Part shown: positions 1 to 64,000 of the stretch, piece by piece
How positions within the stretch are numbered: position 1 is the first letter of the stretch
Layout: each line of letters begins with the position of its first letter
DNA from: Hymenobacter sp. YIM 151500-1
GTDB lineage: Bacteria; Bacteroidota; Bacteroidia; Cytophagales; Hymenobacteraceae
NCBI RefSeq assembly: GCF_025979885.1
Contig: NZ_CP110139.1
Span: 744,001-808,000, forward strand
Length of the DNA: 64,000 bases
Direction of reading: 5' to 3'
The notes under the pieces: generated by a model
Told to the model about the DNA's origin: nothing
Database searches by the model: none
The model's input: the letters and a program-made list of their open reading frames with translations, nothing else
Made by a program: the position numbers and the translations under genes

Positions 1-1006
1 CGAAGTCGGTGGCAAGGGTGGCGTTGAAGCTCTTGTTTTTGGCCCGCAGGCCGTGGTAAGCCAGGCGCAGATACTCGTCGGCCAGGATGTTGAGGTCGAC
101 GGGCTGCCGCTCGCCAGTGCTGGCGCGGGAGTGCTCCAGCATGCCCCGCACGATGCTGGCGGCCCGCTGCCCGTGGTGAGTGATTTTCTGGAGATTCTGG
201 CGCAGGTCCTGGAGCAGCTCGGCAGCCAGCTCCGGGTCGGGGGCCGCGTTCTGCTGCTCTTCTTCCAGCTCCTGCACCAGCTCGGTGCTCACGTCGGCGA
301 AGTTGGTGACGAAGTTCAGCGGGTTCTGAATTTCGTGGGCAATGCCGGCCGTCAGCTCGCCCAGCGAAGCCATCTTTTCGGCCTGAATCAGCTGGGCCTG
401 CGTGGCTTTTAGCTCCGTAAGAGCCTGGCGCAGCTCCTCGGTTTGCTGGGTAAGTGTAGCCGTGCGCTCGGCTACCAGGCGCTCCAGCTCGGCATTCTGC
501 GCCTCGATGAGCTGGCGGGCTTTTTCCTCCTCTTCCCGCTGCTGGCGCTCCTGCTCCAGGTGCTTTTTCTGGCTGCGGGCAATGAAGATGAAGGTAATCA
601 GCCAGATAATGGCAAAGCCCTGAGCCGTATCGAAGCCATCATCGTAGGCTTTCAGGATGTCGCGCCCCACCAGGGCGAGTGCCAGCTCCACCACCGAGTA
701 CAGCACCAGCGGGGCCAGGGCCAGTAGCAGGGTGCGAGCGGGGCGGTAGTCGCGGGCACGCACCAGCACGGCCACCATCACGGCGTATACCAGCAGGAAG
801 TACAACTCGTCGAGTTGGTCGGTTTTCCACCGAAACACCTGGCTCAGCACAAACAGCGCCACGCCCGGTATCCAGATGCTGCCCAAGGCCTGGCTGAGGC
901 GCGGTATCCGGGCGGGCAGGTCCAAAAACTGCCGCAGCCACCGCACAATCAGCAGGGCCAGCAGCACGCTAAACAAAAAGGTTCCGTTGACGGCTACAGG
1001 CTCCAT
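1..1006 (-). CDS. Membrane sensor histidine kinase (3' end outside window)
   Basis: Two-component sensor kinase, read on the minus strand from ATG at 1006; the C-terminal ATPase part runs off the left edge. The first ~200 residues are hydrophobic and give several membrane helices. A charged coiled coil rich in E, Q and R follows, then a HisKA dimerisation domain with the H-box [18 protein letters not shown] near residue 218, whose His is the expected phosphorylation site. This short H-box with IQNPLNF is common in Bacteroidota hybrid and orphan kinases. The small secreted-protein gene lies 30 bp upstream on the same strand, so the two may share a transcript. The ligand cannot be told from the sequence. 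Confidence 0.85.
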
Positions 1007-1036
1007 GAGGCAGGCAATAGGGGAGGAAATGAAAGA

Positions 1037-1315
1037 TTAGCGGCCAGCGTTGGTCTTTTTGTCGAGCCAGCGGGGCAGGGGCATGGTAATCACCACCACC
1101 GGGTTGCTGGTGCGCGGGGTGTTGGGTTGCTGCGGGCGGCTTTTTTCGGAGCTTTTGAGAAGGCCCATAAACTCACCCACGGCGCCCACGGCCGTGGGCA
1201 GGGTCAGGCGCACCGTCAGCTGCCGGGATGCGCGGCCGGGCGGGGCGGAGGTGGACTGGGCCTGTCCGCGGGCGGCTGTCAGCAGAAGGGTACTAACGAA
1301 TAGCAGGTACTTCAC
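1037..1315 (-). CDS. Small secreted protein of unknown function
   Basis: A 92-residue protein with a clear signal peptide (MKYLLFVSTLLLTAARGQAQ, likely cut after AQA or AQ) and a short Pro/Arg-rich mature part containing the hydrophobic stretch NPVVVITMPLPRW. I recognise no family. It starts 30 bp upstream of the sensor kinase and is on the same strand, so it could be a periplasmic companion of that kinase, but this is inference only. It could also be a short remnant, although the intact signal peptide argues that it is translated. Confidence 0.55.
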   Translation of the reverse strand: MKYLLFVSTLLLTAARGQAQSTSAPPGRASRQLTVRLTLPTAVGAVGEFMGLLKSSEKSRPQQPNTPRTSNPVVVITMPLPRWLDKKTNAGR

Positions 1316-1474
1316 TCGGAGCGTTTAGAAAGGAATAGGAGCCTAAAGATGCAGGTATAAATGCATTTTACTATAGCAGGAGTACCAGAAGCAGGTAGGC
1401 AGTTAGCTTCAGGCCCACCCAAACGTGCCAGCGCCGGTGGGTGCTGCGCGTTGGCACGTCCGGGCTCATTCCGC

Positions 1475-1482
1475 TACCTTGC
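1475..1482 (+). promoter_or_regulatory. Bacteroidota -7 box candidate (TACCTTGC)
   Basis: TACCTTGC matches most of the Bacteroidota -7 consensus TAnnTTTG. It ends only 4 nt before the ATG of the SUI1-type gene, so the predicted transcript would be nearly leaderless. Confidence 0.4.
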
Positions 1483-1486
1483 CTGC

Positions 1487-1831
1487 ATGAAAGCCGACAA
1501 GAAACGCCGGGAGGGTGTGGTGTACTCCACCAACCCCGATTTCGACTACCAGACCAACCAGCCGGAAGAAGCCGCCACGCTGCCCCCGCAGCAGCAAAAC
1601 CTGCGCGTGCAGCTCGACAAAAAAGCCCGCGGCGGCAAGCAGGTCACGCTCGTTACGGGCTTCGTGGGCCAGGATGCCGACTTGCAGGAGCTGGGCAAGC
1701 TGCTGAAAACCAAGTGCGCCGTGGGCGGCAACGCCAAAGACGGCGAAATCATCATCCAGGGCGACTTCCGCGACAAGGTGCTGGCCGTGCTGCTGGAAAA
1801 AGCCTACAAAGCCAAAAAAGCCGGCGGCTAG
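1487..1831 (+). CDS. SUI1/eIF1-family translation factor (YciH-like)
   Basis: A 114-residue protein with a SUI1 domain in its C-terminal two thirds: a basic patch KKARGGKQVTLVTGF, then LQELGKLLKTKCAVGGN and the end motif GEIIIQGDFRDKVLAVLLEK. In SUI1 proteins this alpha/beta fold binds the small ribosomal subunit near the P site; bacterial YciH-type members are thought to affect initiation fidelity. The N-terminus is charged and probably flexible. I chose the ATG at 1487 because it follows a promoter-like box and removes a non-conserved upstream extension. It is convergent with kdsB, from which it is separated by a strong hairpin. Confidence 0.85.
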   Translation: MKADKKRREGVVYSTNPDFDYQTNQPEEAATLPPQQQNLRVQLDKKARGGKQVTLVTGFVGQDADLQELGKLLKTKCAVGGNAKDGEIIIQGDFRDKVLAVLLEKAYKAKKAGG

Positions 1832-1890
1832 CTACCCAGCATGAGAGCGGTAGGTAGTCCGTATCACAGACCACAATCTTTTTTTTGGAT

Positions 1891-1950
1891 AAAAAACGGA
1901 GCAGTCCCGGCTTTCTCGCACGTGAGAAGGCCGGGACCACTCCGTTTTGG
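1891..1950. terminator. Bidirectional hairpin between SUI1 gene and kdsB
   Basis: Arms 1891-1917 and 1923-1950 pair over about 25 bp with few mismatches (aaaacggag...gtcccggc...ttctc). The hairpin lies between two convergent genes and is flanked by a T-rich run at 1879-1886, so it can end transcription from both sides. Confidence 0.7.
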
Positions 1951-2040
1951 GCTACTCTTCGTGTAATGCAGGTATAAGCTTCTTGGCTTCGTCTTGCTTC
2001 GGTTTTCTGCACGTAAAACGACGTTCTTTCACTCATCCCC

Positions 2041-2781
2041 TCACCTCAGCGCCTGCAACGCCCGCTCCACGTCCTCGGGCGTGTCGATGCCGATGGTGGC
2101 CAGGTCGGTTTCGGCGGTGAGGATGCGGTAGCCGTTTTCCAGCCAGCGCAGCTGTTCCAGGCTCTCGGCCAGCTCCAGGGAGGAAGGCGGCAGGCGGGTG
2201 ATTTCGGCCAGCACATCGGGGCGGTAGGCGTAGAGGCCAATATGGCGCAGGTAGCGGTGCTGGCGCAGCCAGTCGGCTGATTCGTGCTGGCGCTGGTAGG
2301 GCAGGGGGTGGCGACTGAAATAGAGGGCGTATCCGCGGGCGTCGAGCACCACCTTGGGCAGGTGGGGGCTGAACAGCTCCTCGGGGTTGAGCACGGGCTT
2401 TACCAGGGTTGCCAGCTGGGGCGGCTCCGGCTGCTGAAATAGGGCCAGCAGGGCGTCGATTTGCGCCGGCTGGATAAACGGCTCGTCGCCCTGGATGTTC
2501 ACGATGCAGTCGGCCGGGGTGCCCAGCTGCTGGTAGGCATCCCACACCCGGTCGGTACCGCTGGGGTGGTCGGGCGACGTCAGCAGAACCTCCCCCCCAA
2601 AGTCTGCCACGTGCTCCCGAATACGGGCGTCATCGGTAGCCACCACCACCCGGCTCAGCCCCGACTGCCGCGCCTGCTCGACCACTCGCCGGATCATCGA
2701 CTTGCCGCCCAAGTCAAGCAGCGGCTTGCCGGGCAGCCGGGTAGAAGCATAGCGCGCCGGAATAATACCAATTGTGTGCAT
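2041..2781 (-). CDS. kdsB: 3-deoxy-manno-octulosonate cytidylyltransferase (CMP-KDO synthetase)
   Basis: Couples CTP and KDO to CMP-KDO, the activated sugar for lipopolysaccharide inner core synthesis in the cytoplasm. The 246 residues match the usual family length. The N-terminus MHTIGIIPARYASTRLPGKP is the nucleotidyltransferase signature (IPAR.ASTR.PGK). Further signs are VVVATDD, the metal/nucleotide motif VNIQGDEPFI and GIDTPEDVERA near the C-terminus. A longer frame extends upstream but lacks family similarity; ATG at 2781 gives the canonical start and lies 31 nt after a promoter-like box. Its presence indicates a KDO-containing LPS. Confidence 0.95.
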   Translation of the reverse strand: MHTIGIIPARYASTRLPGKPLLDLGGKSMIRRVVEQARQSGLSRVVVATDDARIREHVADFGGEVLLTSPDHPSGTDRVWDAYQQLGTPADCIVNIQGDEPFIQPAQIDALLALFQQPEPPQLATLVKPVLNPEELFSPHLPKVVLDARGYALYFSRHPLPYQRQHESADWLRQHRYLRHIGLYAYRPDVLAEITRLPPSSLELAESLEQLRWLENGYRILTAETDLATIGIDTPEDVERALQALR

Positions 2782-2812
2782 GTGGTAGGGTGGTGAGTAG
2801 TGAGATGGTGAG

Positions 2813-2820
2813 CAAAGATA
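2813..2820 (-). promoter_or_regulatory. -7 box TATCTTTG of kdsB
   Basis: A perfect TAnnTTTG match on the minus strand, 31 nt before the kdsB ATG. No convincing -33 TTTG was seen at the right distance. Confidence 0.5.
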
Positions 2821-2953
2821 GCCGCCTGCTGAAGCAAGGCGCACCGAAAGGAGGCAAAGCTGAGAACCTGGCAACGGCAGGCCTGCACTCCTGCTCACTA
2901 CTACTTCACCGGCTCCCCAGCTCCCGGTAAGCGGCGGCTTCGGCTCGAATCCG

Positions 2954-2961
2954 TAACTTTC
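2954..2961 (+). promoter_or_regulatory. Possible -7 box (TAACTTTC) of LysM gene
   Basis: TAACTTTCG resembles TAnnTTTG. It lies 60 nt before the chosen ATG of the LysM gene and just before an alternative ATG at 2972. Confidence 0.3.
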
Positions 2962-3022
2962 GGCAAATTCTATGCGCCGGAGCGGTTTGCTTTCTGCCCG
3001 CGCTTTTTTGGCCTTTGCTAGT

Positions 3023-4087
3023 ATGTCCCGAATTTGGTTGCTGACTGCCGCGTTTGTTTTCACTGGTGTAGCTGCGTGGGCAACGCCGCATCCGGTAGCC
3101 CTGCCCGATTCTATCGGGGTGGAGTACCGCAATAATAAGATGCTGATTAAGCACCGCGTGACGCCGGGCGAAACGCTGTATGGCTTGGCCCGCCGCTACA
3201 AAGTGCCCGTGGAGGACATTGTAGAGGCCAATTCCGGGCAGAAAGGTGCTCTGGTAACGGGACAGGTGGTGCTGGTGCCCCGCAACCGGGTGGTGCTGAC
3301 CACGCCCGGCGCCGGCCGGCCCGCACCCGCCGCCACGGCGGCGGCCGTCCGGTCCTTGCCCACCGATACCCGCGGCAACCGCATCTACAAGGTAGAGGCC
3401 GGCCAGACGCTGTTTTCCATTGCCCGCCGCTTCCAGACCACGCCCGACGTGCTGGCCCGCCTCAACGGCGTTACGCCCACCTACAACGTGCGCCTGGGGC
3501 AAACGCTGATTATTGCGCCCGGCCCGGCCGGTGCTTCTGCGGCGGCTCCTGCCCGCTCGGCCACTCCGGCACCGGCCCAGCCCGTCCCTACTCAACCGGC
3601 ACCCAGCCCGTCCGCGCCCGTGGCGGCAGCCCCGACCCGGCCTGTTCCCGCCCCCCGCCCCGAGCGGACCGAGGAACCGGCCCGCGACCGGGACAAGCAA
3701 GCGCGGGAGCAGCAGCAAGCCCGCACCAAAGATTCGGCGGCCACCACCACGCCGTCGCCCACCGAACCCAAGGAAGAAGAAGCTGCGGACCGCGTCCCGA
3801 ACCGGGCCAGCGAAATCGTGCGGCGCGTGTCGGAAAGTGGCTTGGCTACAGTTATCCAGACCGATGCCTCCGACAAGTACCTGGCCCTGCACAAAACGGC
3901 ACCGGTGGGCACCATTATGCAGGTGCGCAACATCATGAACGGCCAGTCGGTGTACGTGCGCGTCATCGGCCCCCTGCCCGACACCGGCGAAAACACCAAC
4001 ATCCTGGTGCGCCTGTCCAGGAAAGCCGTGCAGCGCCTGGCCACTCCCGACCAGCGCTTCCGCGTCGAAACCAGCTACGTGCCGTAG
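3023..4087 (+). CDS. Secreted LysM protein with RlpA-like C-terminal barrel
   Basis: A 354-residue exported protein. After a signal peptide (MSRIWLLTAAFVFTGVAAWA) come two LysM repeats: HRVTPGETLYGLARRYKVP near residue 38 and YKVEAGQTLFSIARRFQTTP near residue 120. LysM domains bind peptidoglycan glycan chains. A long Pro/Ala/Thr linker (about residues 170-260) leads to a C-terminal domain with KYLALHKTAPVGTIMQVRN and VYVRVIGPLPDTGENTN, the RlpA-like double-psi beta-barrel pattern. A cell-wall structural or remodelling role is likely; whether the barrel is a lytic transglycosylase cannot be told. An in-frame ATG at 2972 would add 17 residues before the signal peptide. Confidence 0.85.
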   Translation: MSRIWLLTAAFVFTGVAAWATPHPVALPDSIGVEYRNNKMLIKHRVTPGETLYGLARRYKVPVEDIVEANSGQKGALVTGQVVLVPRNRVVLTTPGAGRPAPAATAAAVRSLPTDTRGNRIYKVEAGQTLFSIARRFQTTPDVLARLNGVTPTYNVRLGQTLIIAPGPAGASAAAPARSATPAPAQPVPTQPAPSPSAPVAAAPTRPVPAPRPERTEEPARDRDKQAREQQQARTKDSAATTTPSPTEPKEEEAADRVPNRASEIVRRVSESGLATVIQTDASDKYLALHKTAPVGTIMQVRNIMNGQSVYVRVIGPLPDTGENTNILVRLSRKAVQRLATPDQRFRVETSYVP

Positions 4088-4090
4088 CTG

Positions 4091-4305
4091 GAGAGTTAGA
4101 AAGTTGAGAAGTTAAAGAGGTAGAAGGTTACGTTGGTCAGCTTCAGCTTAGGAACAGCAAGCGACCTGCTCACGTCTGAACGACCGGCGGCACAGTAGAA
4201 CTCTTCGGCTGCTTGTCGCTCTGCTGTTGTAAGGTCCTTTGCACAGAACAGGCTGACCAGTGTAACTTTCTACCTTTTTAACTTCTCAACTTTCTAACTC
4301 TTCCC
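4091..4305. repeat. Nested inverted repeat filling the LysM-TIGR02757 gap
   Basis: Arms 4093-4131 and 4262-4300 are 39 nt with two mismatches and have a low-complexity gttagaaagttgagaagtt character. Inside them a second inverted pair is visible (tggtcag/ctgacca) and a third, imperfect one (aacagcaagcgac against gtcgctctgctgtt). The whole intergenic space is therefore one folding unit that ends directly at the next ATG. Confidence 0.75.
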
Positions 4306-5064
4306 ATGAACCACGCGCAAGTGCGGGCCTTGCTCGACGAGCGGTACGAACGGTACGACCAGCCCGCCTTCATTGCCGCCGACCCCATTAGCATTCCGCA
4401 CCAGTTTAGCCGGCGCCAGGACGTGGAAATCAGCGGGTTGTTTGCGGCCCTGCTGGCTTGGGGGCGGCGCCCCACTATTATCAGCAAGTGCCGGGAACTG
4501 CTGCAGCGCATGGACGACGCGCCCTACCAGTTCGTCACCCAGCACCACCACGACGACCTAAAGCGCCTGCTGGGCTTCTGCCACCGCACCTTCTGCGACA
4601 CCGACCTACTGTACTTCGTGCACTGGCTGCGCTGGTTTTACGGTGGGCACGACACCCTGGAAGAGGCTTTCCTGCTGGGCCAGACGCAGAAAGAGCGGCT
4701 CGAGAACTTTCATAACCTGTTCTTCAGCCTGCCCGACGCGCCCCAGCGCACCCGCAAGCACGTGGCCACGCCCGCCCGCGGCTCGGCCTGCAAGCGCGTA
4801 AACATGTACCTGCGCTGGATGGTCCGCCCCGACGCCCGCGGCGTAGACTTCGGCCTGTGGCGACGCCTCTCGCCCGCCGAGCTGGTCTGCCCCTGCGACG
4901 TGCACGTGGAGCGCGTAGCGCGGCGCCTGGGCCTGCTCACGCGCCGGCAGGTCGACTGGCTGGCCGCCGAAGACCTCACCGCCCACCTCCGCACCTTCGA
5001 CCCCGAGGACCCCGTGAAGTACGATTTTGCGCTGTTTGGGCTGGGTGTGGAAGGGGAGATGTAA
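4306..5064 (+). CDS. TIGR02757 (DUF2400) family protein
   Basis: A 252-residue protein matching the TIGR02757 family, widespread in Bacteroidota and of unknown function. Typical features are the N-terminal ISIPHQFSRRQDVEISGLFA, the middle HWLRWFYGG, and the C-terminal KRVNMYLRWMVRPD followed by a CPCDVHVERVARRLGL segment. That last region recalls helix-hairpin-helix DNA glycosylase folds (K/R-rich helix, then LxxPxDxHV), so a nucleic-acid role is possible but unproven. The ATG immediately follows an inverted-repeat arm. No partner gene in the neighbourhood suggests a pathway. Confidence 0.85.
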   Translation: MNHAQVRALLDERYERYDQPAFIAADPISIPHQFSRRQDVEISGLFAALLAWGRRPTIISKCRELLQRMDDAPYQFVTQHHHDDLKRLLGFCHRTFCDTDLLYFVHWLRWFYGGHDTLEEAFLLGQTQKERLENFHNLFFSLPDAPQRTRKHVATPARGSACKRVNMYLRWMVRPDARGVDFGLWRRLSPAELVCPCDVHVERVARRLGLLTRRQVDWLAAEDLTAHLRTFDPEDPVKYDFALFGLGVEGEM

Positions 5065-5094
5065 GGACAGCAGGTGTATCTTGCTGCACTTGCA

Positions 5095-5215
5095 CGGTAG
5101 TCATCCCGCCAATGCATCGTCTGAAAAGACGAAGCCCCGGCAGGTGGCTCTGCCAGGGCTTCAGGAAGTGGGTGGATTCAGCACCTTACTCCCTAGCTGA
5201 AATGGGTAAACGTGC
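5095..5215. repeat. Copy 1 of a ~120-bp structured repeat
   Basis: Nearly the same sequence recurs at 49794-49913. It holds two adjacent hairpins: tcgtct-gaaa-agacga (a GNRA-like loop) and a 13-bp stem at 5131-5162 (gaagccccggcag / ctgccagggcttc). Loops and arm tips differ between the copies while pairing is kept. Both copies end in atgggtaaacgt, which in this copy is the start of a small ORF. Confidence 0.7.
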
Positions 5216-5330
5216 AAAGACGAAACCAGTTGGCAAGGTCAACTGGTTTCACATTTCCCTGGAACTGCTGAAAGCAGCTGTAGGGGGAACAATCCGGGCA
5301 GTAGTTAGCTACTGGCTCGGACACCCGTAA
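5202..5330 (+). CDS. Small basic amphipathic/membrane peptide, hypothetical
   Basis: A 42-residue frame starting MGKRAKTKPVGKVNW and continuing with a hydrophobic, helix-prone stretch (ISLELLKAAVGGTIRAVVSY). The basic N-terminus with one potential membrane helix recalls the tiny membrane proteins of Bacteroidota (for example the smalltalk family), but I cannot assign it. The first codons lie in a repeat shared with 49794-49913, where the continuing frame is different, so only the upstream region and start are repeated. It may be a chance frame. Confidence 0.35.
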   Translation: MGKRAKTKPVGKVNWFHISLELLKAAVGGTIRAVVSYWLGHP

Positions 5331-5462
5331 GGTGGCGGCGGTCAGGGCGTGGCTCTGGCTGCCGTTTGCCTGTTCAGGCTCTGCAAACATACGAGGTTTA
5401 CACCAAAAGTCAACGGCAGGCAAAAGCAAAGAATTGGTCTTCAGCTAAGTGATTATCAGCTG

Positions 5463-6110
5463 TTAACGTTGCGCTGCTGTGCGTCCCGCTGTCCTGCGCT
5501 TTTTGGTTTTTTGCTTGGCCCGGCGCTTCCGGCGCAGCCCGGCCAGGCGCTGCCGCTCGGCTTTATGCTCGGCGCGGGCTTGCAGGCGCTCGGGCAGGCG
5601 GGCCGTGAGCCGCTCGCGCACAAACTGAGCTAGCCGAGAAAGGGGCACTAGCTGGGTGTGGCGCAGCAAGTGCAGCACCTCGCGGCGGCGCAGGGTGCTG
5701 ACGCCGCGCAGGCCGCTGGCCATCAGAAACTGCTTGATTTCTTCGAGCAAAAGCAGGCCCGCCACGGCGGCCCGCTCCACGGTGGCATTGTACAGCGCCG
5801 GCCGGTGCAGCCGGAGGCCCTCCTGTGAAGCCACCAGCACGCCCACCCATTCGGGCAGCAAAAGCAGCAGGCGCTCTACGTGCTTCTCCGTGACCACAAA
5901 CGTGACGAAATCGTACGCTTCGGTGTAGCAGGGCAGCTGGGCCGCCACTCGCAGCAGCGTGTCGCCGTCGCCCTTCACCTCGTAGCCGTGCATGAACTGC
6001 TCGGTGATGTGCACCACGTCGGCGCGGGTGGTGCCGGTGGGCAGCTCGTCCACGTACACCCCGCCAGAGAGCAGCGGATACAGCAAGGCACGGATTTCCG
6101 GGTCGTTCAT
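5463..6110 (-). CDS. sce7726-family predicted nuclease
   Basis: A 215-residue protein. The N-terminal ~95 residues match the sce7726 family: MNDPEIRALLYPLL, then TRADVVHI near residue 30, HGYEVKGDGDTLLRV near residue 42, and FVTFVVTEKHVERLL...PEWVGVLVA. The D...E-x-K pattern (RADVV / YEVKGD) is that of a PD-(D/E)XK nuclease core. The C-terminal ~60 residues are very Arg/Lys/Gln-rich and could bind nucleic acid or be a degenerate tail. A good promoter box lies 10 nt upstream of the ATG. Members are often found alone, as here; substrate unknown. Confidence 0.7.
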   Translation of the reverse strand: MNDPEIRALLYPLLSGGVYVDELPTGTTRADVVHITEQFMHGYEVKGDGDTLLRVAAQLPCYTEAYDFVTFVVTEKHVERLLLLLPEWVGVLVASQEGLRLHRPALYNATVERAAVAGLLLLEEIKQFLMASGLRGVSTLRRREVLHLLRHTQLVPLSRLAQFVRERLTARLPERLQARAEHKAERQRLAGLRRKRRAKQKTKKRRTAGRTAAQR

Positions 6111-6120
6111 AAGCTACCAG

Positions 6121-6128
6121 CAAAGGTA
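6121..6128 (-). promoter_or_regulatory. -7 box TACCTTTG of the sce7726 gene
   Basis: A perfect TAnnTTTG on the minus strand that ends 10 nt before the ATG at 6110. Just upstream, 6143-6158 form a short hairpin (gcgggct-gta-gcccgc). Confidence 0.55.
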
Positions 6129-6306
6129 AGAACGGACGTAGCGCGGGCTGTAGCCCGCCGCTCATAAGCCCAATAAGTATATTCGTGGCTTGGCTATAAT
6201 CCGAATCGGGCTACACGAACCGTTTTGTGAAGGGAGCCAGGCCTGAAGCCTGTGCTGCGGCCTGATTAATTAGCTCAGCTGAATCTTTCCCCGCCCCAAT
6301 GCTGTT

Positions 6307-6314
6307 TACCTTCG
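6307..6314 (+). promoter_or_regulatory. -7 box TACCTTCG of mutS2
   Basis: TACCTTCG, one mismatch from TAnnTTTG, ends 13 nt before the GTG start of mutS2. The upstream 6129-6306 stretch holds only short palindromic repeats similar to those at 22080-22240. Confidence 0.45.
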
Positions 6315-6327
6315 CATTCCCTTTCTA

Positions 6328-8775
6328 GTGCCCCGTACTACCTACCAACTACCTAGTTTGATTCTTCCCCAGAACTTCGAGCAGAAAATAGGCTTCGCGC
6401 AGCTGCGCGAGATGCTGGAGCAGCTCTGCCTGAGCGCCTTGGGCCGCCAGTTTGTGGCCAAGATGACGTTTCAGCCCAAGGCCGACCAGGTGCAGAAGCT
6501 CCTGCTCCAAACCGACGAGTTTCGCCAGCTACTCAATTCGGGCGCCGACTTTCCCAGCCAGCACTACCACGACGTGCACCCGCACCTGGTGCGCGCCAAC
6601 CTGCCCGGCTCCTACCTCGACGTGGCCGCCTTCCACGCCGTGAAGATGAGCTTGCGCACCATCCGCGAAGCCCTGACCTTTTTCAGCCGGGCCGAGGAAG
6701 GGCTGTACCCCACGCTGCGCCTGCTCGGCATTGGCGTGCAGGTAGACCGCAACCTGCTGGCCGCTTTGGATAAGGTGGTGGACGACGAAGGGCAGGTGCG
6801 CGACAATGCCTCGCCGCTGCTGGGCCAGCTGCGCCAGGAGCTGATTGCCCGCCAGGGCCAGCTGCGCAAGCAGCTGGCCGGCATTCTGCGCCACGCCCGC
6901 CAGGAAGGCTGGGTGCCTGAGGGCGCCGAGCCCACCATCCGCGGGGGGCGCCTGGTGCTGCCGGTGGTGGCCGAGCACAAGCGCCGCGTCAAGGGCCTGA
7001 TTCATGATGAGTCGGCCACGGGCCAGACGGTGTTTATTGAGCCGGAGGCGGTGTTCGAGCTGAACAACGACATCAAAGACCTCGAAAACGCCTACCAGCG
7101 GGAGCTGATCCGCATTCTGACCCAGCTTACCGACCAGCTGCGCCCCCACATTCCGGACCTGCGCCGGGCCTACCAGTACCTGGGCCTACTCGACTTTATC
7201 CGGGCCAAGGCTCTGCTGGCCCACCGCCTCGAAGCCACGCTGCCTACCCTTCACCCACGGCCGTTGCTGCGCTGGAAGCAGGTGCGCCACCCGCTACTGT
7301 TCCTGTCTTTTCAGGAGCACTACAAAGAAAACCCGCGGGAGGTGGTGCCCTTGGACATCGAGCTGACCTCGGAGCAGCGTATTCTATTGATTTCGGGGCC
7401 GAATGCTGGGGGTAAGTCGGTGAGCATGAAGACGGTGGGGCTGGTGCAGTACATGTTGCAGTGCGGCCTGCTCATCCCGGCCGGGGATGGGTCGGAGGCG
7501 GGCGTGTTTGATGATATTTTCCTGGACATCGGCGACGAGCAGAGCCTGGAAAACGACCTGAGCACGTATTCCTCCCACCTACTGGCCATGAAGCAGTTCG
7601 TGACCCTGGCCGGCAAGCGCAGCCTGGTGCTGATTGACGAGTTTGGCACCGGCACCGAGCCCAGCCTGGGCGGGGCTATTGCCGAAGCCGTGCTGGAGCA
7701 GCTCAACCGCGCCCGCGCCTTCGGGGTCATCACCACCCACTACACCAACCTCAAGAACTACGCCGAGCGGACCGAGGGCATTGTGAACGGCGCCATGCGC
7801 TACGACCCGGAGCAGTTGCAACCCCTGTACCGCCTCGAAATCGGTAAGCCCGGCTCTTCGTTCGCCATTGAAATTGCCCGCAAAATCGGCCTGCCCAAGC
7901 AAATTGTGGAGCGGGCCACCCAGCTCGTGGGCAAAGACAAAATCCGCTACGACCGGCTGCTGGAAACCCTGGAAAAGGAGAAAACCGAGCTGGAGCAGCG
8001 CACCGCCGAAGCCGCCAAGCAGGAGCGGCGCATGAAAAAAGCCGCTCAGGAGTACCAGGACCTCAAGCGCCACCTCGACGAAACCACCCTTGATGTGCTG
8101 CGCGAGGCCAAGTCCAAGGCCAAGCTCCTGCTCAAGGACGCCAACCAGCAGATTGAGTCCACGATTCAGGAAATCCGCCTGGCCCAGGCCGAGAAGGAGC
8201 GCACCAAGGAGGTCCGCGGCAAGCTCGACACCTTTGTGCGCGAAAAGCTGCAAGTAGAGCCGCCCAAGCCCAAAGCCACCCGCGAGCTGGCCGACCCCAG
8301 CTCGCTGAAGCCCGGCGACAAAGTGGCTCTGCTGGGCCAGGAGGGCCACGGCGAAGTGGTGAGCGTGAAAGGCAAGACGGCCGAGGTGCTGTTTGGGGGC
8401 CTGAAAACCCTGGTCAAGGTTAATCAGCTGGAAAAGCTGACCCGCTCCGAGATTCGGGAGCGGGAAAAGCAGGCGGCCCGCAAGGCCCCGGCCCAGCACG
8501 CCGGCCTCGACCTCACCGGCCGCATGTCGGGCTTCAACACCACCCTGGACCTGCGCGGGGAGCGGGCCGAGGACGCCCTGACCAAAGTCATGGCCTACGT
8601 GGACGACGCCGTGATGCTGGGCGTGCCGGAAATCAAAATTCTGCACGGCCGCGGCAACGGCGTGCTGCGCCAGGTGGTGCGCGACTACCTGCACCGCACC
8701 CGCGAGGTGGCCAGCGTCGCCGACGAGCACGCCGACCGGGGCGGCGACGGCGCCACCGTGGCCGTGCTGAAATAA
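6328..8775 (+). CDS. mutS2: Endonuclease MutS2
   Basis: An 815-residue MutS-type ATPase with a C-terminal Smr nuclease domain. MutS2 suppresses homologous recombination and, in other bacteria, splits collided ribosomes. Seen here: core/lever region with VKGLIHDESATGQTVFIEPE near residue 225, Walker A GPNAGGKSVSMKT near residue 357, Walker B SLVLIDEFGTGTEPSLGG near residue 432, a coiled coil at ~540-640, a KOW-like segment (LKPGDKVALLGQEGHGEVV) near 670, and Smr motifs LDLRGER (~741) and HGRGNGVLR (~773). The start is GTG, as no ATG precedes the conserved N-terminus. Length is typical. It is followed by repeats and then rlmF, and no operon is evident. Confidence 0.95.
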   Translation: MPRTTYQLPSLILPQNFEQKIGFAQLREMLEQLCLSALGRQFVAKMTFQPKADQVQKLLLQTDEFRQLLNSGADFPSQHYHDVHPHLVRANLPGSYLDVAAFHAVKMSLRTIREALTFFSRAEEGLYPTLRLLGIGVQVDRNLLAALDKVVDDEGQVRDNASPLLGQLRQELIARQGQLRKQLAGILRHARQEGWVPEGAEPTIRGGRLVLPVVAEHKRRVKGLIHDESATGQTVFIEPEAVFELNNDIKDLENAYQRELIRILTQLTDQLRPHIPDLRRAYQYLGLLDFIRAKALLAHRLEATLPTLHPRPLLRWKQVRHPLLFLSFQEHYKENPREVVPLDIELTSEQRILLISGPNAGGKSVSMKTVGLVQYMLQCGLLIPAGDGSEAGVFDDIFLDIGDEQSLENDLSTYSSHLLAMKQFVTLAGKRSLVLIDEFGTGTEPSLGGAIAEAVLEQLNRARAFGVITTHYTNLKNYAERTEGIVNGAMRYDPEQLQPLYRLEIGKPGSSFAIEIARKIGLPKQIVERATQLVGKDKIRYDRLLETLEKEKTELEQRTAEAAKQERRMKKAAQEYQDLKRHLDETTLDVLREAKSKAKLLLKDANQQIESTIQEIRLAQAEKERTKEVRGKLDTFVREKLQVEPPKPKATRELADPSSLKPGDKVALLGQEGHGEVVSVKGKTAEVLFGGLKTLVKVNQLEKLTRSEIREREKQAARKAPAQHAGLDLTGRMSGFNTTLDLRGERAEDALTKVMAYVDDAVMLGVPEIKILHGRGNGVLRQVVRDYLHRTREVASVADEHADRGGDGATVAVLK

Positions 8776-8782
8776 AGAAGCG

Positions 8783-8889
8783 GTGTCATTCCGAGTGGAG
8801 CGAGGAAGCACCTGGCGGCAGACTTAGCCAGCTGTGCTGGCGCGTCTGCCCGCCGGGGGATGGGGCAAGTCTCCCGACTTGCGGCCGCG
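8783..8889. repeat. Fragments of two dispersed repeat families
   Basis: 8783-8810 carries the tcattccgag...gaggaa motif also seen at 31697 and 51880. 8812-8889 is a copy of the ctggcggcagactt...ggggcaagtctcccgacttgcggccgcg unit found twice more at 21974-22376. The repeat runs nearly to the start of rlmF, which confuses the choice of its start. Confidence 0.65.
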
Positions 8890-8966
8890 CCAGCGGCCAT
8901 GTGGCACTGTGCCGCTTGCTCGATAAGTACATATCCAGCTTTAACAAAGCTGAAAACACCGCTACT

Positions 8967-9932
8967 GTGCATCCCCGCAACCCGCATAACGCGCGCTACA
9001 ATTTTCCGCAGCTGACCCAGGCGCTGCCGGAGCTGGCTACCTTCATCCGGCTCACGCCCACCGGCGACGACAGTATCGACTTTGCCGACCCGGCCGCCGT
9101 CAAGGCCCTGAACCGGGCGTTGCTCAAGCATCACTACGGTGTCGCCACTTGGGATATTCCGGCCGGCTACCTCTGCCCGCCCATACCCGGCCGGGCCGAC
9201 TACCTCCACCACGCCGCCGACCTGCTGGCCGCCGATAACAACGGCGAAATTCCGCGCGGCAAGGCGGTGCACGTGCTTGATGTGGGTGTGGGCGCCAACT
9301 GCGTGTACCCCATCGTGGGCACGCGCACCTTCGGCTGGCGCTTCGTGGGCTCCGAGGTGGACCCGGTGGCTGTGCGGGCCGCCCGCCACCTGGTAGCGGC
9401 CAACCCCGTGCTGGTCGGCCACATCGACCTACGCCAGCAACCCGATGCGGCGGCCGTGTTTGAAGGCATCGTAAAGCCTCGTGAAGAGTTTGACCTGACC
9501 ATCTGCAACCCGCCTTTTCACGCGTCGGCAGCGGAAGCCGAAGCGGGCAACCGCCGCAAGACCCGCAACCTGGGGTACGCGAAAGCGGCGCCGGTGCTCA
9601 ACTTCGGCGGGCAGCCCCAGGAATTGTGGTGCCAGGGTGGGGAAGAGGGCTTCATGCGGCGCATGGTGGCCGAAAGCGTGCCGCTGGCCGGGCGGGTGCT
9701 GTGGTTTTCCTCGCTCATCTCCCGCAAAGAAACCCTGCCCAGCGCGCACTATTTTCTCCAGCAAGCTGGCGCTGTGGAGGTCAGAACTATTGATATGACT
9801 CAAGGCCAGAAAGCCAGCCGTCTGGTAGCCTGGACGTTTCAGAACGCCGAGCAGCGGCAAGCCTGGGCCGCGCGGCGGTGGGGGCCTCACCCCCCGGCCC
9901 CCTCTCCCGTGGAGAGGGGGAGCCAGACGTAG
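8967..9932 (+). CDS. rlmF: 23S rRNA (adenine(1618)-N6)-methyltransferase
   Basis: SAM-dependent methyltransferase that modifies A1618 of 23S rRNA. The N-terminus HPRNPHNARYNFPQL, the SAM-binding motif LDVGVGANCVYPIVG, the segment FVGSEVDPVAV, the N6-adenine catalytic motif NPPFHAS and the distal GYAKAAPVLNFGGQ...ELWCQGGEEGF are all family hallmarks. I chose GTG 8967, which corresponds to the usual Met before HPRNPHN; an in-frame ATG at 8901 lies within a dispersed repeat. The last 15 codons (GPHPPAPSPVERGSQT) come from the inverted repeat element that starts at 9884, so the native stop has been replaced by one inside the element. Confidence 0.9.
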   Translation: MHPRNPHNARYNFPQLTQALPELATFIRLTPTGDDSIDFADPAAVKALNRALLKHHYGVATWDIPAGYLCPPIPGRADYLHHAADLLAADNNGEIPRGKAVHVLDVGVGANCVYPIVGTRTFGWRFVGSEVDPVAVRAARHLVAANPVLVGHIDLRQQPDAAAVFEGIVKPREEFDLTICNPPFHASAAEAEAGNRRKTRNLGYAKAAPVLNFGGQPQELWCQGGEEGFMRRMVAESVPLAGRVLWFSSLISRKETLPSAHYFLQQAGAVEVRTIDMTQGQKASRLVAWTFQNAEQRQAWAARRWGPHPPAPSPVERGSQT

Positions 9933-10273
9933 CTGTTCTACGCCGCCCCTCCGGCTGGCGCCTCCGGAACGGCTACCGGTATAGTTGCCGATAAGTTTGG
10001 CATCACTGCCGCGTAGCGGCTGAAGGTATGTAGTCAACCGAAAAGAATAAAAGCACGTGCACTGCTACGCGACGCTGGGTTTATCCTCCTAATTTCTATC
10101 TACTACAACCCTCTACTACAACCCTTCGGCCGCTACGCGGCCACTGTGCTACTACAGCTTGGTAGCCGTTCCGGAGGCGGGAGCCGACGGGGCGGCGTAG
10201 AACATCAATCGTCCGGCTCCCCCTCTCCGCGGGATACTGCGCATCAAGCAGTTGCGGGGCCGGGGGGTGAGGC
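9884..10273. mobile_element. Non-autonomous cctcacc/ggtgagg inverted-repeat element (copy 1)
   Basis: The left end 9884-9929 and the right end 10213-10273 are inverted relatives of the ends seen at 53064, 60975 and (shorter) 19405. The similarity continues inward: gttctacgccgcccc...ggcgcctccggaacggctacc (9933-9983) pairs with 10159-10206, giving roughly 95-nt arms. The right palindrome has a different loop (atactgcgcatcaagcag). No ORF lies inside. The element supplies the last codons of rlmF and ends 11 bp before the murB stop. Confidence 0.75.
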
Positions 10274-10284
10274 AAACAGAGGCC

Positions 10285-11313
10285 CTACAAAATATTCACT
10301 TCGGGGTGCAGCTCGATGCCGAATTTTTCGCGCACTGAGGCAATGATGTCGTGGGCCAGGTCGCGGATGTCCTGGCCCTGGGCGCCGCCGTGGTTGACCA
10401 GCACCAGGGCCTGCTTGTCGTGGACGCCGTGCTGGCCGCGGCGCTGGCCTTTCCAGCCGCACTGCTCGATCAGCCAGGCGGCGGGCACCTTTACGCCGCC
10501 GGGCACGGGGTAGCCGGGTAGGTCGGGGTACTGGGCTTTGAGCGTGTCGTACTTGGGCTGTGATACCTCGGGGTTTTTGAAAAAGGAGCCGGCGTTGCCC
10601 ACCTGAGCCGGGTCGGGGAGCTTGCTGCGGCGGATGTGCATGACGGCCTCGCTGATGTGGCGCGGCGTGGGCTCCCCGGCCACGCCCAGGTCTTCCAGGG
10701 TGGTTTGGATGGCGCCGTAGCTGACGTTGGGCCGGGCCTGGCGGTGCAGGCGCAAAACCACGCTGGTCACGATAAACTGGTTTTTCAGCGGCCCCTTAAA
10801 CACACTTTCGCGGTAGCCGAAGCCGCACTCCGTGGCCGAAAATGTGCGCAGCTGCCCGGTGCTGATTTCCAGGGCCTCCAGCTGCTCGAAGGTGTCTTTC
10901 AGCTCGGCCCCGTAAGCCCCGATGTTCTGCAAAGGAGCCGCGCCCACGGTGCCCGGAATCAACGACAGGTTTTCGATGCCGCTCAGGTCCTGGTCGAGGG
11001 AGTACTGCACCAGGCCGTGCCAGCTTTCCCCGGCCCCGGCCCGCACCAGGGCCGTGTCCTCGTTTTGGCTGAGGATTTCCAGCCCGCGAATCTCGTTTTT
11101 CAGCACCACGCCCTCATAATCCTGGGTGAAGAGCAGGTTGGAGCCGCCACCGAGCACCAGCTTGTCGGCGGCCTGCACCTCGGGGCGGTTCAGCAGCTCC
11201 CGCAGTTCTTTCACCGAGGCAAAGCGGGCAAACCACCGCGCCTTCACGTCGAGGCCGAAGGTATTATAGGAGCGCAGGGAAACGTTGGGTTCAAGAGCGG
11301 GAGCCGGAGCCAT
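10285..11313 (-). CDS. murB: UDP-N-acetylmuramate dehydrogenase
   Basis: FAD enzyme that reduces UDP-GlcNAc-enolpyruvate to UDP-MurNAc with NADPH, a committed cytoplasmic step of peptidoglycan synthesis. The 342 residues have the E. coli (type I) layout: SLRSYNTFGLDVKARWFA at the start, LVLGGGSNLLFTQDY, the FAD-binding GIENLSLIPGTVGAAPLQNIGAYG, FGYRESVFK, then VGNAGSFFKNP with the catalytic Ser and LIEQCGWKG near the end. ATG 11313 was chosen over an upstream start because it matches the family N-terminus and follows a perfect promoter box. Monocistronic by layout. Confidence 0.95.
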   Translation of the reverse strand: MAPAPALEPNVSLRSYNTFGLDVKARWFARFASVKELRELLNRPEVQAADKLVLGGGSNLLFTQDYEGVVLKNEIRGLEILSQNEDTALVRAGAGESWHGLVQYSLDQDLSGIENLSLIPGTVGAAPLQNIGAYGAELKDTFEQLEALEISTGQLRTFSATECGFGYRESVFKGPLKNQFIVTSVVLRLHRQARPNVSYGAIQTTLEDLGVAGEPTPRHISEAVMHIRRSKLPDPAQVGNAGSFFKNPEVSQPKYDTLKAQYPDLPGYPVPGGVKVPAAWLIEQCGWKGQRRGQHGVHDKQALVLVNHGGAQGQDIRDLAHDIIASVREKFGIELHPEVNIL

Positions 11314-11339
11314 AGCGAAGCAAGGAGTATGATTTCCGG

Positions 11340-11347
11340 CAAAGGTA
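11340..11347 (-). promoter_or_regulatory. -7 box TACCTTTG of murB
   Basis: A perfect TAnnTTTG on the minus strand ending 26 nt before the murB ATG. Confidence 0.55.
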
Positions 11348-11387
11348 GGCAGTTGCCAGGCGGTGCGCTGGCTACCTGGCTGCCGGC

Positions 11388-11450
11388 GCCCCAACCCAAC
11401 CCCTCCCCTGGAGGATTCCGCGCATCAAGCGGCGGGGGTTAGGGTGGGGC
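11388..11450. repeat. Single palindromic repeat related to the cctcacc family
   Basis: gccccaacccaacccctcccctggagg...cgcatcaagcgg...gggggttagggtggggc folds back on itself. The loop shares gcgcatcaagc with the right end of the element at 9884-10273. It directly abuts the stop codon of the next minus-strand gene and may act as its terminator. Confidence 0.6.
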
Positions 11451-13316
11451 TCATCCGCGGCCGGACTTGCTGAGGGCTTCCGAGGCAAAGGCGCGGACGT
11501 CGGCGTGGGGAGACGTTTGGCGCAGGCGGCGCAGCAGGTCGATGGCGGCGGGGTCGTCGTTGTACTCGATGAAGTCGAGTATGCGGATTTGGGCGCCGGG
11601 CTGCTGGGCCGTTAAGAAGGCTTCGTACTGGGGCAGATGCTCGGGAATGGCGCGTTCCAGCAGGTTGAATACTTCGTAGCTGTAGCCGCCCTGCACGTGC
11701 CCCAGGAAGGTTTCGGCAGCTTCCAGGGCCGCCAAAAAGGCCTGATAAGGCGGCGTATCCAGGAAGAAGCGTCCTTCCACGTCGGTGGGCTCATTGATTT
11801 CCAGCCAGTCGCGCAGGGTGTGGTAGGCCGTCAGGAGCTGGGCTTCTACGTGCTCAGTAACAAACTCTTCCCGCAGAGTGCGGTGGGTGTGGCGCTCAAA
11901 TAAGTCGTCGTGGAGCTGAAGCACGGGCGCAAGCGGAGCAGCGGGCACGAAGTACTGAATGGCCGACAGCTGGTGGCGCAGCTCGGCAAAGCACTCCAGG
12001 CCCGCAAAGCCGGCCGTGGGCAAATACCAGGTGTACTGGCGCAGGGCTCCGGCCACGTGAGCCGGCGTCAGCACCTGCTTCCACGGAAAATCTACGTGGG
12101 CAAAGTGAATGGTTTCCCAGGCGGCCGAGTAGGCGGCTATGTCGGGCGAATGAGCCAGCGTGTCGAGGGCGGCCCGCACCTGCGCCTCGTCGGAGGCGGC
12201 GTGGGCTACGTCGGGGAGGTGGCTGGTATTGGGCAGGTGGCGGGCGTCGTCGTCGGGGGTGAAGTCCTGCACGTTGAACACGCCTTCCAGCTTGGTGATG
12301 TCGATTTTGGCGACGCGGCCCCGGTTCAAGAGCACCAGAAAAAACCGGTCGTCGAGCCAGCACATATCGTAAGCATAATCCACCAGCTCGCGCCGGAAAA
12401 TCCGCAGCTTGTAGCCCGACTTGGCATCGAACAGCCACAGCAAACCCGAGTGGTCGGCGGCCAGCAGGTACTTGCCGCCGGGGCTGAGCAGGGCGCGCTT
12501 CTCCCACAGCGTGCAGCTGTTTTGGTGCAGCTGCTCGGCCTCGGTGCGGATGCCTTCCAGCCCGGCAAACGGGTAGCGCTGCTCCACCGCCAGCGTGGCC
12601 GGGTTGAGCTGAAGGTACTCGTGGTGGGTGTACACCAGGGTTTGGGTGCCCAAGGGGCCGGGGTAGAGGTTGGGGTAGCTGAACTCGACCTGCTGAAGCA
12701 CCTGGCCGGTTTCGAGGTGGACGCGCAACATCCGGCTTCCGCTGTTATCGGCCAGCACTACCTCATCCGGGTGCTCCGGCTGCCAGCTCATGCCGATCAG
12801 GTAGGAGCCGTACTCGGGCCGGGGCGGGAAGTCTTGGTGGTACTGCAGCCAGCGGCTCCGGTCGGGGGCCAGCACGCCCAGGCCGTCGTGGCTGAGCGCC
12901 AGCAGGCGGTGGTCGGGCAGCCACAGGAGCTGGCTGGGGAAGAAAGTGTCGCCAGCCGGGGTGCTGGGCAGCAAGAACAGCTCCAGCACCTCGCCCGTGC
13001 GGGCGTCTAAGCGCACCAAGCTCCGGGTTTCCTGGTCGAAGCTTAGCAGCTGCTGGCCCGACGGCGCCAGGGCCACGCAGCGGCCCGTCTGGTCGAAGCG
13101 CCACAACGGGCGGCCGGCCAGGTCGCGGCAGCTCAGGAAATCCTTCCACGAAGCCACAAAGCCCAGCGCCCCCAACGGATAGAGCCGAAAGTCGCCGGCC
13201 ACGGTGGAGTAGGTGAGCCGGGTGTAATTGGGCACCACGTGCCAGCCATCCTCCGGGCCCTGGTAGTCGAGTGGAATGTCGTTGAACAGATACTTGAGAA
13301 ACGCGAGCAGGGCCAT
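11451..13316 (-). CDS. Large cytoplasmic beta-propeller-like protein, hypothetical
   Basis: A 621-residue protein without signal peptide or membrane segment. The first ~390 residues contain repeated short beta-type units (for example GRPLWRFDQTGRCVALAPSG, SRMLRVHLETGQVLQQV, LLAADHSGLLWLFDAKSG, RGRVAKIDITKLEGVF) that read like degenerate WD40/PQQ blades. The C-terminal ~200 residues are helical, with a final LLRRLRQTSPHADVRAFASEALSKSGRG like a HEAT repeat. Such a propeller plus helical-repeat layout suggests a scaffold or binding protein. I recognise no named family. Its stop codon touches a palindromic repeat. Confidence 0.65.
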   Translation of the reverse strand: MALLAFLKYLFNDIPLDYQGPEDGWHVVPNYTRLTYSTVAGDFRLYPLGALGFVASWKDFLSCRDLAGRPLWRFDQTGRCVALAPSGQQLLSFDQETRSLVRLDARTGEVLELFLLPSTPAGDTFFPSQLLWLPDHRLLALSHDGLGVLAPDRSRWLQYHQDFPPRPEYGSYLIGMSWQPEHPDEVVLADNSGSRMLRVHLETGQVLQQVEFSYPNLYPGPLGTQTLVYTHHEYLQLNPATLAVEQRYPFAGLEGIRTEAEQLHQNSCTLWEKRALLSPGGKYLLAADHSGLLWLFDAKSGYKLRIFRRELVDYAYDMCWLDDRFFLVLLNRGRVAKIDITKLEGVFNVQDFTPDDDARHLPNTSHLPDVAHAASDEAQVRAALDTLAHSPDIAAYSAAWETIHFAHVDFPWKQVLTPAHVAGALRQYTWYLPTAGFAGLECFAELRHQLSAIQYFVPAAPLAPVLQLHDDLFERHTHRTLREEFVTEHVEAQLLTAYHTLRDWLEINEPTDVEGRFFLDTPPYQAFLAALEAAETFLGHVQGGYSYEVFNLLERAIPEHLPQYEAFLTAQQPGAQIRILDFIEYNDDPAAIDLLRRLRQTSPHADVRAFASEALSKSGRG

Positions 13317-13682
13317 ACCGGAACCAGTAACTAGGACGAAAGACGCCGCAAAGTAGCCGGGCTACCACGGCTCCAGCGTATCAGCGGGCCCGAGTAAACG
13401 GTTTGTATACCGTTCTGGCCGTGGTCTGGCGCCGGCGTGCTGGGCCTTGCAGCCCACGAAGGCAGCAGCCGGCCGGCTTTCTATCGACCCACAAGGGAAG
13501 AAGGCATCCGGCTGTAAGGTGACGATGAAGTTGTGCTCAGCAGAAAACCTGGCAGCCCGTAAGTGCTGCCGGGCAAGGCGGGAGAGCCGGTAAGACGCGC
13601 TTTGGGAAGAGAACAGCGTTTTCTGGGCCGGAGCGGCGGCCGTCACCCCGTACACATTCACCGTATTTCACGTTCTTTCGTT
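13317..13682. other. Gene-poor divergent spacer
   Basis: 366 bp between divergent genes. Open frames here have no recognisable content, and no clear hairpin, RNA gene or dispersed repeat was seen. It presumably carries the promoters of both neighbours, but no perfect TAnnTTTG box is visible. Confidence 0.4.
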
Positions 13683-14480
13683 ATGAAGCTACTCTTTCAC
13701 CTGGCCGTGCTGGCTGGGCTGGCCCTTGCTCCGCTAGTCGGCCGCAGCCAGTACCTGCGCTACGCCACCACCATCAATCCCACCTCGCCCACCAGCAAGC
13801 CTATCAGCCACGCGCCCTACGATGCCCTGCTGAAAAAGTACGTGGACGAGCGCGGCCTTGTGAACTACCGCGGCTTGCGCGCCGACAGCGCCGCCCTCAC
13901 CGCCTACCTGCGCACGGTCAGCGACAACCCGCCTAATGCCCGCTGGAGCCGCGACGAGCAGCTGGCCTACTGGCTGAATGCCTACAACGCCTTCACGCTC
14001 CAGCGGGTGCTGCGCGGCTACCCCGTCAAGAGCATCCGCGACCTAGGCGGCTCCCGCACGCTGATCAACACGGTCTGGGACCAGCGCTTCATCCGGCTGG
14101 GCCGGGAAAAATACTGCCTCAACGACCTGGAGCAGCGCCTTATTCGCCGCAACTTCAACGACTACCGCATTCACTTTGCCCTGGTGTGCGCGGCGCTGTC
14201 GTGCCCGCGGCTGCGGCGCGAAGCCTACGTGGGCAGCCGCCTCCAGCAGCAGCTCGACGACCAGGCCGTGGACTTCCTCAACGACCCCACCAAAAATAAG
14301 CTGACGCCTCCCCAGGCCCCGCAACTTTCCGCCATTTTCGACTTCTACCCCGGCGACTTTAAAAAAGGCAATAACACCATCCCGCAAACCGTCAACCGCT
14401 ACGCCCGCCAGAAAATCAGCCCCACCGCCAAGCTCGGCTACCTGGAGTACAACTGGAATTTGAATGAGCAGGGCAGGTGA
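13683..14480 (+). CDS. Exported DUF547 protein
   Basis: A 265-residue secreted protein with a signal peptide (MKLLFHLAVLAGLALAPLVGR). The DUF547 domain begins with YDALLKKYVDERGLVNYRGL and contains the characteristic AYWLNAYNAFTLQRVLRGYPVKSI and FALVCAALSCPRLRREAY with conserved Asn and Cys. DUF547 is found alone in many secreted bacterial proteins and has a papain-like or transglutaminase-like fold in some analyses, but its reaction is unknown. The gene is convergent with the outer-membrane protein gene at 14776, from which it is separated by a nested palindromic element that begins right after its stop. Confidence 0.85.
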   Translation: MKLLFHLAVLAGLALAPLVGRSQYLRYATTINPTSPTSKPISHAPYDALLKKYVDERGLVNYRGLRADSAALTAYLRTVSDNPPNARWSRDEQLAYWLNAYNAFTLQRVLRGYPVKSIRDLGGSRTLINTVWDQRFIRLGREKYCLNDLEQRLIRRNFNDYRIHFALVCAALSCPRLRREAYVGSRLQQQLDDQAVDFLNDPTKNKLTPPQAPQLSAIFDFYPGDFKKGNNTIPQTVNRYARQKISPTAKLGYLEYNWNLNEQGR

Positions 14481-14483
14481 GAG

Positions 14484-14775
14484 GGGTGAGTAAATGAGTG
14501 GATGAGTAAATGAGTGGATGAGCGAATGCGTAACCCCGGAGGGGCGGCATGTCGGTAGAAACCCAACGGGTAAATGTATTCAAAGCCCCAGCGGGGCGAC
14601 ACCCATCGTCTGCGGATGATAGGTGTCGCCCCGCTGGGGCTTGATGGTTCTTCTTACTCGGCTGTACTACCGACATGTCGCCCCTGCGGGGCTGTCGTTC
14701 TTCATTCACTCATTCACTCATTCACTCATTCACTCATCCACTCATCCACTCATCCACTCATCCACTCATTCACCT
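14484..14775. repeat. Nested palindromic element between convergent genes
   Basis: Three layers are visible. Outer arms are degenerate gagtgaatgagtggatgag tracts (14484-14525 against 14700-14772). The middle layer is ccccggaggggcggcatgtcggtag (14535-14559) against ctaccgacatgtcgcccc (14667-14694). The inner layer is a ~20-bp stem agccccagcggggcgacacc (14584-14603) against its complement at 14624-14644. Related elements lie at 35101 and 45065. Confidence 0.8.
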
Positions 14776-15936
14776 CTAAAACGCCTCGTTAATACTGAAA
14801 TACACACCGGAGGACGTTTTGCCGCGGCCGTAGTCGAGGCGGAGGTTGAGGCGGTCGGCGCGGTTGAAGGCGAAGCGTAGGCCGGCACCCGCGGCACCCT
14901 TGGGGCTGTTTTGAACCAGCTCCAGGGGGCGGTAGCCCACCTGGCCCAGGCCCCCGAACAGCACCGCGCCGAAGCGCCAGAACAACGGGCAGCGCAGCTC
15001 GGCTTGCAGGGCCAGCAGCTGCCGGTCGCGGTAGCGGCCCTCGTAGTAGCCGCGCAGCACCCGGTCGCCGCCCAGGTTGGCCAGCTCCCGAAACGGCACC
15101 CGGCCCGCGTGAAACTGCCCCACCAGCTGCAACGCCAGCACCGGCCGGCCAGTAAGGGCCAGCTGGCGGAAGTGGCGAGCATCGAAGGTGAACCGGGTGA
15201 AAGGCAGCTCCGAGCCCAGTGCCCGGGCATTAAACAGCGTGCTTACATCCAGGTAGCTGCCCTGGAAAGTGCTCAGCACGTTGTCGCGGCCGTCGTAGAG
15301 CAGGGCCGGGCCCAGGCCTGAGGTAAGCGTATTCTGCTGGTACTCACGGGCCGGCCGATCAAACAAGCGGCTGCGCGTCGGGTCCTGGTTAATGCCTTCG
15401 CGCAGGCGCACGTCGCGCAGGTGAGTGAGGCGGTAGAGGCCGCCCGCAAACCAGTTGGGCGCCACCCGCCGCAGCACCCGCTGCTGCAGGATAAGCAACT
15501 GATACTGGATAACTGACTTATTGACTAGGCGGGTGTGGGGACCAGTGCCGTAGTAGTTGATGGGAAACCGGTGAAAGTAGCTGGCCTCACCGGTTAGCAG
15601 CAGCTTTTCGCCGGGCGTAAACACATTGTGCGTGAGCTGGACCAGGCTCTGGCTTTTCTGAGTGCGCCAGGCCAGCAGGCGGGCGTTGGACTTGCGTGTT
15701 TCGGGGCCCGCCGCGGCCCAACGCCACACTGGCAGCAAAGCCAGGCCGTAGCCCAGCCCCGTTTCGGGCTGCGAAAACACGATGGGCAGCGGAATAAAGC
15801 TGGGCTTGTCGCGCCGGGGTGAGGCCGCGGCCGCCGTGGTGGCCGCTGAGTCGCCGGCGGGAGCAGCGGGGAGCTGCTGGGCTGCGACGGGTCCGGCCAG
15901 CAGTAGGGGCAGCAGAGCCAGGTAGCTAATGCGCAT
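14776..15936 (-). CDS. Outer-membrane beta-barrel (BamA/TamA surface-antigen-like)
   Basis: A 386-residue exported protein. After the signal peptide (MRISYLALLPLLLAGPVAAQ) comes FIPLPIVFSQPETGLGYGLALLPVW, the usual opening of a short Omp85-type barrel, then alternating strands and ALLYDGRDNVLSTFQGSYLDV. Next come LGGDRVLRGYYEGRYRDRQ, equivalent to the GG..RLRGY barrel motif of BamA/TamA, and a terminal strand ending in Phe. There is no room for POTRA domains, so it is not BamA itself. It is probably an outer-membrane channel or anchor. ATG 15936 was chosen because it starts the signal peptide; the longer upstream frame is not conserved. Confidence 0.8.
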   Translation of the reverse strand: MRISYLALLPLLLAGPVAAQQLPAAPAGDSAATTAAAASPRRDKPSFIPLPIVFSQPETGLGYGLALLPVWRWAAAGPETRKSNARLLAWRTQKSQSLVQLTHNVFTPGEKLLLTGEASYFHRFPINYYGTGPHTRLVNKSVIQYQLLILQQRVLRRVAPNWFAGGLYRLTHLRDVRLREGINQDPTRSRLFDRPAREYQQNTLTSGLGPALLYDGRDNVLSTFQGSYLDVSTLFNARALGSELPFTRFTFDARHFRQLALTGRPVLALQLVGQFHAGRVPFRELANLGGDRVLRGYYEGRYRDRQLLALQAELRCPLFWRFGAVLFGGLGQVGYRPLELVQNSPKGAAGAGLRFAFNRADRLNLRLDYGRGKTSSGVYFSINEAF

Positions 15937-16027
15937 AGGTGGGAAAAGGATAGGGGTAATCAGCCAAAAAAAGCAGGATAGGTGAGCAGCTGAACGGCCC
16001 AGGGCAGCGTTCTGGTATAGCACTGGT

Positions 16028-17440
16028 TTACCGCACCCGGTAGCCGCGCAGGGCGTAGTAGAGCAGGTAGGCGTAGCACAGGGCCGGCAGCAGAAACGCC
16101 ACCCGCAGCCCGCCCAGATACGTAGCCACAAAACCCATGAGCAGGGGAATAACGGCCCCGCCTACAATGGCCATAATCAGGAAAGACGAGCCCTGCTTGG
16201 TGTGGGTACCCAGGCCCGTAATGGCCAGCGGGAAGATAACGGGCCACATAATAGAGTTGCACAGGCCGCAGAGCACCACCAGCCACAGGGCCGCCTCGCC
16301 GCGCACCAGCACCGAGGCCAGCACCGCCAGCAGGGCCGTGAGGCACACCGCCACCAGGGCTTTGCGCGCATCGAGGCGGGAAAGCAGCGGAATACCGGCC
16401 AGGCGGCCCACCAACGAGCCAAACCAGTACGACGACACCAGCACGGCGCCCACGGCCTTGGTGAAGCCGGCCGTGGTTTCGACCGGCGCGGGGGGCTGCC
16501 CAAACAGCACAGCTACAAAATTGACGGCCACGTTCAGCCCCCGCACCAGCCCTTGGGTGAAGCCACTCAGCTGCCCGATGCCCTGAGACTCACCAAAGCG
16601 AATCAGGAACGAGCCCAGTCCTACCTCCACGCCCACGTACACGAAAATGGCCGCTATGCCCAGCACCAGGTGCGGGTAGTCCAGGGCCGAGCGGCGCAGG
16701 GCCGGAGCGGCGCTGTCGGTTTCCGTTTGTTTGGTTGCGCCGCCTTCGGCAAAGGTTTCCAGCTCCGGCAGCTTCAGTAAGGCAAACACGCCGGCCAGCA
16801 CGGCCAAAAATACGGCCAGCCCAATGTAGGGGCCCTTCACCAGCGTGGCTTCCTCGGCCAGGCGCTGCTCCAGCGGCAGGGCCGCCAGCCGCGCCTTCAG
16901 CGCCGCCGACCCGCCAAACAGCAGCATACCGCCCAGCAGCGGCGAGAGGGTGCCCCCGAAGTTGTTGGCCACGCCCACGATGCTCACCCGGCTGGCTGCC
17001 CCGCTGGCCGGCCCCAGAATGGAAACGTAGGGGTTAGCCGCTACTTGCAGCAACGTAATGCCGGCCCCGAGCACCCCCAGGCCCAGCAGAAACACCCCAA
17101 ACGTGCGCGAGTTGGCCGCCGGAATAAACAGCAGCGCCCCGGCCCCCATCACCAGCAGCCCCAGCACGATGCCGCGCTGGTAGCCCAGCTTCTTCAGAAC
17201 AAGCCCCGCCGGCAACGACATCAGAAAATACGCCCCAAAAAACGCCGACTGCACCAACGACGACTGCAAATCGGTGAGCTGGCACACGTCCTTGAGGTAG
17301 GGCATGAGCACGTCGTTGAAGTTGGTGACGGCCCCAAACAGGAAGAACAGGGAAGTCATAGCCGCCATGGGCAGCGCGTAGGAGCGGCTGGCGGCAGCGG
17401 TGGTAGTGGTGGGAGAGGAAGAGGCGAGGGGTGCGGCCAT
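16028..17440 (-). CDS. FucP-like sugar MFS transporter (FHS family)
   Basis: A 470-residue inner-membrane transporter with about 12 helices. It resembles the fucose/glucose/galactose:H+ symporters: the first helix region LPMAAMTSLFFLFGAVTNFNDVLMPYLK, FFGAYFLMSLPAGLVLKKLGYQRGI, LQVAANPYVSILGP and NNFGGTLSPLLGGMLLF. An acidic residue in FGAVTNFND corresponds to the proton/sugar-site area of FucP. A large loop of about 60 residues follows the LSPLLGG helix, as is common in Bacteroidota members. Start 17440 (MAAPLASSS) gives a short cytoplasmic N-terminus. Substrate is probably a hexose, but no catabolic gene is adjacent. Confidence 0.85.
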   Translation of the reverse strand: MAAPLASSSPTTTTAAASRSYALPMAAMTSLFFLFGAVTNFNDVLMPYLKDVCQLTDLQSSLVQSAFFGAYFLMSLPAGLVLKKLGYQRGIVLGLLVMGAGALLFIPAANSRTFGVFLLGLGVLGAGITLLQVAANPYVSILGPASGAASRVSIVGVANNFGGTLSPLLGGMLLFGGSAALKARLAALPLEQRLAEEATLVKGPYIGLAVFLAVLAGVFALLKLPELETFAEGGATKQTETDSAAPALRRSALDYPHLVLGIAAIFVYVGVEVGLGSFLIRFGESQGIGQLSGFTQGLVRGLNVAVNFVAVLFGQPPAPVETTAGFTKAVGAVLVSSYWFGSLVGRLAGIPLLSRLDARKALVAVCLTALLAVLASVLVRGEAALWLVVLCGLCNSIMWPVIFPLAITGLGTHTKQGSSFLIMAIVGGAVIPLLMGFVATYLGGLRVAFLLPALCYAYLLYYALRGYRVR

Positions 17441-17566
17441 AGATGTCTGCAAGAGAATAAAAAGCAAGCCGGCTCTATGGCCAGCTAAGCAATGCTACGG
17501 AGTTTTTTTAGGAAAACCGACGCCTATTCTTCCGGCAACCAACGGTGGACTATCAAAAGCAGCCGA

Positions 17567-18100
17567 TTATTCTTTGACTATAAAGTACAGGTCTCGCTCC
17601 AGGTTATAAGCCATGCGCTGGACGCCACGCCGTGTTACCAGATAAGGAATACCTATCATAAGTGCTCCATGGAATAGAAAGAACACCAAGGCAACAACAG
17701 GAAGCTGGCCAGAAAAAAGCGTGGTTACTATGAAGATCAGATAGAACACCGCCAGAAATGCTACGAAAGAAAGCACACCCGAAGAGCCATCGATTTCAGC
17801 CTCTACCAACGTGCCTTCTGCGGTTGAAGCAACTTGGCCTTTAACCCTGGCAAAGGTGAGTGAAGGTTCGAACAGGTGGGCTTTGCGCCGTATTTTAAAG
17901 CTGTCCTGCCAAATCTCGCCCACGTACTGATTAGGACTTGAGGAAAATACCTCGAAAGCACTGGAGAACAGGCTGGAGAAGAAATCAGTTTTTCCAGCGT
18001 CAACGTGCTGCTGAAGAAGCTGGACAAACTGAGTTTTGTCCGTTTTCAACGGAATAGAAACATCGGTAATCAGACGCAGTTTGCGTAGGAATTCTTGCAT
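17567..18100 (-). CDS. Hypothetical protein with two C-terminal membrane helices
   Basis: A 177-residue protein. The first ~110 residues are soluble (LITDVSIPLKTDKTQFVQLL, later YVGEIWQDSFKIRRKAHLFEPS) and may form a beta-rich domain. Two adjacent helices follow (VLSFVAFLAVFYLIFIVTTLF and LPVVALVFFLFHGALMIGIPY), then a charged tail. Base composition is visibly less GC-rich than its neighbours, so it may be a later arrival. No family recognised. It stands alone between the transporter and the divergent methyltransferase gene. Confidence 0.6.
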   Translation of the reverse strand: MQEFLRKLRLITDVSIPLKTDKTQFVQLLQQHVDAGKTDFFSSLFSSAFEVFSSSPNQYVGEIWQDSFKIRRKAHLFEPSLTFARVKGQVASTAEGTLVEAEIDGSSGVLSFVAFLAVFYLIFIVTTLFSGQLPVVALVFFLFHGALMIGIPYLVTRRGVQRMAYNLERDLYFIVKE

Positions 18101-18203
18101 CGATAACTAAAGTGAGATACTGAAAAGAAGCAAGGGAAGTCTGTAGCAAAGATAACTGGGCATTAGCTCTCCGGATATATGCCGTTCCACGCGCTTCTTT
18201 CCC

Positions 18204-18211
18204 GACCTTTG
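18204..18211 (+). promoter_or_regulatory. -7 box candidate GACCTTTG
   Basis: GACCTTTGC deviates from TAnnTTTG only at the first base; it ends 23 nt before the ATG of the THUMP methyltransferase gene. Confidence 0.4.
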
Positions 18212-18234
18212 CGGCCCCACAAATTCTTGCCGCC

Positions 18235-19446
18235 ATGTCCGCCAACCGCCGCTCTGCCCCATTCTACATGACTGCCACCACCCAGTTTGGGCTGGAAGAG
18301 GTGCTGGCCCAGGAGCTGCGCCAGCTGGGGGCGAAGATTGACCGGGTAGGCCAGCGGGCCGTGGAATTCACCGGCGACATGCAGCTGCTCTACGAAGCCT
18401 GCCTGTGGTGCCGCACGGCTATGCGCGTGCTGCGGCCCTTCGCCGGCTTCTACGCCCGCGACGAACGGGCCCTGTACCGCGAGGTAAGCCGCGTGGACTG
18501 GCAGCGGTTTATCCAGCCCGACCAAACCTTCGCCATTACGGCCGTCGTCAACAAGTCGTCGTTTGAGCACTCCTTATTCGTGGCCCAGCTCACCAAAGAC
18601 GCCATCGTGGACCAGTTCCGCCAGCGCCTCGGCCGCCGCCCCAGCGTAGACGTGAAGAACCCCGACATCCGCCTGCACCTGCACATGCTCGAAAACGAGG
18701 TGACCCTGAGCCTCGACGCCTCGGGCGAGTCGCTACACAAGCGCGGCTACCGCCAGCAAACCAACGTGGCGCCCCTGAATGAGGCCCTGGCCGCCGGTAT
18801 CCTGCTGCTTACCGGCTGGGACGGCCGCAAGACCCTCATCGACCCAATGTGCGGCTCGGGCACCTTCCTCACCGAAGCCGCCCTCATTGCCCAACGCATT
18901 GCGCCGGGCCTCTACCACCAGGGCAAGTTCGGCTTCGAGAACTGGCCCGACTTCGACGCGGCCCTCTGGGAATCGGTGCAGCTCGACGCCCGGCAGGCCC
19001 GCCTGGAGGAGCCCCAGGCCTACCTCGCCGGCTCCGACCTGTCCCGCGAATACATCGAGCTGGCCCGCCAAAACGTGGCCGCCGCCGACCTCGAAGACTT
19101 CATCCGCCTGGGTGTGCGCGACGTGCGCGAAGCCAAAGCCCCCGCTAAAGAAGCACCCGGCCTGGTCGTCATGAACCCGCCCTACGGCGAAAGAATCGGG
19201 GAGGAAGCCGAGATGGAAGCTCTCTACAAAACCATCGGCGACACGCTCAAAGCCGGCTTCCAGGGCTACGACGCCTACATCTTCACCGGCAACCTGGAAG
19301 CCGCCAAGCGCATCGGCCTGAAAGCCTCCCGCCGCATCCCCCTCTACAACGGCCCTATCGACTGCCGCCTGCTGAAGTTTGAGCTGTATCAGGGCACGCG
19401 GAAACCTCACCCCCTAGCCCCCTCTCCAAAAGAGAGGGGGGACTAG
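18235..19446 (+). CDS. THUMP-domain class I RNA methyltransferase (RlmL-N/TrmN-like)
   Basis: A 403-residue SAM-dependent RNA methyltransferase. The N-terminal ~170 residues form the THUMP part (FGLEEVLAQELRQLGAKI, later FQ-type RLGRRPSVDVKNPDIRLHLH and SLDASGESLHKRGYR). The catalytic domain has DPMCGSGTFLTEAALIA near residue 202, GSDLSREYIELARQN near 264, and NPPYGERIGEE near 312, which marks N6-adenine or N2-guanine methylation of rRNA or tRNA; the family includes RlmL (m2G2445). The final residues RKPHPLAPSPKERGD are encoded by the inverted-repeat element that starts at 19405, so the original C-terminus was probably shorter. Confidence 0.9.
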   Translation: MSANRRSAPFYMTATTQFGLEEVLAQELRQLGAKIDRVGQRAVEFTGDMQLLYEACLWCRTAMRVLRPFAGFYARDERALYREVSRVDWQRFIQPDQTFAITAVVNKSSFEHSLFVAQLTKDAIVDQFRQRLGRRPSVDVKNPDIRLHLHMLENEVTLSLDASGESLHKRGYRQQTNVAPLNEALAAGILLLTGWDGRKTLIDPMCGSGTFLTEAALIAQRIAPGLYHQGKFGFENWPDFDAALWESVQLDARQARLEEPQAYLAGSDLSREYIELARQNVAAADLEDFIRLGVRDVREAKAPAKEAPGLVVMNPPYGERIGEEAEMEALYKTIGDTLKAGFQGYDAYIFTGNLEAAKRIGLKASRRIPLYNGPIDCRLLKFELYQGTRKPHPLAPSPKERGD

Positions 19447-19629
19447 TTCTAGTTGTAGTTGCCTCACCCCAACCCCTCTCCGAAAAGGAGAGGGGCTCTA
19501 GTTGTAGTTTTTAGCTGACGTTCTTTCCACATTAATCATCCCCAACATCCTCAGCTGAGCAGGGGAGCTAGCCTCTAGTTCTAAAAGCTAGTTCCCCCTC
19601 TCTTTTGGAGAGGGGGCTAGGGGGTGAGG
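19405..19629. mobile_element. Non-autonomous cctcacc/ggtgagg inverted-repeat element (copy 2)
   Basis: The left end cctcaccccctagccccctctcc (19405 on) faces an inverted right end ggagagggggctagggggtgagg finishing at 19629. Adjacent inward are further inverted tracts (actagttctagttgtag against ctctagttctaaaagctagtt). An extra internal direct copy of the left palindrome lies at about 19464-19492. It has no ORF. It provides the last codons of the methyltransferase and sits 55 bp before the recQ promoter box. Confidence 0.75.
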
Positions 19630-19684
19630 TCCCCGGCACGATTTTCCGTTCGCCGTGGTTATTTCACCCCGCCCCGATTCGCCC

Positions 19685-19692
19685 TATCTTTA
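19685..19692 (+). promoter_or_regulatory. -7 box TATCTTTA of recQ
   Basis: TATCTTTA is one mismatch from TAnnTTTG and ends 4 nt before the chosen ATG of recQ, which predicts a leaderless or nearly leaderless message. Confidence 0.4.
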
Positions 19693-19696
19693 CCCC

Positions 19697-21952
19697 ATGT
19701 TATTTGCCGCCGAACCCCTCGCGCCTACCCTCGATTCTGCCCGCCGCGTCCTGAAGCAGTACTACGGCTACGATACCTTCCGGCCCATGCAGGAAGACAT
19801 CATCCAGAACATCCTCGGCGGCCAGGATACGGTGGTGCTCATGCCCACGGGCGGGGGCAAAAGCATCTGCTTCCAGGTGCCGGCCGTGGTGCGCGAGGGC
19901 GTGTGCGTGGTCGTCTCGCCGCTGATTGCCCTGATGAAAGATCAGGTGGAAGCCCTGAAAGCCAACGGCATCCAGGCCGCCTACATCAACAGTAGCATTG
20001 GGTCGAGTGAGCAAAACAACATCGCCGCCGATTGCCTCAATGGTTACCTCAAACTGCTCTACGTCTCGCCCGAAAAGCTCTTGTCGGAAGGGTTTATGAC
20101 CTTTCTCAAGCGGGTCAAGCTGAGCATGTTCGCCATCGACGAGGCCCACTGCATCTCGTCGTGGGGCCACGATTTCCGGCCCGAGTACACCCAGCTGCGG
20201 GTGCTGCGGGAGCAGTTTCCGCAGGTGCCCATCATTGCCCTCACCGCCACCGCCGACCGCCTCACCCAGCGCGACATTCAGCAGCAGCTGCGCCTGCGCG
20301 AGCCGCGGGTGTTTCTATCGAGCTTCGACCGGCCTAACCTTAACCTCATCGTGCGGCCAGGGCAGGACCGCATCAACGGCATTCTGGAGTTTCTGGAGCG
20401 CCACCAGGGCGAGGCGGGCATCATTTACTGCCTCTCGCGCAAGCAGTGCGAAACGCTGACTCAGAAAATCCAAGCTAAGGGCATCAAGGCGGGCTACTAC
20501 CACGCCGGCCTTACGCCTAACCAACGCGGGGCCGTGCAGGAGGCGTTTCTGAAGGATGACGTGCAGGTAATCGTGGCCACTATTGCCTTCGGCATGGGCA
20601 TCGACAAGAGCAACGTGCGCTGGGTGATTCACTACAACCTGCCCAAGAACATCGAAGGCTACTACCAGGAAATCGGCCGCGCGGGCCGCGACGGCAGCCC
20701 GGCCACCGCGGTGCTGTTCTATTCCTTCGGGGATGTGATGAGCCTGCGCGACATGCTCACCAAGGAAAACCCCAGCCTCACCCAGCTCAACCTCACCAAG
20801 CTGGAGCGCATGCAGCAGTTTGCCGAGGCTGCCTCCTGCCGCCGCAAAATCCTGCTCAACTACTTCGGCGAAACCCTAACCCAGGACTGCGGCAACTGCG
20901 ACATCTGCCGCAATCCGCCCACCACCTTCGACGGCACCGAGCTGGCCCAGAAAGCCCTGTCGGCCGTGGTGCGGGGCCGCGAGAAGCTCAGCATCAACCT
21001 GCTGATTGACGTGCTGCGCGGCATGCGCAACCAGGCCGTGCTCAGCGCTGGGCTAGACCAAATCAAAACCTACGGCGCCGGCCGCGACCTGCCCTACCTC
21101 GACTGGTACAGCTACATCCACCAGATGCTCAACGATGGCCTGCTGTACATTGCTTACGAGGAAGGCTACGCCCTAAAAATCACCGACCTCGGCCGCCAGG
21201 TGCTGCAAGGCCAGCGTCCCGTGTCCATGAAGAAGTTCCAGCCCGCCGAGAAGGCCGAAAAAGCCCCGCGCGGCCGCAAAGCGCAGTCGGCCCCGGCTGC
21301 GGCTCCCGCCACCCGCGAGGCCCAGCTGTTCGAGGCCCTGCGCACCCTGCGCAAGCGCATCGCCGACGAGCAAGGCGTGCCGCCCTACGTCATCTTCACC
21401 GACTCTACGCTCCAGGAAATGGCCGTGGAGCGGCCCGTCAACCGCACGGCCATGCTGGCCATTTCGGGCGTGGGCATGAAGAAATTTGAGACCTACGGCG
21501 AGGCCTTCATTCGCGAAGTGCTGGCCCACGGCGGCAACCCCGCCGCCCTGGACGAAGACGAGGATGCCGCCCCGCTGGCCGGTCTCGACCCCGATGACCC
21601 CGGCGCACCCCGCGCCCCGCGCAAACGGGAGGTGAACACCGAAGCCGGCGGCACCATCGACACCACCTACCAGCTGCACCGCCTGGGCCTGAGTGTGGAG
21701 GCCATTGCCGAACGCCGCGCCCTGGCCGTATCCACCGTGCAAACCCACCTGACCAACTGCTACGCCAAGGGCCTGGACCTGCGCATTGAGGAGTTTTTGA
21801 AGCCCGAGGAGCTGGCCGAAATCCAGACCGCCCAGGCCCAGCTCGGCGGCAGCCCCATGCTCCGCGACCTGTTCGACCACCTGCGCGAGAAATACGACTA
21901 CTTCAAGCTCCGCCTGGCCCTGATGTACTTCAAGAAGCTGCGCGGGGAGTAA
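19697..21952 (+). CDS. recQ: ATP-dependent DNA helicase RecQ
   Basis: A 751-residue 3'-5' DNA helicase for recombination and stalled fork repair. In order: FRPMQEDIIQ near residue 25, Walker A PTGGGKSICFQ near 50, DEAH box AIDEAHCISSWGHDFRPEY near 147, motif VI YQEIGRAGRDG near 322, the zinc-binding cysteines CRRKILLNYFGE...CGNCDIC near 380-402, then a winged-helix RQC region. A HRDC domain follows (VPPYVIFTDSTLQEMA, ISGVGMKKFETYGEAF), then a C-terminal HTH segment (HRLGLSVEAIAERRALAVST). All expected catalytic residues are present and length is normal for Bacteroidota RecQ. ATG 19697 fits the start of the family alignment. Confidence 0.95.
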   Translation: MLFAAEPLAPTLDSARRVLKQYYGYDTFRPMQEDIIQNILGGQDTVVLMPTGGGKSICFQVPAVVREGVCVVVSPLIALMKDQVEALKANGIQAAYINSSIGSSEQNNIAADCLNGYLKLLYVSPEKLLSEGFMTFLKRVKLSMFAIDEAHCISSWGHDFRPEYTQLRVLREQFPQVPIIALTATADRLTQRDIQQQLRLREPRVFLSSFDRPNLNLIVRPGQDRINGILEFLERHQGEAGIIYCLSRKQCETLTQKIQAKGIKAGYYHAGLTPNQRGAVQEAFLKDDVQVIVATIAFGMGIDKSNVRWVIHYNLPKNIEGYYQEIGRAGRDGSPATAVLFYSFGDVMSLRDMLTKENPSLTQLNLTKLERMQQFAEAASCRRKILLNYFGETLTQDCGNCDICRNPPTTFDGTELAQKALSAVVRGREKLSINLLIDVLRGMRNQAVLSAGLDQIKTYGAGRDLPYLDWYSYIHQMLNDGLLYIAYEEGYALKITDLGRQVLQGQRPVSMKKFQPAEKAEKAPRGRKAQSAPAAAPATREAQLFEALRTLRKRIADEQGVPPYVIFTDSTLQEMAVERPVNRTAMLAISGVGMKKFETYGEAFIREVLAHGGNPAALDEDEDAAPLAGLDPDDPGAPRAPRKREVNTEAGGTIDTTYQLHRLGLSVEAIAERRALAVSTVQTHLTNCYAKGLDLRIEEFLKPEELAEIQTAQAQLGGSPMLRDLFDHLREKYDYFKLRLALMYFKKLRGE

Positions 21953-21973
21953 GATGGTGAGGTGGTGAGTTAG

Positions 21974-22376
21974 CTGGCGGCAGACTTCCCGCCAGAGGTG
22001 GGGCGTCTGCCCGCCGATGAATGGGGCAAGTCTCCCGACTTGCGGCCGCGCAGCAGCCAGGCGGCACCGCGCCGTATGAGCCGGTAGCGCGGCTAGAATG
22101 TGTAACGCGAAGTTTCACTTCGCGACACGGCAGCACAATGCTGGACTACCCCGCACGTCCCAGGGCTGAAGCCCTGGGTTACGTAGCGAGACACTTTTTC
22201 CGCTGATTAGCTCAGGGCTTCAACTCTGAGGACTAGAACGACACCTATGCAACAACGCTACATTCAGGCAGGCGGCTCTTACGCCCGATGGCCGCCTCTG
22301 GTGGCCGCAATTCGGGAGACTTGCCCCATTCACCGGCGGGCAGACGCCCCGCCTCTGGCGGGAAGTCTGCCGCCAG
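21974..22376. repeat. Inverted pair of the GGCGGCAGACTT repeat
   Basis: Unit 21974-22050 (ctggcggcagacttcccgcc...caagtctcccgacttgcggccgcg) is present again in inverse orientation at 22304-22376. The 250 bp between them hold further small palindromes (gcgaagtttcacttcgc near 22109; agggctgaagccct near 22163) and no gene. This fills the whole recQ-DUF2306 gap. A third unit lies at 8812-8889. Confidence 0.75.
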
Positions 22377-22391
22377 GGGTTAACTTTCGCC

Positions 22392-23096
22392 ATGCCCACG
22401 TACCCACTCCTAACCCGCACCGCACAATTCCTGACGCTGCTGGCTGTGGCCGCCTTTAGCCTGCTCATGCTCACGAAGGTGCTGCCATATTTGAGGTTTG
22501 AGAAGGGTATTCTGTTTCTGACTACCAAATCGGCTGCTACTAACGATAACGGGCTGTTTCGGCTGGGATTTTACGTGCACATTACTAGCAGCTGGTGGGT
22601 GATGGTGGCCGGACTATTGCAGCTAGTGCCGGCCCTGTACCGCTGGCGGCCGGCGCTGCACCGGCTGCTGGGCAAGGTGTACGTGGCGTCAATTCTGGCC
22701 CTGGCTGCGCCGTCGGGGTTGGTGCTGGCCCTGTATGCCAACGGCGGGCTGCCAGTTAAAGTCGGTTTTTCGCTGCAATGCGTGGTGTGGTGGCTGCTCA
22801 CCTGGCAGGCCTACCGCGCGGCCCGGCAGCGCCGCTGGCTACCCCACGCCGAGTGGATGCTGCGCGCCTACGCCGTGACCCTGGCCGCCATGAGCCTGCG
22901 CTTGGAAAGCTACGGGTTGTATTATTTCTTCCATACTAAACCCATCGAAACCTACCTCACCGTCACGTGGCTGTCGTGGACCGGCAACCTGCTGCTGGCC
23001 GAGGTGCTGGTGCAAATGGGGCTGGGTCGCTGGTACCTGCGGGCGTTTGGGCAGCAACGAGCTGGGACTCCCACGGCGAAGGCGGTAGCTGGCTAG
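22392..23096 (+). CDS. DUF2306 membrane protein
   Basis: A 234-residue polytopic inner-membrane protein with about six to seven helices. It carries the DUF2306 pattern: a helix HITSSWWVMVAGLLQLVPALYRWRPALHRLLGKVYV with conserved His residues (HI...LHR..G), then QCVVWWLLTWQAYRAARQRRWLPHAEWMLR and AMSLRLESYGLYYFF. The spaced His residues in the helices recall DUF420/cytochrome b561-like haem binding, but function is unknown. Start ATG 22392 lies 15 nt after the inverted repeat. No partner genes are apparent. Confidence 0.8.
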   Translation: MPTYPLLTRTAQFLTLLAVAAFSLLMLTKVLPYLRFEKGILFLTTKSAATNDNGLFRLGFYVHITSSWWVMVAGLLQLVPALYRWRPALHRLLGKVYVASILALAAPSGLVLALYANGGLPVKVGFSLQCVVWWLLTWQAYRAARQRRWLPHAEWMLRAYAVTLAAMSLRLESYGLYYFFHTKPIETYLTVTWLSWTGNLLLAEVLVQMGLGRWYLRAFGQQRAGTPTAKAVAG

Positions 23097-23150
23097 CAGA
23101 GAAATTGCGGTAATTTTTAGCAACTTCCGGCGCTATATCTACTTTTTCAT

Positions 23151-24008
23151 ATGAAAAACCTGCTACTTTTAGCTCCCGCCGCCCTGCTCGGCCTCACTAG
23201 CTGCCAACAACAACCCGCCACGAAAACTGCTGTTGCGGCTCCTGTTCCAATAGCAGCAGCTACAGTGGCGCAAGCTGCCCCTGCTGCAAAGCCGGTAGAA
23301 GCGCCTAAGCCGCAGTTGACGCTAGAAATGCGGGCGTTTCTTAAAGCAAATGATTTATCGCCACTGTGGCGTACGGTGATTGAGGATGAAAATCCAGTAC
23401 AAAATGGCTTTTTTGGCAAAGACAACTACCGAATCGAATTTGTATTTACTTCGGTAAAGCGCGATGAAAGTAATCCAGCATTATTCCATGTGGAAGGCAA
23501 GAATAGATTCAAGAAAATCATAACCCCGTTTTCGGGTACTATATATCTTACTCAATTGCTTGACCAGCAGCCAGAAGACGAGGCCAGTGGTTTATCAACA
23601 GTCTTAAATTCTTACGTTGTCTTAGGGGACTTCGCTTTTATAGAGCAAGCTGCTGCTGCTGCTGGCCGCTTTAGAGGCACTGTAATGCTGGATCTTCATA
23701 TAGATGATAACGGATTGCCACAACGTGAGTATTCTTTGGGAGGAAAACACGGCGCACTGGGAGCCGGCTATATCTTTAAAGGAGAATGGGTGAGTGCATC
23801 TACCAAAAAAACAAAGTCTGTAGTATTTGCCGACGACTTTTTAAGAGTTGGTGATACAGTGCTGGAGGATTTTTCGATCGGAGAGCGTGGTGAAGGAGTT
23901 AACCCCAAATACGCCAAGCTCGGTTGGGACACCTATTGGGAGAACGAGGAGTGGTGGGCCGAGCCGGGCACCGTCACGGCGCAGGCGGCAGCAACCGACA
24001 GCCTGTAA
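23151..24008 (+). CDS. Putative lipoprotein of unknown function
   Basis: A 285-residue protein with a lipoprotein signal peptide; the lipobox is LTSC (Cys17), so it is probably anchored in an outer or inner membrane leaflet. An Ala/Pro-rich linker (residues 20-55) precedes a soluble domain with NYRIEFVFTSVKRDE, LFHVEGKNRFKKIITPFSGTI, and GTVMLDLHIDDNGLPQREY. Base composition is lower in GC than neighbouring genes, with plain A/T-ending codons, suggesting more recent acquisition. No named family recognised. Confidence 0.65.
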   Translation: MKNLLLLAPAALLGLTSCQQQPATKTAVAAPVPIAAATVAQAAPAAKPVEAPKPQLTLEMRAFLKANDLSPLWRTVIEDENPVQNGFFGKDNYRIEFVFTSVKRDESNPALFHVEGKNRFKKIITPFSGTIYLTQLLDQQPEDEASGLSTVLNSYVVLGDFAFIEQAAAAAGRFRGTVMLDLHIDDNGLPQREYSLGGKHGALGAGYIFKGEWVSASTKKTKSVVFADDFLRVGDTVLEDFSIGERGEGVNPKYAKLGWDTYWENEEWWAEPGTVTAQAAATDSL

Positions 24009-24038
24009 GTCACCACAAAATTTTAGCAAAAATTTCAG

Positions 24039-24051
24039 CTAATTGAATTAG
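24039..24051. promoter_or_regulatory. Candidate operator palindrome of the XRE-S24 gene
   Basis: ctaattgaattag is a perfect 13-bp palindrome. It lies about 20 bp upstream of the -7 box, thus over the expected -33 region, where binding would block RNA polymerase. Autoregulation is inferred from the regulator family. Confidence 0.35.
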
Positions 24052-24071
24052 TATTCGCGTACTTGCGTTTG

Positions 24072-24079
24072 TACCTTCG
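24072..24079 (+). promoter_or_regulatory. -7 box TACCTTCG of the XRE-S24 gene
   Basis: TACCTTCG, one mismatch from TAnnTTTG, 51 nt before the ATG at 24131. Confidence 0.45.
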
Positions 24080-24130
24080 CGAGCCGGTAATTCTTTGCCG
24101 TTGAAGCCATTTCCCCCGGCTCCCAGCAGT

Positions 24131-24943
24131 ATGATCAACACGAACCTGAAATTCTGGCGGCGCGAACTAGGCCTGACCCAGGCCCAAATAGCCGAAAAAC
24201 TAGGTATCAAGCGCTCTTTGGTAGGCGCCTACGAGGAAGGTCGCGCCGAGCCCAAGCTCGTTACTCTCGTCAACATGGCCCGCCTGTTTGGAATTTCCCT
24301 GGATGCGCTGGTGACGACGGATTTCAGCAAGAAGAAAAACGCCAAAGCCGCGCTGTTGCAGCTGCAAACGCAGAACACCCCGCCCACCGAGCCCACGCCC
24401 ACCCGCCCCGGCGGCAATCTGCGCGTACTGGCCCTGACCGTGGACAAGGAGCAGAACGAGAACATCGAGTTGGTGCCGCAGAAAGCCGCGGCCGGCTACC
24501 TCAACGGCTACGCCGACCCCGAGTACCTCGAAGAGCTGCCCAAGTTCCGTCTGCCCATGCTGGGCAGCACCGGCACCTACCGCGCCTTCGAAATTGCTGG
24601 TGATTCTATGTTGCCCATTGCTTCGGGCACCGTCATCGTAGGCCGGTACGTCGACGACTGGATGAGCATTAAGGATGGCACGCCGTGCATCGTGGTCAGC
24701 AGCAAGGAGGGTATCGTGTTTAAACGCGTGTTCAACCGCCTCAAGGACGCCGCCATGCTGGCCTTGCATTCCGACAACCCCGTGTACTCGCCCTACGAGA
24801 TTGACGTGGAGGACGTGGTGGAAATCTGGGAGGCCAAAGCCTACATCAGCAGCACCTTCCCCATTGCTGACCTCTCGCTTAACCGCCTGGCCAGCATCGT
24901 ACTCGACTTGCAGCAGCAGGTCAGCACCATGAAGAAGGTGTAA
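24131..24943 (+). CDS. XRE-family regulator with C-terminal S24 (LexA/CI-like) domain
   Basis: A 270-residue transcription regulator. The N-terminal HTH_3 DNA-binding domain reads NLKFWRRELGLTQAQIAEKLGIKRSLVGAYEEGR..P, followed by a linker with PT repeats (residues 80-105). The S24 domain has FEIAGDSMLPI (catalytic-type Ser in GDSM, about residue 158) and GIVFKRVF (Lys, about residue 199), the Ser-Lys dyad of LexA/CI autoproteases; the usual Ala-Gly cleavage pair is not evident, although VPQKAAAGYLNGY just before the domain is a plausible site. Such regulators answer DNA damage, but this type is common in Bacteroidota chromosomes without any prophage. No phage gene lies nearby. Confidence 0.85.
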   Translation: MINTNLKFWRRELGLTQAQIAEKLGIKRSLVGAYEEGRAEPKLVTLVNMARLFGISLDALVTTDFSKKKNAKAALLQLQTQNTPPTEPTPTRPGGNLRVLALTVDKEQNENIELVPQKAAAGYLNGYADPEYLEELPKFRLPMLGSTGTYRAFEIAGDSMLPIASGTVIVGRYVDDWMSIKDGTPCIVVSSKEGIVFKRVFNRLKDAAMLALHSDNPVYSPYEIDVEDVVEIWEAKAYISSTFPIADLSLNRLASIVLDLQQQVSTMKKV

Positions 24944-24999
24944 ACAAATACGTCATTGCGAGCAGAGCGAAGCAATCCGGTCTACTCAAAGTGCGAAGT

Positions 25000-25059
25000 G
25001 TCCGAAATCTGAAAGCCCCTGACGTCAGAGTAGATGTTAGGGGCTTTCAGATTTCGGAC
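25000..25059. terminator. Strong hairpin after the XRE-S24 gene
   Basis: Arms 25000-25022 and 25037-25059 (gtccgaaatctgaaagcccc and its complement) pair over 23 bp with one mismatch. It follows a tcattgcgagcagagcgaagcaat repeat at 24953-24976. It may terminate the regulator gene or be a small palindromic element. Confidence 0.55.
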
Positions 25060-25174
25060 GCTTTACTTCTGCTTTTCGGCAGAGACAGTTAGGAAGAAGC
25101 TGAAGCTTGGGCCGCATTTCAACTTCTCGTTCCTGCTCTGCGTAAGCCCATCCATCAACCCAACTCCTGACCCC

Positions 25175-25894
25175 ATGCTAAAAATCATTCCGGCCACCGA
25201 CCGCCACCACGCCGCGCCTGTGCACTGGCTGAGCAGCTACTTCCTGTTTAGCTTCGCCGACTACTACGACCCGAAAAACGTGCAGTTTGGGCCGCTACGC
25301 GTCTTCAACGACGACACCATTCAGGGCAACTCGGGCTTTCCGCAGCACCCGCACTCCGAAATGGAAATCGTGACCCTGGTGCTCGACGGGGAACTCACCC
25401 ACGAGGATACCGTGAGCAACCGGGCTACCATCAAGAAAGGCGAAGTGCAGCGCATGACGGCCGGTACAGGCCTGGCGCACAGCGAGCAAAACAACACCGA
25501 CAAGCCAGCCCACATCTACCAGCTGTGGTTTGTGCCCAACCAGAAAGGCCTGGCCCCCAGCTACGAGCAGAAGGATTTGGATTTTCTGGATTCCAAGAAC
25601 GAGCTGGTGCCGTTGGTATCGGGGCAGAAAGTGCTGGAAGATGTGGTGTACATGAACTCTAACAGCACGATTTACTGGTGCAACTTGGGGGAGAATAAGA
25701 CCGTTGCGTTTAAAACCTTTCCTATTCGCAATACCTTTATCTACGTGAAGGAGGGCGCCCTTTACATTAATGGCGTTGATGTGGGCCCCAACGACCAAGT
25801 TCGCTCCACCGACGAGCACGTGCTGGAAATCCGAGCCTCCCGCGACGCGCAGTTCATCCTGATTGATCTGCCGGGCACGGAGGCTAACTTCTAG
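25175..25894 (+). CDS. Pirin-family bicupin (YhhW-like)
   Basis: A 239-residue pirin-like protein. The N-terminal cupin has the family signature GFPQHPHSEMEIVTLVLDGELTHED, where the His and Glu residues bind a metal, then RMTAGTGLAHSEQNN and AHIYQLWFVPNQKG. The second cupin lacks metal ligands, as usual. Some members (YhhW) act on quercetin; others may be regulatory, so the reaction here is open. ATG 25175 was chosen because it begins MLKIIPATDRHHA; the upstream in-frame extension runs through a hairpin. The GAF gene starts 24 bp downstream on the same strand and is probably co-transcribed. Confidence 0.9.
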   Translation: MLKIIPATDRHHAAPVHWLSSYFLFSFADYYDPKNVQFGPLRVFNDDTIQGNSGFPQHPHSEMEIVTLVLDGELTHEDTVSNRATIKKGEVQRMTAGTGLAHSEQNNTDKPAHIYQLWFVPNQKGLAPSYEQKDLDFLDSKNELVPLVSGQKVLEDVVYMNSNSTIYWCNLGENKTVAFKTFPIRNTFIYVKEGALYINGVDVGPNDQVRSTDEHVLEIRASRDAQFILIDLPGTEANF

Positions 25895-25918
25895 CGTGCT
25901 GTCTTTCTCTTCCCTGGC

Positions 25919-26638
25919 ATGGCCACCGAGTTTCCGCAGAGCCTCATTCCCGAACACGATGCCGCGCGCCTGCGCACACTGCATCACTACCAGATTGTCA
26001 ACACGACGGCCGAACCCATTTTCGACGACTACGTGGCGTGGGCGGCGCAGCTGTTCAACACGCCCATTGCGCTGATTTCGCTGGTTGACGAAAGCTACGT
26101 GCACTTCAAGGCGGTGGCCGGGGCCGAGGGCGTACCCGGCCTGAACCGTCCTGACAGCATGTGCTCGGCCGCCATTCTGCTGGATACGCCGGTGGTGACC
26201 GGGGACTACTCGGCGGAAAGCTGCCGCCTGATCAGCACCGATGTGGCTCAGGCTTTCGGCCTCAACTTCTACGCTGGCTCGGCCCTGCGCATGCCCGACG
26301 GGGCGCGCATTGGCATGCTGGCCGTCATCGGGCGCGAGGCCCGCAGTATCTCCTCCACCGAGGAAGTTACGCTCAGCCGCCTGGCCGCGCTGGTAAGCCG
26401 CACCATCGAGCTGCGCCTACACTACCTGCTGGCTCAGCGGCCCGATGGTTGGGAAGCAGCCCAGCGTGAGCTGGCCGAGAGCCTCGACGAAAATGCCGCC
26501 CTGGCCCGCTATATCAAGTCCCGCAACAGCCGCGTCGACTTAGATGACGATGATGTGCTGGCCTTAGTAAACCGGCGCCTGAAAAGCCTGGAGAACATCT
26601 TGGAGCGGCGGATGCAGGTAGTGCCACAAGCACAGTAG
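25919..26638 (+). CDS. GAF-domain protein
   Basis: A 239-residue cytoplasmic protein with one GAF domain covering about residues 20-165: FDDYVAWAAQLFNTPIALISLVDES, the mid-part SMCSAAILLDTPVVTGDYSAES, and FYAGSALRMPDGARIGMLAVIGREAR. This form (LISLVDE..FKA..G, then C..AI) is the one often fused to Bacteroidota kinases, here free-standing, so it may be a small-molecule or redox sensor. The C-terminal 70 residues are charged and helical. It starts 24 bp after the pirin gene and the pair ends in a strong hairpin at 26786. Confidence 0.8.
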   Translation: MATEFPQSLIPEHDAARLRTLHHYQIVNTTAEPIFDDYVAWAAQLFNTPIALISLVDESYVHFKAVAGAEGVPGLNRPDSMCSAAILLDTPVVTGDYSAESCRLISTDVAQAFGLNFYAGSALRMPDGARIGMLAVIGREARSISSTEEVTLSRLAALVSRTIELRLHYLLAQRPDGWEAAQRELAESLDENAALARYIKSRNSRVDLDDDDVLALVNRRLKSLENILERRMQVVPQAQ

Positions 26639-26785
26639 GCCGCTAGCGGCAAGCTGTTCCCGACTTCGGGTAGCAGTGCTGTTCTGGGGCAACGGGCCTC
26701 CAGATTTGTATTTGTCGGGAACTTAGGCCCCCTGAAAACAAATTGCTACCTGAAGCACACACGGCGTATCGTTGTGCTTAATTCA

Positions 26786-26844
26786 CCCCTACTCTAAATA
26801 GCAACGCAGGCCTGTCAAGCCGGCGTTGCTATTTAGAGCAGGGG
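26786..26844. terminator. Hairpin between convergent genes
   Basis: Arms ctctaaatagcaacgc (26792-26807) and the exact complement (26823-26838), extended outward by cccct/agggg. It lies between the GAF gene and a convergent minus-strand gene; no long T-tract follows, so termination is inferred from position. Confidence 0.6.
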
Positions 26845-26860
26845 TTGGAAACCAAATTTT

Positions 26861-27193
26861 CTACGCTGTAAGTACTAACAATTTATGAATGCAAACTAGT
26901 AGACATAAGAAGATGATATAACCAAAAGTGGCGACTGTATAGCAAAACAACATTTGTGGAAATAGGTAAACCACACGCTTGAAATAATGCTTTGATGGAT
27001 AAAAAAAGGCTCTTATCAAACTGTATAAACCGCTGATTGTTATTGCTGTTACACTGTAAGCCAGCAATGATTTAAGATCAGGCAACTCATTTCTGCTGTG
27101 GCCAGATAAAACTGTGGCAAAGCCAAAACAGCAAGAAAGAAGTATTAATACGGCCGGCTGCTTTATTAAGTAATTAGTGATACTAACTCTCAT
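26861..27193 (-). CDS. Small AT-rich membrane protein, hypothetical
   Basis: A 110-residue protein with three to four hydrophobic helices (PAVLILLSCCFGFATVL, LLAYSVTAITISGLYSLIRAFF, VATFGYIIFLCLLVCI). The sequence is markedly AT-richer than every neighbour and uses codons rare in the rest of the window, pointing to recent transfer. No family recognised. The start at 27193 lies only 9 nt after the stop of the M2 peptidase gene on the same strand, so it may be read through from it. Confidence 0.5.
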   Translation of the reverse strand: MRVSITNYLIKQPAVLILLSCCFGFATVLSGHSRNELPDLKSLLAYSVTAITISGLYSLIRAFFYPSKHYFKRVVYLFPQMLFCYTVATFGYIIFLCLLVCIHKLLVLTA

Positions 27194-27202
27194 AAATGAA
27201 AT

Positions 27203-29053
27203 TTACATCGTGTACTTGCGGCCTTTGTTCTGCTGCTTCAGGTAAGCCATCAGCGGCTCGAAGTACTCGACCATGGCGCGGGCGGAGAGGTCTTCGCCGG
27301 TTTTTTCCTTGAGCACGGTGCGCCAGTCTTTGCTGGAGCCGGGGCGCATGATGTCGGCCAGGAACTGGCCCACCTCCTTGCTGCCGTAGTAGTTGGTGGC
27401 GTGCGGGTCCTGCTTCAGAATCTTCTTGGCAATGTGGTCGTGCAGCTGGAACAGGATGACGTACGACAGGGCGTAGTCATAGTACTGGGCGGGGTCGTCG
27501 TTAATGTGGGTTTTGGTGGCCGGGTCGAGGTAGTTTTCGCCGCGCGCGGTGGGCGGCACAATGCCCTGGTATTGCTTGCAGAGCTGCCACCAGCGGGCGT
27601 TGAGCTGGTCGGCGGGCAGCTTGTCGGCGTAGAACGAGTTTTCCCACTCACTCATCACGCCCGAGGCAAACGGAATGAATACGGCGTAGTTCAGGGCCTC
27701 CTTGAGCAGGGTTTGGGTCTGGTCGGTTTTGGCATTGGCGTCCACCAGGCTCAGGCCGGCCAGGAAGGGTTTCTGGGTAGCGGCCAGGCCCATCAACGAG
27801 CCCATGGCTTCGTGGTAGGCGCGGTTGGCGCCCTGGCGTAGGAGCACCGGCACCTGGGGGTTGGTGTAGGTGAGGTAGTAGTAGATGTGACCCAGCTCGT
27901 GGTGGGTGGTTTCGTACCACTCGGTGTTGCCCTCCACGCTCATCAGGCTGCGCACGTCCTGGTTCAGGTCCAGGTGCCAGGCCGAGGCGTGGTTGTTTTT
28001 CTTGTAGGTGGCGTCTTTGGGCAAGGGGTAGAGGCTAGACTTCTCGTAAAAGGACTGCGGCAAAGCCGGAAAACCCAGGCTCTGGTAGAACCGCTCGGCT
28101 TGCTGCACCTGCCACTCGGCGCCCTTCTTAGCCAGTACGGGGTCGATGTTAAGGCCCTGCACGTCCACCATGGCACTCCAGTCCTGGCCCCAACGGTTGG
28201 GCAGCCAGGAGGCGGGCAGGTAGTCGGGCACCTGCTTCACCCCGTACTTCTTGGCCAGCTCGTAGCGGGCGTAGGTGTGCAGCTCCCGGTACAGGGGCCG
28301 CAGCTCCTCGTTGATTTTGCGCACCAGCTGCATCATTTCCTCCCGGCTCAGTCCGTAGTCGGAGGCCTGGTAGGTGAAGTAGTCGGGGTAGCCGAGGGCC
28401 TGCACGGTCTGGTTGCGCAGCTCGCGCAGGTTGAGCAGGCCGTCCTTGAGCGTGGGGCCGATGGCCTTGCTGGCCTCCCAGATTTGCTGGCGCTTCAGCG
28501 GGTTCCGCTCCTTACGCAGCAGCTCGTCGAGGTCGTTTGTCGTCACCGACTTGCCGGCGTACTTGTAGTCGAAACCGTAGAGCTTTTCGGTTTGGGCGGT
28601 TTCGGCCTTGATGCGGCGCTTCACCACGTCGGCAATGGTCTGGGGCGAGTTGGCGGCGTTGTAGAGGGCCGTTTGCAGCTGCTTGACTTGCAGCTCCGTG
28701 AGGTCCTGCTTGTGCTCCAGCAGCTCCCGCAGGCGCTGAATGTTCTGCGTGGAGCCCATGAAGGCCGCCAGCCGCTCATTGGCGCGAGCCGTGGCGCCGG
28801 CGTTGCTGGTGTCGCCAGCCACAATACGGGTGTTGGAGCGCCACTCCGCTTCAGCGGATTGCGTGTAGAGGCGCTGGTACTCGGCGGAGTATTGGGTGAG
28901 GAACTGCTCGGCCTGGTCGCGCCAGTTGGGCGCAGCCGCGGACTGCGGCGCGGCCGTTGCAGGGGTAGCGGGGACCGTGGCTGTTTGCGTGGCCGTGGGG
29001 GAGCAGGCAGCCAGGGTAGCGGCAGTGAGGAGTGGGAGGAAAGCGCGGGGCAT
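27203..29053 (-). CDS. M2-family peptidyl-dipeptidase (ACE-like), lipoprotein
   Basis: A 616-residue zinc metallopeptidase of the angiotensin-converting-enzyme family M2, which removes C-terminal dipeptides. A lipobox (LAACS, Cys16) follows a short signal, so it is probably a periplasmic lipoprotein. The zinc motif is TTHHELGHIYYYLTY near residue 385 (a HExxH form), with the third ligand in NRAYHEAMGSLMGL about 25 residues later. Further ACE-like landmarks are NNHASAWHLDL and the C-terminal YYDYALSYVILFQLHDHIAKKIL. Length is usual for the bacterial enzymes. It may process peptides in the periplasm; the TA pair lies directly upstream. Confidence 0.92.
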   Translation of the reverse strand: MPRAFLPLLTAATLAACSPTATQTATVPATPATAAPQSAAAPNWRDQAEQFLTQYSAEYQRLYTQSAEAEWRSNTRIVAGDTSNAGATARANERLAAFMGSTQNIQRLRELLEHKQDLTELQVKQLQTALYNAANSPQTIADVVKRRIKAETAQTEKLYGFDYKYAGKSVTTNDLDELLRKERNPLKRQQIWEASKAIGPTLKDGLLNLRELRNQTVQALGYPDYFTYQASDYGLSREEMMQLVRKINEELRPLYRELHTYARYELAKKYGVKQVPDYLPASWLPNRWGQDWSAMVDVQGLNIDPVLAKKGAEWQVQQAERFYQSLGFPALPQSFYEKSSLYPLPKDATYKKNNHASAWHLDLNQDVRSLMSVEGNTEWYETTHHELGHIYYYLTYTNPQVPVLLRQGANRAYHEAMGSLMGLAATQKPFLAGLSLVDANAKTDQTQTLLKEALNYAVFIPFASGVMSEWENSFYADKLPADQLNARWWQLCKQYQGIVPPTARGENYLDPATKTHINDDPAQYYDYALSYVILFQLHDHIAKKILKQDPHATNYYGSKEVGQFLADIMRPGSSKDWRTVLKEKTGEDLSARAMVEYFEPLMAYLKQQNKGRKYTM

Positions 29054-29062
29054 TAGAGTTGG

Positions 29063-29452
29063 TTAGGAAAAGCGTTGTAAACCGACATACAAATCAAATT
29101 TGTCGCCGGCGGTCAGCACGGGAATATTCTCAGTCAACGCTTGGGCGATGATCAGTCGGTCAAATGGGTCGCGGTGATTTTCATCGGGATAAGCTAGAGA
29201 AGCTACTCGGAGAAAGTGCGCCGGTTGCAACGGAAGGGTGTCAATGCCGCGGCGGGTTGCGGCCGCCATACTTGTTGACAAATCAATAGCTAGCTTGTGA
29301 GAACTGATTTTAATAGCCATTTCCCACCACGTGGCCGCACTAACCAACAAGGTGTTGTTGGTATCGAGTAGTAACGCCGAAGCACTTGCGGAAAGTTGTG
29401 GATTATTGCTTTGATACCAAAGCAGCATGTGGGTATCGAGTAGTATCCGCAT
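29063..29452 (-). CDS. PIN-domain toxin (VapC-like)
   Basis: A 129-residue PIN-domain ribonuclease of the Sll0205/VapC type. The acidic residues expected for Mg2+ binding are visible: D in LLDTHMLLWY (residue 6), E in VSAATWWEMAIK, D in RDPFDRLIIAQA, and the final D in TAGDKFDLY. Such toxins cut RNA and are neutralised by the adjacent antitoxin. ATG 29452 (MRILLDTH) lies 3 nt after the stop of the antitoxin gene; a TTG one codon upstream could also be used. A toxin-antitoxin operon is thus well supported. Confidence 0.88.
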   Translation of the reverse strand: MRILLDTHMLLWYQSNNPQLSASASALLLDTNNTLLVSAATWWEMAIKISSHKLAIDLSTSMAAATRRGIDTLPLQPAHFLRVASLAYPDENHRDPFDRLIIAQALTENIPVLTAGDKFDLYVGLQRFS

Positions 29453-29455
29453 CAA

Positions 29456-29695
29456 TCAATAGTCCTTGAAATCTTCTAAAGACTCATTGAAATCATCGGA
29501 CATCCATATTTTACCTTGTAATTCGCCCACGCCCTGACGACGCTGCTCCGCCAGTTTGTCTTTTGACACGCCGCTACTGCTCAATGTGCCCGTAGCGCGG
29601 CGCTGGGCCAGAAAATCAGCGAAATCCACTACCTCCTGCTGTAGCTCAGCAGGCAAGGACTCCAGCGTTTGCAAAAGGTGTTGTACGTGTACCAT
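29456..29695 (-). CDS. DUF2281-type antitoxin
   Basis: A 79-residue protein placed directly before the PIN toxin. The N-terminal half VQHLLQTLESLPAELQQEVVDFADFL matches the DUF2281 / VapB-like pattern (LP...Q.EVxDFxxFL). The acidic C-terminal part (KIWMSDDFNESLEDF) is typical of antitoxin tails that wrap the toxin active site. No ribbon-helix-helix domain is visible, so autoregulation is uncertain. Confidence 0.85.
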   Translation of the reverse strand: MVHVQHLLQTLESLPAELQQEVVDFADFLAQRRATGTLSSSGVSKDKLAEQRRQGVGELQGKIWMSDDFNESLEDFKDY

Positions 29696-29747
29696 ACCAC
29701 AAGGGAAAGCAAGCGAATAGTTTTCCGGTTCCGTTGGCGTTGCTGCT

Positions 29748-30698
<951 letters not shown>

Positions 30699-30769
30699 GG
30701 CGGCGTAAACGAGCCGCGGGCGTTGGCAGTTGCGTGCCGTAGGCAGTACCGCTGGCTCTGTAGCCGGCG

Positions 30770-30841
30770 CACGAGCCGCAGGCGAGTATTCGGAATTTCG
30801 CCGGGTGAATCTCGCGCGTGGAAACTCGCCTGCGGCTCGTG
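30770..30841. repeat. Inverted repeat (hairpin) between mtfA-like and phosphatase genes
   Basis: Arms cacgagccgcaggcgagt (30770-30787) and exact complement (30824-30841). A partial third copy, acgagccgcgggcg, lies at 30709-30722 near the mtfA-like start. The region separates two minus-strand genes. Confidence 0.65.
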
Positions 30842-30872
30842 TGCCGAGTAAAACTCAGCGGTAGTTGCCGCA

Positions 30873-31223
30873 CTATAGCTCCGGCAGGTGCTCGTGCAGC
30901 CGTTCGCGCAGCAGGTCTTGCAGCACGTGGTCGAGGAACTGGAATTTGTCGGGGATGCGCAGGGTGATGAGGGGCTTGCCGGCCAGGGCCTCGGCGAACT
31001 TATGGCGCAGCAAGTCGGCGTGCTTGCGCTCCATCACAAACACCACATCGGCCCAGCCTAGGTGGCCGGCCGTGACGCGCACCCGGGCGCCGGGCTCGGT
31101 GCCGGCCGAGCGGGCCACGTAGGTGGCGTGCCCATCGAAGAGGTGCTCGGCCGTGAGGCTGCGCCAGCGGTTTTGGCTGCAAATAAACAAGAGCTGGCGG
31201 GCGCCGGCAGGGACTACAGACAC
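30873..31223 (-). CDS. Low-molecular-weight protein tyrosine phosphatase-like protein
   Basis: A 116-residue protein resembling LMW-PTP. It keeps a C(x)5R loop in LFICSQNRWRSLTAEHLF (Cys15, Arg21) and the GTEPGARVRVT turn. The general-acid region near the C-terminus reads RIPDKFQFLDHVLQDLL, with Asp in IPDKF replacing the usual DP motif. It is shorter than the 150-residue classical enzymes, as in the Bacteroidota protein-tyrosine-phosphatase subfamily. The start codon is GTG at 31223. A TATGTTTG box at 31278-31285 may be its promoter. Substrate unknown. Confidence 0.75.
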   Translation of the reverse strand: MSVVPAGARQLLFICSQNRWRSLTAEHLFDGHATYVARSAGTEPGARVRVTAGHLGWADVVFVMERKHADLLRHKFAEALAGKPLITLRIPDKFQFLDHVLQDLLRERLHEHLPEL

Positions 31224-31387
31224 GGGAGAGAAGCTTCAGAATGGAGCCGCAGCCGGCGAGCTGCGGCTATCAGCGGGCAAACATACGCAGACGCAAGCCT
31301 TAACCGTGCCCGCCGCGGTGCATATAGCCAGCAGCGGCGTCCGCCCACGGCGGTTCGCTTTTCCACCCTTTGCATCCGCGACTTATC

Positions 31388-31618
31388 ATGGCCGACAACC
31401 AACAACCCTCCACTCCGCAAGACGACCAGCAGGCCCTCAACACCCAGCGCGGCACCGGCCAAACCGGCCAGCAGCCCATCATCGACGCTGGCGAAGGCGT
31501 GCAAATGGGCGATGCCCGCTACCACCTGCACAGCGCCGCTAAAGGCGACGAAGACTATATCAACGGCGACACTGGCAAAGACGACAGCGTGCAGAAACCC
31601 GAACAGGACAAGCTGTAA
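31388..31618 (+). CDS. Small hydrophilic protein, hypothetical
   Basis: A 76-residue protein (MADNQQPSTPQDDQQALN...) that is rich in Gln, Asp, Gly and Thr with no hydrophobic segment, likely intrinsically disordered. Such Q/D/G-rich small proteins are frequently stress-associated in Bacteroidota, but no assignment can be made. A good rho-independent terminator follows 22 bp after the stop, which supports a real transcript. Confidence 0.6.
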   Translation: MADNQQPSTPQDDQQALNTQRGTGQTGQQPIIDAGEGVQMGDARYHLHSAAKGDEDYINGDTGKDDSVQKPEQDKL

Positions 31619-31640
31619 TTGCAGACCGACGCTTACACCA

Positions 31641-31675
31641 AAACGCCTGCTCCACTTAGTGGGGCAGGCGTTTTT
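31641..31675 (+). terminator. Rho-independent terminator
   Basis: aaacgcctgctcc-loop-ggggcaggcgttttt: a GC-rich stem (31641-31653 with 31661-31670) followed by a run of T residues, right after the small hydrophilic protein gene. Confidence 0.85.
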
Positions 31676-31696
31676 GATTCCGTTATAGAGGACGGT

Positions 31697-31864
31697 TGTC
31701 ATTCCGAGCACAGCGAGGAATCTGGGTTTCAGATAATGTGGATCTGAAAACTTCGTCTATACTGCGTTGGTCTTCTCAGTGGCTGTGTGTGGCGTCACCG
31801 AAATCCGCGCAATTCGAGCAGCCCGATTAATCCTTTCAGATTCCTCCCTACGGTCGGAATGACA
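31697..31864. repeat. Inverted pair of the TCATTCCGAG repeat
   Basis: Left unit tgtcattccgagcacagc...gaatctg (31697-31724) and a diverged inverted right unit (31837-31864, cagattcct...cggaatgaca). The same family forms a perfect pair at 51880-52059. No gene lies inside. Confidence 0.65.
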
Positions 31865-31879
31865 CGGTGGCCGACTAGG

Positions 31880-33274
31880 CTATTCTACCAGCGACACGCG
31901 GACTTTCTTGCCTTTGACCTTGGCGCCGAGCAAACGCTCCACCACTTCAGCGGCCTGCTGGCGGGGTACGGCCACGTAGCTATAATAGTCAAACACCTCG
32001 ATGCGGCCCACCTGCTCCCGGTCCACGCCGCCCACGTTGACAAAGGCGCCCACCAGGTCGTGGGCGCTGACTTTATCCTTCTTGCCGGCCGATACATGCA
32101 GGGTCACGTTTTCGGGGCGGGGGGCTTTGGGGGCGGCGGGCGGCAGCTGAGGTGCGTGCAGGGGCTGCCACTGGATGCCTGCGGCCACGGGCCATTTCTT
32201 CACCTGGGCTTGTTCTTTCTCAGTTGCCAGAATATGGGCCGTGCCCGTGGCGCCGGCCCGGGCCGTGCGGCCGGCGCGGTGCTGAAAGGCCTCGGGCTTG
32301 TCGGGGGCGTCGTACTGCACCACCGTGTCGAGGGCCGTTACGTCGATGCCGCGGGCGGCTACGTCGGTGGCTACCAGCACCTGGCTGGAGCCGTTGCGAA
32401 GCTTGAGCAGGGCTTTGTCGCGCTCCGGCTGGGGCATTTTGCCGTGGAGCACTTCGGCCGCTACGCCGCGTCCCTGCAAGAAGCGCGTCAGCTCCACGCA
32501 CCGCTCACGGGTGTTGCAGAAGATGAGGGCGCGGCCAGTTTCGGGCTGCTGGAGCAGGTGGTAGAGGGCGGCGGGCTTTTTCTCGACCGGTCCCACGTGC
32601 CCGCGCAGCAGCAGGTTTTCGGGCAGCTCGTCGGTGTCCTGGCCGGCGTTGACCACGCGAGGCCGGGTCAGGTTCTTGCGAATCAGCTCCACCACCTTGT
32701 CCGACATCGTAGCCGAAAACAGCAGGGTTTGGCGGCGGCGGGGCAGGCGCTTCACAATCTCCACCAGCTCATCCTGAAAGCCCAGCTCCAGCAGCTTGTC
32801 GGCCTCGTCCAGAATCAGGGTTTTGAGCTGGTTGGGCACGATGCTGCGCCGCTCCAGGTGGTCGAGCAGGCGGCCGGGCGTGGCTACTACCACGTGCGGG
32901 GCCTGGGTGAGCGAGGCAGTTTCTTCCCGAAAGGCGTGGCCACCGTAAAAGGCCGCTACGCGCAGATTTGGCAGGTATTTGCCCAGCTTTTTGAGGGCGT
33001 CGCGCACTTGCAGGGCCAGCTCCCGGGCCGGCACCAGCACCACTACCTGCACGGCATCGAGCTTCAGGTCCAGGTGTTGCAGCACCGAGAGGCCATAGGC
33101 GCCAGTTTTGCCCGAGCCCGTCGGGGCCTGCCCGGCTACGTCCTGTCCGGCCAGGGCCATGGGCACTACCTGCTCCTGCACGGGCGTGGGAGCGGTGAAT
33201 TCCAGCTCTTCCAGCGCGCGTAAAAGTTCAGGGGCCAGGCCAAGGTCGGCAAATGATAAGGTTGGTGCAGTCAT
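31880..33274 (-). CDS. dbpA: DEAD-box RNA helicase DbpA-like
   Basis: A 464-residue ATP-dependent RNA helicase. Motifs in order: Q-motif FTAPTPVQEQVVP, Walker A APTGSGKTGAYGL near residue 52, PTREL equivalent PARELALQ, DEAD box LILDEADKLLELGF near 155, SAT in LLFSATMSD, and HRAGRTARAG near 330. The last ~75 residues (GAFVNVGGVDREQVGRIEVFDYYSYVAVP) form the DbpA RNA-binding domain, which in E. coli recognises 23S rRNA helix 92 in 50S assembly. The promoter box lies so close to the ATG that the mRNA may be leaderless. Confidence 0.92.
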   Translation of the reverse strand: MTAPTLSFADLGLAPELLRALEELEFTAPTPVQEQVVPMALAGQDVAGQAPTGSGKTGAYGLSVLQHLDLKLDAVQVVVLVPARELALQVRDALKKLGKYLPNLRVAAFYGGHAFREETASLTQAPHVVVATPGRLLDHLERRSIVPNQLKTLILDEADKLLELGFQDELVEIVKRLPRRRQTLLFSATMSDKVVELIRKNLTRPRVVNAGQDTDELPENLLLRGHVGPVEKKPAALYHLLQQPETGRALIFCNTRERCVELTRFLQGRGVAAEVLHGKMPQPERDKALLKLRNGSSQVLVATDVAARGIDVTALDTVVQYDAPDKPEAFQHRAGRTARAGATGTAHILATEKEQAQVKKWPVAAGIQWQPLHAPQLPPAAPKAPRPENVTLHVSAGKKDKVSAHDLVGAFVNVGGVDREQVGRIEVFDYYSYVAVPRQQAAEVVERLLGAKVKGKKVRVSLVE

Positions 33275-33278
33275 GCCG

Positions 33279-33286
33279 CAAAGGTA
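33279..33286 (-). promoter_or_regulatory. -7 box TACCTTTG of dbpA
   Basis: A perfect TAnnTTTG on the minus strand, only 4 nt before the ATG at 33274. Confidence 0.5.
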
Positions 33287-33333
33287 GGGACTTAGGGGCT
33301 TGGGGGCTTAGGGGCTTAGAGGAATAGCAGGCT

Positions 33334-33372
33334 GGCGGCCGACGCCTCGCCTCCGACAAGAAGTCGGCCGCC
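33334..33372. repeat. Short hairpin in a low-complexity spacer
   Basis: ggcggccgac (33334-33343) and gtcggccgcc (33363-33372) pair perfectly. Around it are degenerate tandem tracts: cttaggggcttgggggctt (33291-33318) and cactcatccactcat (33385-33424). It lies upstream of dbpA and just after the BrkB stop. Confidence 0.5.
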
Positions 33373-33419
33373 AAGGCCGCTAGTCACTCAATCACTCATC
33401 TACTCATCCACTCATCCAC

Positions 33420-34364
33420 TCATTCCCCCACATCCACCAGCTTATACCGCACGGCGGAGGGCTTGGGGCGGATGTCGAGGCCGACGTGGTGGGCGTAGGC
33501 CTTGGTGAAGCAGGCGCCGAAGTAGAAAATCATCGACGAATAGAACACGAACAGCAGCACCAGCACCATGCTGGACGCGGGGCCGTAGATGGGGCCCAGG
33601 TTGCGGGGCACCAGCAGGTAGCCCAGGGCCGTTTCGCCCAGGTCGATGAGCACGGCCGTGAGCAGGGCGCCCCGCAGCACGGCCCGCCCCGGCACGTGGG
33701 CGCTGCTCAGGTTGCGGAACGTGACACCAAACCACGCCGCCAGAATCAGCAGCGACGCCAGCTGGTTGACCACCTGAAACAACACGTAGCCAAACGTAGC
33801 GTCGAAGCCCAGGGTGCGCAGGTAATCGGCCAGAAAGACCAGGGCCGCATCCGACAGAAACGCAACCAACGACAACAAGCCCGTGGCCAGCAGTACGCCC
33901 AGGGAGCGGGTCCGGGCTTTCAGCAGCTTGCCGAGGCGGCCGTGGGAGCTGCGCCGGGGCCGCACCTGCCAGAGCTGGTTCAGGGAGTTTTGAATGACGC
34001 CAAACAGGGTGGTGGCAACGAAGAGGAGAAACCCAAAGCCCAGCCACGTTACCAGGCGGTTGCGCTGCACGTCGGCCACGTTGCGCAGAATCTGCTCGAC
34101 CAGCCCGGCGGCCGGAGCGCCCAGCAGGTGGGCCAGCTTGGTGAGCAGCAGCCCCTGCACCGCCGAAGCCGAATATAGGGAGCCCAGCAGCTGCACGAGA
34201 ATAATAAGAATGGGCGGCAGGGCAAACGTGGTAAAGAAAGCCGTGGCCGCGCCCAGGCGCAGCGGGTCGTTGGCGGCCAGCTCCCGGCCCGCCCGGCGCA
34301 GCAGAATCAGAAAATCGGTCCAGAAGGTGCGCCGGAGGTGGCCGGGCTCACGTACTTTTGTCAT
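33420..34364 (-). CDS. YihY/BrkB-family inner-membrane protein
   Basis: A 314-residue membrane protein with six predicted helices. It shows the YihY/BrkB pattern: LRLGAATAFFTTFALPPILIILVQLLG near the start, LFGVIQNSLNQLWQVRPRR, LSDAALVFLADYL, ASLLILAAWFGVTFR and FVFYSSMIFYFGACFTKAYA. Once misnamed tRNA nuclease BN, these proteins have unknown transport or envelope roles. ATG 34364 (MTKVREPGHLRRTFW) was chosen; the longer upstream frame is not conserved. It is divergent from the DUF2062 gene. Confidence 0.88.
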   Translation of the reverse strand: MTKVREPGHLRRTFWTDFLILLRRAGRELAANDPLRLGAATAFFTTFALPPILIILVQLLGSLYSASAVQGLLLTKLAHLLGAPAAGLVEQILRNVADVQRNRLVTWLGFGFLLFVATTLFGVIQNSLNQLWQVRPRRSSHGRLGKLLKARTRSLGVLLATGLLSLVAFLSDAALVFLADYLRTLGFDATFGYVLFQVVNQLASLLILAAWFGVTFRNLSSAHVPGRAVLRGALLTAVLIDLGETALGYLLVPRNLGPIYGPASSMVLVLLFVFYSSMIFYFGACFTKAYAHHVGLDIRPKPSAVRYKLVDVGE

Positions 34365-34562
34365 CAGGCGTGCCGCTCGGCTATGGGCTGCCAGGCTGGG
34401 TGGGCGCGAAGGTAGCGCACAGCTTCCGTATCGGCTTGGCATTCACGGGCTATAGGCTGCCGAGCCGAAGTCAGAAAAGACTTCGGCGCTTCGTAATAAA
34501 TCCAGTCGACAAGCCCCCGTTTTCGTTCAACGACCGGGCGCGTACCGCGCGCCTCCACCTCT

Positions 34563-35084
34563 GTGACCCAGCCCCTCGTACCGCCGCCCACCTCGCCGCC
34601 GCCCGCCAGCTGGCTCCGTCGCCGGGTGCTCCAGCCCCTGCTCGACCTGCTGAAGCAGGGCCTCACGCCCCACCAGCTGGCCCTCACGGCGGCCCTGGGC
34701 TCGGCCTTCGGGCTGGTGCCGATGCTGGGGGTTACCACGCTGATGAGTACGGTAACGGCCGTGCGGCTGCGGCTTAATGTGGCGGCCATGCTGCTCATTG
34801 CCCACCTCTGGAGCCCGGTGCAGCTGCTGCTGATTATTCCGATGATGCGCCTCGGCGCCCGGCTCTGGGGCAGCGCCGGACCGGCCCTCACCCTCGCCAA
34901 GCTCCAGCACCTGTTCTCCTCCGACTGGCTGGCCGCCCTGCGCCTGCTCTGGCACGCCTTGCTCGGTGCCTTGGCGCTTTGGGCCGTCGGCAGCGTGGTG
35001 CTGGGCACCCTGTTCTACTTCGTGCTCCGCCCCATCCTGAGCCGTGTAATGGCGCGGAAATTAGAGGTGAGAAGTGAGAGGTGA
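34563..35084 (+). CDS. DUF2062 membrane protein
   Basis: A 173-residue protein with GTG start and three or four helices. DUF2062 landmarks: LLKQGLTPHQLALTAALGSAFGLVPMLGVTTLMS (the G..P..G motif) and LIAHLWSPVQLLLIIPMMRLG, then LRLLWHALLGALALWAVGSVVLGTL. These proteins are common in Bacteria, often near glycosyltransferases, and have no settled role. The C-terminal VMARKLEVRSER runs into low-complexity gaggtgagaagtgag DNA that opens the next repeat. Confidence 0.8.
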   Translation: MTQPLVPPPTSPPPASWLRRRVLQPLLDLLKQGLTPHQLALTAALGSAFGLVPMLGVTTLMSTVTAVRLRLNVAAMLLIAHLWSPVQLLLIIPMMRLGARLWGSAGPALTLAKLQHLFSSDWLAALRLLWHALLGALALWAVGSVVLGTLFYFVLRPILSRVMARKLEVRSER

Positions 35085-35100
35085 GAAGTGAGACAGTAGA

Positions 35101-35217
35101 ACAGCAGCCCCGACTGGGCGACATGCCGGTAGAAACCAGTAAAGAATAAACATTCAAAGCCCCGGCGGGGCGGCACCATTCGTCTTTGGACGGTAGGTGC
35201 CGCCCCGCCGGGGCTTT
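35101..35217. repeat. AGCCCCGGCGGGGC palindromic element
   Basis: The inner stem is a perfect 22 bp: 35156-35177 (aaagccccggcggggcggcacc) with 35196-35217. The left shoulder (cagccccgactgggcgacatgccggtagaaacca) matches the middle arm of the elements at 14484 and 45065, but the right shoulder is missing, so this copy is partial. Confidence 0.75.
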
Positions 35218-35251
35218 GGGTATTCGGGCAACGGCGGGTTGCCGGAGCTGG

Positions 35252-36241
35252 TTACGCCCGCTGGTACACCGGCGTGGTTTGCAGCAGGTACTGCACCAGC
35301 GGCTCCTGCGAGTTGGGGTCGATAAGCATGAGGTCGACAAACTGGGCCTGGGTGAGGTTGCCCTGGAGAACCGGGCCCAACTCTTGTAGGAAGCTGGGGT
35401 CCTGCTGCTCGGTGTGGAAGCCCAGCAGCAGCCGCGGCGCCTCGTTGGGGGCATTCTGCAGGTGCATCTGCGTCAGGTACACGGCCTGGATGTGGGGCTG
35501 CTGGGCGCAGTAGGCGCGCAGGGCTTCAATCAGGGCAGTGGGTTCTTCGGCGGGCTGGCTCAGGGCCACCTGCATGTCCTGGGGGGCGGGTGCCTCAAAC
35601 AGCTGCCCGGCCAGCAGGGCCTGAATCTCGTCAGCGGCCAGCAGCTTGCCCAGGGACGAGAAGGGGTTGAGGGCGCAGTCGGCGTTCTGCACCATCTGAA
35701 AGAAGTCGTGGCCGCGCAGGCGCAGGTAGGTTACCGAGTTTTCGGGTACGGCGCCGTTGTCGTAGATGCGCTCCAGGGAGGTAAAGACCGGAATCTTGCT
35801 GTCGTGCAATACTTGCAGCTGGATTTCCATGCCTTCCTGGGGCGTCAGCTCGCCGGGCTCCTGGCCTTCTTTGGGCGCCATCACCACGTACACTTCCTCG
35901 CCCAGCAGCGCCTGGTAGAAGGGGCTGCGAAACTGCGGGTCCATGGCGGCTTGCAGCAGGAGCTGCTCCAGGATGTTGGTGGGCTGGAAGGCCAGCTGCT
36001 CCGGGGCGAGCTGGGCTGGCTGCTCGGGCATGGAAATGGGCGGCGCGGGCGGAATAAACGGCACGGGCGCCGGTGCCGGGGCGTCGGGCATCTGGTAGTT
36101 GGCTCCCTTGTAGCGCGGCCCGGCAGGCTTGGCGGACTCGGGGGCGGGGGAGACGGCGCCCTCCGTGGGGGTGGGGGACGGGGTAGGAGCAGGGGCCGGA
36201 TCGGCCTCGGGTTTCTTCTTCAGGAAATCAAACAGACCCAT
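35252..36241 (-). CDS. SseB-family protein with Pro-rich N-terminus
   Basis: A 329-residue cytoplasmic protein. The N-terminal ~75 residues (MGLFDFLKKKP, then P/A-rich) form a linker. The rest resembles SseB: NILEQLLLQAAMDPQFRSPFYQALLGEEVYVV, QVLHDSKIPVFTSLERIYD, YLRLRGHDFFQMVQNADCALNPFSSLGKLL, then a second SseB C-terminal domain with PHIQAVYLTQMHLQNAPNEAPRLLLGF. SseB domains accompany type VII secretion genes and immunity-type proteins elsewhere, but no such neighbours are here. Function unknown. Confidence 0.8.
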   Translation of the reverse strand: MGLFDFLKKKPEADPAPAPTPSPTPTEGAVSPAPESAKPAGPRYKGANYQMPDAPAPAPVPFIPPAPPISMPEQPAQLAPEQLAFQPTNILEQLLLQAAMDPQFRSPFYQALLGEEVYVVMAPKEGQEPGELTPQEGMEIQLQVLHDSKIPVFTSLERIYDNGAVPENSVTYLRLRGHDFFQMVQNADCALNPFSSLGKLLAADEIQALLAGQLFEAPAPQDMQVALSQPAEEPTALIEALRAYCAQQPHIQAVYLTQMHLQNAPNEAPRLLLGFHTEQQDPSFLQELGPVLQGNLTQAQFVDLMLIDPNSQEPLVQYLLQTTPVYQRA

Positions 36242-36347
36242 AGCAAAACAACAGATTAGAGCTGCAAGCTAAGCAGGTTTACCGGAAGATGCAGGCAGAA
36301 CAGGGCATAAATGCTCGATTTTGGGCCGGCCGGACCTAGCCTGGAGC

Positions 36348-36752
36348 TTAACGCCAGCGCCGCAGAAAGTCCTGGCGGAAGGCCGCACCCAGGGGCCGCA
36401 CCTGCCCGGCCACCGTGAGCCGGCTGCTTTCCAGGCGCTCCACCCGGCGCAGGGGCACCACGAAGGATTTGTGCACCCGCACGAAGTAGGCGGCGGGCAG
36501 CTCCTGAGGCAGGCGGCGCAGGGTGTCGGGCACCACCACGCGGCCGGCGGCGGGGTGCACCTTCACGTAGTTGCCGTAGGCCTCCAGCCAAAGAATATCG
36601 GCCAAATTGACGCGGTGCGTGGTGGTTCCGTTGCGCAGCAGCAGTGACAGCACAAGCCGCAGCCATTCGGCGGCGCGCAGCCGGTGGGGGCGGCCACAGC
36701 TCAGAAGCGGAGGCAGCAGAACTGGACATGAAACCAGGGAAGAAACTCCCAC
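36348..36752 (-). CDS. Stand-alone LytTR DNA-binding protein, start uncertain
   Basis: The C-terminal ~100 residues form a LytTR domain: RVNLADILWLEAYGNYVKVH, VVVPDTLRRLPQELPAAYFV, RVHKSFVVPLRRVERLESSR and a final AFRQDFLRRW. LytTR domains bind direct repeats in promoter DNA, normally behind a receiver domain, which is absent here. The frame stays open far upstream, antisense to the hydrolase gene, but with no conserved content. I placed the start at GTG 36752; GTG 36653 (VLSLLLRNG) would give a bare domain. An ATG at 36729 is in another frame, so a small frameshift is possible. Confidence 0.65.
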   Translation of the reverse strand: MGVSSLVSCPVLLPPLLSCGRPHRLRAAEWLRLVLSLLLRNGTTTHRVNLADILWLEAYGNYVKVHPAAGRVVVPDTLRRLPQELPAAYFVRVHKSFVVPLRRVERLESSRLTVAGQVRPLGAAFRQDFLRRWR

Positions 36753-36996
36753 CGGCAAGTGCCCCGATGCTGCCGCCAAGGTGCGGGGCTGCCCTGCGCG
36801 GGCCAATGCGGCGGGATAGACGGGGCTTGCCCGCCCACGGGTACGGCTGCTATAGCTTTCCGGGGCGTTCATTAGGCCGGCTTCGGAAGGCGGCGGCACG
36901 GGAGCAGCTTTGCGGCAGTTCTTCCCGGCTTGGCGGCTGGTCTCCTGGGAAGAACAGGTTGCTCCTGTTTCACTCACTTTTCTGTTTTTTGCCTCT

Positions 36997-38400
36997 ATGA
37001 AAAAGCTCCCTCTGCTCCTGGCGCTGCTGCTGCTGTTCATCACCGCCCGCGGCCAGGCTCCGCACTCGCCGGCGGGCCTGTGGCAAGGCGCCCTCAATCT
37101 GCCCACCACCCAGCTGCGGGTGCAGTTCAGGCTCACGGCGCGCGAAGGTGGGTCCCTGACCGGTACTATCTCGGTGCCCCAGCAAAACCTCCAGGACATG
37201 CCTTTCTCGGGTGTAGTGGTGCGAGCCGACAGCGTACTGGCTACGCTGGAGAAGCTACAGGCGCGGTTTCGGGGCCGGCTTTCGGCCAGCGGGCAGGAGC
37301 TGACGGGCGTGTGGCAGCAGAGCGGCGCCCAACTGCCCCTGGCCCTCACGCGCACCAGCGAAGCGGCCGTGGCGGCCGCGGCCCCGCGCCGGCCCCAGCT
37401 GCCAGTAGGGCCGTTCCCGTACCGCAGCGAGGACGTGACCTTCGCCAACCCCACCGCTAACCTCAGCCTGGCCGGCACGCTTACCCTGCCCGCCGGCCAA
37501 GGGCCTTTTCCGGCCGTGGTGCTGGTCAGCGGCTCGGGCCCCCAGGACCGCGACGAAACCATCTTCGGCCATAAGCCCTTCCTCGTGCTGGCCGACTATC
37601 TGACCCGCCGCGGCTTTGCCGTGCTGCGCTACGACGACCGGGGCGTGGGCCAGTCGCAGGGCACCCACGCCGGGGCTACCACCGCCGACTTCACCACCGA
37701 TGCCCAAGCCGCGCTGGCTTACCTGCGGCGCCACCCCGGCATCAAGCCGCGCCGCGTGGGCATGATTGGGCACAGCGAGGGCGGGCTGATTGTGTGGCAG
37801 GCGGCTGCCCAGCCCGCCGGGCCCGACGTTGCCGTGACCCTGGCCGGCACGGGCCTGCCCGGCACCGAGGTGCTGCTGCGCCAGCAAACCGACCTGGGCC
37901 GGGCGGCCGGCCTGGACACCGCCGCCCTCGGGCAGATTCGGCGGGTGCATACGGCCCTGTTTGCGGAAATGCGCCGCCTGCCGGCCACGCTGAGCCAGGA
38001 CGAGCTTCGGCAGCAGCTTGCCACCAAGCTGCGCCAGCTCTACCCCAGCCTGAGCCAGGACCAGGCCCTGGCCCAGACGAAGAGCATTGCCGGGCCCTGG
38101 CTGCGCTACTTTCTGCTTACCGACCCCGCCGGCAGCCTGCGGCAGGTGAAGTGCCCCGTTCTGGCCCTCAACGGCACCAAAGACCTGCAAGTAGCCGCCG
38201 ACGTACACCTGCCCGCCATTGAGCGGGCCCTGAAAGCCGGCGGCAACCGCAACGTAACCGTGCGCGCCCTGCCCGGCCTGAACCACCTGTTCCAGACCGC
38301 CGCCACCGGTTCCGAGAAGGAGTATGCCACCATCGAAGAAACCTTCTCCCCCGCGGCCCTGGAAATTATCGGCACTTGGCTGGCCCAGCACGCCAAGTAG
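36997..38400 (+). CDS. Secreted alpha/beta hydrolase with N-terminal beta domain
   Basis: A 467-residue exported enzyme. Signal peptide MKKLPLLLALLLLFITARG. Residues 30-140 form a beta-rich domain (GLWQGALNLPTTQLRVQF, LTGVWQQSGAQLPLALTR). The hydrolase fold follows: GTLTLPAGQGPFPAVVLVSGSGPQDRDE (oxyanion), FAVLRYDDRGVGQS, the nucleophile elbow GMIGHSEGGLI with Ser near residue 252, and CPVLALNGTKDLQV supplying the acid. The catalytic His is in LPGLNHLFQ. This S9/DUF3887-like two-domain hydrolase is common in Bacteroidota; natural substrate unknown. A terminator hairpin follows. Confidence 0.88.
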   Translation: MKKLPLLLALLLLFITARGQAPHSPAGLWQGALNLPTTQLRVQFRLTAREGGSLTGTISVPQQNLQDMPFSGVVVRADSVLATLEKLQARFRGRLSASGQELTGVWQQSGAQLPLALTRTSEAAVAAAAPRRPQLPVGPFPYRSEDVTFANPTANLSLAGTLTLPAGQGPFPAVVLVSGSGPQDRDETIFGHKPFLVLADYLTRRGFAVLRYDDRGVGQSQGTHAGATTADFTTDAQAALAYLRRHPGIKPRRVGMIGHSEGGLIVWQAAAQPAGPDVAVTLAGTGLPGTEVLLRQQTDLGRAAGLDTAALGQIRRVHTALFAEMRRLPATLSQDELRQQLATKLRQLYPSLSQDQALAQTKSIAGPWLRYFLLTDPAGSLRQVKCPVLALNGTKDLQVAADVHLPAIERALKAGGNRNVTVRALPGLNHLFQTAATGSEKEYATIEETFSPAALEIIGTWLAQHAK

Positions 38401-38421
38401 CCGCCACGCCACCTTGGTAAG

Positions 38422-38470
38422 CACCAGCCCCCAGCACGCCACCGATGGTGTGGCCTGTTGGGGGCTGGTG
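38422..38470 (+). terminator. Hairpin terminator of the hydrolase gene
   Basis: caccagccccc (38422-38432) pairs exactly with gggggctggtg (38460-38470), followed by ttt. It sits 21 bp after the hydrolase stop. Confidence 0.7.
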
Positions 38471-38506
38471 TTTGTGGAGCAGTTTTACAGGAAGTTTATA
38501 AACCGT

Positions 38507-38620
38507 CCTGCTCTATCTGGCGTCCGCTTGTCGAAGCATCTCTACCTCTGGCTAACTGCTGACGCTTGTTCAACGAAGCGGGAGAGATGCTTCGATTGCG
38601 CGGACGCCAGATAGAGCAGG
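38507..38620. repeat. CGAAGCATCTCT repeat inside a perfect inverted repeat
   Basis: Outer arms 38507-38527 and 38600-38620 pair perfectly over 21 bp (cctgctctatctggcgtccgc). Inside, cgaagcatctct (38532-38543) faces agagatgcttcg (38583-38594), and gttcaacgaagcggg is present. Cousins lie at 40261, 48500 and 58985, each with different outer arms. Confidence 0.75.
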
Positions 38621-38690
38621 ACCGGGCAAAGGTGCTCTGGGCGACTTCCTAAACCGCTTCAGCGTCAATTCAGGCTGCTGTGCTAGCCGA

Positions 38691-39128
38691 TTATTGCCCG
38701 TCGGAGCCGTTACAGCGGCCCAGCAGGTCGGAGGTTTCGCGGATGGTGTAAGGCGGGTTGTGGTTGCCCCAGTTTGTTTGCACGAAGTTGAGCAGGTTGG
38801 TAATCTGCGAGTCGGTCAGGTCCTCGTGGCCGGGCATAATCTGGTTGTACTCAATGCCGTTCACGACCATCGGCCCCCGCGCGCCTTTCCGAATTAGGCA
38901 GGGCAGCTCGGCGCGGTGCCGGGCCACGTAGTCGGCCCCCGCTACGGGCGGAATAAGGCGGCGCAAGCCCTGGCCCTGCTCGCCGTGGCAGCTGGCGCAG
39001 TGGGTCTGGTAGAGCTGGGCGCCTTCGTTTTTGCGCTCCGTAAAGCAGCCGCTCAGCCCCGCGGCTACCAGCAGCCCGGCCGCCCCAAGGGCGCTCAGGT
39101 GCCGCAGCGTGGGCAGGAGCCTGCTCAT
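38691..39128 (-). CDS. c-type cytochrome lipoprotein
   Basis: A 145-residue periplasmic electron carrier. The lipobox LSGC (Cys28) follows a hydrophobic signal. A haem-binding motif THCASCHGEQGQG lies near residue 42, and the distal Met is in YNQIMPGHEDLTDSQITNLLNFVQTNW, the usual order of class I cytochrome c. Its ATG overlaps the stop of the SCO gene by ATGA, indicating translational coupling. It is the last gene of a three-gene operon with SCO, suggesting a role in a copper/oxidase respiratory chain. Confidence 0.9.
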   Translation of the reverse strand: MSRLLPTLRHLSALGAAGLLVAAGLSGCFTERKNEGAQLYQTHCASCHGEQGQGLRRLIPPVAGADYVARHRAELPCLIRKGARGPMVVNGIEYNQIMPGHEDLTDSQITNLLNFVQTNWGNHNPPYTIRETSDLLGRCNGSDGQ

Positions 39129-39820
39129 CGGGCGGCCGTTTGCCGGGTTTCGGCTTCTTCTTTGAGCAGGATGGGCAGGTCGCGGATGAGCTGGTCAACC
39201 TGGTCTTTCTCCATGCCATCGTACACGCCCCGGATGCGCCGCCGCGAATCGACCAGGGCGAAGGCGCCGCTGTGCGCGAAGCCGCCGGCCACGGTGGAAT
39301 CTTTCTGGGCGGCAGTCATATAGGCGCGGGCCAGGGCAAACACCGTGTCGTGGGGGGCGGTGGCGAAGTGCCAGCGCGAGGCGTCCCGGATGCCCAGACG
39401 CTGGGCGTAATCCTTCAGCACCGGAATGGAGTCGTGGGCCGGGTCGATGGTGTGGCTCAGGAACAGCACGTTGGGGTTGCCCTTGAACTGCTCGTACACG
39501 CGCAGCATTTCGCTTTGCATCTTGGGGCAGATGCTGGGGCAGGAGGCGAAAAAGAAGTCGGTGACGTAGACCTTGCCGGCGAAGGTTTGGTTGGTAATCA
39601 CCTGGCCGTCCTGGTTGGTGAGGCGAAAGGCCGGCACGGGGTCGGGCAGTGTATCGGCCGGGGAAGTGGGAGCGGAGCGCTTCAGGCCCTGAATGGGCAG
39701 GCGCTCCGCCACTTTCGCTTGGTTAGCATCGGTGCAGGCGGTTGGCAGCAGACTGCCAAAAGCCAGTAGGCCCGCCACGGCGGCGCGGCCCCAGGAAAAA
39801 CGCAAATTGAAAGACATCAT
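39125..39820 (-). CDS. SCO-family copper chaperone, lipoprotein
   Basis: A 231-residue SCO1/SenC-type thioredoxin-fold protein. Lipobox LPTAC (Cys29). The copper/redox motif is DFFFASCPSICPKM (CxxxC) near residue 95; the copper-binding His lies in VAGGFAHSGAFALVD. SCO proteins deliver copper to the Cu-A site of cytochrome oxidase. It starts with two consecutive ATG codons (39820, 39817). It is flanked by a lipoprotein 6 bp upstream and overlaps the cytochrome c gene downstream, an arrangement consistent with oxidase assembly. Confidence 0.92.
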   Translation of the reverse strand: MMSFNLRFSWGRAAVAGLLAFGSLLPTACTDANQAKVAERLPIQGLKRSAPTSPADTLPDPVPAFRLTNQDGQVITNQTFAGKVYVTDFFFASCPSICPKMQSEMLRVYEQFKGNPNVLFLSHTIDPAHDSIPVLKDYAQRLGIRDASRWHFATAPHDTVFALARAYMTAAQKDSTVAGGFAHSGAFALVDSRRRIRGVYDGMEKDQVDQLIRDLPILLKEEAETRQTAAR

Positions 39821-39826
39821 ACGCAG

Positions 39827-40240
39827 TTAGCGGGCCGAAGCAGCCCCTGATACTAGCAACCGGGCCGAGTCCTGACTGGTTCGAAATAACACGCCTACCG
39901 AGTCGATGCGACGCTGCTGCCCGGCAAAGTAGCTCAGGCGCCGCGCCACGGCCATCGTGTCGGCGGGCTTGCGGTAGCGGTGCATCCAGTCCATCATGGC
40001 AGCTTCGGCGGCCAGCAATGCCCGGCGCTGCCGGCCGGCGGCCAGCGTGTCGAGGTTCGGCGCTTTCTGCAACTGCTGGCGTAGGCGGTAGAGCTGGTCC
40101 ATCTGAGCCATCAGCTCGTCGTGGCGGGCCAGCACGGCTTTCTCGGCCGCTTCGGCCTGCTGTTCCTCACTCTGCAACGACAAACAGCCCGCCAGCATCG
40201 GCAGCAGGCAAACCAGGTAGAAAAAGCGGAGGTGTTTCAC
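39827..40240 (-). CDS. Small helical lipoprotein, first gene of the SCO operon
   Basis: A 137-residue lipoprotein (lipobox LAGC, Cys19) that is almost wholly helical and charged: EEQQAEAAEKAVLARHDELMAQ, LYRLRQQLQKAP, MDWMHRYRKPADTMAVARRL. A similar short coiled-coil lipoprotein before SCO is frequent in Cytophagales (often named viral A-type inclusion protein by annotation pipelines). The start is GTG, 5 nt after a perfect promoter box, so the operon transcript is probably leaderless or almost so. Function in copper delivery is only inferred. Confidence 0.75.
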   Translation of the reverse strand: MKHLRFFYLVCLLPMLAGCLSLQSEEQQAEAAEKAVLARHDELMAQMDQLYRLRQQLQKAPNLDTLAAGRQRRALLAAEAAMMDWMHRYRKPADTMAVARRLSYFAGQQRRIDSVGVLFRTSQDSARLLVSGAASAR

Positions 40241-40245
40241 GCCCG

Positions 40246-40253
40246 CAAAGGTA
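40246..40253 (-). promoter_or_regulatory. -7 box TACCTTTG of the SCO operon
   Basis: A perfect TAnnTTTG on the minus strand, ending 5 nt before the GTG start at 40240. Confidence 0.55.
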
Positions 40254-40260
40254 GGGAGGA

Positions 40261-40458
40261 AGTGATGAGGTGAAGAGGTAACAGGTAACAGGTAACAGGT
40301 GACAAGTAAGAAAGACCGTCATGCTGAGCCTGTCGAAGCATCTCTACCGCTGGCTAACTTCTTGACGTTTGTTCAACGAAGCGGGAGAGATGTTTCGCGG
40401 GGCTCAGCAGAACAAGCGTGTCACTTGTCACCTGTCACCCCATCACCTCATTACCGTC
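40261..40458. repeat. CGAAGCATCTCT repeat with low-complexity outer arms
   Basis: Outer arms are tandem ggtaacaggtaacaggtgac (40268-40304) and its inverse cttgtcacctgtcacc (40424-40439). Inside, gtcatgctgagcctgtcgaagcatctctacc faces cgggagagatgtttcgcggggctcagc. The element fills the space between the SCO operon and DUF4112 gene. Confidence 0.7.
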
Positions 40459-40944
40459 TCACCAATTCACCGTCTTTCCCCACTCCCAAAGCGCCGTGCC
40501 TAGCTCCCATAGGCCCCAGGCCAGGAGGCCGAAAACCGTCAGTAGCACAAGTAAAAGAATGAGCAGCAGGCCCTTGCCGCTGCCCTGGTATTTGCCTTCG
40601 GCGTAGTGCGCCCGCAGCAGCTCTACGTTGCGGTTGTTGGCTTTATAGGCGAAGTCAAAGAGGTTGCCGACTACGGGAATGGCGCCGATGATGGTGTCGA
40701 GCAGCACGTTCAGGGCCATGCGCACCACCAGGTTGCCGCTGGCGCCGTGGCGCAGCATGGTCAGGATCAGCACGCCCGAAATGGCCAGGGAAGGTAGCCC
40801 GCCCACCACCGGCAGCAGGCCCATAATGGGGTCGAGGCCGAAGCGCCAGGAGGTGCCGGGCACGCGGAACTGGCTGTCGAGCAGGTGGGAAATGCGCACC
40901 ACCCAGCGCAGGCGGTCATCGTTGTCGAAGGTAGGCGTCGCCAT
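40459..40944 (-). CDS. DUF4112 membrane protein
   Basis: A 161-residue protein. DUF4112 shows as RWVVRISHLLDSQFRVPGTSWRFGLDPIMGLLPVVGG, a helix with VLILTMLRHGASGNLVVRMALNVLLDTIIGAIPVVGNLFDFAYKANNRN, then a C-terminal membrane helix (LLLILLLVLLTVFGLLAWGLW). The family is widespread and uncharacterised. ATG 40944 (MATPTFDNDDRL) was chosen over an upstream frame without similarity. The TPR kinase gene ends about 100 bp upstream on the same strand, so they may be co-expressed. Its last codons reach into the repeat arm. Confidence 0.85.
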   Translation of the reverse strand: MATPTFDNDDRLRWVVRISHLLDSQFRVPGTSWRFGLDPIMGLLPVVGGLPSLAISGVLILTMLRHGASGNLVVRMALNVLLDTIIGAIPVVGNLFDFAYKANNRNVELLRAHYAEGKYQGSGKGLLLILLLVLLTVFGLLAWGLWELGTALWEWGKTVNW

Positions 40945-41046
40945 AGGGTAGAAAACAACAGGCAGGTCAGAGCAATACGCAAGAAGCAGGGAGAAGATAA
41001 CCGCCTGGGCAACCACCAGCCGGTGCAGGCAGCCACCCATTGTGGT

Positions 41047-42891
41047 TCATGATGCGGTACCCGGCTCGTCGGGCTCACTAAACACCAGGCTGAAGCACGT
41101 GCCCTGACCAGGGCGCTCCACGGCCAGCGTGGCCTTGAGCTGGCGGCTCAACCCCACCACCAGGCGCAAGCCCAACGAGCGAACCTGCCCCAGCTCCAGC
41201 GCCGGCAAGCCCCCGCCATTGTCGGCTACAAGCAGCTGGTAGGTACGCGGCGGCCCCGTGGGGTGCAGGGTCACGTGCAGCTGGGGCGGGCGGGGGCTGG
41301 TGGCGTAGGCGTACTTGAAGGCGTTGGTGACCAGCTCGTTGACAATCAGCCCCAGCGGCATCACCGTGCCCGTGGACAGCTGGGCTTCGGCCAGGTCTAG
41401 GTGCACGGCCACCGTGGCCGCCTCGCTCTGGTAGGCGCGGGCAATGGCCTGCACCAGCTCCGTCAGGTAGGGGCGCACGGGGATGCTGGTCAGGCTGTTG
41501 GTCTGGTACAGGTTCTGGTGCACCAGGGCCATGCTCTGCACGCGGGTGCGGCTCTCGCGCAGGGCCTCGATGGCGGCCGGCTCGCGCAGGCTTTTGAGCT
41601 GGGAGCTGAGCAGGCTGAGCACGATTTGCAGGTTGTTCTTGACGCGGTGGTGCACCTCTTTCAGCAGCAGCACTTTCTCCTGGTTCTGGGCATTGAGCAG
41701 GCGCACCAGGCGCTGGCGGCGGCGGTAGCGGTAGTACACCGCCCCCGTCAGGCCCAGCAGCAGCACGCTGCTGCCCAGCGCCACGTTGCGCAGCGTGCGC
41801 TGCTGGCGCGTGGCCAGGCGCTGAATCTGGTTGCGCTGGGTTAGAATCTGGATGTCGCGCTCCTGTTGCTGCGCTTCGTAGCGCGCCTGGATATCGGCAA
41901 TGGCGCGAGCTTTGTCCTGGTCAACGAGTTGCTGCTGTAAGGCGTGATACGCTTCGCTGTATCGGTAGGCCTGCTCGTAATTGTTCGTTTTGGCGTAAAG
42001 CCGGCTGATAATGGCGGTAATAGTACCTTGTAGCTGCTTGGCTTCGGCGCGAGTGGCTAGCTTATTGGCCAGCAGGGCGTACACCAGCGCCTGACGCGGC
42101 TGTTGCAGCGAATCGTAGGCCTGCGCCATGGTAGCCAGTATAGTTGCCAGGTTGTATTTGGTATCATTGGGATTGAGTAGAGCCAGGCGGCGGGCGCGCT
42201 GCAAGAGGGGTAGGGCCCGCTCGGGCTGGCCTTCCATAATGTGCAGATCACCCAGATTATTGAGCAGCATAATGCGGTAGCGGGCCGCTGAGGCGGCGTG
42301 GCGCTCCGCCAGGGCCAGAGCCTGCTCATGCCACCGGCGTGAGGCAGCCAGGTTGCCTTGCGCGGCTACGTCGCCGCCCATGGATACGTACGCCCGAACC
42401 AGGCCCAGCGTATCGTGAGCTTGGTGAGCCAGCCGCAAGGCCTCCTGGTTGAGCCGTATGGCATGTTCGTACTCCTGAGCCTGCGACTGTAGATTAGCCA
42501 ATCCATTGACGACTTCGCTGGCGCGGGACAGGTCCCCGTGTTTCTTCCAGATAGTCAGAGCTTCCAGCCAGAGCGGATGAGCAGCTGAGAAGTCGCCTAA
42601 ATCATAGTATAAGTCGCCGGCATACTGCAGGGCCATGCCCACGCCCAGCTCCCACCGCAGACGACGGGCTAAGTGCAGGGCCTGCTGAGTTTGCTGCAAG
42701 GCGGCGCGCCCCTGGTTGATCTGGAACAGCTGATAGCTCAGGTGCAGCATCGTGCGCACGCGCGCCGTGTCCTGGGCCGGAGAGGAGGCTAGCACCCGGC
42801 GCAGGCTGTCAACCTGCCGCCGGGCTTGCCCCACGACGCTACTGCTACACAGCCAGATAAGCAGCAGCATTCCAATCAAACAACGACGCAT
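41047..42891 (-). CDS. TPR-containing sensor histidine kinase (HisKA_2 type)
   Basis: A 614-residue periplasm-facing sensor. Signal (MRRCLIGMLLLIWLCSSSVV) is followed by about eight tetratricopeptide repeats to residue ~330 (for example GMALQYAGDLYYDLGDFSAA, AYVSMGGDVAAQGNLAAS, NNLGDLHIMEGQPERALP). Next come a coiled coil, a single membrane helix (RNVALGSSVLLLGLTGAVYYR), then the HisKA_2 dimerisation box HHRVKNNLQIVLSLLSSQLKS, and the ATPase N box GLIVNELVTNAFKYAY with ADNGGGLP. Such kinases usually partner with LytTR or LuxR regulators; none is adjacent. Confidence 0.92.
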   Translation of the reverse strand: MRRCLIGMLLLIWLCSSSVVGQARRQVDSLRRVLASSPAQDTARVRTMLHLSYQLFQINQGRAALQQTQQALHLARRLRWELGVGMALQYAGDLYYDLGDFSAAHPLWLEALTIWKKHGDLSRASEVVNGLANLQSQAQEYEHAIRLNQEALRLAHQAHDTLGLVRAYVSMGGDVAAQGNLAASRRWHEQALALAERHAASAARYRIMLLNNLGDLHIMEGQPERALPLLQRARRLALLNPNDTKYNLATILATMAQAYDSLQQPRQALVYALLANKLATRAEAKQLQGTITAIISRLYAKTNNYEQAYRYSEAYHALQQQLVDQDKARAIADIQARYEAQQQERDIQILTQRNQIQRLATRQQRTLRNVALGSSVLLLGLTGAVYYRYRRRQRLVRLLNAQNQEKVLLLKEVHHRVKNNLQIVLSLLSSQLKSLREPAAIEALRESRTRVQSMALVHQNLYQTNSLTSIPVRPYLTELVQAIARAYQSEAATVAVHLDLAEAQLSTGTVMPLGLIVNELVTNAFKYAYATSPRPPQLHVTLHPTGPPRTYQLLVADNGGGLPALELGQVRSLGLRLVVGLSRQLKATLAVERPGQGTCFSLVFSEPDEPGTAS

Positions 42892-43078
42892 ACAGGCAGT
42901 AAGCAAGGGATGATCCGGCAAGAAAGCTAATGGCATCCAACTTACCCGGTGTTTGCCTGCTATAGAAAACAAAATCCAGCGGCCTACAAAGTCCCCGGGC
43001 CTGGCAGCTGGCAGGTAAAAAGGCTTCGATAAACAACATCAGCAGGCGAAGCGCCGGCCGCCGGAGCTTTTTCCCCAT

Positions 43079-44530
43079 TTACCGTCGCACCGGCGGGAGC
43101 AGGTCAATCCAGCCGTCTTCGCTGACGACGATGGCCAGGCAGGCGTAGCGGCTGCTTTCCACGTAGCGCAGGGCCGAGTTGTAGCGGGAGCCGCGGCTGG
43201 AGTCGCCCTTGGCGGTGGCCAGGCCGTCGAGGATGGCGCCGATGGCGTAGCAGGTACCGGCCGGGTCGACGAGCACGGCCCCGTCGATGTTGGTGACCAG
43301 GCGCAGCACCGAGGGCGTCATCAGGCGCGGGGCCACCCGGAAGCACTGGCGGGTGAGGCGGGCGGCCTCCTGGGCCGCGCCTTCCGAAATCACCAGAATG
43401 GTGCCGTTGGGCTGGCTGGTAGCCTTGAGCGTCAGCTCCCACAGGTAGGCTACGCCGGCCGCGTCCAGGCCCGGAAACACCCGGCTGATGGCCTGGGCGA
43501 AGTTGTTTTCCTCTACCGTGCCCTGGGGCAGGCGCGGGGTGTTCGACACTACCTTCATCATTAGCTGGGTGTCGTGGCTTAGCTCCCAGCTGTAGTGCTT
43601 GGTGAAGTGCACCGTAAACAGGGGCTCGTACTGCGGGTCGGTGGGCTCGACCAGGTAGCCCAGCCCGAACACGTCGGTGGCGTCGGTGATGAGGGCGGTG
43701 CGGTCCTCGCTTAGCTCCAGCAGCTTCCGGATGCGGCGGTAGTCGCGCAGCGGAATGGGCGTTTCCAGCGTAAGCACCGGCACCACGGCGGGGTGGTGGC
43801 GGCGGGCTATGAGCATGATGCCGACGCCCTCGTCGCCCTCGTGGCGCAGGGCGGCCACGCCGTTGCAGGCATCATAGAGGCCGTGGGTGCCCTGGGCCAC
43901 GCGCAGCATAAAGCGTCGCCCCGCCGCCCGCAGCACCTCGTTGTAGTCGCGGTCCAGCACGGGCCGGTCGTCGTCGGTATCCGACTCGCGCAGGGCCCGG
44001 CTGGAGTCTTGCAGAAACTCCTGCACCGTGGCCGCCAACAGGGAGGCCGGCTTGATGGCGCCCGTGGGCCCCGGCAGGGCGTAGTAGCCGTGGTACACCT
44101 CGGCCGAGAGCTGTAGAATCACCACCACCAGGTAGCCGTTTACGCTCACGGGCAGGGAGCAGAAGCTCACCCGGTCTTCGCCGCGCCGGGCCACCAGGTC
44201 GGCCAGGATGTGCTCGGTGGCGCGCCGCAGCAGCTCGTACCAGCGCAGCTTCTCGTACCGGTCCTGGTCCAGGGGGTGCAGGTGGTACACCACCTCGCGC
44301 GGGCCGTCGGGCTCCAGGGCGGCGGCATGGGTCTTTACGTCGGCAAAGTCGGTGGGGCGGTAGCGGTGGGCGGCCGGCTCGAGTACCACGGCATCAGGGG
44401 CGTCGGCCTCGCGGGCCGAGGCCAGCCCCAGCAGAAACACTTCCGGCTTCAGGTTCCGGTCGAGCAGGTTGAAGATGCCATCGGCAAACAGCTGGGCCGA
44501 AACGCGGAAAAGATTTTGTTGTTCCCACAT
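43079..44530 (-). CDS. DisA_N-domain protein (possible diadenylate cyclase)
   Basis: A 483-residue soluble protein whose last ~130 residues match the DisA_N/DAC domain that makes c-di-AMP from two ATP: PNGTILVISEGAAQEAARL, RLVTNIDGAVLVDPAGTCYAIGAILDG near residue 415, and GDSSRGSRYNSALRYVESS near 450. The DGA motif is intact, but the usual RHR is RYN here. The first ~340 residues are unlike known sensors; they include a region with RYRPTDFADV and a repeated alpha/beta segment (FSSLPVSVNG-like, LDRDYNEVLRAAGRRFMLRVAQGTHG). ATG 44530 was chosen (MWEQQNLF). Divergent from a small membrane protein gene. Confidence 0.8.
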   Translation of the reverse strand: MWEQQNLFRVSAQLFADGIFNLLDRNLKPEVFLLGLASAREADAPDAVVLEPAAHRYRPTDFADVKTHAAALEPDGPREVVYHLHPLDQDRYEKLRWYELLRRATEHILADLVARRGEDRVSFCSLPVSVNGYLVVVILQLSAEVYHGYYALPGPTGAIKPASLLAATVQEFLQDSSRALRESDTDDDRPVLDRDYNEVLRAAGRRFMLRVAQGTHGLYDACNGVAALRHEGDEGVGIMLIARRHHPAVVPVLTLETPIPLRDYRRIRKLLELSEDRTALITDATDVFGLGYLVEPTDPQYEPLFTVHFTKHYSWELSHDTQLMMKVVSNTPRLPQGTVEENNFAQAISRVFPGLDAAGVAYLWELTLKATSQPNGTILVISEGAAQEAARLTRQCFRVAPRLMTPSVLRLVTNIDGAVLVDPAGTCYAIGAILDGLATAKGDSSRGSRYNSALRYVESSRYACLAIVVSEDGWIDLLPPVRR

Positions 44531-44778
44531 AGGGCGGGGCGGAGCGGGGGTGGGGCCGGAACAGGTGTGCAAACCGACAGGTACGAAAAAAACAGGGCGG
44601 AGGCCGGGCGCCGCGCAAGATTTCGGCCAACTTCCCGCCCCGCTCAACCAGAACCTCCCGCTAAAGTGCTTCGGCGTCGCAGGGCAATAAGCACGTTTCG
44701 GGGCAACATCGGGCCGCGCGGGCGGTTGTATCCGCATAAAACCGGCTCGTTGTGCTTGCACTGCGCCGCTGGCCGGCG

Positions 44779-44786
44779 TATCTTCG
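44779..44786 (+). promoter_or_regulatory. -7 box TATCTTCG
   Basis: TATCTTCG, one mismatch from TAnnTTTG, ends 28 nt before the ATG of the small membrane protein gene at 44815. Confidence 0.45.
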
Positions 44787-44814
44787 GTTTGTTTCCCGTT
44801 CGCACCCCGTCGTT

Positions 44815-45075
44815 ATGTTTTTCGATTTACTTCTGGCTGGCTTGTTTGCCATGTCGCTGCTGCCGCTCACGACGGGGTACTGCGCCTACAGCTACGGCCG
44901 CTCGTTCTGGCTGTGGTTTGTGCTGGGCTGGCTGCTGCCCATCGTCTCGTTCTTTATCCTGTTTGCCCTCATCATCCGCCAGCAGCTCGACCACGGCCAG
45001 CGCCTGCTCGACGAAGCCAAAGACATCCTGACCGCCGCCGAAGAAGCCGAGAAAGTACGGCTGGGAGGGAAATGA
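44815..45075 (+). CDS. Small two-helix membrane protein, hypothetical
   Basis: An 86-residue protein. Two hydrophobic helices (FFDLLLAGLFAMSLLPLTTGYCAY and FWLWFVLGWLLPIVSFFILFALII) flank a short YGRS loop; the C-terminal ~30 residues are charged and helical (HGQRLLDEAKDILTAAEEAEK). This is a hairpin-like membrane protein, reminiscent of phage-shock or CcoQ-like small proteins, but I recognise no family. Its final codons overlap the start of a nested inverted repeat. Confidence 0.6.
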   Translation: MFFDLLLAGLFAMSLLPLTTGYCAYSYGRSFWLWFVLGWLLPIVSFFILFALIIRQQLDHGQRLLDEAKDILTAAEEAEKVRLGGK

Positions 45076-45387
45076 GGGAAATGAGGGAAATGTGAGGAAT
45101 GTGAGGGGAATGTGGAGAATGTGAGAAATATGAGAAATGTGAGAAAATGAACCACGAGCCCTAGCAGGGCGGCATATCGGTAGCCCGTCGAAGTCGTAAG
45201 AACAGCAGAGCCCCAGCGGGGCGGCACCTCTTGTCCGCGGACGGTGGTGTCGCCCCGCTGGGGCTTTGAGCACATAAGGAGCACTGGTTTCTACCGATAT
45301 GCCGCCCCTCCGGGGCTCATGGTTCATTTTTCACATTCTTCACATTTTCCACATTCCTCACATTTTCCCCACATTTCCCTCATTTTC
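45065..45387. repeat. Three-layer nested palindromic element
   Basis: Outer arms: degenerate gggaaatgtgaggaatgtgag tracts (45065-45148) and their inverse (45322-45387). Middle: gagccctagcagggcggcatatcggtag (45156-45183) against ctaccgatatgccgcccctccggggctc (45293-45320). Inner stem of 20 bp: 45209-45228 against 45246-45265 (agccccagcggggcggcacc). It sits between convergent genes and its outer arms reach into both coding ends. Sister copies: 14484 and 35101. Confidence 0.85.
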
Positions 45388-46626
45388 AAACAGCCACGCC
45401 AGCGCGCCGTGGGCGGCCCAGGCGCCGGTGCTGAAGCAGCCTTGCAGGAGGTAGCCGCCGGTGGGGGCTTCCCAGTCCAGCATCTCGCCGGCCAGGAAGG
45501 TGCCAGGGCGGCGGCGCAGCATCAGGTGGTCGTCTACCTCGTCCCAGGCCACGCCGCCGGCCGTGCTGATGGCTTCTGCCAGCGGACGCAGGCCGGTGAC
45601 AGGGATGGGCAGGGCCGTCAGGGCCGACACTACCGCGTCGGGGGGCGGAAGGTTGGCGGGCAGGGAAGTCAGCTCCCGTAGCAGCGTGGGAGCGGGCGGC
45701 CCCAGGCGAAACACGTCTTTGAGCAGGGCCGTGAGGGTGGAGGGCAGCCGGCGGCGGTGCAGCCTGGCCCGCAGCTGCTCGGGCGGCAGCATGGGCTTCA
45801 GGTTGAGGTGCAGCCAGGCCGGACTGCCCGCGGCCAGGCGTTGGCGCAGCTCGGGCGTGAGGGCGTACACGGGCGTGCCTTCCAGGCCGTAGTCGGTGAG
45901 CATGATTTCGCCGGGTACCGTGCGGCCCCCGCAGCTCAGGGCTACGTTCTTGAGCGGCTGCCTGCCCACCTTTTCCCGAAAAAACGCCGACCACGCCACC
46001 TCCGCCCCGCAGTTGCTGGGCGCGAAGGGCTCCAGGCGTACGCCCAGCTCGGCCAGCGGCCCGGTCCAGCGGCCATCGGAGCCGGTTTTGGGCCAGCTGG
46101 CTCCGCCCAGGGCCAGCACCGCAGCGGCAGGCGTAGCGGTGACTACCGCACCGGTGGCCTCGTCGAGCAGGCGCAGGCCGCGGGGGCCGTCGAAACCCAA
46201 CCAGCGGTGGCGGGTCCGGATACTGACGCCCAGGCCGGCCAGCCGGTTCAGCCAGGCCCGCAGCAGGTGGGCGGGCTTGTGCTCAGGCTGCGGAAACACC
46301 CGCCCGCTGGTGCCCACAAACGTGCCAATGCCCAGCTCCTGAGCCCACTGCCGCAGGTGCTCGGGCGAGAAGTGCGCCAGAAAGCGGGCAAACTCGGGCT
46401 GGCGGGCCGCGTAGCGCGTCTGGAACGTCGGCAGCGGCTCCCCGTGGGTCAGGTTGAAGCCCCCGTGCCCGGCCACCAGAAACTTCCGCCCCACCGTGGC
46501 CTGAGCCTCGTACACCGTAACCCGGCAGCCGGCCCGCGCCAGGTGCTCGGCGGCCAGCAGCCCGGCCGGCCCCCCGCCTACCACGGCCACCTCGGGCCCC
46601 ATTCCGGCTAGTGCTGAAATCGACAT
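45358..46626 (-). CDS. TIGR03862-family FAD oxidoreductase (HI0933/BaiN-like)
   Basis: A 422-residue flavoprotein. The N-terminal Rossmann FAD site is VAVVGGGPAGLLAAEHLARAG, followed by YEAQATVGRKFLVAGHGGFNLTHGE, typical of the HI0933/TIGR03862 family. Later motifs: GTSGRVFPQPEHKPAHLLRAWL, VLALGGASWPKTGSDG and the C-terminal GGVAWDEVDDHLML...GTFLAGEMLDWEAPTGGYLLQGCF. The reaction is unknown for most members; BaiN relatives reduce bile acid derivatives. ATG 46626 was chosen. The final residues (FENEGNVGKM) are encoded in the repeat arm that begins at the 3' end. Confidence 0.9.
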   Translation of the reverse strand: MSISALAGMGPEVAVVGGGPAGLLAAEHLARAGCRVTVYEAQATVGRKFLVAGHGGFNLTHGEPLPTFQTRYAARQPEFARFLAHFSPEHLRQWAQELGIGTFVGTSGRVFPQPEHKPAHLLRAWLNRLAGLGVSIRTRHRWLGFDGPRGLRLLDEATGAVVTATPAAAVLALGGASWPKTGSDGRWTGPLAELGVRLEPFAPSNCGAEVAWSAFFREKVGRQPLKNVALSCGGRTVPGEIMLTDYGLEGTPVYALTPELRQRLAAGSPAWLHLNLKPMLPPEQLRARLHRRRLPSTLTALLKDVFRLGPPAPTLLRELTSLPANLPPPDAVVSALTALPIPVTGLRPLAEAISTAGGVAWDEVDDHLMLRRRPGTFLAGEMLDWEAPTGGYLLQGCFSTGAWAAHGALAWLFENEGNVGKM

Positions 46627-46650
46627 GCCGGCAAAATTCCGCAATTCACG

Positions 46651-48435
46651 CTACACCTCACTTTCCTTGATGAGCTGGCGGCGGTAGTTGGCCAAGATGG
46701 TGGACTTAAGGATGAAGCCCACGTACCGGTCGTGGCCGTTGACGACGGGCAAGGCCGGGGCGCCCAGCTCCTCCATGCAGCGCAGCGTGTCCGTGATGGT
46801 GTCGTCGGGGCGGACCACGGCGGGCGGGTCTATCATCAGGTCGCGCACGCGGGTGGTGGTGTAGTGCTCGTCGTCGAAGAGGGCGTCGCGCACGGTGTCC
46901 AGCGTGACCACGCCGTGCAGGTGGCCCTCGGCGTCTACCACCGGAAACACGTTGCGGGTGGCGTGGCGGAAGGTGTTTACCAGCTCACCCAGCGTATCGG
47001 TGGGGCGCACCGGCTGGAAGTCGGTTTGCACCAATTGAAACAAGTCGAGCTGGGCCAGCAGGCCCCGGTCGCGGTCCTGGTGCACGTACACGCCGCGCTG
47101 CACCAGCTTGCGCGTGTACACCGAGTACGGCTCGAAGTAGCGCGTAATCAGATACGACACCGACGTAACCACCATCAAGGGCACGAACATGGCGTAGCCG
47201 CCCGTGATTTCGGCAATGAGGAAGATGCCGGTGAGCGGGGCGTGCACCACGCCGGCCAGCGTGCCGGCCATGCCCAGCACAATAAAATGCACCTCGGAAA
47301 TAGGGTAGAGGCCGCTCAGGTTGATGAGGCGGGCGAAAATAAAGCCGCACAAGGCGCCGGCAAACAGCGAGGAGCCGAACATGCCCCCGTTGCCGCCAGC
47401 CCCAATCGTAATGGTTGTGGCTGCCACTTTCAGCAGCATACTGCCGGCCGCCACCAGCAGCACCAGCCACACGCTGTCGTCGCGGTACACCGAGAACAGG
47501 GAGCCGTCGACGAGCTGGCTGGCGTGGCCGCCCAGCAGCAGTTGCACGATGTTGTAGCCCTCGCCGTAGAGGGGCGGGAAGATGAACACCAGCAGCCCCA
47601 AGGCCAGGCCGCCCAGCAGCACCTTGCGAAACGTACCGCGCTGCCGCTCAAAAAACTTATCGGCCCAGAAGTACACCCGAATCATGTACACCGACAGCAG
47701 GGCCGTGAACAGGGCCAGCATCAGGTAAAACGGCACCGCCTCCACCGGCCAGGAGGTGGTAATCAGCACGAAGGGCTGGCCCGCGTACAGGGCCTTGGAC
47801 ACCACCGTGGCCGTGGCCGAAGAAATGAGCAGGGGCACGAAATACGCCGCCGACAGCTCCGACAAAATCACCTCGACGGCGAACAGCACCCCGGCAATAG
47901 GCGAGTTGAAGATGGCCGCCACGCCCGCCGCCGCCCCGCAGCCCGTGAGCAGGCGCCGCTCGCGCCGCCCGATGCGCAGCACCCGCGCCGTGTTGGAGCC
48001 AATGGCCGAGCCCGTGACGGAAATGGGCGCCTCCAACCCCGCCGAGCCCCCAAACGTCACGGTCAGAAACGAGGTAACCAGCTGGGAGTACAGCTTGCTG
48101 CGGGGCACGATGCTGCCCTGCCGGGCAATGTTGTAGATGACGGGCCCGATGCCGCGGGACAGGTTGCCGCCCAGCACGTAGCGCGTAAACAGCACGGTCA
48201 GGGCCACCCCGATGATGGGGTAAAAGGACAAGGCAAATACCCGGTACTGCTCGGGCACCCAGCTGTAGAGCAGCTCCTGGCTGCTGTGCACCGAGGTTTT
48301 CAGCAGCACGGCCGCCAGCCCCGCCACTATCCCCACCAGGATGCTTACCACAATCAGGTACACCCGGTCGTTGACGTGGCGCAACCGCCACAGCAGCAAC
48401 GGACTCAGTAACCGGTGAATCGTGTTTTTGGGCAT
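46651..48435 (-). CDS. ClC-type chloride channel/antiporter with CBS pair
   Basis: A 594-residue inner-membrane protein. The ClC fold is evident: GIGPVIYNIARQG near residue 90, TFGGSAGLEAPISVTGSAIGS with the gating Glu (GLEAP, near 134), GCGAAAGVAAIFNSPIAGVLFAVE, GAGGNGGMFGSSLFAGALCG and GMAGTLAGVVHAPLTGIFLIAEITGGY. Residues ~455-590 hold two CBS domains (VFPVVDAEGHLHGVVTLDTVRDAL and ALPVVNGHDRYVGFILKSTILANY) that may bind adenine nucleotides. The intact Glu suggests a Cl-/H+ exchanger. ATG 48435 gives the standard start. Confidence 0.92.
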   Translation of the reverse strand: MPKNTIHRLLSPLLLWRLRHVNDRVYLIVVSILVGIVAGLAAVLLKTSVHSSQELLYSWVPEQYRVFALSFYPIIGVALTVLFTRYVLGGNLSRGIGPVIYNIARQGSIVPRSKLYSQLVTSFLTVTFGGSAGLEAPISVTGSAIGSNTARVLRIGRRERRLLTGCGAAAGVAAIFNSPIAGVLFAVEVILSELSAAYFVPLLISSATATVVSKALYAGQPFVLITTSWPVEAVPFYLMLALFTALLSVYMIRVYFWADKFFERQRGTFRKVLLGGLALGLLVFIFPPLYGEGYNIVQLLLGGHASQLVDGSLFSVYRDDSVWLVLLVAAGSMLLKVAATTITIGAGGNGGMFGSSLFAGALCGFIFARLINLSGLYPISEVHFIVLGMAGTLAGVVHAPLTGIFLIAEITGGYAMFVPLMVVTSVSYLITRYFEPYSVYTRKLVQRGVYVHQDRDRGLLAQLDLFQLVQTDFQPVRPTDTLGELVNTFRHATRNVFPVVDAEGHLHGVVTLDTVRDALFDDEHYTTTRVRDLMIDPPAVVRPDDTITDTLRCMEELGAPALPVVNGHDRYVGFILKSTILANYRRQLIKESEV

Positions 48436-48499
48436 GAGCAAAAGTCCCCGCAAGAAACAGGCCGCACCGCCAGCTAGCCTACGCAACCTACTAAAAATG

Positions 48500-48708
48500 A
48501 GTGGATGGTGAGAGGGTGAAGAGGTGATGAGGTAAATGGTGACAGGTAACAAATAGCCCGTCATGCTGAGCTTGTCGAAGCATCTCTACCGCTGGCTAAT
48601 TCAATCATTCAACGAAGCGGGAAAGATGCTTCGACTTCGCCTCCGGCTCCGCTCCGCATGACGGTCTTCTTACTACCCTAGCACCTCATCACCAAAACCA
48701 CCCATCAC
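48500..48708. repeat. CGAAGCATCTCT repeat with low-complexity arms
   Basis: gtcatgctgagcttgtcgaagcatctctacc (48560-48590) faces ggaaagatgcttcgacttcg...gcatgacgg (48619-48664). Outer arms are gatgaggtaaatggtgacaggt-type tracts (48500-48550) against tagcacctcatcaccaaaaccacccatcacc (48678-48708). The element fills the gap between ClC and MscS genes. Confidence 0.7.
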
Positions 48709-49533
48709 CTACTGGCTCAACGCGGGTACGCCCAGGCCGGCGCCCCGCAGCTCCAGCTTGATTTGCTCCATAAGCTGGCTTTTGGTCTGGAGCACGCCGC
48801 GGCGGTAGTCTTCGGCGTCGGTCCAGAAAAACACGCGCAGGTCGACGGTGGTGGCGGTGGCTTTTTCCAGGTTGACGTAGGGTGGGCGCGGGGCCTGCTG
48901 CACCTGAGGTACGGTGCGCAGGTAGCCGAGGATGAGGTCAACGGCCACGGCGGGCGTCACGTCGGGGCCCAGCTCCACGCTCACCAGGAAATCCTGGCGC
49001 AGGTTTCCGTCGCGGGTAAAGTTGGTGAGCGGCTCTTTGAGCACCAGGGAGTTGGGCAGGAAGATGTGCTTGCCGTCGAAGGTGCGCATGAGGGTGGTGC
49101 GCAGGTTCAGGGCCTCCACGTGCCCAATCATGTCCCGAATCTGCACCGTGTCGTTGATGCGGAAGGGCCGGTTGAAGGCCAGGATGACGCCGGCCAGGAA
49201 GTTTTCGGCAATATCCTTGAAGGCAAAGCCTACGATAAACGCCGACAGCCCGGCCCCGGCCAGCAGCCCGCTGACCATGCCACTGAGCCCCACCACCTGC
49301 AAGGCCAGCAACGCCCCCAGCAGCAGCAGGCCCCAGTGGCTGAAGCGGGTGAGAAAGTCGGCCAGCAGCGGGTCGTCGGTGCGCCGGCGCAGGCGGCCGC
49401 CGATGAGGGCGCTCAGCCGCCGGGCCACCACGCCGGCCAGGGCCAGCACCACCACGGCCACCAGCAGCCGGGGCAGCACAAACAAAAACTGCTGCCAGTA
49501 CGCCAGCAGTACGCCACGCAAATCCTGGTTCAT
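48709..49533 (-). CDS. Small-conductance mechanosensitive channel (MscS family)
   Basis: A 274-residue inner-membrane channel that opens under membrane tension and releases solutes after osmotic downshock. Three helices are seen: LFVLPRLLVAVVVLALAGVVA, LLLLGALLALQVVGL and the pore helix SGLLAGAGLSAFIVGFAFKDIAENFLAGV with alternating Gly/Ala. The beta domain follows (RINDTVQIRDMIGHVEALNLRTTLMRTFDGKHIFLPNS), then the alpha/beta C-terminal part. Length is standard for E. coli MscS. ATG 49533 fits the family start. Confidence 0.93.
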   Translation of the reverse strand: MNQDLRGVLLAYWQQFLFVLPRLLVAVVVLALAGVVARRLSALIGGRLRRRTDDPLLADFLTRFSHWGLLLLGALLALQVVGLSGMVSGLLAGAGLSAFIVGFAFKDIAENFLAGVILAFNRPFRINDTVQIRDMIGHVEALNLRTTLMRTFDGKHIFLPNSLVLKEPLTNFTRDGNLRQDFLVSVELGPDVTPAVAVDLILGYLRTVPQVQQAPRPPYVNLEKATATTVDLRVFFWTDAEDYRRGVLQTKSQLMEQIKLELRGAGLGVPALSQ

Positions 49534-49774
49534 TTGTGCCGGAAAGTCAGAGGTGAAAACGAGAAGAATGAGAAGTTAGAAACTGCGCTTTGGAAAAACA
49601 GCCGGGCTACTGCGCTCTGCGCCGCTATTGCATAGAGCTAACGGCATCGGCACAAGAAGGTATGCAGAAGCCCCGCGGCAGGGAGCCGGCGGGGCCAGAA
49701 GCTGCTTGTACGCAGAACCAGCCGCCACGATGCCGCCAGCTGATTCAGCCAGCGCCGGAAGGCCGGCTCAGCCG

Positions 49775-50047
49775 CTAGCTTCGCCCCACTGCCCGGTAGT
49801 CACCCCGCCAACGCATCGTTTGACAAGACGAAGCCCCGGCTGCACGAACAACCGAGGCTTCAGGAAGTGGGTAAATAGCACACCCAACCGGTAAGTTATG
49901 GGTAAACGTACAGCTTTTCACGTTGTAGGGGCCCGTGCTGCGGGCCGGCAGCGTCAGGGTTTGGGCCGGGGCGGGCATGGGCAAGTGCGGCAGCAGGCCC
50001 GTTAGCAGCACGAGGGTCAGCCGGCGGAAAGAGTAGGGCGTTTTCAT
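49775..50047 (-). pseudogene. Signal-peptide gene fragment run into by repeat copy 2
   Basis: The frame begins with a good signal peptide (MKTPYSFRRLTLVLLTGLLP, ending near APAQ) and about 15 further residues, then enters the structured repeat at 49794-49913, whose other copy (5095-5215) is not coding for the same protein. The rest of the frame (to 49775) is thus repeat-derived. It looks like a secreted-protein gene truncated by the repeat; it could also be a live 90-residue secreted peptide. It lies downstream of the glycosidase on the same strand. Confidence 0.35.
49794..49913. repeat. Copy 2 of the ~120-bp structured repeat
   Basis: Near-identical over long stretches to 5095-5215 (gtagtca.cccgccaa.gcatcgt, aagacgaagccccgg, cttcaggaagtgggt, atgggtaaacgt). 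The first stem is kept with a G-U-compatible change (tcgttt/agacga) and the second stem has a shorter arm with a different loop. A few insertions and deletions separate the copies. Confidence 0.7.
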
Positions 50048-50167
50048 AGGCAGCGGGGAAAGTCACAGACGGAGCCGCTATCGGCCCGCTTAAGGTACAC
50101 GCCCGGCTCCATACGGCCAGCGGCACCTGGTAGGCCCTGGGCTTCGGCGGTGCTTATGGTCAGCCCG

Positions 50168-51307
50168 TTACCGCTTGGGGGCTCCCACCTTACCCGGTGC
50201 CGGCTGCTGCGCCACCGGCGCGAAGCGGAAGGCCTTAATCAGGGCTACTTCGGCTGGGCGGTAGGGGCGGCCATCGGGGTAGAGCATGTCCCAGTGCCAG
50301 GGGTCGTTGATGGTTTGGTCGGTTGTTTCCCAGGGCAGGTAGGTTTGCTGCTTGCCCGCCACCAGGCCCCAGCTGTACCAGCTCACGCGGTGCCTGGCGT
50401 AGACGGGCAGCAGGTCGGCGTAGTCCTTGCCCGGCACGCGCCGGACGGTTTCGGTGCACACCAGGGGCCGGCCGTAAACCTGGAGCTTTTGGATAAGCTT
50501 CTCGGCTTCAGCAGCCGTGCCGTAGTGGTGAAACGAGATGATGTCGGACAGCTCGTACATGCGGCGCGTGGGCTTGGTGAAGTAGAAGATGAAGGGCCCG
50601 GTGGTGAGCGGCTGCACGGGCCGCATCTGCCGGGCCCAGCCAAACGCGGCCTCCATCAGCGGCAGGCTGCGGGTAAACAGGCCGCCGTTGCCGGGCTCGT
50701 TGTACAGGTCCCACACCAGCACCCGCTCGTCGCGGGCGAAGGTGCCCACTATGTCTTTGACGTAACGCTCAAACACGGGCCAGCGGCGGCGGTTGTCCAC
50801 GTCGGCCGGCGCGGGGCTGGGCACCCAGCGGCTGTTGTGCACGCCGGGCACTGGGGCCGGCTGCGGCCCCAGCTGGGGGTTGGCTTTGGCAAAGTTGACA
50901 TCGTCGAACAAGCACAGCATCACGGTGAGGCCGTGCTTGTGGGCCAGGCCCAGGAAGGTGGCAAGGCGCTTTTTGAGGCCCGCCGGGTCGTGCTCCCACA
51001 CCAGCTCGGGCAGGTTGCACCGCACGCTGGTGTAGCCCACGGCGCGGGCATAGCCCAGCTCCCGGTCGATGGTGGTGGGGTCAAAGGTTTCGGCCTGCCA
51101 CCATTCCAGCATATTCACGGCGGTGCTGGGCACGTAGTTAACACCCCGGATGGCGCCGACTTTGGCGTACCAGGCCCACGCCTTAGCCGCCGGCCAGGGC
51201 TGAGTAGCTGCGGCCGGTTGCGTGGCCGCAGGCTGGGCGGCGCCGGCACTGCCCAGCAGCAGCAAAACCGGCAGCAGCACCCGGTGAAAACAGGCTGCGT
51301 AACGCAT
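50168..51307 (-). CDS. Secreted clan GH-A glycoside hydrolase (cellulase-like, GH5/GH2-C type)
   Basis: A 379-residue exported TIM-barrel enzyme. Signal peptide MRYAACFHRVLLPVLLLLGSAG. The barrel begins KVGAIRGVNYVPSTAVNMLEWW, as in GH-A enzymes. The acid/base is in VLVWDLYNEPGNGG (Glu near residue 207); HHYG follows, and the nucleophile is in PLVCTETVRRVPG (Glu near 287). WSWGLVAGKQQTYLPW fits the last strand. These enzymes cleave beta-linked glycans and are often annotated 1,4-beta-xylanase in Bacteroidota. No SusC/D pair is nearby, so it is not in a PUL. ATG 51307 gives the signal peptide. Confidence 0.85.
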   Translation of the reverse strand: MRYAACFHRVLLPVLLLLGSAGAAQPAATQPAAATQPWPAAKAWAWYAKVGAIRGVNYVPSTAVNMLEWWQAETFDPTTIDRELGYARAVGYTSVRCNLPELVWEHDPAGLKKRLATFLGLAHKHGLTVMLCLFDDVNFAKANPQLGPQPAPVPGVHNSRWVPSPAPADVDNRRRWPVFERYVKDIVGTFARDERVLVWDLYNEPGNGGLFTRSLPLMEAAFGWARQMRPVQPLTTGPFIFYFTKPTRRMYELSDIISFHHYGTAAEAEKLIQKLQVYGRPLVCTETVRRVPGKDYADLLPVYARHRVSWYSWGLVAGKQQTYLPWETTDQTINDPWHWDMLYPDGRPYRPAEVALIKAFRFAPVAQQPAPGKVGAPKR

Positions 51308-51406
51308 AGAAACGGAAAGCGGAAGTGAAAAGGAAGCCGACGGCAAACACCCAAGCGGCGGCTACAACGAAGACTACGCCGGGCGCCAGTAGGCCCAGGG
51401 AGGCTG

Positions 51407-51841
51407 TTACAGCTCCATGATATCCTCGTTCCAGAGCGTAGGCTCGTCACGAATAAACTCCTCCATCATCTGCACGCACTCCGGCAGGTCCAGAATCACC
51501 ACCTCCACGCCGTGCGACTCCAGAAACTCCCTGGACTCGCCGAAGGTGCGGGCCTCGCCCACCACCACTTTCGGGATTTTGAACTGCACGATAGTGCCGG
51601 CGCACATGTAGCAGGGCATCAGGGTGGTATAGAGCACAGTGTCGCGGTAGGTGCGCTGGCGGCCGGCGTTGCGCAGGGCGTCCATTTCGCCGTGGGCAAT
51701 GGGGTCCAGCTCCTGCACCCGCTTGTTGTGCCCCCGGCTCACGATGTCGTCGCCGCGGCGCAGCACCGAGCCAATCGGAATGCCGCCCTCCCGGCGGCCC
51801 TGGCGCGCCTCGTCGATGGCAGCTTGCATAAATTTGTCCAT
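51407..51841 (-). CDS. Cytosine deaminase-like nucleoside/base deaminase (yeast Fcy1 type)
   Basis: A 144-residue zinc deaminase. The zinc site has His and proton-shuttle Glu in AHGEMDAL near residue 50 and two Cys in LMPCYMCAGTIVQF near 78. Segments KVVVGEARTFGESREFLESHGVEVVILD and LWNEDIMEL at the end resemble fungal cytosine deaminase (Fcy1) more than tRNA adenosine deaminase TadA. It may convert cytosine to uracil for pyrimidine salvage, but guanine or other base deamination is possible. ATG 51841 was chosen; a TTG two codons upstream is less likely. Confidence 0.88.
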   Translation of the reverse strand: MDKFMQAAIDEARQGRREGGIPIGSVLRRGDDIVSRGHNKRVQELDPIAHGEMDALRNAGRQRTYRDTVLYTTLMPCYMCAGTIVQFKIPKVVVGEARTFGESREFLESHGVEVVILDLPECVQMMEEFIRDEPTLWNEDIMEL

Positions 51842-51860
51842 AGTCAAAAAGAAAGGAGCC

Positions 51861-51868
51861 GAAAGGTA
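51861..51868 (-). promoter_or_regulatory. -7 box TACCTTTC of the deaminase gene
   Basis: TACCTTTC, one mismatch from TAnnTTTG, 19 nt before the ATG. Confidence 0.4.
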
Positions 51869-51879
51869 CAGGCAGAAGC

Positions 51880-52059
51880 TGTCATTCCGAGCGGAGCGAG
51901 GAATCTGAATCGCGGATTGAACGGATTACCCGGATTACCCGGATTTCGGTGACGTCACTCTTCAGGTACGTTAGGCTAGCTGCCTCGCCACCAAAATCCG
52001 CGCAATTCCTAAATCCGCGTAATCCGCGATTCAGATTCCTCGCTCCGCTCGGAATGACA
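51880..52059. repeat. Perfect 39-bp inverted pair of the TCATTCCGAG repeat
   Basis: Left arm 51880-51918 (tgtcattccgagcggagcga...) and right arm 52021-52059 are exact reverse complements over 39 nt. Inside them ggattacccggattacc and related ccgcgcaattcctaaatccgcg tracts pair imperfectly. Exact arms suggest recent formation or ongoing conversion. It lies between the deaminase promoter and the AddB-like stop. Confidence 0.85.
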
Positions 52060-52066
52060 GGTGCAT

Positions 52067-55000
52067 CTACCGCGCGCAGATGCCTTTGTAGGGGCAATAC
52101 TGGCACTTGTCCAGGTCGTCGGTCTTGCGAATGGGCTCCTGCGGGTCCAGAATCCGGTTCACCAAACGGCTCAGCAGCTCCTCGCTGTGCCGCACAAAGT
52201 CCAGACCATCAGCCGTGAGGAAGCTCATGTCGGCCGACATGGGGCCGGCGGGCAGGTTACGCAGGGAAATGATGGCGGCGTCGGCGGCGGGGCGGCCGCC
52301 CTGGGCCAGCAGAAAGCGGTAGAGCCAGAGCTGGCGCACTTTGTCGGCCGAGGAAGTGGCGTCCTGGAGCAGGCGCTCCACGGCGTCGGCGGGGCCTTCG
52401 CCACGCTTGAGCAGGCGCAGGTCGTAGGGCTGCACAAGGCCGGTTTTGTAGTCCACCACCCGCAGGCGGCCGTCGGGGAGCTGGTCGACGCGGTCGGCGA
52501 AGCCGACAAGGCTCACCGGCAGCTTTTCGCCGCTGGGCAGGGGCACGTACACGGTAGCTTGCAGGGCTTCTTCCTGGCTTTGGATGAGCAAGGGTAGGGC
52601 TTCGGGTTGCTCCAGCAGGCTTTCCAGGTAGCGGCGCACCAGCTGGCTGGCCACCTGGCCCAGCACGTGGTTCAGCCCCTCGTCGGCGCGGGCGTGGCGG
52701 CCGGCTTCTTCGCGGCGCAGGGCTTTGGCCACCATCACCGGCGCCAGCTTAAGCAGGCCCAGAATATCGGCGGCTGTAACAGGCTGCCTGCTGCTTACAA
52801 AGGGCTTAAACAGCTCCTCCAGCGCCTCGTGTACCACCGTCCCAAACCCATCCGGCCCCAGGGCTTCCTCCACCTCGTCGTTCTCCCGAAACCGCGCCAC
52901 CCGCTGAAAATAAAACTGCAAAGAGCAGTTCAGGTACTGGTTCAAGGCCGTGGGGGAGAGGCCCTTGGTCAGCACGTCCCGCAGCGCATCGAGCATGCCG
53001 GCGTCTTTTTCCAGTACAATGTCGCCGGGGGCATGGACCTCACCCCCTAGCCTCCTGCCGTTCGCCTCACCCCCCCGGCCCCCCTCTCCGAAAAAGGAGA
53101 GGGGGGAGCCTGACGTCTTTTTAGAGCTAGAGCTAGTACTTTCTAGAGCTACTTCCCCCTCTCCCTCCGGAGAGGGGGCTAGGGGGTGAGGCCAACTAGA
53201 GCTAGAAGCTGAGGTCACCGTTAAGTCCTCCAACACCAAACCAGGACTCTGGGGGCGCAGGTCGTTTTCGATTTGGAGCAGGAAGCGGCTCCGCTCGCCG
53301 GTGCGGGTGCCTTCGGCGCCGGGCAGGATGTGGAGCAAATCAACCTGGCGGGCGCGCTGCAACAGGCGCCAGAACTGGTGGGCGGTGGCGGCTTCGTGGT
53401 CGGCGTAGGTGGGCAGCTGGAAGGTGGTCAGCACGTCGTACGGGAACAGGGAGCTGTGGCGCTTGGGCGCCGGCAGCACGTTCTCGTTGCAGCTCAGGAT
53501 GATGAGGTGGTCGAAATCAAGGGCGCGGGTTTCCAGCAGGCCCATTACCTGCACATCGGCAATGGGCTCCCCACTAAAGGGTAGGCGGGTGGCCTTCATC
53601 TGCTCGTACAAGAACCGCCGGAAGGAGCGCACCGACAGCCGCTGCTCCCGGCAGTCGAACACCGAGTCCAGGCGCTTGACCAAGGTAAAAAACAGGTACA
53701 GGTACTCGGCCTCCACGGCCGAGTGCTGGTCCTGGTAGGCCTTTTTGAGCAGGTCGATGAGGGTGTAGCAGGCCCGGATGATGTCGTCGCAGTTGTTCCA
53801 GGTGGCAAACAGGGCCTCCAGCAGCGGGTGCCCCCGCCCGATTTCGACCAGCTCCTCGGCCGGCAGCAGCACGGCGTGGCGCTGCACGATGGTGCGGCAC
53901 ACTTGGTCGAGCAAGCCGTGATGCTGTTCCTCGGGCTGCTGGTCGAGCCAACGCTGGTAGCGGCGCAGAAACGGGTGCTGAAGCAGCTTGCTCACGGCCA
54001 GGTGGTGGTAGCGCGGCACGCCGTAGCCGGTTTCGGGCGAGCCTTCGCGCACGCCCGTCAGGTGCACCTCAAACAGCAGATCAACCAGGTTGAACAGGGG
54101 CGTGCTCTGGAAGTTGAGGCCCATGGTCACGTTGTATTCCGGCACGGCGTCCGGGGGCAGGCCGTGCAGCACGGGCAGCAGCAGGGTTTCGTCGGGCAGC
54201 ACCACGGCCACTTTGGCGGTGGGCGCCAGGCGCCGCGACTCGGCCAGGAGCTGCCCGGCCACCTTGCCCTGCATGGAGGCGTTGGCCACGCCCACGAAGC
54301 GCACGTGGCGCGGCAGCCCCCGCAGCAGCTCGGCCGGCCCCCCGAAGTTCTCGCGGGGCAAGTCGAGCAGGTCCTGGTAGCGGCGCAGGTGCTGGCCGGC
54401 CCGGTTGGGCGAGCTTTTTTCCAGGTAAAAGGCGTCACCGTCGAAGTGCACCTCCGCGAGGCCGGCTTTGCGCAAGAGGCGCAAGAGCTTTTCTTCGGAC
54501 TTCGACAGAAAGCCCAAGCCCAGGAACACGTGGTGGGGTAGGGTTTCGCCAGCTTCCAGGCGGGCTTGCACGCGGTTTACGCCCAGGCGGTAGGCCAGGC
54601 CGGGGTAGGCGAGGTGGTCGTGCTCCATGCGGCGGCGCAGGCGGCGGTACACCTTCTCCAGGTCGTCCCAGAAGCGGAAGTAGGCGGCCGTGGTGCTCTG
54701 CGGAGCCGGCTCGGCGGTCAGCTCCCAGCGCTCCAGGGCCTTGGCCTGGCTCAGGTACTCGAACACCTTGCGCGGGGAGGCCAAGTTCTGGTCGAGGTTG
54801 GAGAAGTCCTGGAGCAGCAGGCCGGCCCAGCCCACAAACTGGTCGAAGTCGAGCTTGGCGTCGATGTCGCGCAGAATCTCGAACAGCAGCAGTTGCAAGG
54901 CAATGGGCTCCTCCACCTGCACGCCGGCCAGCTCCACCATGTAGTCTTCCATGGCCGCGATGCGCGGGCTCCACAGGGCCTGCCCGGCGTCGGCGGCCAG

Positions 55001-55189
55001 GCTCAGCTCGTTCTGCAAGTATACTACCGCCCGGCGCGTGGGCACCACCACCACCAGGTCCGACAGCTCGTCGGTGGGGCCGTAGCGGGCCACCAGCTCC
55101 CGCGCCATCCGCGTGAGAAAAGGCGTGGCATCGGGTAGGGCTGAGGCAGGAGCAGCAGCAGAAACGGGAGCGGCGGGCGAGACTATCAT
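52067..55189 (-). CDS. AddB-like helicase-nuclease subunit with Fe-S type PD-(D/E)XK domain
   Basis: A 1040-residue subunit of a predicted AddAB/RecBCD-type end-processing complex. The N-terminal half holds a degenerate helicase fold (LVVVVPTRRAVVYLQNELS in place of Walker A; VMGLLETRALDFDHLIILSC). The C-terminus is a PD-(D/E)XK exonuclease: FGTVVHEALEEL and LRVVDYKTG. Iron-sulfur cysteines are visible in LNCSLQFYF (near residue 753) and the last CQYCPYKGICAR, as in AddB and Cas4. Between the two halves, residues ~667-709 (PHPLAPSP...FGEGGRGGE) are encoded by an in-frame mobile repeat at 53064-53192; flanking Ser-rich and GRRLGGEV residues look like further repeat remains. ATG 55189 follows a promoter box. 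Confidence 0.88.
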   Translation of the reverse strand: MIVSPAAPVSAAAPASALPDATPFLTRMARELVARYGPTDELSDLVVVVPTRRAVVYLQNELSLAADAGQALWSPRIAAMEDYMVELAGVQVEEPIALQLLLFEILRDIDAKLDFDQFVGWAGLLLQDFSNLDQNLASPRKVFEYLSQAKALERWELTAEPAPQSTTAAYFRFWDDLEKVYRRLRRRMEHDHLAYPGLAYRLGVNRVQARLEAGETLPHHVFLGLGFLSKSEEKLLRLLRKAGLAEVHFDGDAFYLEKSSPNRAGQHLRRYQDLLDLPRENFGGPAELLRGLPRHVRFVGVANASMQGKVAGQLLAESRRLAPTAKVAVVLPDETLLLPVLHGLPPDAVPEYNVTMGLNFQSTPLFNLVDLLFEVHLTGVREGSPETGYGVPRYHHLAVSKLLQHPFLRRYQRWLDQQPEEQHHGLLDQVCRTIVQRHAVLLPAEELVEIGRGHPLLEALFATWNNCDDIIRACYTLIDLLKKAYQDQHSAVEAEYLYLFFTLVKRLDSVFDCREQRLSVRSFRRFLYEQMKATRLPFSGEPIADVQVMGLLETRALDFDHLIILSCNENVLPAPKRHSSLFPYDVLTTFQLPTYADHEAATAHQFWRLLQRARQVDLLHILPGAEGTRTGERSRFLLQIENDLRPQSPGLVLEDLTVTSASSSSWPHPLAPSPEGEGEVALESTSSSSKKTSGSPLSFFGEGGRGGEANGRRLGGEVHAPGDIVLEKDAGMLDALRDVLTKGLSPTALNQYLNCSLQFYFQRVARFRENDEVEEALGPDGFGTVVHEALEELFKPFVSSRQPVTAADILGLLKLAPVMVAKALRREEAGRHARADEGLNHVLGQVASQLVRRYLESLLEQPEALPLLIQSQEEALQATVYVPLPSGEKLPVSLVGFADRVDQLPDGRLRVVDYKTGLVQPYDLRLLKRGEGPADAVERLLQDATSSADKVRQLWLYRFLLAQGGRPAADAAIISLRNLPAGPMSADMSFLTADGLDFVRHSEELLSRLVNRILDPQEPIRKTDDLDKCQYCPYKGICAR
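53064..53192. mobile_element. In-frame cctcacc/ggtgagg element (copy 3) inside the AddB-like gene
   Basis: Left end 53064-53115 (gcctcacccccccggcccccc...gagcctgacg) and inverted right end 53151-53192 finishing ggggtgaggc; each end also has its own ggagaggg/ccctctcc palindrome. The core holds a small tagagctagagctagt/ctagagct palindrome. Total 129 bp (43 codons), read as protein on the minus strand without a stop. A second, degenerate cctcaccccctagcc start lies just before it at 53037-53052. Confidence 0.85.
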
Positions 55190-55195
55190 ACCGGG

Positions 55196-55203
55196 TAAAG
55201 GTA
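55196..55203 (-). promoter_or_regulatory. -7 box TACCTTTA of the addB-like gene
   Basis: TACCTTTA, one mismatch from TAnnTTTG, ends 6 nt before the ATG at 55189. Confidence 0.4.
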
Positions 55204-55282
55204 ACGCCGGCCGGGTCGGAAACAGTTTCGCTACGGAAAGCCCGGCGGTTATCTTGCGCGGGATTCGCAACCTACATCAGCC

Positions 55283-55429
55283 GTGCAGCTTCAATTTTAT
55301 TGTCGGGGCAATTTGTGCTTGCCTGCCCTTTTTGATTTTTGGCGTCAACTTGCCGGCGCTGGGCTGCTACTACTCTTTCTGCTCAAACTACTCGCCCATC
55401 CCAAGGTGAAAGACTTTCTCAACCGCTAA
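55283..55429 (+). CDS. Possible small membrane peptide, hypothetical
   Basis: A 48-residue frame beginning with GTG: hydrophobic middle QLAGAGLLLLFLLKLLAHPKV and charged end KDFLNR. One membrane helix is likely. It lies 80 bp upstream of the VKOR-like gene on the same strand in an otherwise gene-free 320-bp space. No ATG or family similarity supports it, so it may be chance. Confidence 0.25.
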   Translation: MQLQFYCRGNLCLPALFDFWRQLAGAGLLLLFLLKLLAHPKVKDFLNR

Positions 55430-55509
55430 TCCTCAGCTCCTCCTTAACCCAAACCCCTCGAAAGCACGTACCCGGTAGCACACATCAACCACCCGTACCT
55501 GTTCTTTCG

Positions 55510-56010
55510 ATGGATCCTACCCAACTCAGCCTCGAACTCCGCCACGGCCAAAACGCCGACCTCAAACGCCGCCGCTGGATTATCGGCCTGTCCATGCTGG
55601 GCGTGGCCGCCGGCCAGATTGTGAGCCTGTACCAGACCGGCATCATCAAGCACCTGCCCGACCCACCCCTGGACATCTTCAACTCCGACAAGGTAGACGC
55701 CTCCGACTACGGCTACAAGCGCCTCGACACGCCCGACGCCCTGCCGATGATTGTGACCTACGGCATTACGGCCAGCCTGGCCGGGGCCGGCGGCATGAAC
55801 CGCGCCGCCCAGCAGCCCCTGCTGCCCGTGGCTATGGGCGTTAAAACCCTGTTCGACACGCTGACGACCATCAAGCTCGGCCAGGAAGAGTGGGCCGAAA
55901 ACAAGGCCCTATGCTTCTACTGTCAGGTAGCCTCCGTGGCTTCCATTGCCTCGCTGGCCCTGGCCGTGCCCGAGGCGTTGAAGGGCCTGCGGAAGCTGAT
56001 GGGTAAATAG
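55510..56010 (+). CDS. Vitamin K epoxide reductase-like membrane protein
   Basis: A 166-residue protein. After a cytoplasmic N-terminus (LELRHGQNADLKRRR), helix WIIGLSMLGVAAGQIVSLYQTGII is followed by an Asp/Tyr-rich loop. The CxxC redox site is NKALCFYCQVASVASIASLALA near residue 135, as in VKOR. In bacteria VKOR can replace DsbB and reoxidise a periplasmic thiol oxidase. The protein is shorter than full VKOR and I see only one cysteine pair, as in the common Cytophagales form. A strong terminator follows. Confidence 0.75.
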   Translation: MDPTQLSLELRHGQNADLKRRRWIIGLSMLGVAAGQIVSLYQTGIIKHLPDPPLDIFNSDKVDASDYGYKRLDTPDALPMIVTYGITASLAGAGGMNRAAQQPLLPVAMGVKTLFDTLTTIKLGQEEWAENKALCFYCQVASVASIASLALAVPEALKGLRKLMGK

Positions 56011-56032
56011 TCGCCCCAACCGCTGCACCAGC

Positions 56033-56071
56033 AAACGCCCCCGCATCATGCCGATACGGGGGCGTTTTTTT
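56033..56071 (+). terminator. Rho-independent terminator
   Basis: aaacgcccccg (56033-56043) pairs with cgggggcgttt (56057-56067) and is followed by a T run; it also lies just beyond the stop of the convergent rhomboid gene. Confidence 0.88.
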
Positions 56072-56085
56072 GCGGCGGCTCGTTA

Positions 56086-57633
56086 TCAGTTTGTGGGCTG
56101 GGGGAGCAGGCGCGTAACCAACGTGCCTAGCACTAGGCCGCAGGCCAGCCCGCCGAGGTGGGCCGCGTTATCAGTGCCGGGCATTATCCAGCCCAGCAGC
56201 AGGTTGATGGCGCATAATGCGCCGGGCAATGCCAACAGTACACTCCGCTCATCGGCCGGAACGCGCGGGCTAAGCACCAGGGCCGCTGCCAGCCCGAACA
56301 AGCCAAAGATGCCGCCAGAAGCCCCGACACTTACAGTATCAGGGTGCCACCAGGTACTCAGCAGGCTGGCGCCTACAATGCAAAGTAGATACAGCAGCAC
56401 CAGACGAACCGGGCCTACCAGCCGCTCCAGCAGCCAGCCCATAAGGCCCAGGGTCACCATATTCTGCAGCCAGTGCATAAGCCCACCGTGTAGAAAGCCG
56501 CTGGCGAGCAGCCGCCACCAATGCCCCGCCTGTATCAGCGGGCCGTAGTTGCCACCCCAGGCCAGCAGGTCCGAAGCCTGAAACGATACGTCGCCCAGCC
56601 GGAACACCATCACCACAAATACGACACTGTTGAGCAGGAGCAGCAGGGGAGTGACCTGGTACCCGGCCCTCGGTAGCACGTAGGGCGCTACCTCCCGCCA
56701 CACGGAAGCAGGACGCTGGCCTTTCTGCCACTTCATAAGCTCCAAAGCCGATAGACGTGGGAAAAGCAGCATGAGTAAGTACACGCCCAGCGTTATTCCA
56801 AGGCTCAAGCCAAGGCGAAGAAGCGGGGCGTAGATACGCTCCTGAAATGGCTTCGACTGGGGTAATAGGAGCAGCGGCGCCGAGGTGGAGCTTTGGTAAA
56901 ACGGGCTGTTTCTTGCGGCAGTTTGAAATTCCTGTAGCTTATCCTCGGCCGTAGCATGCGTCAGGTAAGTAAACCCGGTTAAACCGGCTTGCTGAAAAAG
57001 CGAATCGCACCGAGCTATAAACTGCCTGTAGCGAATTTCTTTTTCCGCGTCTGAAAGGCTCATGGGCATGGATTCCTGCTCGTGCCAGGCCAGCCACGCC
57101 GGAACAGCATGGGGCGTTGTGTCGGCCGGGCTATCCAGCAGGGGGCAGGCAACATACACGTCTAGTTGCAACGTATTGTTGTTTTTGCCCGTGACAGTGT
57201 TGGTAGTTTGCACACCTATACCGGCCTTATAAGGGTAGGCATGTTGAAAGGCGTAAAAGCGAGTAGTTGGCTGGTTTAGTACCAGGGAGGGGCGACTGAG
57301 TGTTGTGAGTTGCCCTGTGGCTGCTCGTAAATAGTCACCCAGGAAAAGGGCGGCAAACGTCAGCCCGATACCGGGTACCAGATAAAATAACGTAACCCAC
57401 CTATCATCTGCTCCTCGTCGCAGGAGCTTCAGTCGGGGACGAAGCAGCACTACTAGCATCAGCCCCGAAAAGGCAAAGCTCACCCAGTAGTGGATGGCGA
57501 ACGTAGGATCATACAGTTTCCAGTATAGCACCACTACCCCGTATAGTAGCCCAAACAGGGCCAAAAAGCAGAGACTAATGGCCACTAGAGGCAGAAAAAT
57601 ATAACGTAGCTTAAAGAGGTAAGCGTTTAGCAT
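56086..57633 (-). CDS. Rhomboid-family intramembrane serine protease with large N-terminal domain
   Basis: A 515-residue membrane protein. Three N-terminal helices (residues 1-110) precede a ~160-residue soluble domain, then a further helix and the rhomboid core: LIQAGHWWRLLASGFLHGGLMHWLQNMVTL, the nucleophile SVGASGGIFGLFGLAAALV (Ser near residue 443), and NAAHLGGLACGLVLGTLVTRLL carrying the catalytic His. The Asn/His-rich FLHGGLMHWLQN is the usual HxxxxHxxxN oxyanion element. The extra N-terminal half is unlike GlpG and may bind a substrate. Convergent with VKOR-like gene; the pair shares the terminator region. Confidence 0.88.
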   Translation of the reverse strand: MLNAYLFKLRYIFLPLVAISLCFLALFGLLYGVVVLYWKLYDPTFAIHYWVSFAFSGLMLVVLLRPRLKLLRRGADDRWVTLFYLVPGIGLTFAALFLGDYLRAATGQLTTLSRPSLVLNQPTTRFYAFQHAYPYKAGIGVQTTNTVTGKNNNTLQLDVYVACPLLDSPADTTPHAVPAWLAWHEQESMPMSLSDAEKEIRYRQFIARCDSLFQQAGLTGFTYLTHATAEDKLQEFQTAARNSPFYQSSTSAPLLLLPQSKPFQERIYAPLLRLGLSLGITLGVYLLMLLFPRLSALELMKWQKGQRPASVWREVAPYVLPRAGYQVTPLLLLLNSVVFVVMVFRLGDVSFQASDLLAWGGNYGPLIQAGHWWRLLASGFLHGGLMHWLQNMVTLGLMGWLLERLVGPVRLVLLYLLCIVGASLLSTWWHPDTVSVGASGGIFGLFGLAAALVLSPRVPADERSVLLALPGALCAINLLLGWIMPGTDNAAHLGGLACGLVLGTLVTRLLPQPTN

Positions 57634-57677
57634 AGGCGAAAACTAAAGAGTGATAAGTGCCTCAAAAGCACGAGGGG

Positions 57678-58943
57678 CTACGAATGCCCGGCGCCGACCA
57701 TCGTTCCCGGTGCGGCTTCCTGGGGAGCAGGCGCCACGTAGCCCCGCAACGACCGGATGGCCATCAGCAGACTGACCACCGTAAGCATGGCCCCGGTCAG
57801 GAAGGCGGCGCCGGGGAAATGCACGGGCGCTTTGGGGCCAGTGAAGAAGGAAAATAGATTGGTCATCAGCGGCGGTCCGATGATGGAAGTGAGGCTGACC
57901 AGGCTGGTCAGCGCGCCTTGCAGCTCGCCCTGCTCCGAGGGTGGCACCTGCCCCGACATAATCCCTTGCAAGGCCGGCACCGCAATGCCGCCCAGGCAGT
58001 AGGGCACCAAAAACGCAAACATCATCCACCCGTGGGTGGCAAAGGCAAACAGCGTGAAGCCCACCGCGTACAGCCCCAGTCCCAGCAGCACCGAGCGTTT
58101 CATGCCCAGCCGCGGGGCCGAGTAGCGTATCAATACGCCCTGCACCAGGCCCGAGAGCAGGCCCACCGCGCCCAGCGAGTTGCCCACCTGGTCTTCGGTC
58201 CAGCCGAAGCGGTACATGGTGAAGTACGACCAGGTGCCTTGCGTGGCGTGGGAGGCAATGTAGATGGGCACCAGCGCGCCCACCAGTCCCAAAATCACGG
58301 GGTACTTGCGCAGCTGCCGCAACGAGCCGATGGGGTTGGCCCGCTTCCAGTCGAAGGGGCGGCGCTGCTCCTTGGGCAAGGACTCGGGCAGCACGAAGAA
58401 GCCGTAGAGCCAGTTGAGCAGGGTAAGACCCGCGGCGGCCAGAAACGGCGCCTGGTGCCCAAACTGCGCCAGCTTGCCGCCCAGCACCGGCCCGATGATG
58501 AAGCCCATGCCAAAGGCCGCCCCAATCATGCCGAAGTTCTGCGCCCGGTTTTCGGGCGTGCTGATGTCGGCAATGTAGGCCGAGGCCGTGGTGAAGCTGG
58601 CCCCGGTGATGCCCGCCACAATGCGCCCCACAAACAGCCACCCGATGCTGGGCGCAAAGGCCAGAAACAGGTAGTCGATGCCGAAGCCGAACAGAGCCGT
58701 GAGCAGTACCGGCCGCCGGCCGTACTGGTCGGACAGGTTGCCCAGCACCGGCGAAAAGAAAAACTGCATCGAGGCAAAGGCAAACATCATCCACCCCCCG
58801 TAGCGCGAGGCATCCGACAGCGTACCGCCGGTGAGATGGGTAATCAGCTTGGGCAGCACCGGAATGATGATGCCAAACCCAATTACATCGAGCAGCAGCG
58901 TGATAAAGATGAAGGCCAGAGCTGGCTTGCGGGCAAGGGACAT
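57678..58943 (-). CDS. TCR/Tet-family MFS efflux transporter
   Basis: A 421-residue 12-helix transporter. It resembles TetA-type drug:H+ antiporters: [24 protein letters not shown] (D in helix 1), motif [15 protein letters not shown], the helix-5 motif [16 protein letters not shown] and [23 protein letters not shown]. Drug resistance is not implied, as these carriers are frequent housekeeping exporters in Cytophagales. ATG 58943 (MSLARKPAL) was chosen and a TATTTTCG box precedes it. The rhomboid gene is 44 bp downstream on the same strand. Confidence 0.9.
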
Positions 58944-58984
58944 GGCAAAGCAAAAAGGAGGCGCCGAAAATACAGAATTGCGGT

Positions 58985-59190
58985 GGGGGTGAGGTGACGG
59001 GTAACACGTGACAGGTGACAGGAGGAACGTCATGCTGAGCGAAGCCGAAGCATCTCTCCCGCTTCGTTGCAGTGCTATCCAGACAAAGCGGTAGAGATGC
59101 TTCAACTGCGGCTACGCCTCCGCTCAGCATGACCGTTCTACTTGTCACCTGTCACCTGTCACCTGTCACTCATCACCTCTTCACCATTTC
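58985..59190. repeat. CGAAGCATCTCT repeat with GTGACAGG arms
   Basis: Outer arms: gggtgaggtgacgggtaacacgtgacaggtgacagg (58987-59022) and its inverse run of gtcacctgtcacctgtcacc (59143-59185). Inside, gtcatgctgagcgaagccgaagcatctctcccgcttcg (59030-59067) faces gcggtagagatgcttcaactgcgg...gctcagcatgac (59089-59132). It lies between the AddA-like stop and the transporter promoter. Confidence 0.75.
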
Positions 59191-59200
59191 ACCTGAAAAA

Positions 59201-62200
59201 TCAAAACTCCACTACCTCTTGCGTGTCAAAGTAGTACAGCACGCAGCGCACTTCCTCGAAGCCTAGCCGCCGGAACAGCTCGGCGTAGCGTTGCAGGGGG
59301 AGGCGGTGGCGGGGCTCGGGGGGCGGGGCTTTGAAGTCGAGGAGGGTGACGCGGCGGCCGGTGCCACCGGGGGCTGCCTCAAACACGATTCGGTCGGGCT
59401 TGTAGTCCTGCTTGCGGGTGCCGCCTACCAGGATTTCGCGCTCGGCCTCGGCCTGCACCTGCTCCGAGAAGTAGTGGGCCATTTGCGGGTGCTCGGTTAC
59501 TTCGTGCAGCTTGCGCAGCAGCTCAGCCCGCTCCTTGGTGCTCACCAGGCCCTCGGCTACCAGCTGCTGGGCGGCGCGGGGGGCGTCGGCGGCTACTTTC
59601 ACCCGGCGCAGGGCGTAGTGCAGCTTGCGGTTCCACTCGCGCTGCTCCTGCTGCTCGTCGAAGTCGAACACCGTGTTGGCGTGGCGCTTCAGGCGCAGGC
59701 GCTCTTCCCAGGGCGTACTTTCCAGGTTGGTGAGAGGTAGGTCGTCGGTGGTTTTTGGGTGGTGGTTTTTAGGTTTTGGCACGAAGCCGCGGGCGTCGCA
59801 CAGCACATAGGCCATCTGCTCGTCGTGCCAGCGGCCGGTGTCCAGCAGGTAGCGGTGCAGCAGCTCGGCCACGGTGCGGGCCGGCTCGGTGGAAGCAGTG
59901 GGGGCCTCACCGTCTTTGCCGGCCTTGGTGGGCTTGGGGCGGCGGCTGATGGCGTAAAGGCGGTGGCGGGGGCGGGTGAAAGCCACGTAGAGCATGTTGA
60001 GGCCTTCCAAGAAGGTTTTTTCCAGCTCCTCGGTGTACTGTCCGGCCAAGGGCGTGTGCAGCAGGGCCTGGGTTTGGGGCAGCACCGCCACGCCGGGCAT
60101 GTCGGCCACGGGCTTGTCGGCGGCCGCGGCCAGGCGGCCCCAGAGCAACGTGCCGCGGTAGGGCGTCAGGGGCCAGTCGGCGAAGGGCACCAGCACTACG
60201 CCGTAGGCCAGGCCCTTGGCTTTGTGCACGGTGGTGATGGTAATAGCGTCGCGGCCGGCGGGGGCGTTGATGCTCAGGCTGCTCTTCTTCTGGTCCCAAT
60301 AAGCCAGGAAGTTGTTGAGGTTGTTGCCGAAGCGCAGGCTGTACTCCAGGGTCAGGTCCAGAAACCGGAACAGGTACTCCTGCTCCTCGGTGCGGTGCAG
60401 CAGGCCAAACAAGCCAATCAGCCGCTCGGTCAGCTCATATAGGCCCAGGTTGCCGGTTTCCCGCTCCCGCAGGTCGTAGCCCAGGGCGCGCAGCTCGTCG
60501 AAGAAGGGCAGAGCCGCCTCGGCGTTGGCCAGCTCGGCCCAGTGGCGGGCCCTTTCGGGTGTGGGGTCCAGGCCCCGCACCACCCGATCCACAAGCAGCA
60601 GGGCCTCGGCCCGCGCCAGCGTGTCGGCCGGTTGGTTGAGCACCCGAAACAACGCCACCAGCAGGTTCACCACCTCGGCAAACTCCAACGACAGCGAATC
60701 AGCCGAAATAATGTCGTAGCCCCGCTCCTTCAGAAACTTGGCCACCCGCCGGCTCTGGTCGCGGCGCCGGCACAGCACGGCCACGTCCTGCAACCGGAAC
60801 CCATCGGCCAACACGCGCTCCACGAGCTGTAAGGTCAGGTACAGGGTGCTTTCGTCGTAGTCCAGAGCCTGCCCCGGCGCATACCCCGGCAGCAGCTCCG
60901 GCGTGAACGTGCCCAGCCCCGCATCGTAGCGGCAGGCCGGCGCGTCGTCCTCGGTGAAGAGCAGCTCGACGTGGGCCTCACCCCCCCGGCCCCCCTCTCC
61001 CGCGGAGAGGGGGGAGCCTGACGATTCTGGCAGCGCAGTCCTTTCGGCTTGGGCCTCAAGAACTGCTACCGCTTCGTTTTCTTCCTTGTGTGCTGATGGT
61101 TGTGGCTTTGTTTGGGCGAGGCGCTGCTGGATTGCTTGTAGAACCTGAGGAAGTTGGTGCAACACTTCATTGTTGTGGAAGCGCAGCACCTGATAGCCTA
61201 GCTGGGACAACTCGTGGGTACGGCCGTCGTTATATTCAGCCTGACTTGTCTCCCCATGCACGTCGCCATCTACTTCTACCACAAGGCTGTGCGGAATGCA
61301 GATAAAATCAACGATAAACTTCCCAATGATGTGTTGACGCTGGAATTTCACGCCTAGCTGATTATTTCGCAACGCTTGCCACAGAACATCCTCTACTTGG
61401 GTAGGATGACGCCGCATTTCCTGCGAAAACGCCGAAGTTTTTTCCCAGGAGCTAGCATCAGCAGTAAGTACAAACTCGCCAACCGTTCCCCCTTGCGGCT
61501 CAAAACTTTCGTGTGCGAAGCCATTGCCGGTAGCCTCGGCCCAAGCCGAGGCGTTTGGAGCCGTCTGGCTCCCCCTCTCCACGGGAGAGGGGGCCGGGGG
61601 GTGAGGCTCCCGCTGCGCAAATCCCTCATCATAAATGCCTTGCACCAGCGGAAGCTGGGGGTGGGTCTGGCTGATGTGGCGGAAAAAGTCGTTGTTGAAG
61701 CGGATGATGCCGGCGGCGGAGCGGTAGTTGACGGTGAGGCTGGCCGGCTCCAGGGTTTGGTCGAGGGTGAGGTAGCGGCCGGCCAGTAGCTCGCGCAGCT
61801 CCAGGTCCTGCACAGAGGCGTAAAGGTGCTCGGTCTGGTTTTGGTAGAGGCGCAGAATCTGCTCCATCTCGCCCCCGCGCCAGCGGTAGATGGCCTGCTT
61901 GGCGTCGCCCACGGCCAGGCTAAGGTGGCCGCCCGCCACGGCGTTTTCCACCAGCGGCAGCAGGTTGTTCCATTGCAGCACCGAGGTATCCTGGAACTCG
62001 TCGATGAGCAGGTGCTGATATTTCTCGCCCATTCGCTCGTACAGGAACGGCACCGGCTCGCGCAGCACAATCTGGGCAATGCGGCGGTTGAACTCGGCAA
62101 TCAGCACCACGCCCCGCTCCCGGCTGAGCTGGTCCACGGCCTTGTTCAGCTCGCTCAGCAGGCTCACCTGAAACACGTAGGGCAACATGCCGGTCACCAG

Positions 62201-63232
62201 CAGGTAGTCGGGCAGCAGGGTGGCGCGCAGCTTTTCCAGGGTTTCGTAGGCCGTGAGCAGCACGGGCTTCACGGCGTCCACGCGGGCCTTGTCGGCGGTG
62301 GTTTTTACCTTGCTGCTGTACCACTTATCCTGCTCCACGGTGGCCCGCACGTAGGTATTAGCCTCCTTGTCGGGCTGCAGGCGCTCCTCCCACTTGCTCA
62401 CGTAGCCCAGCAGCCCGCTGCGGCCCTGGTACAGGTCCGAGTCCGTAACGCCGGCTTCCTCCACGGCCGCCACCGCCAGCTCCGCCACCTGCCGAAAGGC
62501 ATCCTCGATTTCCTGCTTGCGCTGCCGCAGCCCCTCGTGCAGGCGGCGGTAGTCGGCCAGGCTTAGCTTCTGGAGCTGCTCCACGGCCTCGTGCACCGGC
62601 TCACTCAGCAGAAACTGCCCAAACTCGACCAGCTCGGCGGGCAGGTTGTTCCAGCTGCGGCCTTCGTCGGCTTTAGACAGGGCAAAATCGGAGATGGTGC
62701 GGGAGAGGAGCTTGGCGTTCGGGTCGCGGTTGACGCGGTCCAGCAGCAAGGCCACGGCGCTTTGCAGCACGGTGGCGCTGTCCAGCTCCACTTCAAACGT
62801 GGCGGGCAGGCCCAACTCCCGCGTAAACGCCGTCACGATGCGCTGCACAAACGAGTCGATGGTGCTCACGGCAAAGTCGGCGTAGTGGTAGAGCACCAGC
62901 CGAAACGTGCGCCCCGCCCGCTCCCGCAAAAGCTGCTGGCGCTGCTCGGGCGTGGCCTGAGCCGTCAGCGTGCCTTCGGCCGCCAGCTCCGCGGCAATTT
63001 CGGCCAGCAGCGTATCGGGCTCGTTGTCAGGTGGGTACGCAAACCGCCGCAGGGACCCGATGATGCGCTCCTTCATCTCGCCCGCTGCGTCGTTGGTAAA
63101 CGTAATGGCCAGGATGCGCTTGAAGTAGCTGGGGTCGTCGGCGCCCAGGGCCAGCTTCAGGTATTCCTTGGTGAGCTGGTACGTTTTGCCGGAGCCGGCG
63201 GAAGAGGAGTAGATGCGGAAGGTGGCAGGCAT
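59201..63232 (-). CDS. AddA-like UvrD/RecB helicase-nuclease carrying an inserted DUF559 domain
   Basis: A 1343-residue ATP-dependent helicase-nuclease of the AddA/RecB type. Motifs: Walker A YSSSAGSGKTYQLTKEY near residue 10, LIDEFQDTSVLQWNNL, GDAKQAIYRWRGGE, LTVNYRSAAGIIRF (motif IV, near 505), motif V TTVHKAKGLAYGVVL near 1000, FTRPRHRLYAI, and a C-terminal nuclease with PDRIVFE and LLDFKAPPPE near 1300. Residues ~542-752 are foreign: they are encoded by a 633-bp inverted-repeat element and contain a complete DUF559 nuclease domain. Without this, length is near the family norm of ~1130. ATG 63232 gives MPATFRIYSSS. It should act with the AddB-like protein 4 kb away. Confidence 0.9.
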   Translation of the reverse strand: MPATFRIYSSSAGSGKTYQLTKEYLKLALGADDPSYFKRILAITFTNDAAGEMKERIIGSLRRFAYPPDNEPDTLLAEIAAELAAEGTLTAQATPEQRQQLLRERAGRTFRLVLYHYADFAVSTIDSFVQRIVTAFTRELGLPATFEVELDSATVLQSAVALLLDRVNRDPNAKLLSRTISDFALSKADEGRSWNNLPAELVEFGQFLLSEPVHEAVEQLQKLSLADYRRLHEGLRQRKQEIEDAFRQVAELAVAAVEEAGVTDSDLYQGRSGLLGYVSKWEERLQPDKEANTYVRATVEQDKWYSSKVKTTADKARVDAVKPVLLTAYETLEKLRATLLPDYLLVTGMLPYVFQVSLLSELNKAVDQLSRERGVVLIAEFNRRIAQIVLREPVPFLYERMGEKYQHLLIDEFQDTSVLQWNNLLPLVENAVAGGHLSLAVGDAKQAIYRWRGGEMEQILRLYQNQTEHLYASVQDLELRELLAGRYLTLDQTLEPASLTVNYRSAAGIIRFNNDFFRHISQTHPQLPLVQGIYDEGFAQREPHPPAPSPVERGSQTAPNASAWAEATGNGFAHESFEPQGGTVGEFVLTADASSWEKTSAFSQEMRRHPTQVEDVLWQALRNNQLGVKFQRQHIIGKFIVDFICIPHSLVVEVDGDVHGETSQAEYNDGRTHELSQLGYQVLRFHNNEVLHQLPQVLQAIQQRLAQTKPQPSAHKEENEAVAVLEAQAERTALPESSGSPLSAGEGGRGGEAHVELLFTEDDAPACRYDAGLGTFTPELLPGYAPGQALDYDESTLYLTLQLVERVLADGFRLQDVAVLCRRRDQSRRVAKFLKERGYDIISADSLSLEFAEVVNLLVALFRVLNQPADTLARAEALLLVDRVVRGLDPTPERARHWAELANAEAALPFFDELRALGYDLRERETGNLGLYELTERLIGLFGLLHRTEEQEYLFRFLDLTLEYSLRFGNNLNNFLAYWDQKKSSLSINAPAGRDAITITTVHKAKGLAYGVVLVPFADWPLTPYRGTLLWGRLAAAADKPVADMPGVAVLPQTQALLHTPLAGQYTEELEKTFLEGLNMLYVAFTRPRHRLYAISRRPKPTKAGKDGEAPTASTEPARTVAELLHRYLLDTGRWHDEQMAYVLCDARGFVPKPKNHHPKTTDDLPLTNLESTPWEERLRLKRHANTVFDFDEQQEQREWNRKLHYALRRVKVAADAPRAAQQLVAEGLVSTKERAELLRKLHEVTEHPQMAHYFSEQVQAEAEREILVGGTRKQDYKPDRIVFEAAPGGTGRRVTLLDFKAPPPEPRHRLPLQRYAELFRRLGFEEVRCVLYYFDTQEVVEF
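60975..61607 (-). mobile_element. In-frame DUF559-carrying cctcacc/ggtgagg element (copy 4) inside the AddA-like gene
   Basis: Ends 60975-61023 and 61562-61607 are inverted repeats of each other over about 46 nt (gcctcacccc..cggcccc..ctctcccg..ggagagggg..gagcc.gacg). The interior is visibly less GC-rich than the host gene and encodes a nuclease domain. The length is 633 bp, exactly 211 codons, and the minus-strand host frame reads through it: PHPPAPSPVERGSQT at entry and SGSPLSAGEGGRGGE at exit. No clear target duplication was found. Confidence 0.9.
61118..61417 (-). other. DUF559 (Vsr-like) endonuclease domain within the element
   Basis: Encodes 100 residues from MRRHPTQVEDVLWQALRN, an in-frame Met at 61417 (host residue 606), to QAIQQRL. 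It keeps all family landmarks: FQRQHIIGKFIVDFICIP with the metal-binding Asp (host residue 642), LVVEVDGDVHG with Glu653, Asp655 and His659, and YQVLRFHNNEVLHQLPQVL. DUF559 shares the fold of the very-short-patch-repair endonuclease Vsr. The intact catalytic set suggests an active nuclease, read as part of AddA or from the internal ATG. Confidence 0.85.
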
Positions 63233-63262
63233 TGGAGAAAAAACAAGCGTAGCGCGAGCCAA

Positions 63263-63270
63263 CGAAGGTA
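63263..63270 (-). promoter_or_regulatory. -7 box TACCTTCG of the addA-like gene
   Basis: TACCTTCG, one mismatch from TAnnTTTG, 30 nt before the ATG at 63232. Confidence 0.4.
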
Positions 63271-63460
63271 CCGCGTATTCGGCCAGCCTGCGCTTGGTAA
63301 TACGTCAGCAAACAGCCAGAAAGGCTGGTGGTCAAAAAGTTAGATAAATAATTTGCTCCGAGTCGGATGGTGTGCATGGCTTGCCTAAGTCCTTGTGGAG
63401 GTAGCAGTTCGGCCAGGGCAGTGCGGGCCGCAGCTCATCCGGCTAGCTGGGCTTTATCCG

Positions 63461-63468
63461 TATCTTGC
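63461..63468 (+). promoter_or_regulatory. -7 box TATCTTGC of the FkbM gene
   Basis: TATCTTGC is close to TAnnTTTG and lies 62 nt before the ATG at 63531. The preceding 63271-63460 contain nothing else recognisable. Confidence 0.35.
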
Positions 63469-63530
63469 GGCCCTCGGGAGCTGCGGCGGCCGGGCCATAC
63501 GGTAGTTTTCCTTCTATAGAAGTGCCCAAC

Positions 63531-64000
63531 ATGTTCACCGCTATTCTCAATTCCTTTAAGCGAAAAATAGCCCGCCGCTATACCAAGAAATACCCGGTGC
63601 GGGTCGATACGTTTGACGTGCCTGGCTACGGCGCTATCAAATTTGCCAACTGGGAAAACCCCCTGGTAGAGCCCAAAAGTATTTCGCTGGCCAACGTGGA
63701 GTTCTTCAGGAAATTCCTGCGTGAGGGCGACCTGGCCATTGACATCGGCGCCAATATCGGCCACACGACCGTGCCGCTGGCCTTGCTCACCGGCCCCAGC
63801 GGCCTCACGCTGGGCTTCGACCCCAATCCGTACGTGTTCGAGATACTGGCGGAAAACACTAAGCTGAATCCTGGCAAGATTACAATTGCCGCCCACAACT
63901 TCGCTATAACCGAAACGGACGGCGAGTTCTATTACAATTCCTCGGAAGCCTCCTTCAACAACGGCGGTATTTCTACCGAGAAAAACAACAAGCACGGCAA
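63531..64000 (+). CDS. FkbM-family methyltransferase (3' end outside window)
   Basis: The first 156 residues of a SAM-dependent methyltransferase. The SAM-binding motif is GDLAIDIGANIGHTTVPLALL near residue 67, followed by GFDPNPYVFEILAENTKLN (acidic end of strand 2) and later AITETDGEFYYN, the order typical of FkbM enzymes. These O-methylate sugars or small molecules, often in surface glycan clusters. The N-terminal basic stretch (FKRKIARRYTKKY) precedes the core. The gene continues beyond the right edge, so partners cannot be judged. Confidence 0.88.
   Translation, partial: MFTAILNSFKRKIARRYTKKYPVRVDTFDVPGYGAIKFANWENPLVEPKSISLANVEFFRKFLREGDLAIDIGANIGHTTVPLALLTGPSGLTLGFDPNPYVFEILAENTKLNPGKITIAAHNFAITETDGEFYYNSSEASFNNGGISTEKNNKHG

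What the first reader, a model, noticed from the sequence alone, without database searches (positions are those of the whole stretch)
60975..61607. In-frame inverted-repeat element carrying a complete DUF559 endonuclease inside an AddA-like gene
Seen: 46-nt inverted ends, 633 bp = 211 codons, no stop in the host frame, lower GC than the host, and a full DUF559 nuclease domain with all acidic/His positions. It sits ~35 residues after helicase motif IV, where a surface loop is expected. Known: Vsr-like and DUF559 nucleases cut DNA; inteins and homing endonucleases live in frame in conserved genes; Rickettsia palindromic elements insert in frame into proteins. Inferred: this is a new class, a palindrome-ended element that spreads as protein-coding insert with its own nuclease, in the very gene that repairs DNA breaks. 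No intein splicing motifs were seen, so the domain should stay in the mature protein.
Basis: partly seen in the sequence, partly recalled or inferred. Interest (0 to 1): 0.93.

Follow-up and report, generated by a model that had tools for sequence, protein, structure and literature searches.

The report
Palindrome-ended nuclease cassette inside housekeeping genes
A 633-base stretch that encodes a predicted DNA-cutting domain and ends in mirror-image repeats sits in frame inside an addA-like DNA-repair gene of a Hymenobacter; DUF559 cassettes, many with the same kind of ends, also sit in or fused to unrelated housekeeping genes across Bacteroidota, and they likely spread as selfish DNA by a cut-and-copy process that is still untested.

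Summary
In detail: the insert (60975-61607) has 49/46-nt inverted arms, 211 open codons and a complete DUF559 domain. Of 61 genus genomes 58 lack it in their AddA-like protein, 2 have it, 1 is undetermined. The arms belong to a dispersed palindrome family (165 exact-pattern copies here). All 5 DUF559 loci of this genome and 101 of 114 genus loci have matching inverted arms, against 0 of 919 control windows. Arms and nuclease lineage correlate between different sites (rho 0.69; only 0.19 within the main arm class). DUF559 cassettes interrupt or extend AddA, AddB, RecQ, RecG, PurQ, MetH, LeuRS, methylmalonyl-CoA mutase, MazG and others. At purQ, unlike cassettes sit in near-identical hosts. The predicted fold matches Vsr and homing endonuclease I-Bth0305I. 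RAYTs have the same geometry but other palindromes. No intein or intron match, no target duplication. Best reading: a mobile, non-splicing, palindrome-ended nuclease element, probably spread by homing-like copying. Recurrence is shown, mobility well supported, mechanism inferred.

The parts
59201..63262 (-). Host gene: AddA/RecB-like helicase ORF, 1353 aa including the insert
   Evidence: Pfam UvrD-helicase and UvrD_C on both sides of DUF559; NCBIfam AddA/RecB-like helicase models match, below their cut-offs
60975..61607 (-). Cassette: 633 bp, in frame, bounded by inverted palindromic arms
   Evidence: absent from 58 of 61 genus genomes, present in 2, undetermined in 1
60975..61023 (+). Arm at the C-terminal side of the insert, 49 nt, hairpin with CGC loop (homopolymer runs 7-6-6)
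61562..61607 (-). Arm at the N-terminal side of the insert, 46 nt, hairpin with CGT loop (homopolymer runs 6-5-5)
61118..61438 (-). DUF559 (PF04480) domain, predicted Vsr-fold nuclease, host residues 609-715; conserved E, H, D, E, D, H and R positions are kept
   Evidence: E 3.5e-32; invariant columns over 54 sequences; AlphaFold model and PDB matches
52067..55270 (-). AddB-like ORF, 1067 aa, with a DUF559-less palindrome doublet in frame at the loop where 4 other genus genomes carry a DUF559 cassette
   Evidence: identity from PDDEXK_1 in the cassette-bearing homologue L131
53038..53193 (.). In-frame doublet in the AddB-like gene (arms 53063-53089 + and 53169-53193 -, plus a degenerate repeat at 53038-53058)
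19403..19631 (.). Palindrome doublet directly upstream of recQ, the site of DUF559-RecQ fusions in other species; its first arm also ends the upstream ORF
19655..21952 (+). recQ (recurrent target of the family; only the doublet lies here in this genome)
   Evidence: Pfam and NCBIfam of the fused homologue L127
9883..9907 (+). Solitary copy of the arm repeat

Best explanation
The insert is one copy of a family of palindrome-ended DUF559 nuclease cassettes that recur, often in frame, at the same and at unrelated genes, and that likely spread as selfish DNA by a homing-like cut-and-copy driven by the encoded, predicted Vsr-fold endonuclease. Shown here: the anatomy, absence from most orthologues, recurrence in unrelated host genes, correlation of nuclease lineage with arm sequence, unlike cassettes in near-identical hosts at one site, purifying selection on the nuclease, and no match to known splicing elements. 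Inferred: the cassette is translated as an internal, N-terminal or C-terminal part of the host protein and stays there; the host supplies promoter and ribosome site; the arms code for Pro/Gly/Ser-rich linkers that the host tolerates; the nuclease cuts DNA at or near the palindromes or at empty target loops; break repair copies the element in; DUF559-less doublets are non-autonomous derivatives.
For: AddA-like: 58 of 61 genus genomes lack the insert, 2 have it, 1 undetermined. Inverted arms: 101 of 114 genus DUF559 loci score >=45, against at most 34 in 1000 shuffles and 0 of 919 tiled windows. Nuclease identity and arm similarity correlate over pairs at different sites: rho 0.69, permutation maximum 0.18, 0 of 499 (101 elements, 4430 pairs). 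In-frame hosts: AddA, AddB, RecQ, PurQ, MetH; LeuRS, another class I synthetase, MetH; methylmalonyl-CoA mutase, RecG, DegT, two epimerases, MazG, PolyA_pol. Of 80 named loci (best of 555) 50 are internal, 6 C-terminal and 5 N-terminal in a longer frame, 19 stand alone. purQ: host and nuclease distances nearly uncorrelated (rho 0.11, 26 loci); PurQ proteins 97.7% identical carry nucleases 55.8% identical. dN/dS median 0.33, 0 of 154 pairs >=1. Profile and fold matches to I-Bth0305I and Vsr. No intein or intron match.
Against: Most of the arm-nuclease correlation is between two broad arm classes: within the main class (81 elements, 2725 pairs) rho is 0.19 (permutation maximum 0.13, 0 of 499), within the smaller one (20 elements) 0.61 with 2 of 499 permutations as high. 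Left and right flanks of different loci also match (median 53.5 in 400 mismatched pairs, orthologous loci included), since the arms are one repeat family, and among 400 random windows in AddA loci the highest score was 76. No target-site duplication; no exact nucleotide-level empty site. At purQ, the 8 of 30 loci read that have a cassette lack the native tail and spacer; the 22 without keep them. Two of 6 addA copies are out of frame. Repeats persist without DUF559 (G024 57, G087 35), and repeat number also correlates with RAYT number (rho 0.40 against 0.53). Strong arms at only 44 of 80 named and 12 of 25 phylum loci. 105 of 114 genus loci fall in site groups of two or more, so part of the pattern is inheritance. 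Cleavage was not tested.
Confidence: 0.58

Rival explanations
1. The cassette is a passenger: the palindromes are REP-like repeats moved by another enzyme, such as a RAYT (Y1 transposase), and DUF559 was merely captured between two repeats.
For: Doublets look like REPINs; repeat number correlates with RAYT number (rho 0.40); some genomes have repeats without DUF559; within the main arm class nuclease and arm similarity are only weakly correlated (rho 0.19).
Against: 0 of 33 RAYT loci carry these repeats within 1.5 kb. RAYTs are flanked by their own, different palindromes, many with a GGTAG end. DUF559 loci are flanked at 101 of 114 sites, and the nuclease is under purifying selection.
Confidence: 0.2
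2. The nuclease domains are domesticated accessory domains (repair or defence) that entered a few host genes once and were inherited; the palindromes are decoration or regulatory hairpins.
For: Recurrent sites (purQ, recQ, addA, addB); purifying selection; several hosts are repair helicases or nucleases (AddA, AddB, RecQ, RecG).
Against: Patchy presence (2 of 61 in addA); unlike cassettes in near-identical hosts at one site; many hosts with no known repair or defence role; no PADLOC match for the two proteins tested.
Confidence: 0.13
3. The insert is removed after transcription or translation (an uncharacterised intein, an intron, or ribosome bypass across the paired arms), so that the host protein is restored.
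For: Inverted arms could bring the junctions together in mRNA; some hosts, such as LeuRS, should be essential (essentiality recalled); 2 of 6 addA copies are out of frame.
Against: No intein family in the Pfam or NCBIfam rows shown, no intron in Rfam for 8 loci; internal copies keep the frame open through both arms in most cases seen; C-terminal fusions end at a stop inside the element.
Confidence: 0.09

Closest known systems
Rickettsia palindromic elements (RPE)
   Same: Palindromic elements that insert in frame into unrelated protein genes (review PMC10969869, passages read)
   Different: RPEs are about 150 bp with a conserved short peptide; the passages read mention no encoded nuclease. Here full elements are mostly 500-750 bp (96 of 101) and carry DUF559; DUF559-less doublets exist beside them. 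No sequence comparison with RPEs was made.
REPIN-RAYT systems
   Same: Inverted palindrome doublets dispersed in the genome plus a gene flanked by matching inverted palindromes; RAYTs in this genus show the same geometry. REPIN and REP papers were seen as search listings only.
   Different: The gene encodes a predicted Vsr-fold nuclease, not a Y1 HUH transposase; the palindrome family differs; many copies lie in frame inside genes.
EDxHD homing endonuclease I-Bth0305I (PDB 3r3p) and inteins with homing domains
   Different: No intron or intein splicing part found; bounded by palindromes; in AddA it lies in a variable loop, in PurQ, MetH and RecQ of Hymenobacter at gene ends; no long DNA-binding extension seen.
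Vsr and solitary DUF559 nucleases (E. coli Vsr, PDB 3hrl, Caulobacter VsrA)
   Same: Same fold and DUF559 domain
   Different: VsrA is described as a stand-alone protein with a proposed mismatch-repair role (PMC12907096, passages; the term palindrom does not occur in its text).

Membership tests
DUF559 (PF04480) nuclease | Pfam profile match over the curated cut-off | tested here: met
   111 bits against cut-off 20.6
DUF559 / Vsr-fold nuclease | Conserved acidic and His positions and fold | tested here: met
EDxHD homing endonuclease | Fold and sequence relation to I-Bth0305I | tested here: met
EDxHD homing endonuclease | Cuts the cassette-free allele and is copied into it | not testable with these tools
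   Only indirect: unlike cassettes in near-identical purQ hosts
Intein | Splicing (Hint) domain or intein motifs | tested here: not met
   No intein family among the Pfam (26 proteins) or NCBIfam (4 proteins) rows shown (of 27 NCBIfam families for RecQ 25 were shown)
Group I/II intron | Rfam intron structure | tested here: not met
   8 loci searched at gathering threshold; the only match is a SAM riboswitch in L220
REPIN-RAYT | Inverted palindrome doublets and a palindrome-flanked gene | tested here: met
   31 convergent, 0 divergent and 6 same-strand neighbours among the first 100 of 165 sites
REPIN-RAYT | Y1 (HUH) transposase as the flanked gene | tested here: not met
   The gene is DUF559; 0 of 33 Y1 loci carry these repeats
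Rickettsia palindromic element | In-frame insertion into unrelated protein genes | tested here: met
Rickettsia palindromic element | About 150 bp, one of ten RPE sequence families | tested here: inconclusive
   Full elements 502-856 bp; doublets of 115-387 bp overlap in size; RPE sequences were not compared
Insertion sequence / MITE | Target-site duplication | tested here: not met
   No clear excess of direct repeats of 3 nt or more at boundaries of 73 elements (of 101; the rest had no clear boundary motif) and 31 doublets (one 4-nt match against 0.05 expected); 2-nt matches were in excess (18 against 7.3; 16 against 10.6), as flanks are alike

The most novel reading that the evidence does not exclude
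DUF559 nucleases are the mobilising enzymes of a whole superfamily of bacterial palindromic repeats (Bacteroidota, with like arms seen in Cyanobacteriota, Deinococcota and Sphingomonas): a second, RAYT-independent REPIN-like system whose autonomous copies travel as translated, non-splicing inserts inside housekeeping proteins, and which would supply the missing enzyme for RPE-like coding palindromes.
Probability: 0.36. Interest if true: 0.94.

Novelty: categorically new. Interest (0 to 1): 0.87.

Why it matters
The familiar elements that live inside conserved genes rely on splicing (introns, inteins); the known exception, RPEs, has no known enzyme (recall). This family seems to persist in frame without splicing, in enzymes such as LeuRS, MetH, PurQ and recombination helicases. 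It gives a candidate enzyme for the spread of a large class of orphan palindromic repeats and makes the question of how coding palindromes spread directly testable. It also warns annotators: many DUF559 fusions may carry a mobile insert, not a native domain.

Tried and rejected
RAYT as mover of these repeats: none of 33 Y1 loci has them. Y1 loci do have inverted arms of their own (20 of the 29 with enough flank score >=45); this first looked like a failed negative control and turned out to be a positive control, since the sequences are other REPs.

Target-site duplication: none convincing. Instead, flanks outside CCTCACC are inverted repeats that match within an element (6-nt matches in 12 of 73 against 0.7 expected; 9 of 31 against 0.9), so the true ends reach further out or pair. 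Not resolved.

Clean nucleotide-level empty sites: the AddA loop is too variable; in the 20-kb AddA regions the doublet of the AddB-like gene has about 100 bp of unlike sequence in relatives; purQ lost its tail. A LeuRS test in Mucilaginibacter could not be centred on that genome.

CTAG enrichment in doublets (23 per kb against 0.8 per kb outside repeats in the window) suggested a Vsr-like recognition site (CTWGG, recalled); it concerns the CTAG-type doublets and was not pursued.

Literature: full-text searches showed no paper on DUF559 with inverted repeats or as a mobile in-frame cassette in the rows listed (14 papers hold the word DUF559; only one of them was opened, by passages). The library lacks most subscription journals and bioRxiv. 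The I-Bth0305I paper and the second RPE paper are not held.

Rows dropped before counts: L039, a duplicate of L004 (115 to 114 loci); of 29 purQ loci L098, L174 and L071 left out of the tree; three phylum loci and four Y1 loci with too little flank; L072 and L098 lie on two contig ends of one genome and may be one locus. The 114 loci are those that I fetched, not all matches.

Full report
1. The observation. The AddA-like ORF (59201-63262, -, 1353 aa) contains a 633-bp stretch bounded by inverted arms of 49 and 46 nt. It is open in the host frame, lower in GC (0.567 against 0.667 and 0.642) and holds a full DUF559 domain (E 3.5e-32, residues 609-715). UvrD-type helicase domains lie on both sides. 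NCBIfam calls the host AddA/RecB-like, below its cut-offs, so I write AddA-like.

2. It is an insert. In 61 genus genomes (own included) the AddA-like protein is found in all 61. Two (G000, G003) align across the insert. In 58 the two halves are adjacent, with at most 181 bp between them. In one (G028, 82% complete) only the C-terminal half is listed. The cassette-free loop reads, for example, YDEHFGQETPGGSEAGHVELLF. Outside that sample, G064, G079, G091 and G092 also carry it, at slightly different residues of the same loop. Two of the six copies (G003, G091) are out of frame. In G009 the same loop holds a DUF559-less palindrome doublet in frame.

3. The ends are a genome-wide repeat. The pattern CCTCACCCCC-N(0-8)-CCCCCTCTCC occurs 84 + 81 times in this genome; the reversed control gives 0. 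Among the first 100 listed of these 165 sites there are 31 convergent neighbour pairs under 700 bp, 0 divergent and 6 same-strand pairs; the median span is 162 bp. Across 101 genus genomes 90 have the pattern. Copy number correlates with DUF559 number (Spearman 0.53) and less with Y1 transposase number (0.40); partial values are 0.49 and 0.34. This is not corrected for kinship, and each cassette itself adds two repeats. Some genomes have many repeats and no DUF559 (G024 57, G087 35).

4. DUF559 and the arms go together. All 5 DUF559 loci of this genome have matching inverted arms (scores 89, 51, 70, 67, 93), of three different arm sequences. DUF559 occurs in 87 of 101 genus genomes. I fetched 114 distinct loci, not every match. 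Of these 101 have an arm score of 45 or more and 9 are under 35; the maximum of 1000 shuffles is 34. Tiled control windows: 0 of 919 reach 45. In an earlier control 400 random windows in AddA loci had a 95th percentile of 26 and a maximum of 76, and 400 mismatched left-right pairs a median of 53.5, because the arms are one repeat family and some loci are orthologous. As a positive control, Y1 (RAYT) loci reach 45 in 20 of 29 cases with quite different palindromes, and 0 of 33 have the DUF559-type repeats. Elements with strong arms are 502-856 bp, 96 of 101 between 500 and 750.

5. Nuclease and arms. For 101 elements and only pairs at different genomic sites (4430 pairs), nuclease identity correlates with arm similarity at rho 0.69; the highest of 499 permutations is 0.18. 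Most of this separates two broad arm classes. Within the CCTCACC-like class (81 elements, 2725 pairs) rho is 0.19 (permutation maximum 0.13, 0 of 499 as high); within the CCCCTCCT-like class (20 elements, 163 pairs) it is 0.61, with 2 of 499 permutations as high. The nuclease of the AddA cassette of G064 is nearest, among other sites, to that of the AddB cassette of G081 (75% identity).

6. Many hosts. In Hymenobacter: PurQ C-terminal fusion, RecQ N-terminal fusion, MetH C-terminal fusion, AddA and AddB internal. The site groups hold 29, 15, 11 (4 of them fused to MetH), 6 and 4 loci; 105 of 114 loci fall in groups of two or more (the grouping needs only one similar flank ORF, so it may lump). 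56 of 114 loci lie in frames of 350 aa or more. With rough cut-offs 50 of 80 are internal to a longer frame, 6 C-terminal, 5 N-terminal and 19 stand alone; 44 of 80 have strong arms, 24 of the 50 internal ones. Pfam names the hosts that I scanned: LeuRS (at several positions), another class I synthetase (L280; IleRS by recall of DUF5915), MetH (internal), methylmalonyl-CoA mutase, RecG, DegT aminotransferase, two sugar epimerases, MazG and a PolyA polymerase head domain. MetH of L220 and RecQ of L127 score above NCBIfam cut-offs despite the insert (TIGR02082 1773.7 against 1010.85; TIGR01389 733.6 against 640.2). In a phylum sample 138 of 247 genomes have DUF559; 12 of 25 loci tested there have strong arms. 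Arms of other sequence flank DUF559 on plasmids of Pseudanabaena (score 128), Deinococcus (98), Sphingomonas (48) and, weakly, Picosynechococcus (34), not in Photobacterium (16).

7. Exchange at one site. At purQ, 26 of 29 loci with usable host sequence show almost no correlation of host and nuclease distance (rho 0.11). L105 and L069 have PurQ 97.7% identical but nucleases 55.8% identical with different arm types, while PurQ proteins 85% identical (L084, L088) carry nucleases 91% identical. The arm types need 9 changes on the host tree (least possible 4); only 3 of 23 inner branches are strongly supported. The purQ event was not a clean insertion: in the 30 best-scoring loci read, the 8 with a cassette lack the native tail and spacer and the 22 without one keep them. 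A likely reading is one old insertion with deletion, followed by cassette-for-cassette replacement.

8. In the window itself three target sites of the family are occupied: AddA by a full cassette, the AddB-like gene (52067-55270) by an in-frame doublet at the loop that holds DUF559 in G002, G009, G081 and G090, and the start of recQ (19655) by a doublet where others have a DUF559-RecQ fusion. Of 31 doublets read, 9 (8 sites, as one site gives two overlapping doublets) lie stop-free inside frames with at least 60 residues on both sides.

10. Mechanism. Shown: anatomy, patchy presence, recurrence, arm-nuclease correlation with the limits given, unlike cassettes in like hosts, selection, and no match to intein or intron families. 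Inferred: translation as part of the host protein without splicing, DNA cutting, and copying by break repair. The hairpin-forming ends, with pairs matched inside but not between elements, hint that a folded single strand is involved, as proposed for REPs (recall), but this was not tested.

11. Comparison. It works like RPEs (in-frame palindromes; PMC10969869, passages), like REPIN-RAYT (doublets plus a flanked gene) and like homing endonucleases (fold, residence in conserved genes). It fails a tested defining feature of inteins, introns, REPIN-RAYT and IS/MITEs. For EDxHD homing endonucleases the fold relation is met and homing itself could not be tested; for RPEs the sequence was not compared. 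I file it as a kind of its own because the combination (palindromic ends, Vsr-fold nuclease, non-splicing in-frame residence) appears in none of them; a reader who counts RPEs or homing elements as the parent kind may call it a new variant. My literature searches covered only the held library.

Noticed in passing
L145 (G091) and L059 (G003), addA: Two of six addA cassettes are out of frame, perhaps at the homopolymer runs of the arms; slippage there could switch the host gene on and off, or these may be assembly errors or decaying copies.
   Followed up: partly
window 58984-59186: A different inverted repeat (39-nt arms, 82% complementary, GTGACAGGTGACAGG core) with further inverted pairs inside it, beside the ORF 57678-59105 and before addA.
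   Followed up: no
L007 and L009 (G000 C1 near 1500 and 12760): Doublets of 385-387 bp whose interior contains GCCGCGTAGCGG-type palindromes like those flanking RAYTs: one palindrome family nested in another.
   Followed up: no
window and 31 doublets: CTAG is under-represented in the window (68 seen, 138 expected) but dense in doublets (23 per kb); the recognition site of Vsr is CTWGG (recalled).
   Followed up: partly
L027, L320, L328 and others: Locus-specific inverted repeats of up to about 17 nt lie outside the conserved arm, as if elements sat at the centre of a longer palindrome.
   Followed up: partly
window 18235-19446: The ORF upstream of recQ (403 aa) ends in an arm-encoded tail RKPHPLAPSPKERGD: a coding end supplied by the palindrome.
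   Followed up: no
L036 and L038 (G000): Two RAYT-like loci are flanked by very long inverted repeats (scores 205 and 215).
   Followed up: no
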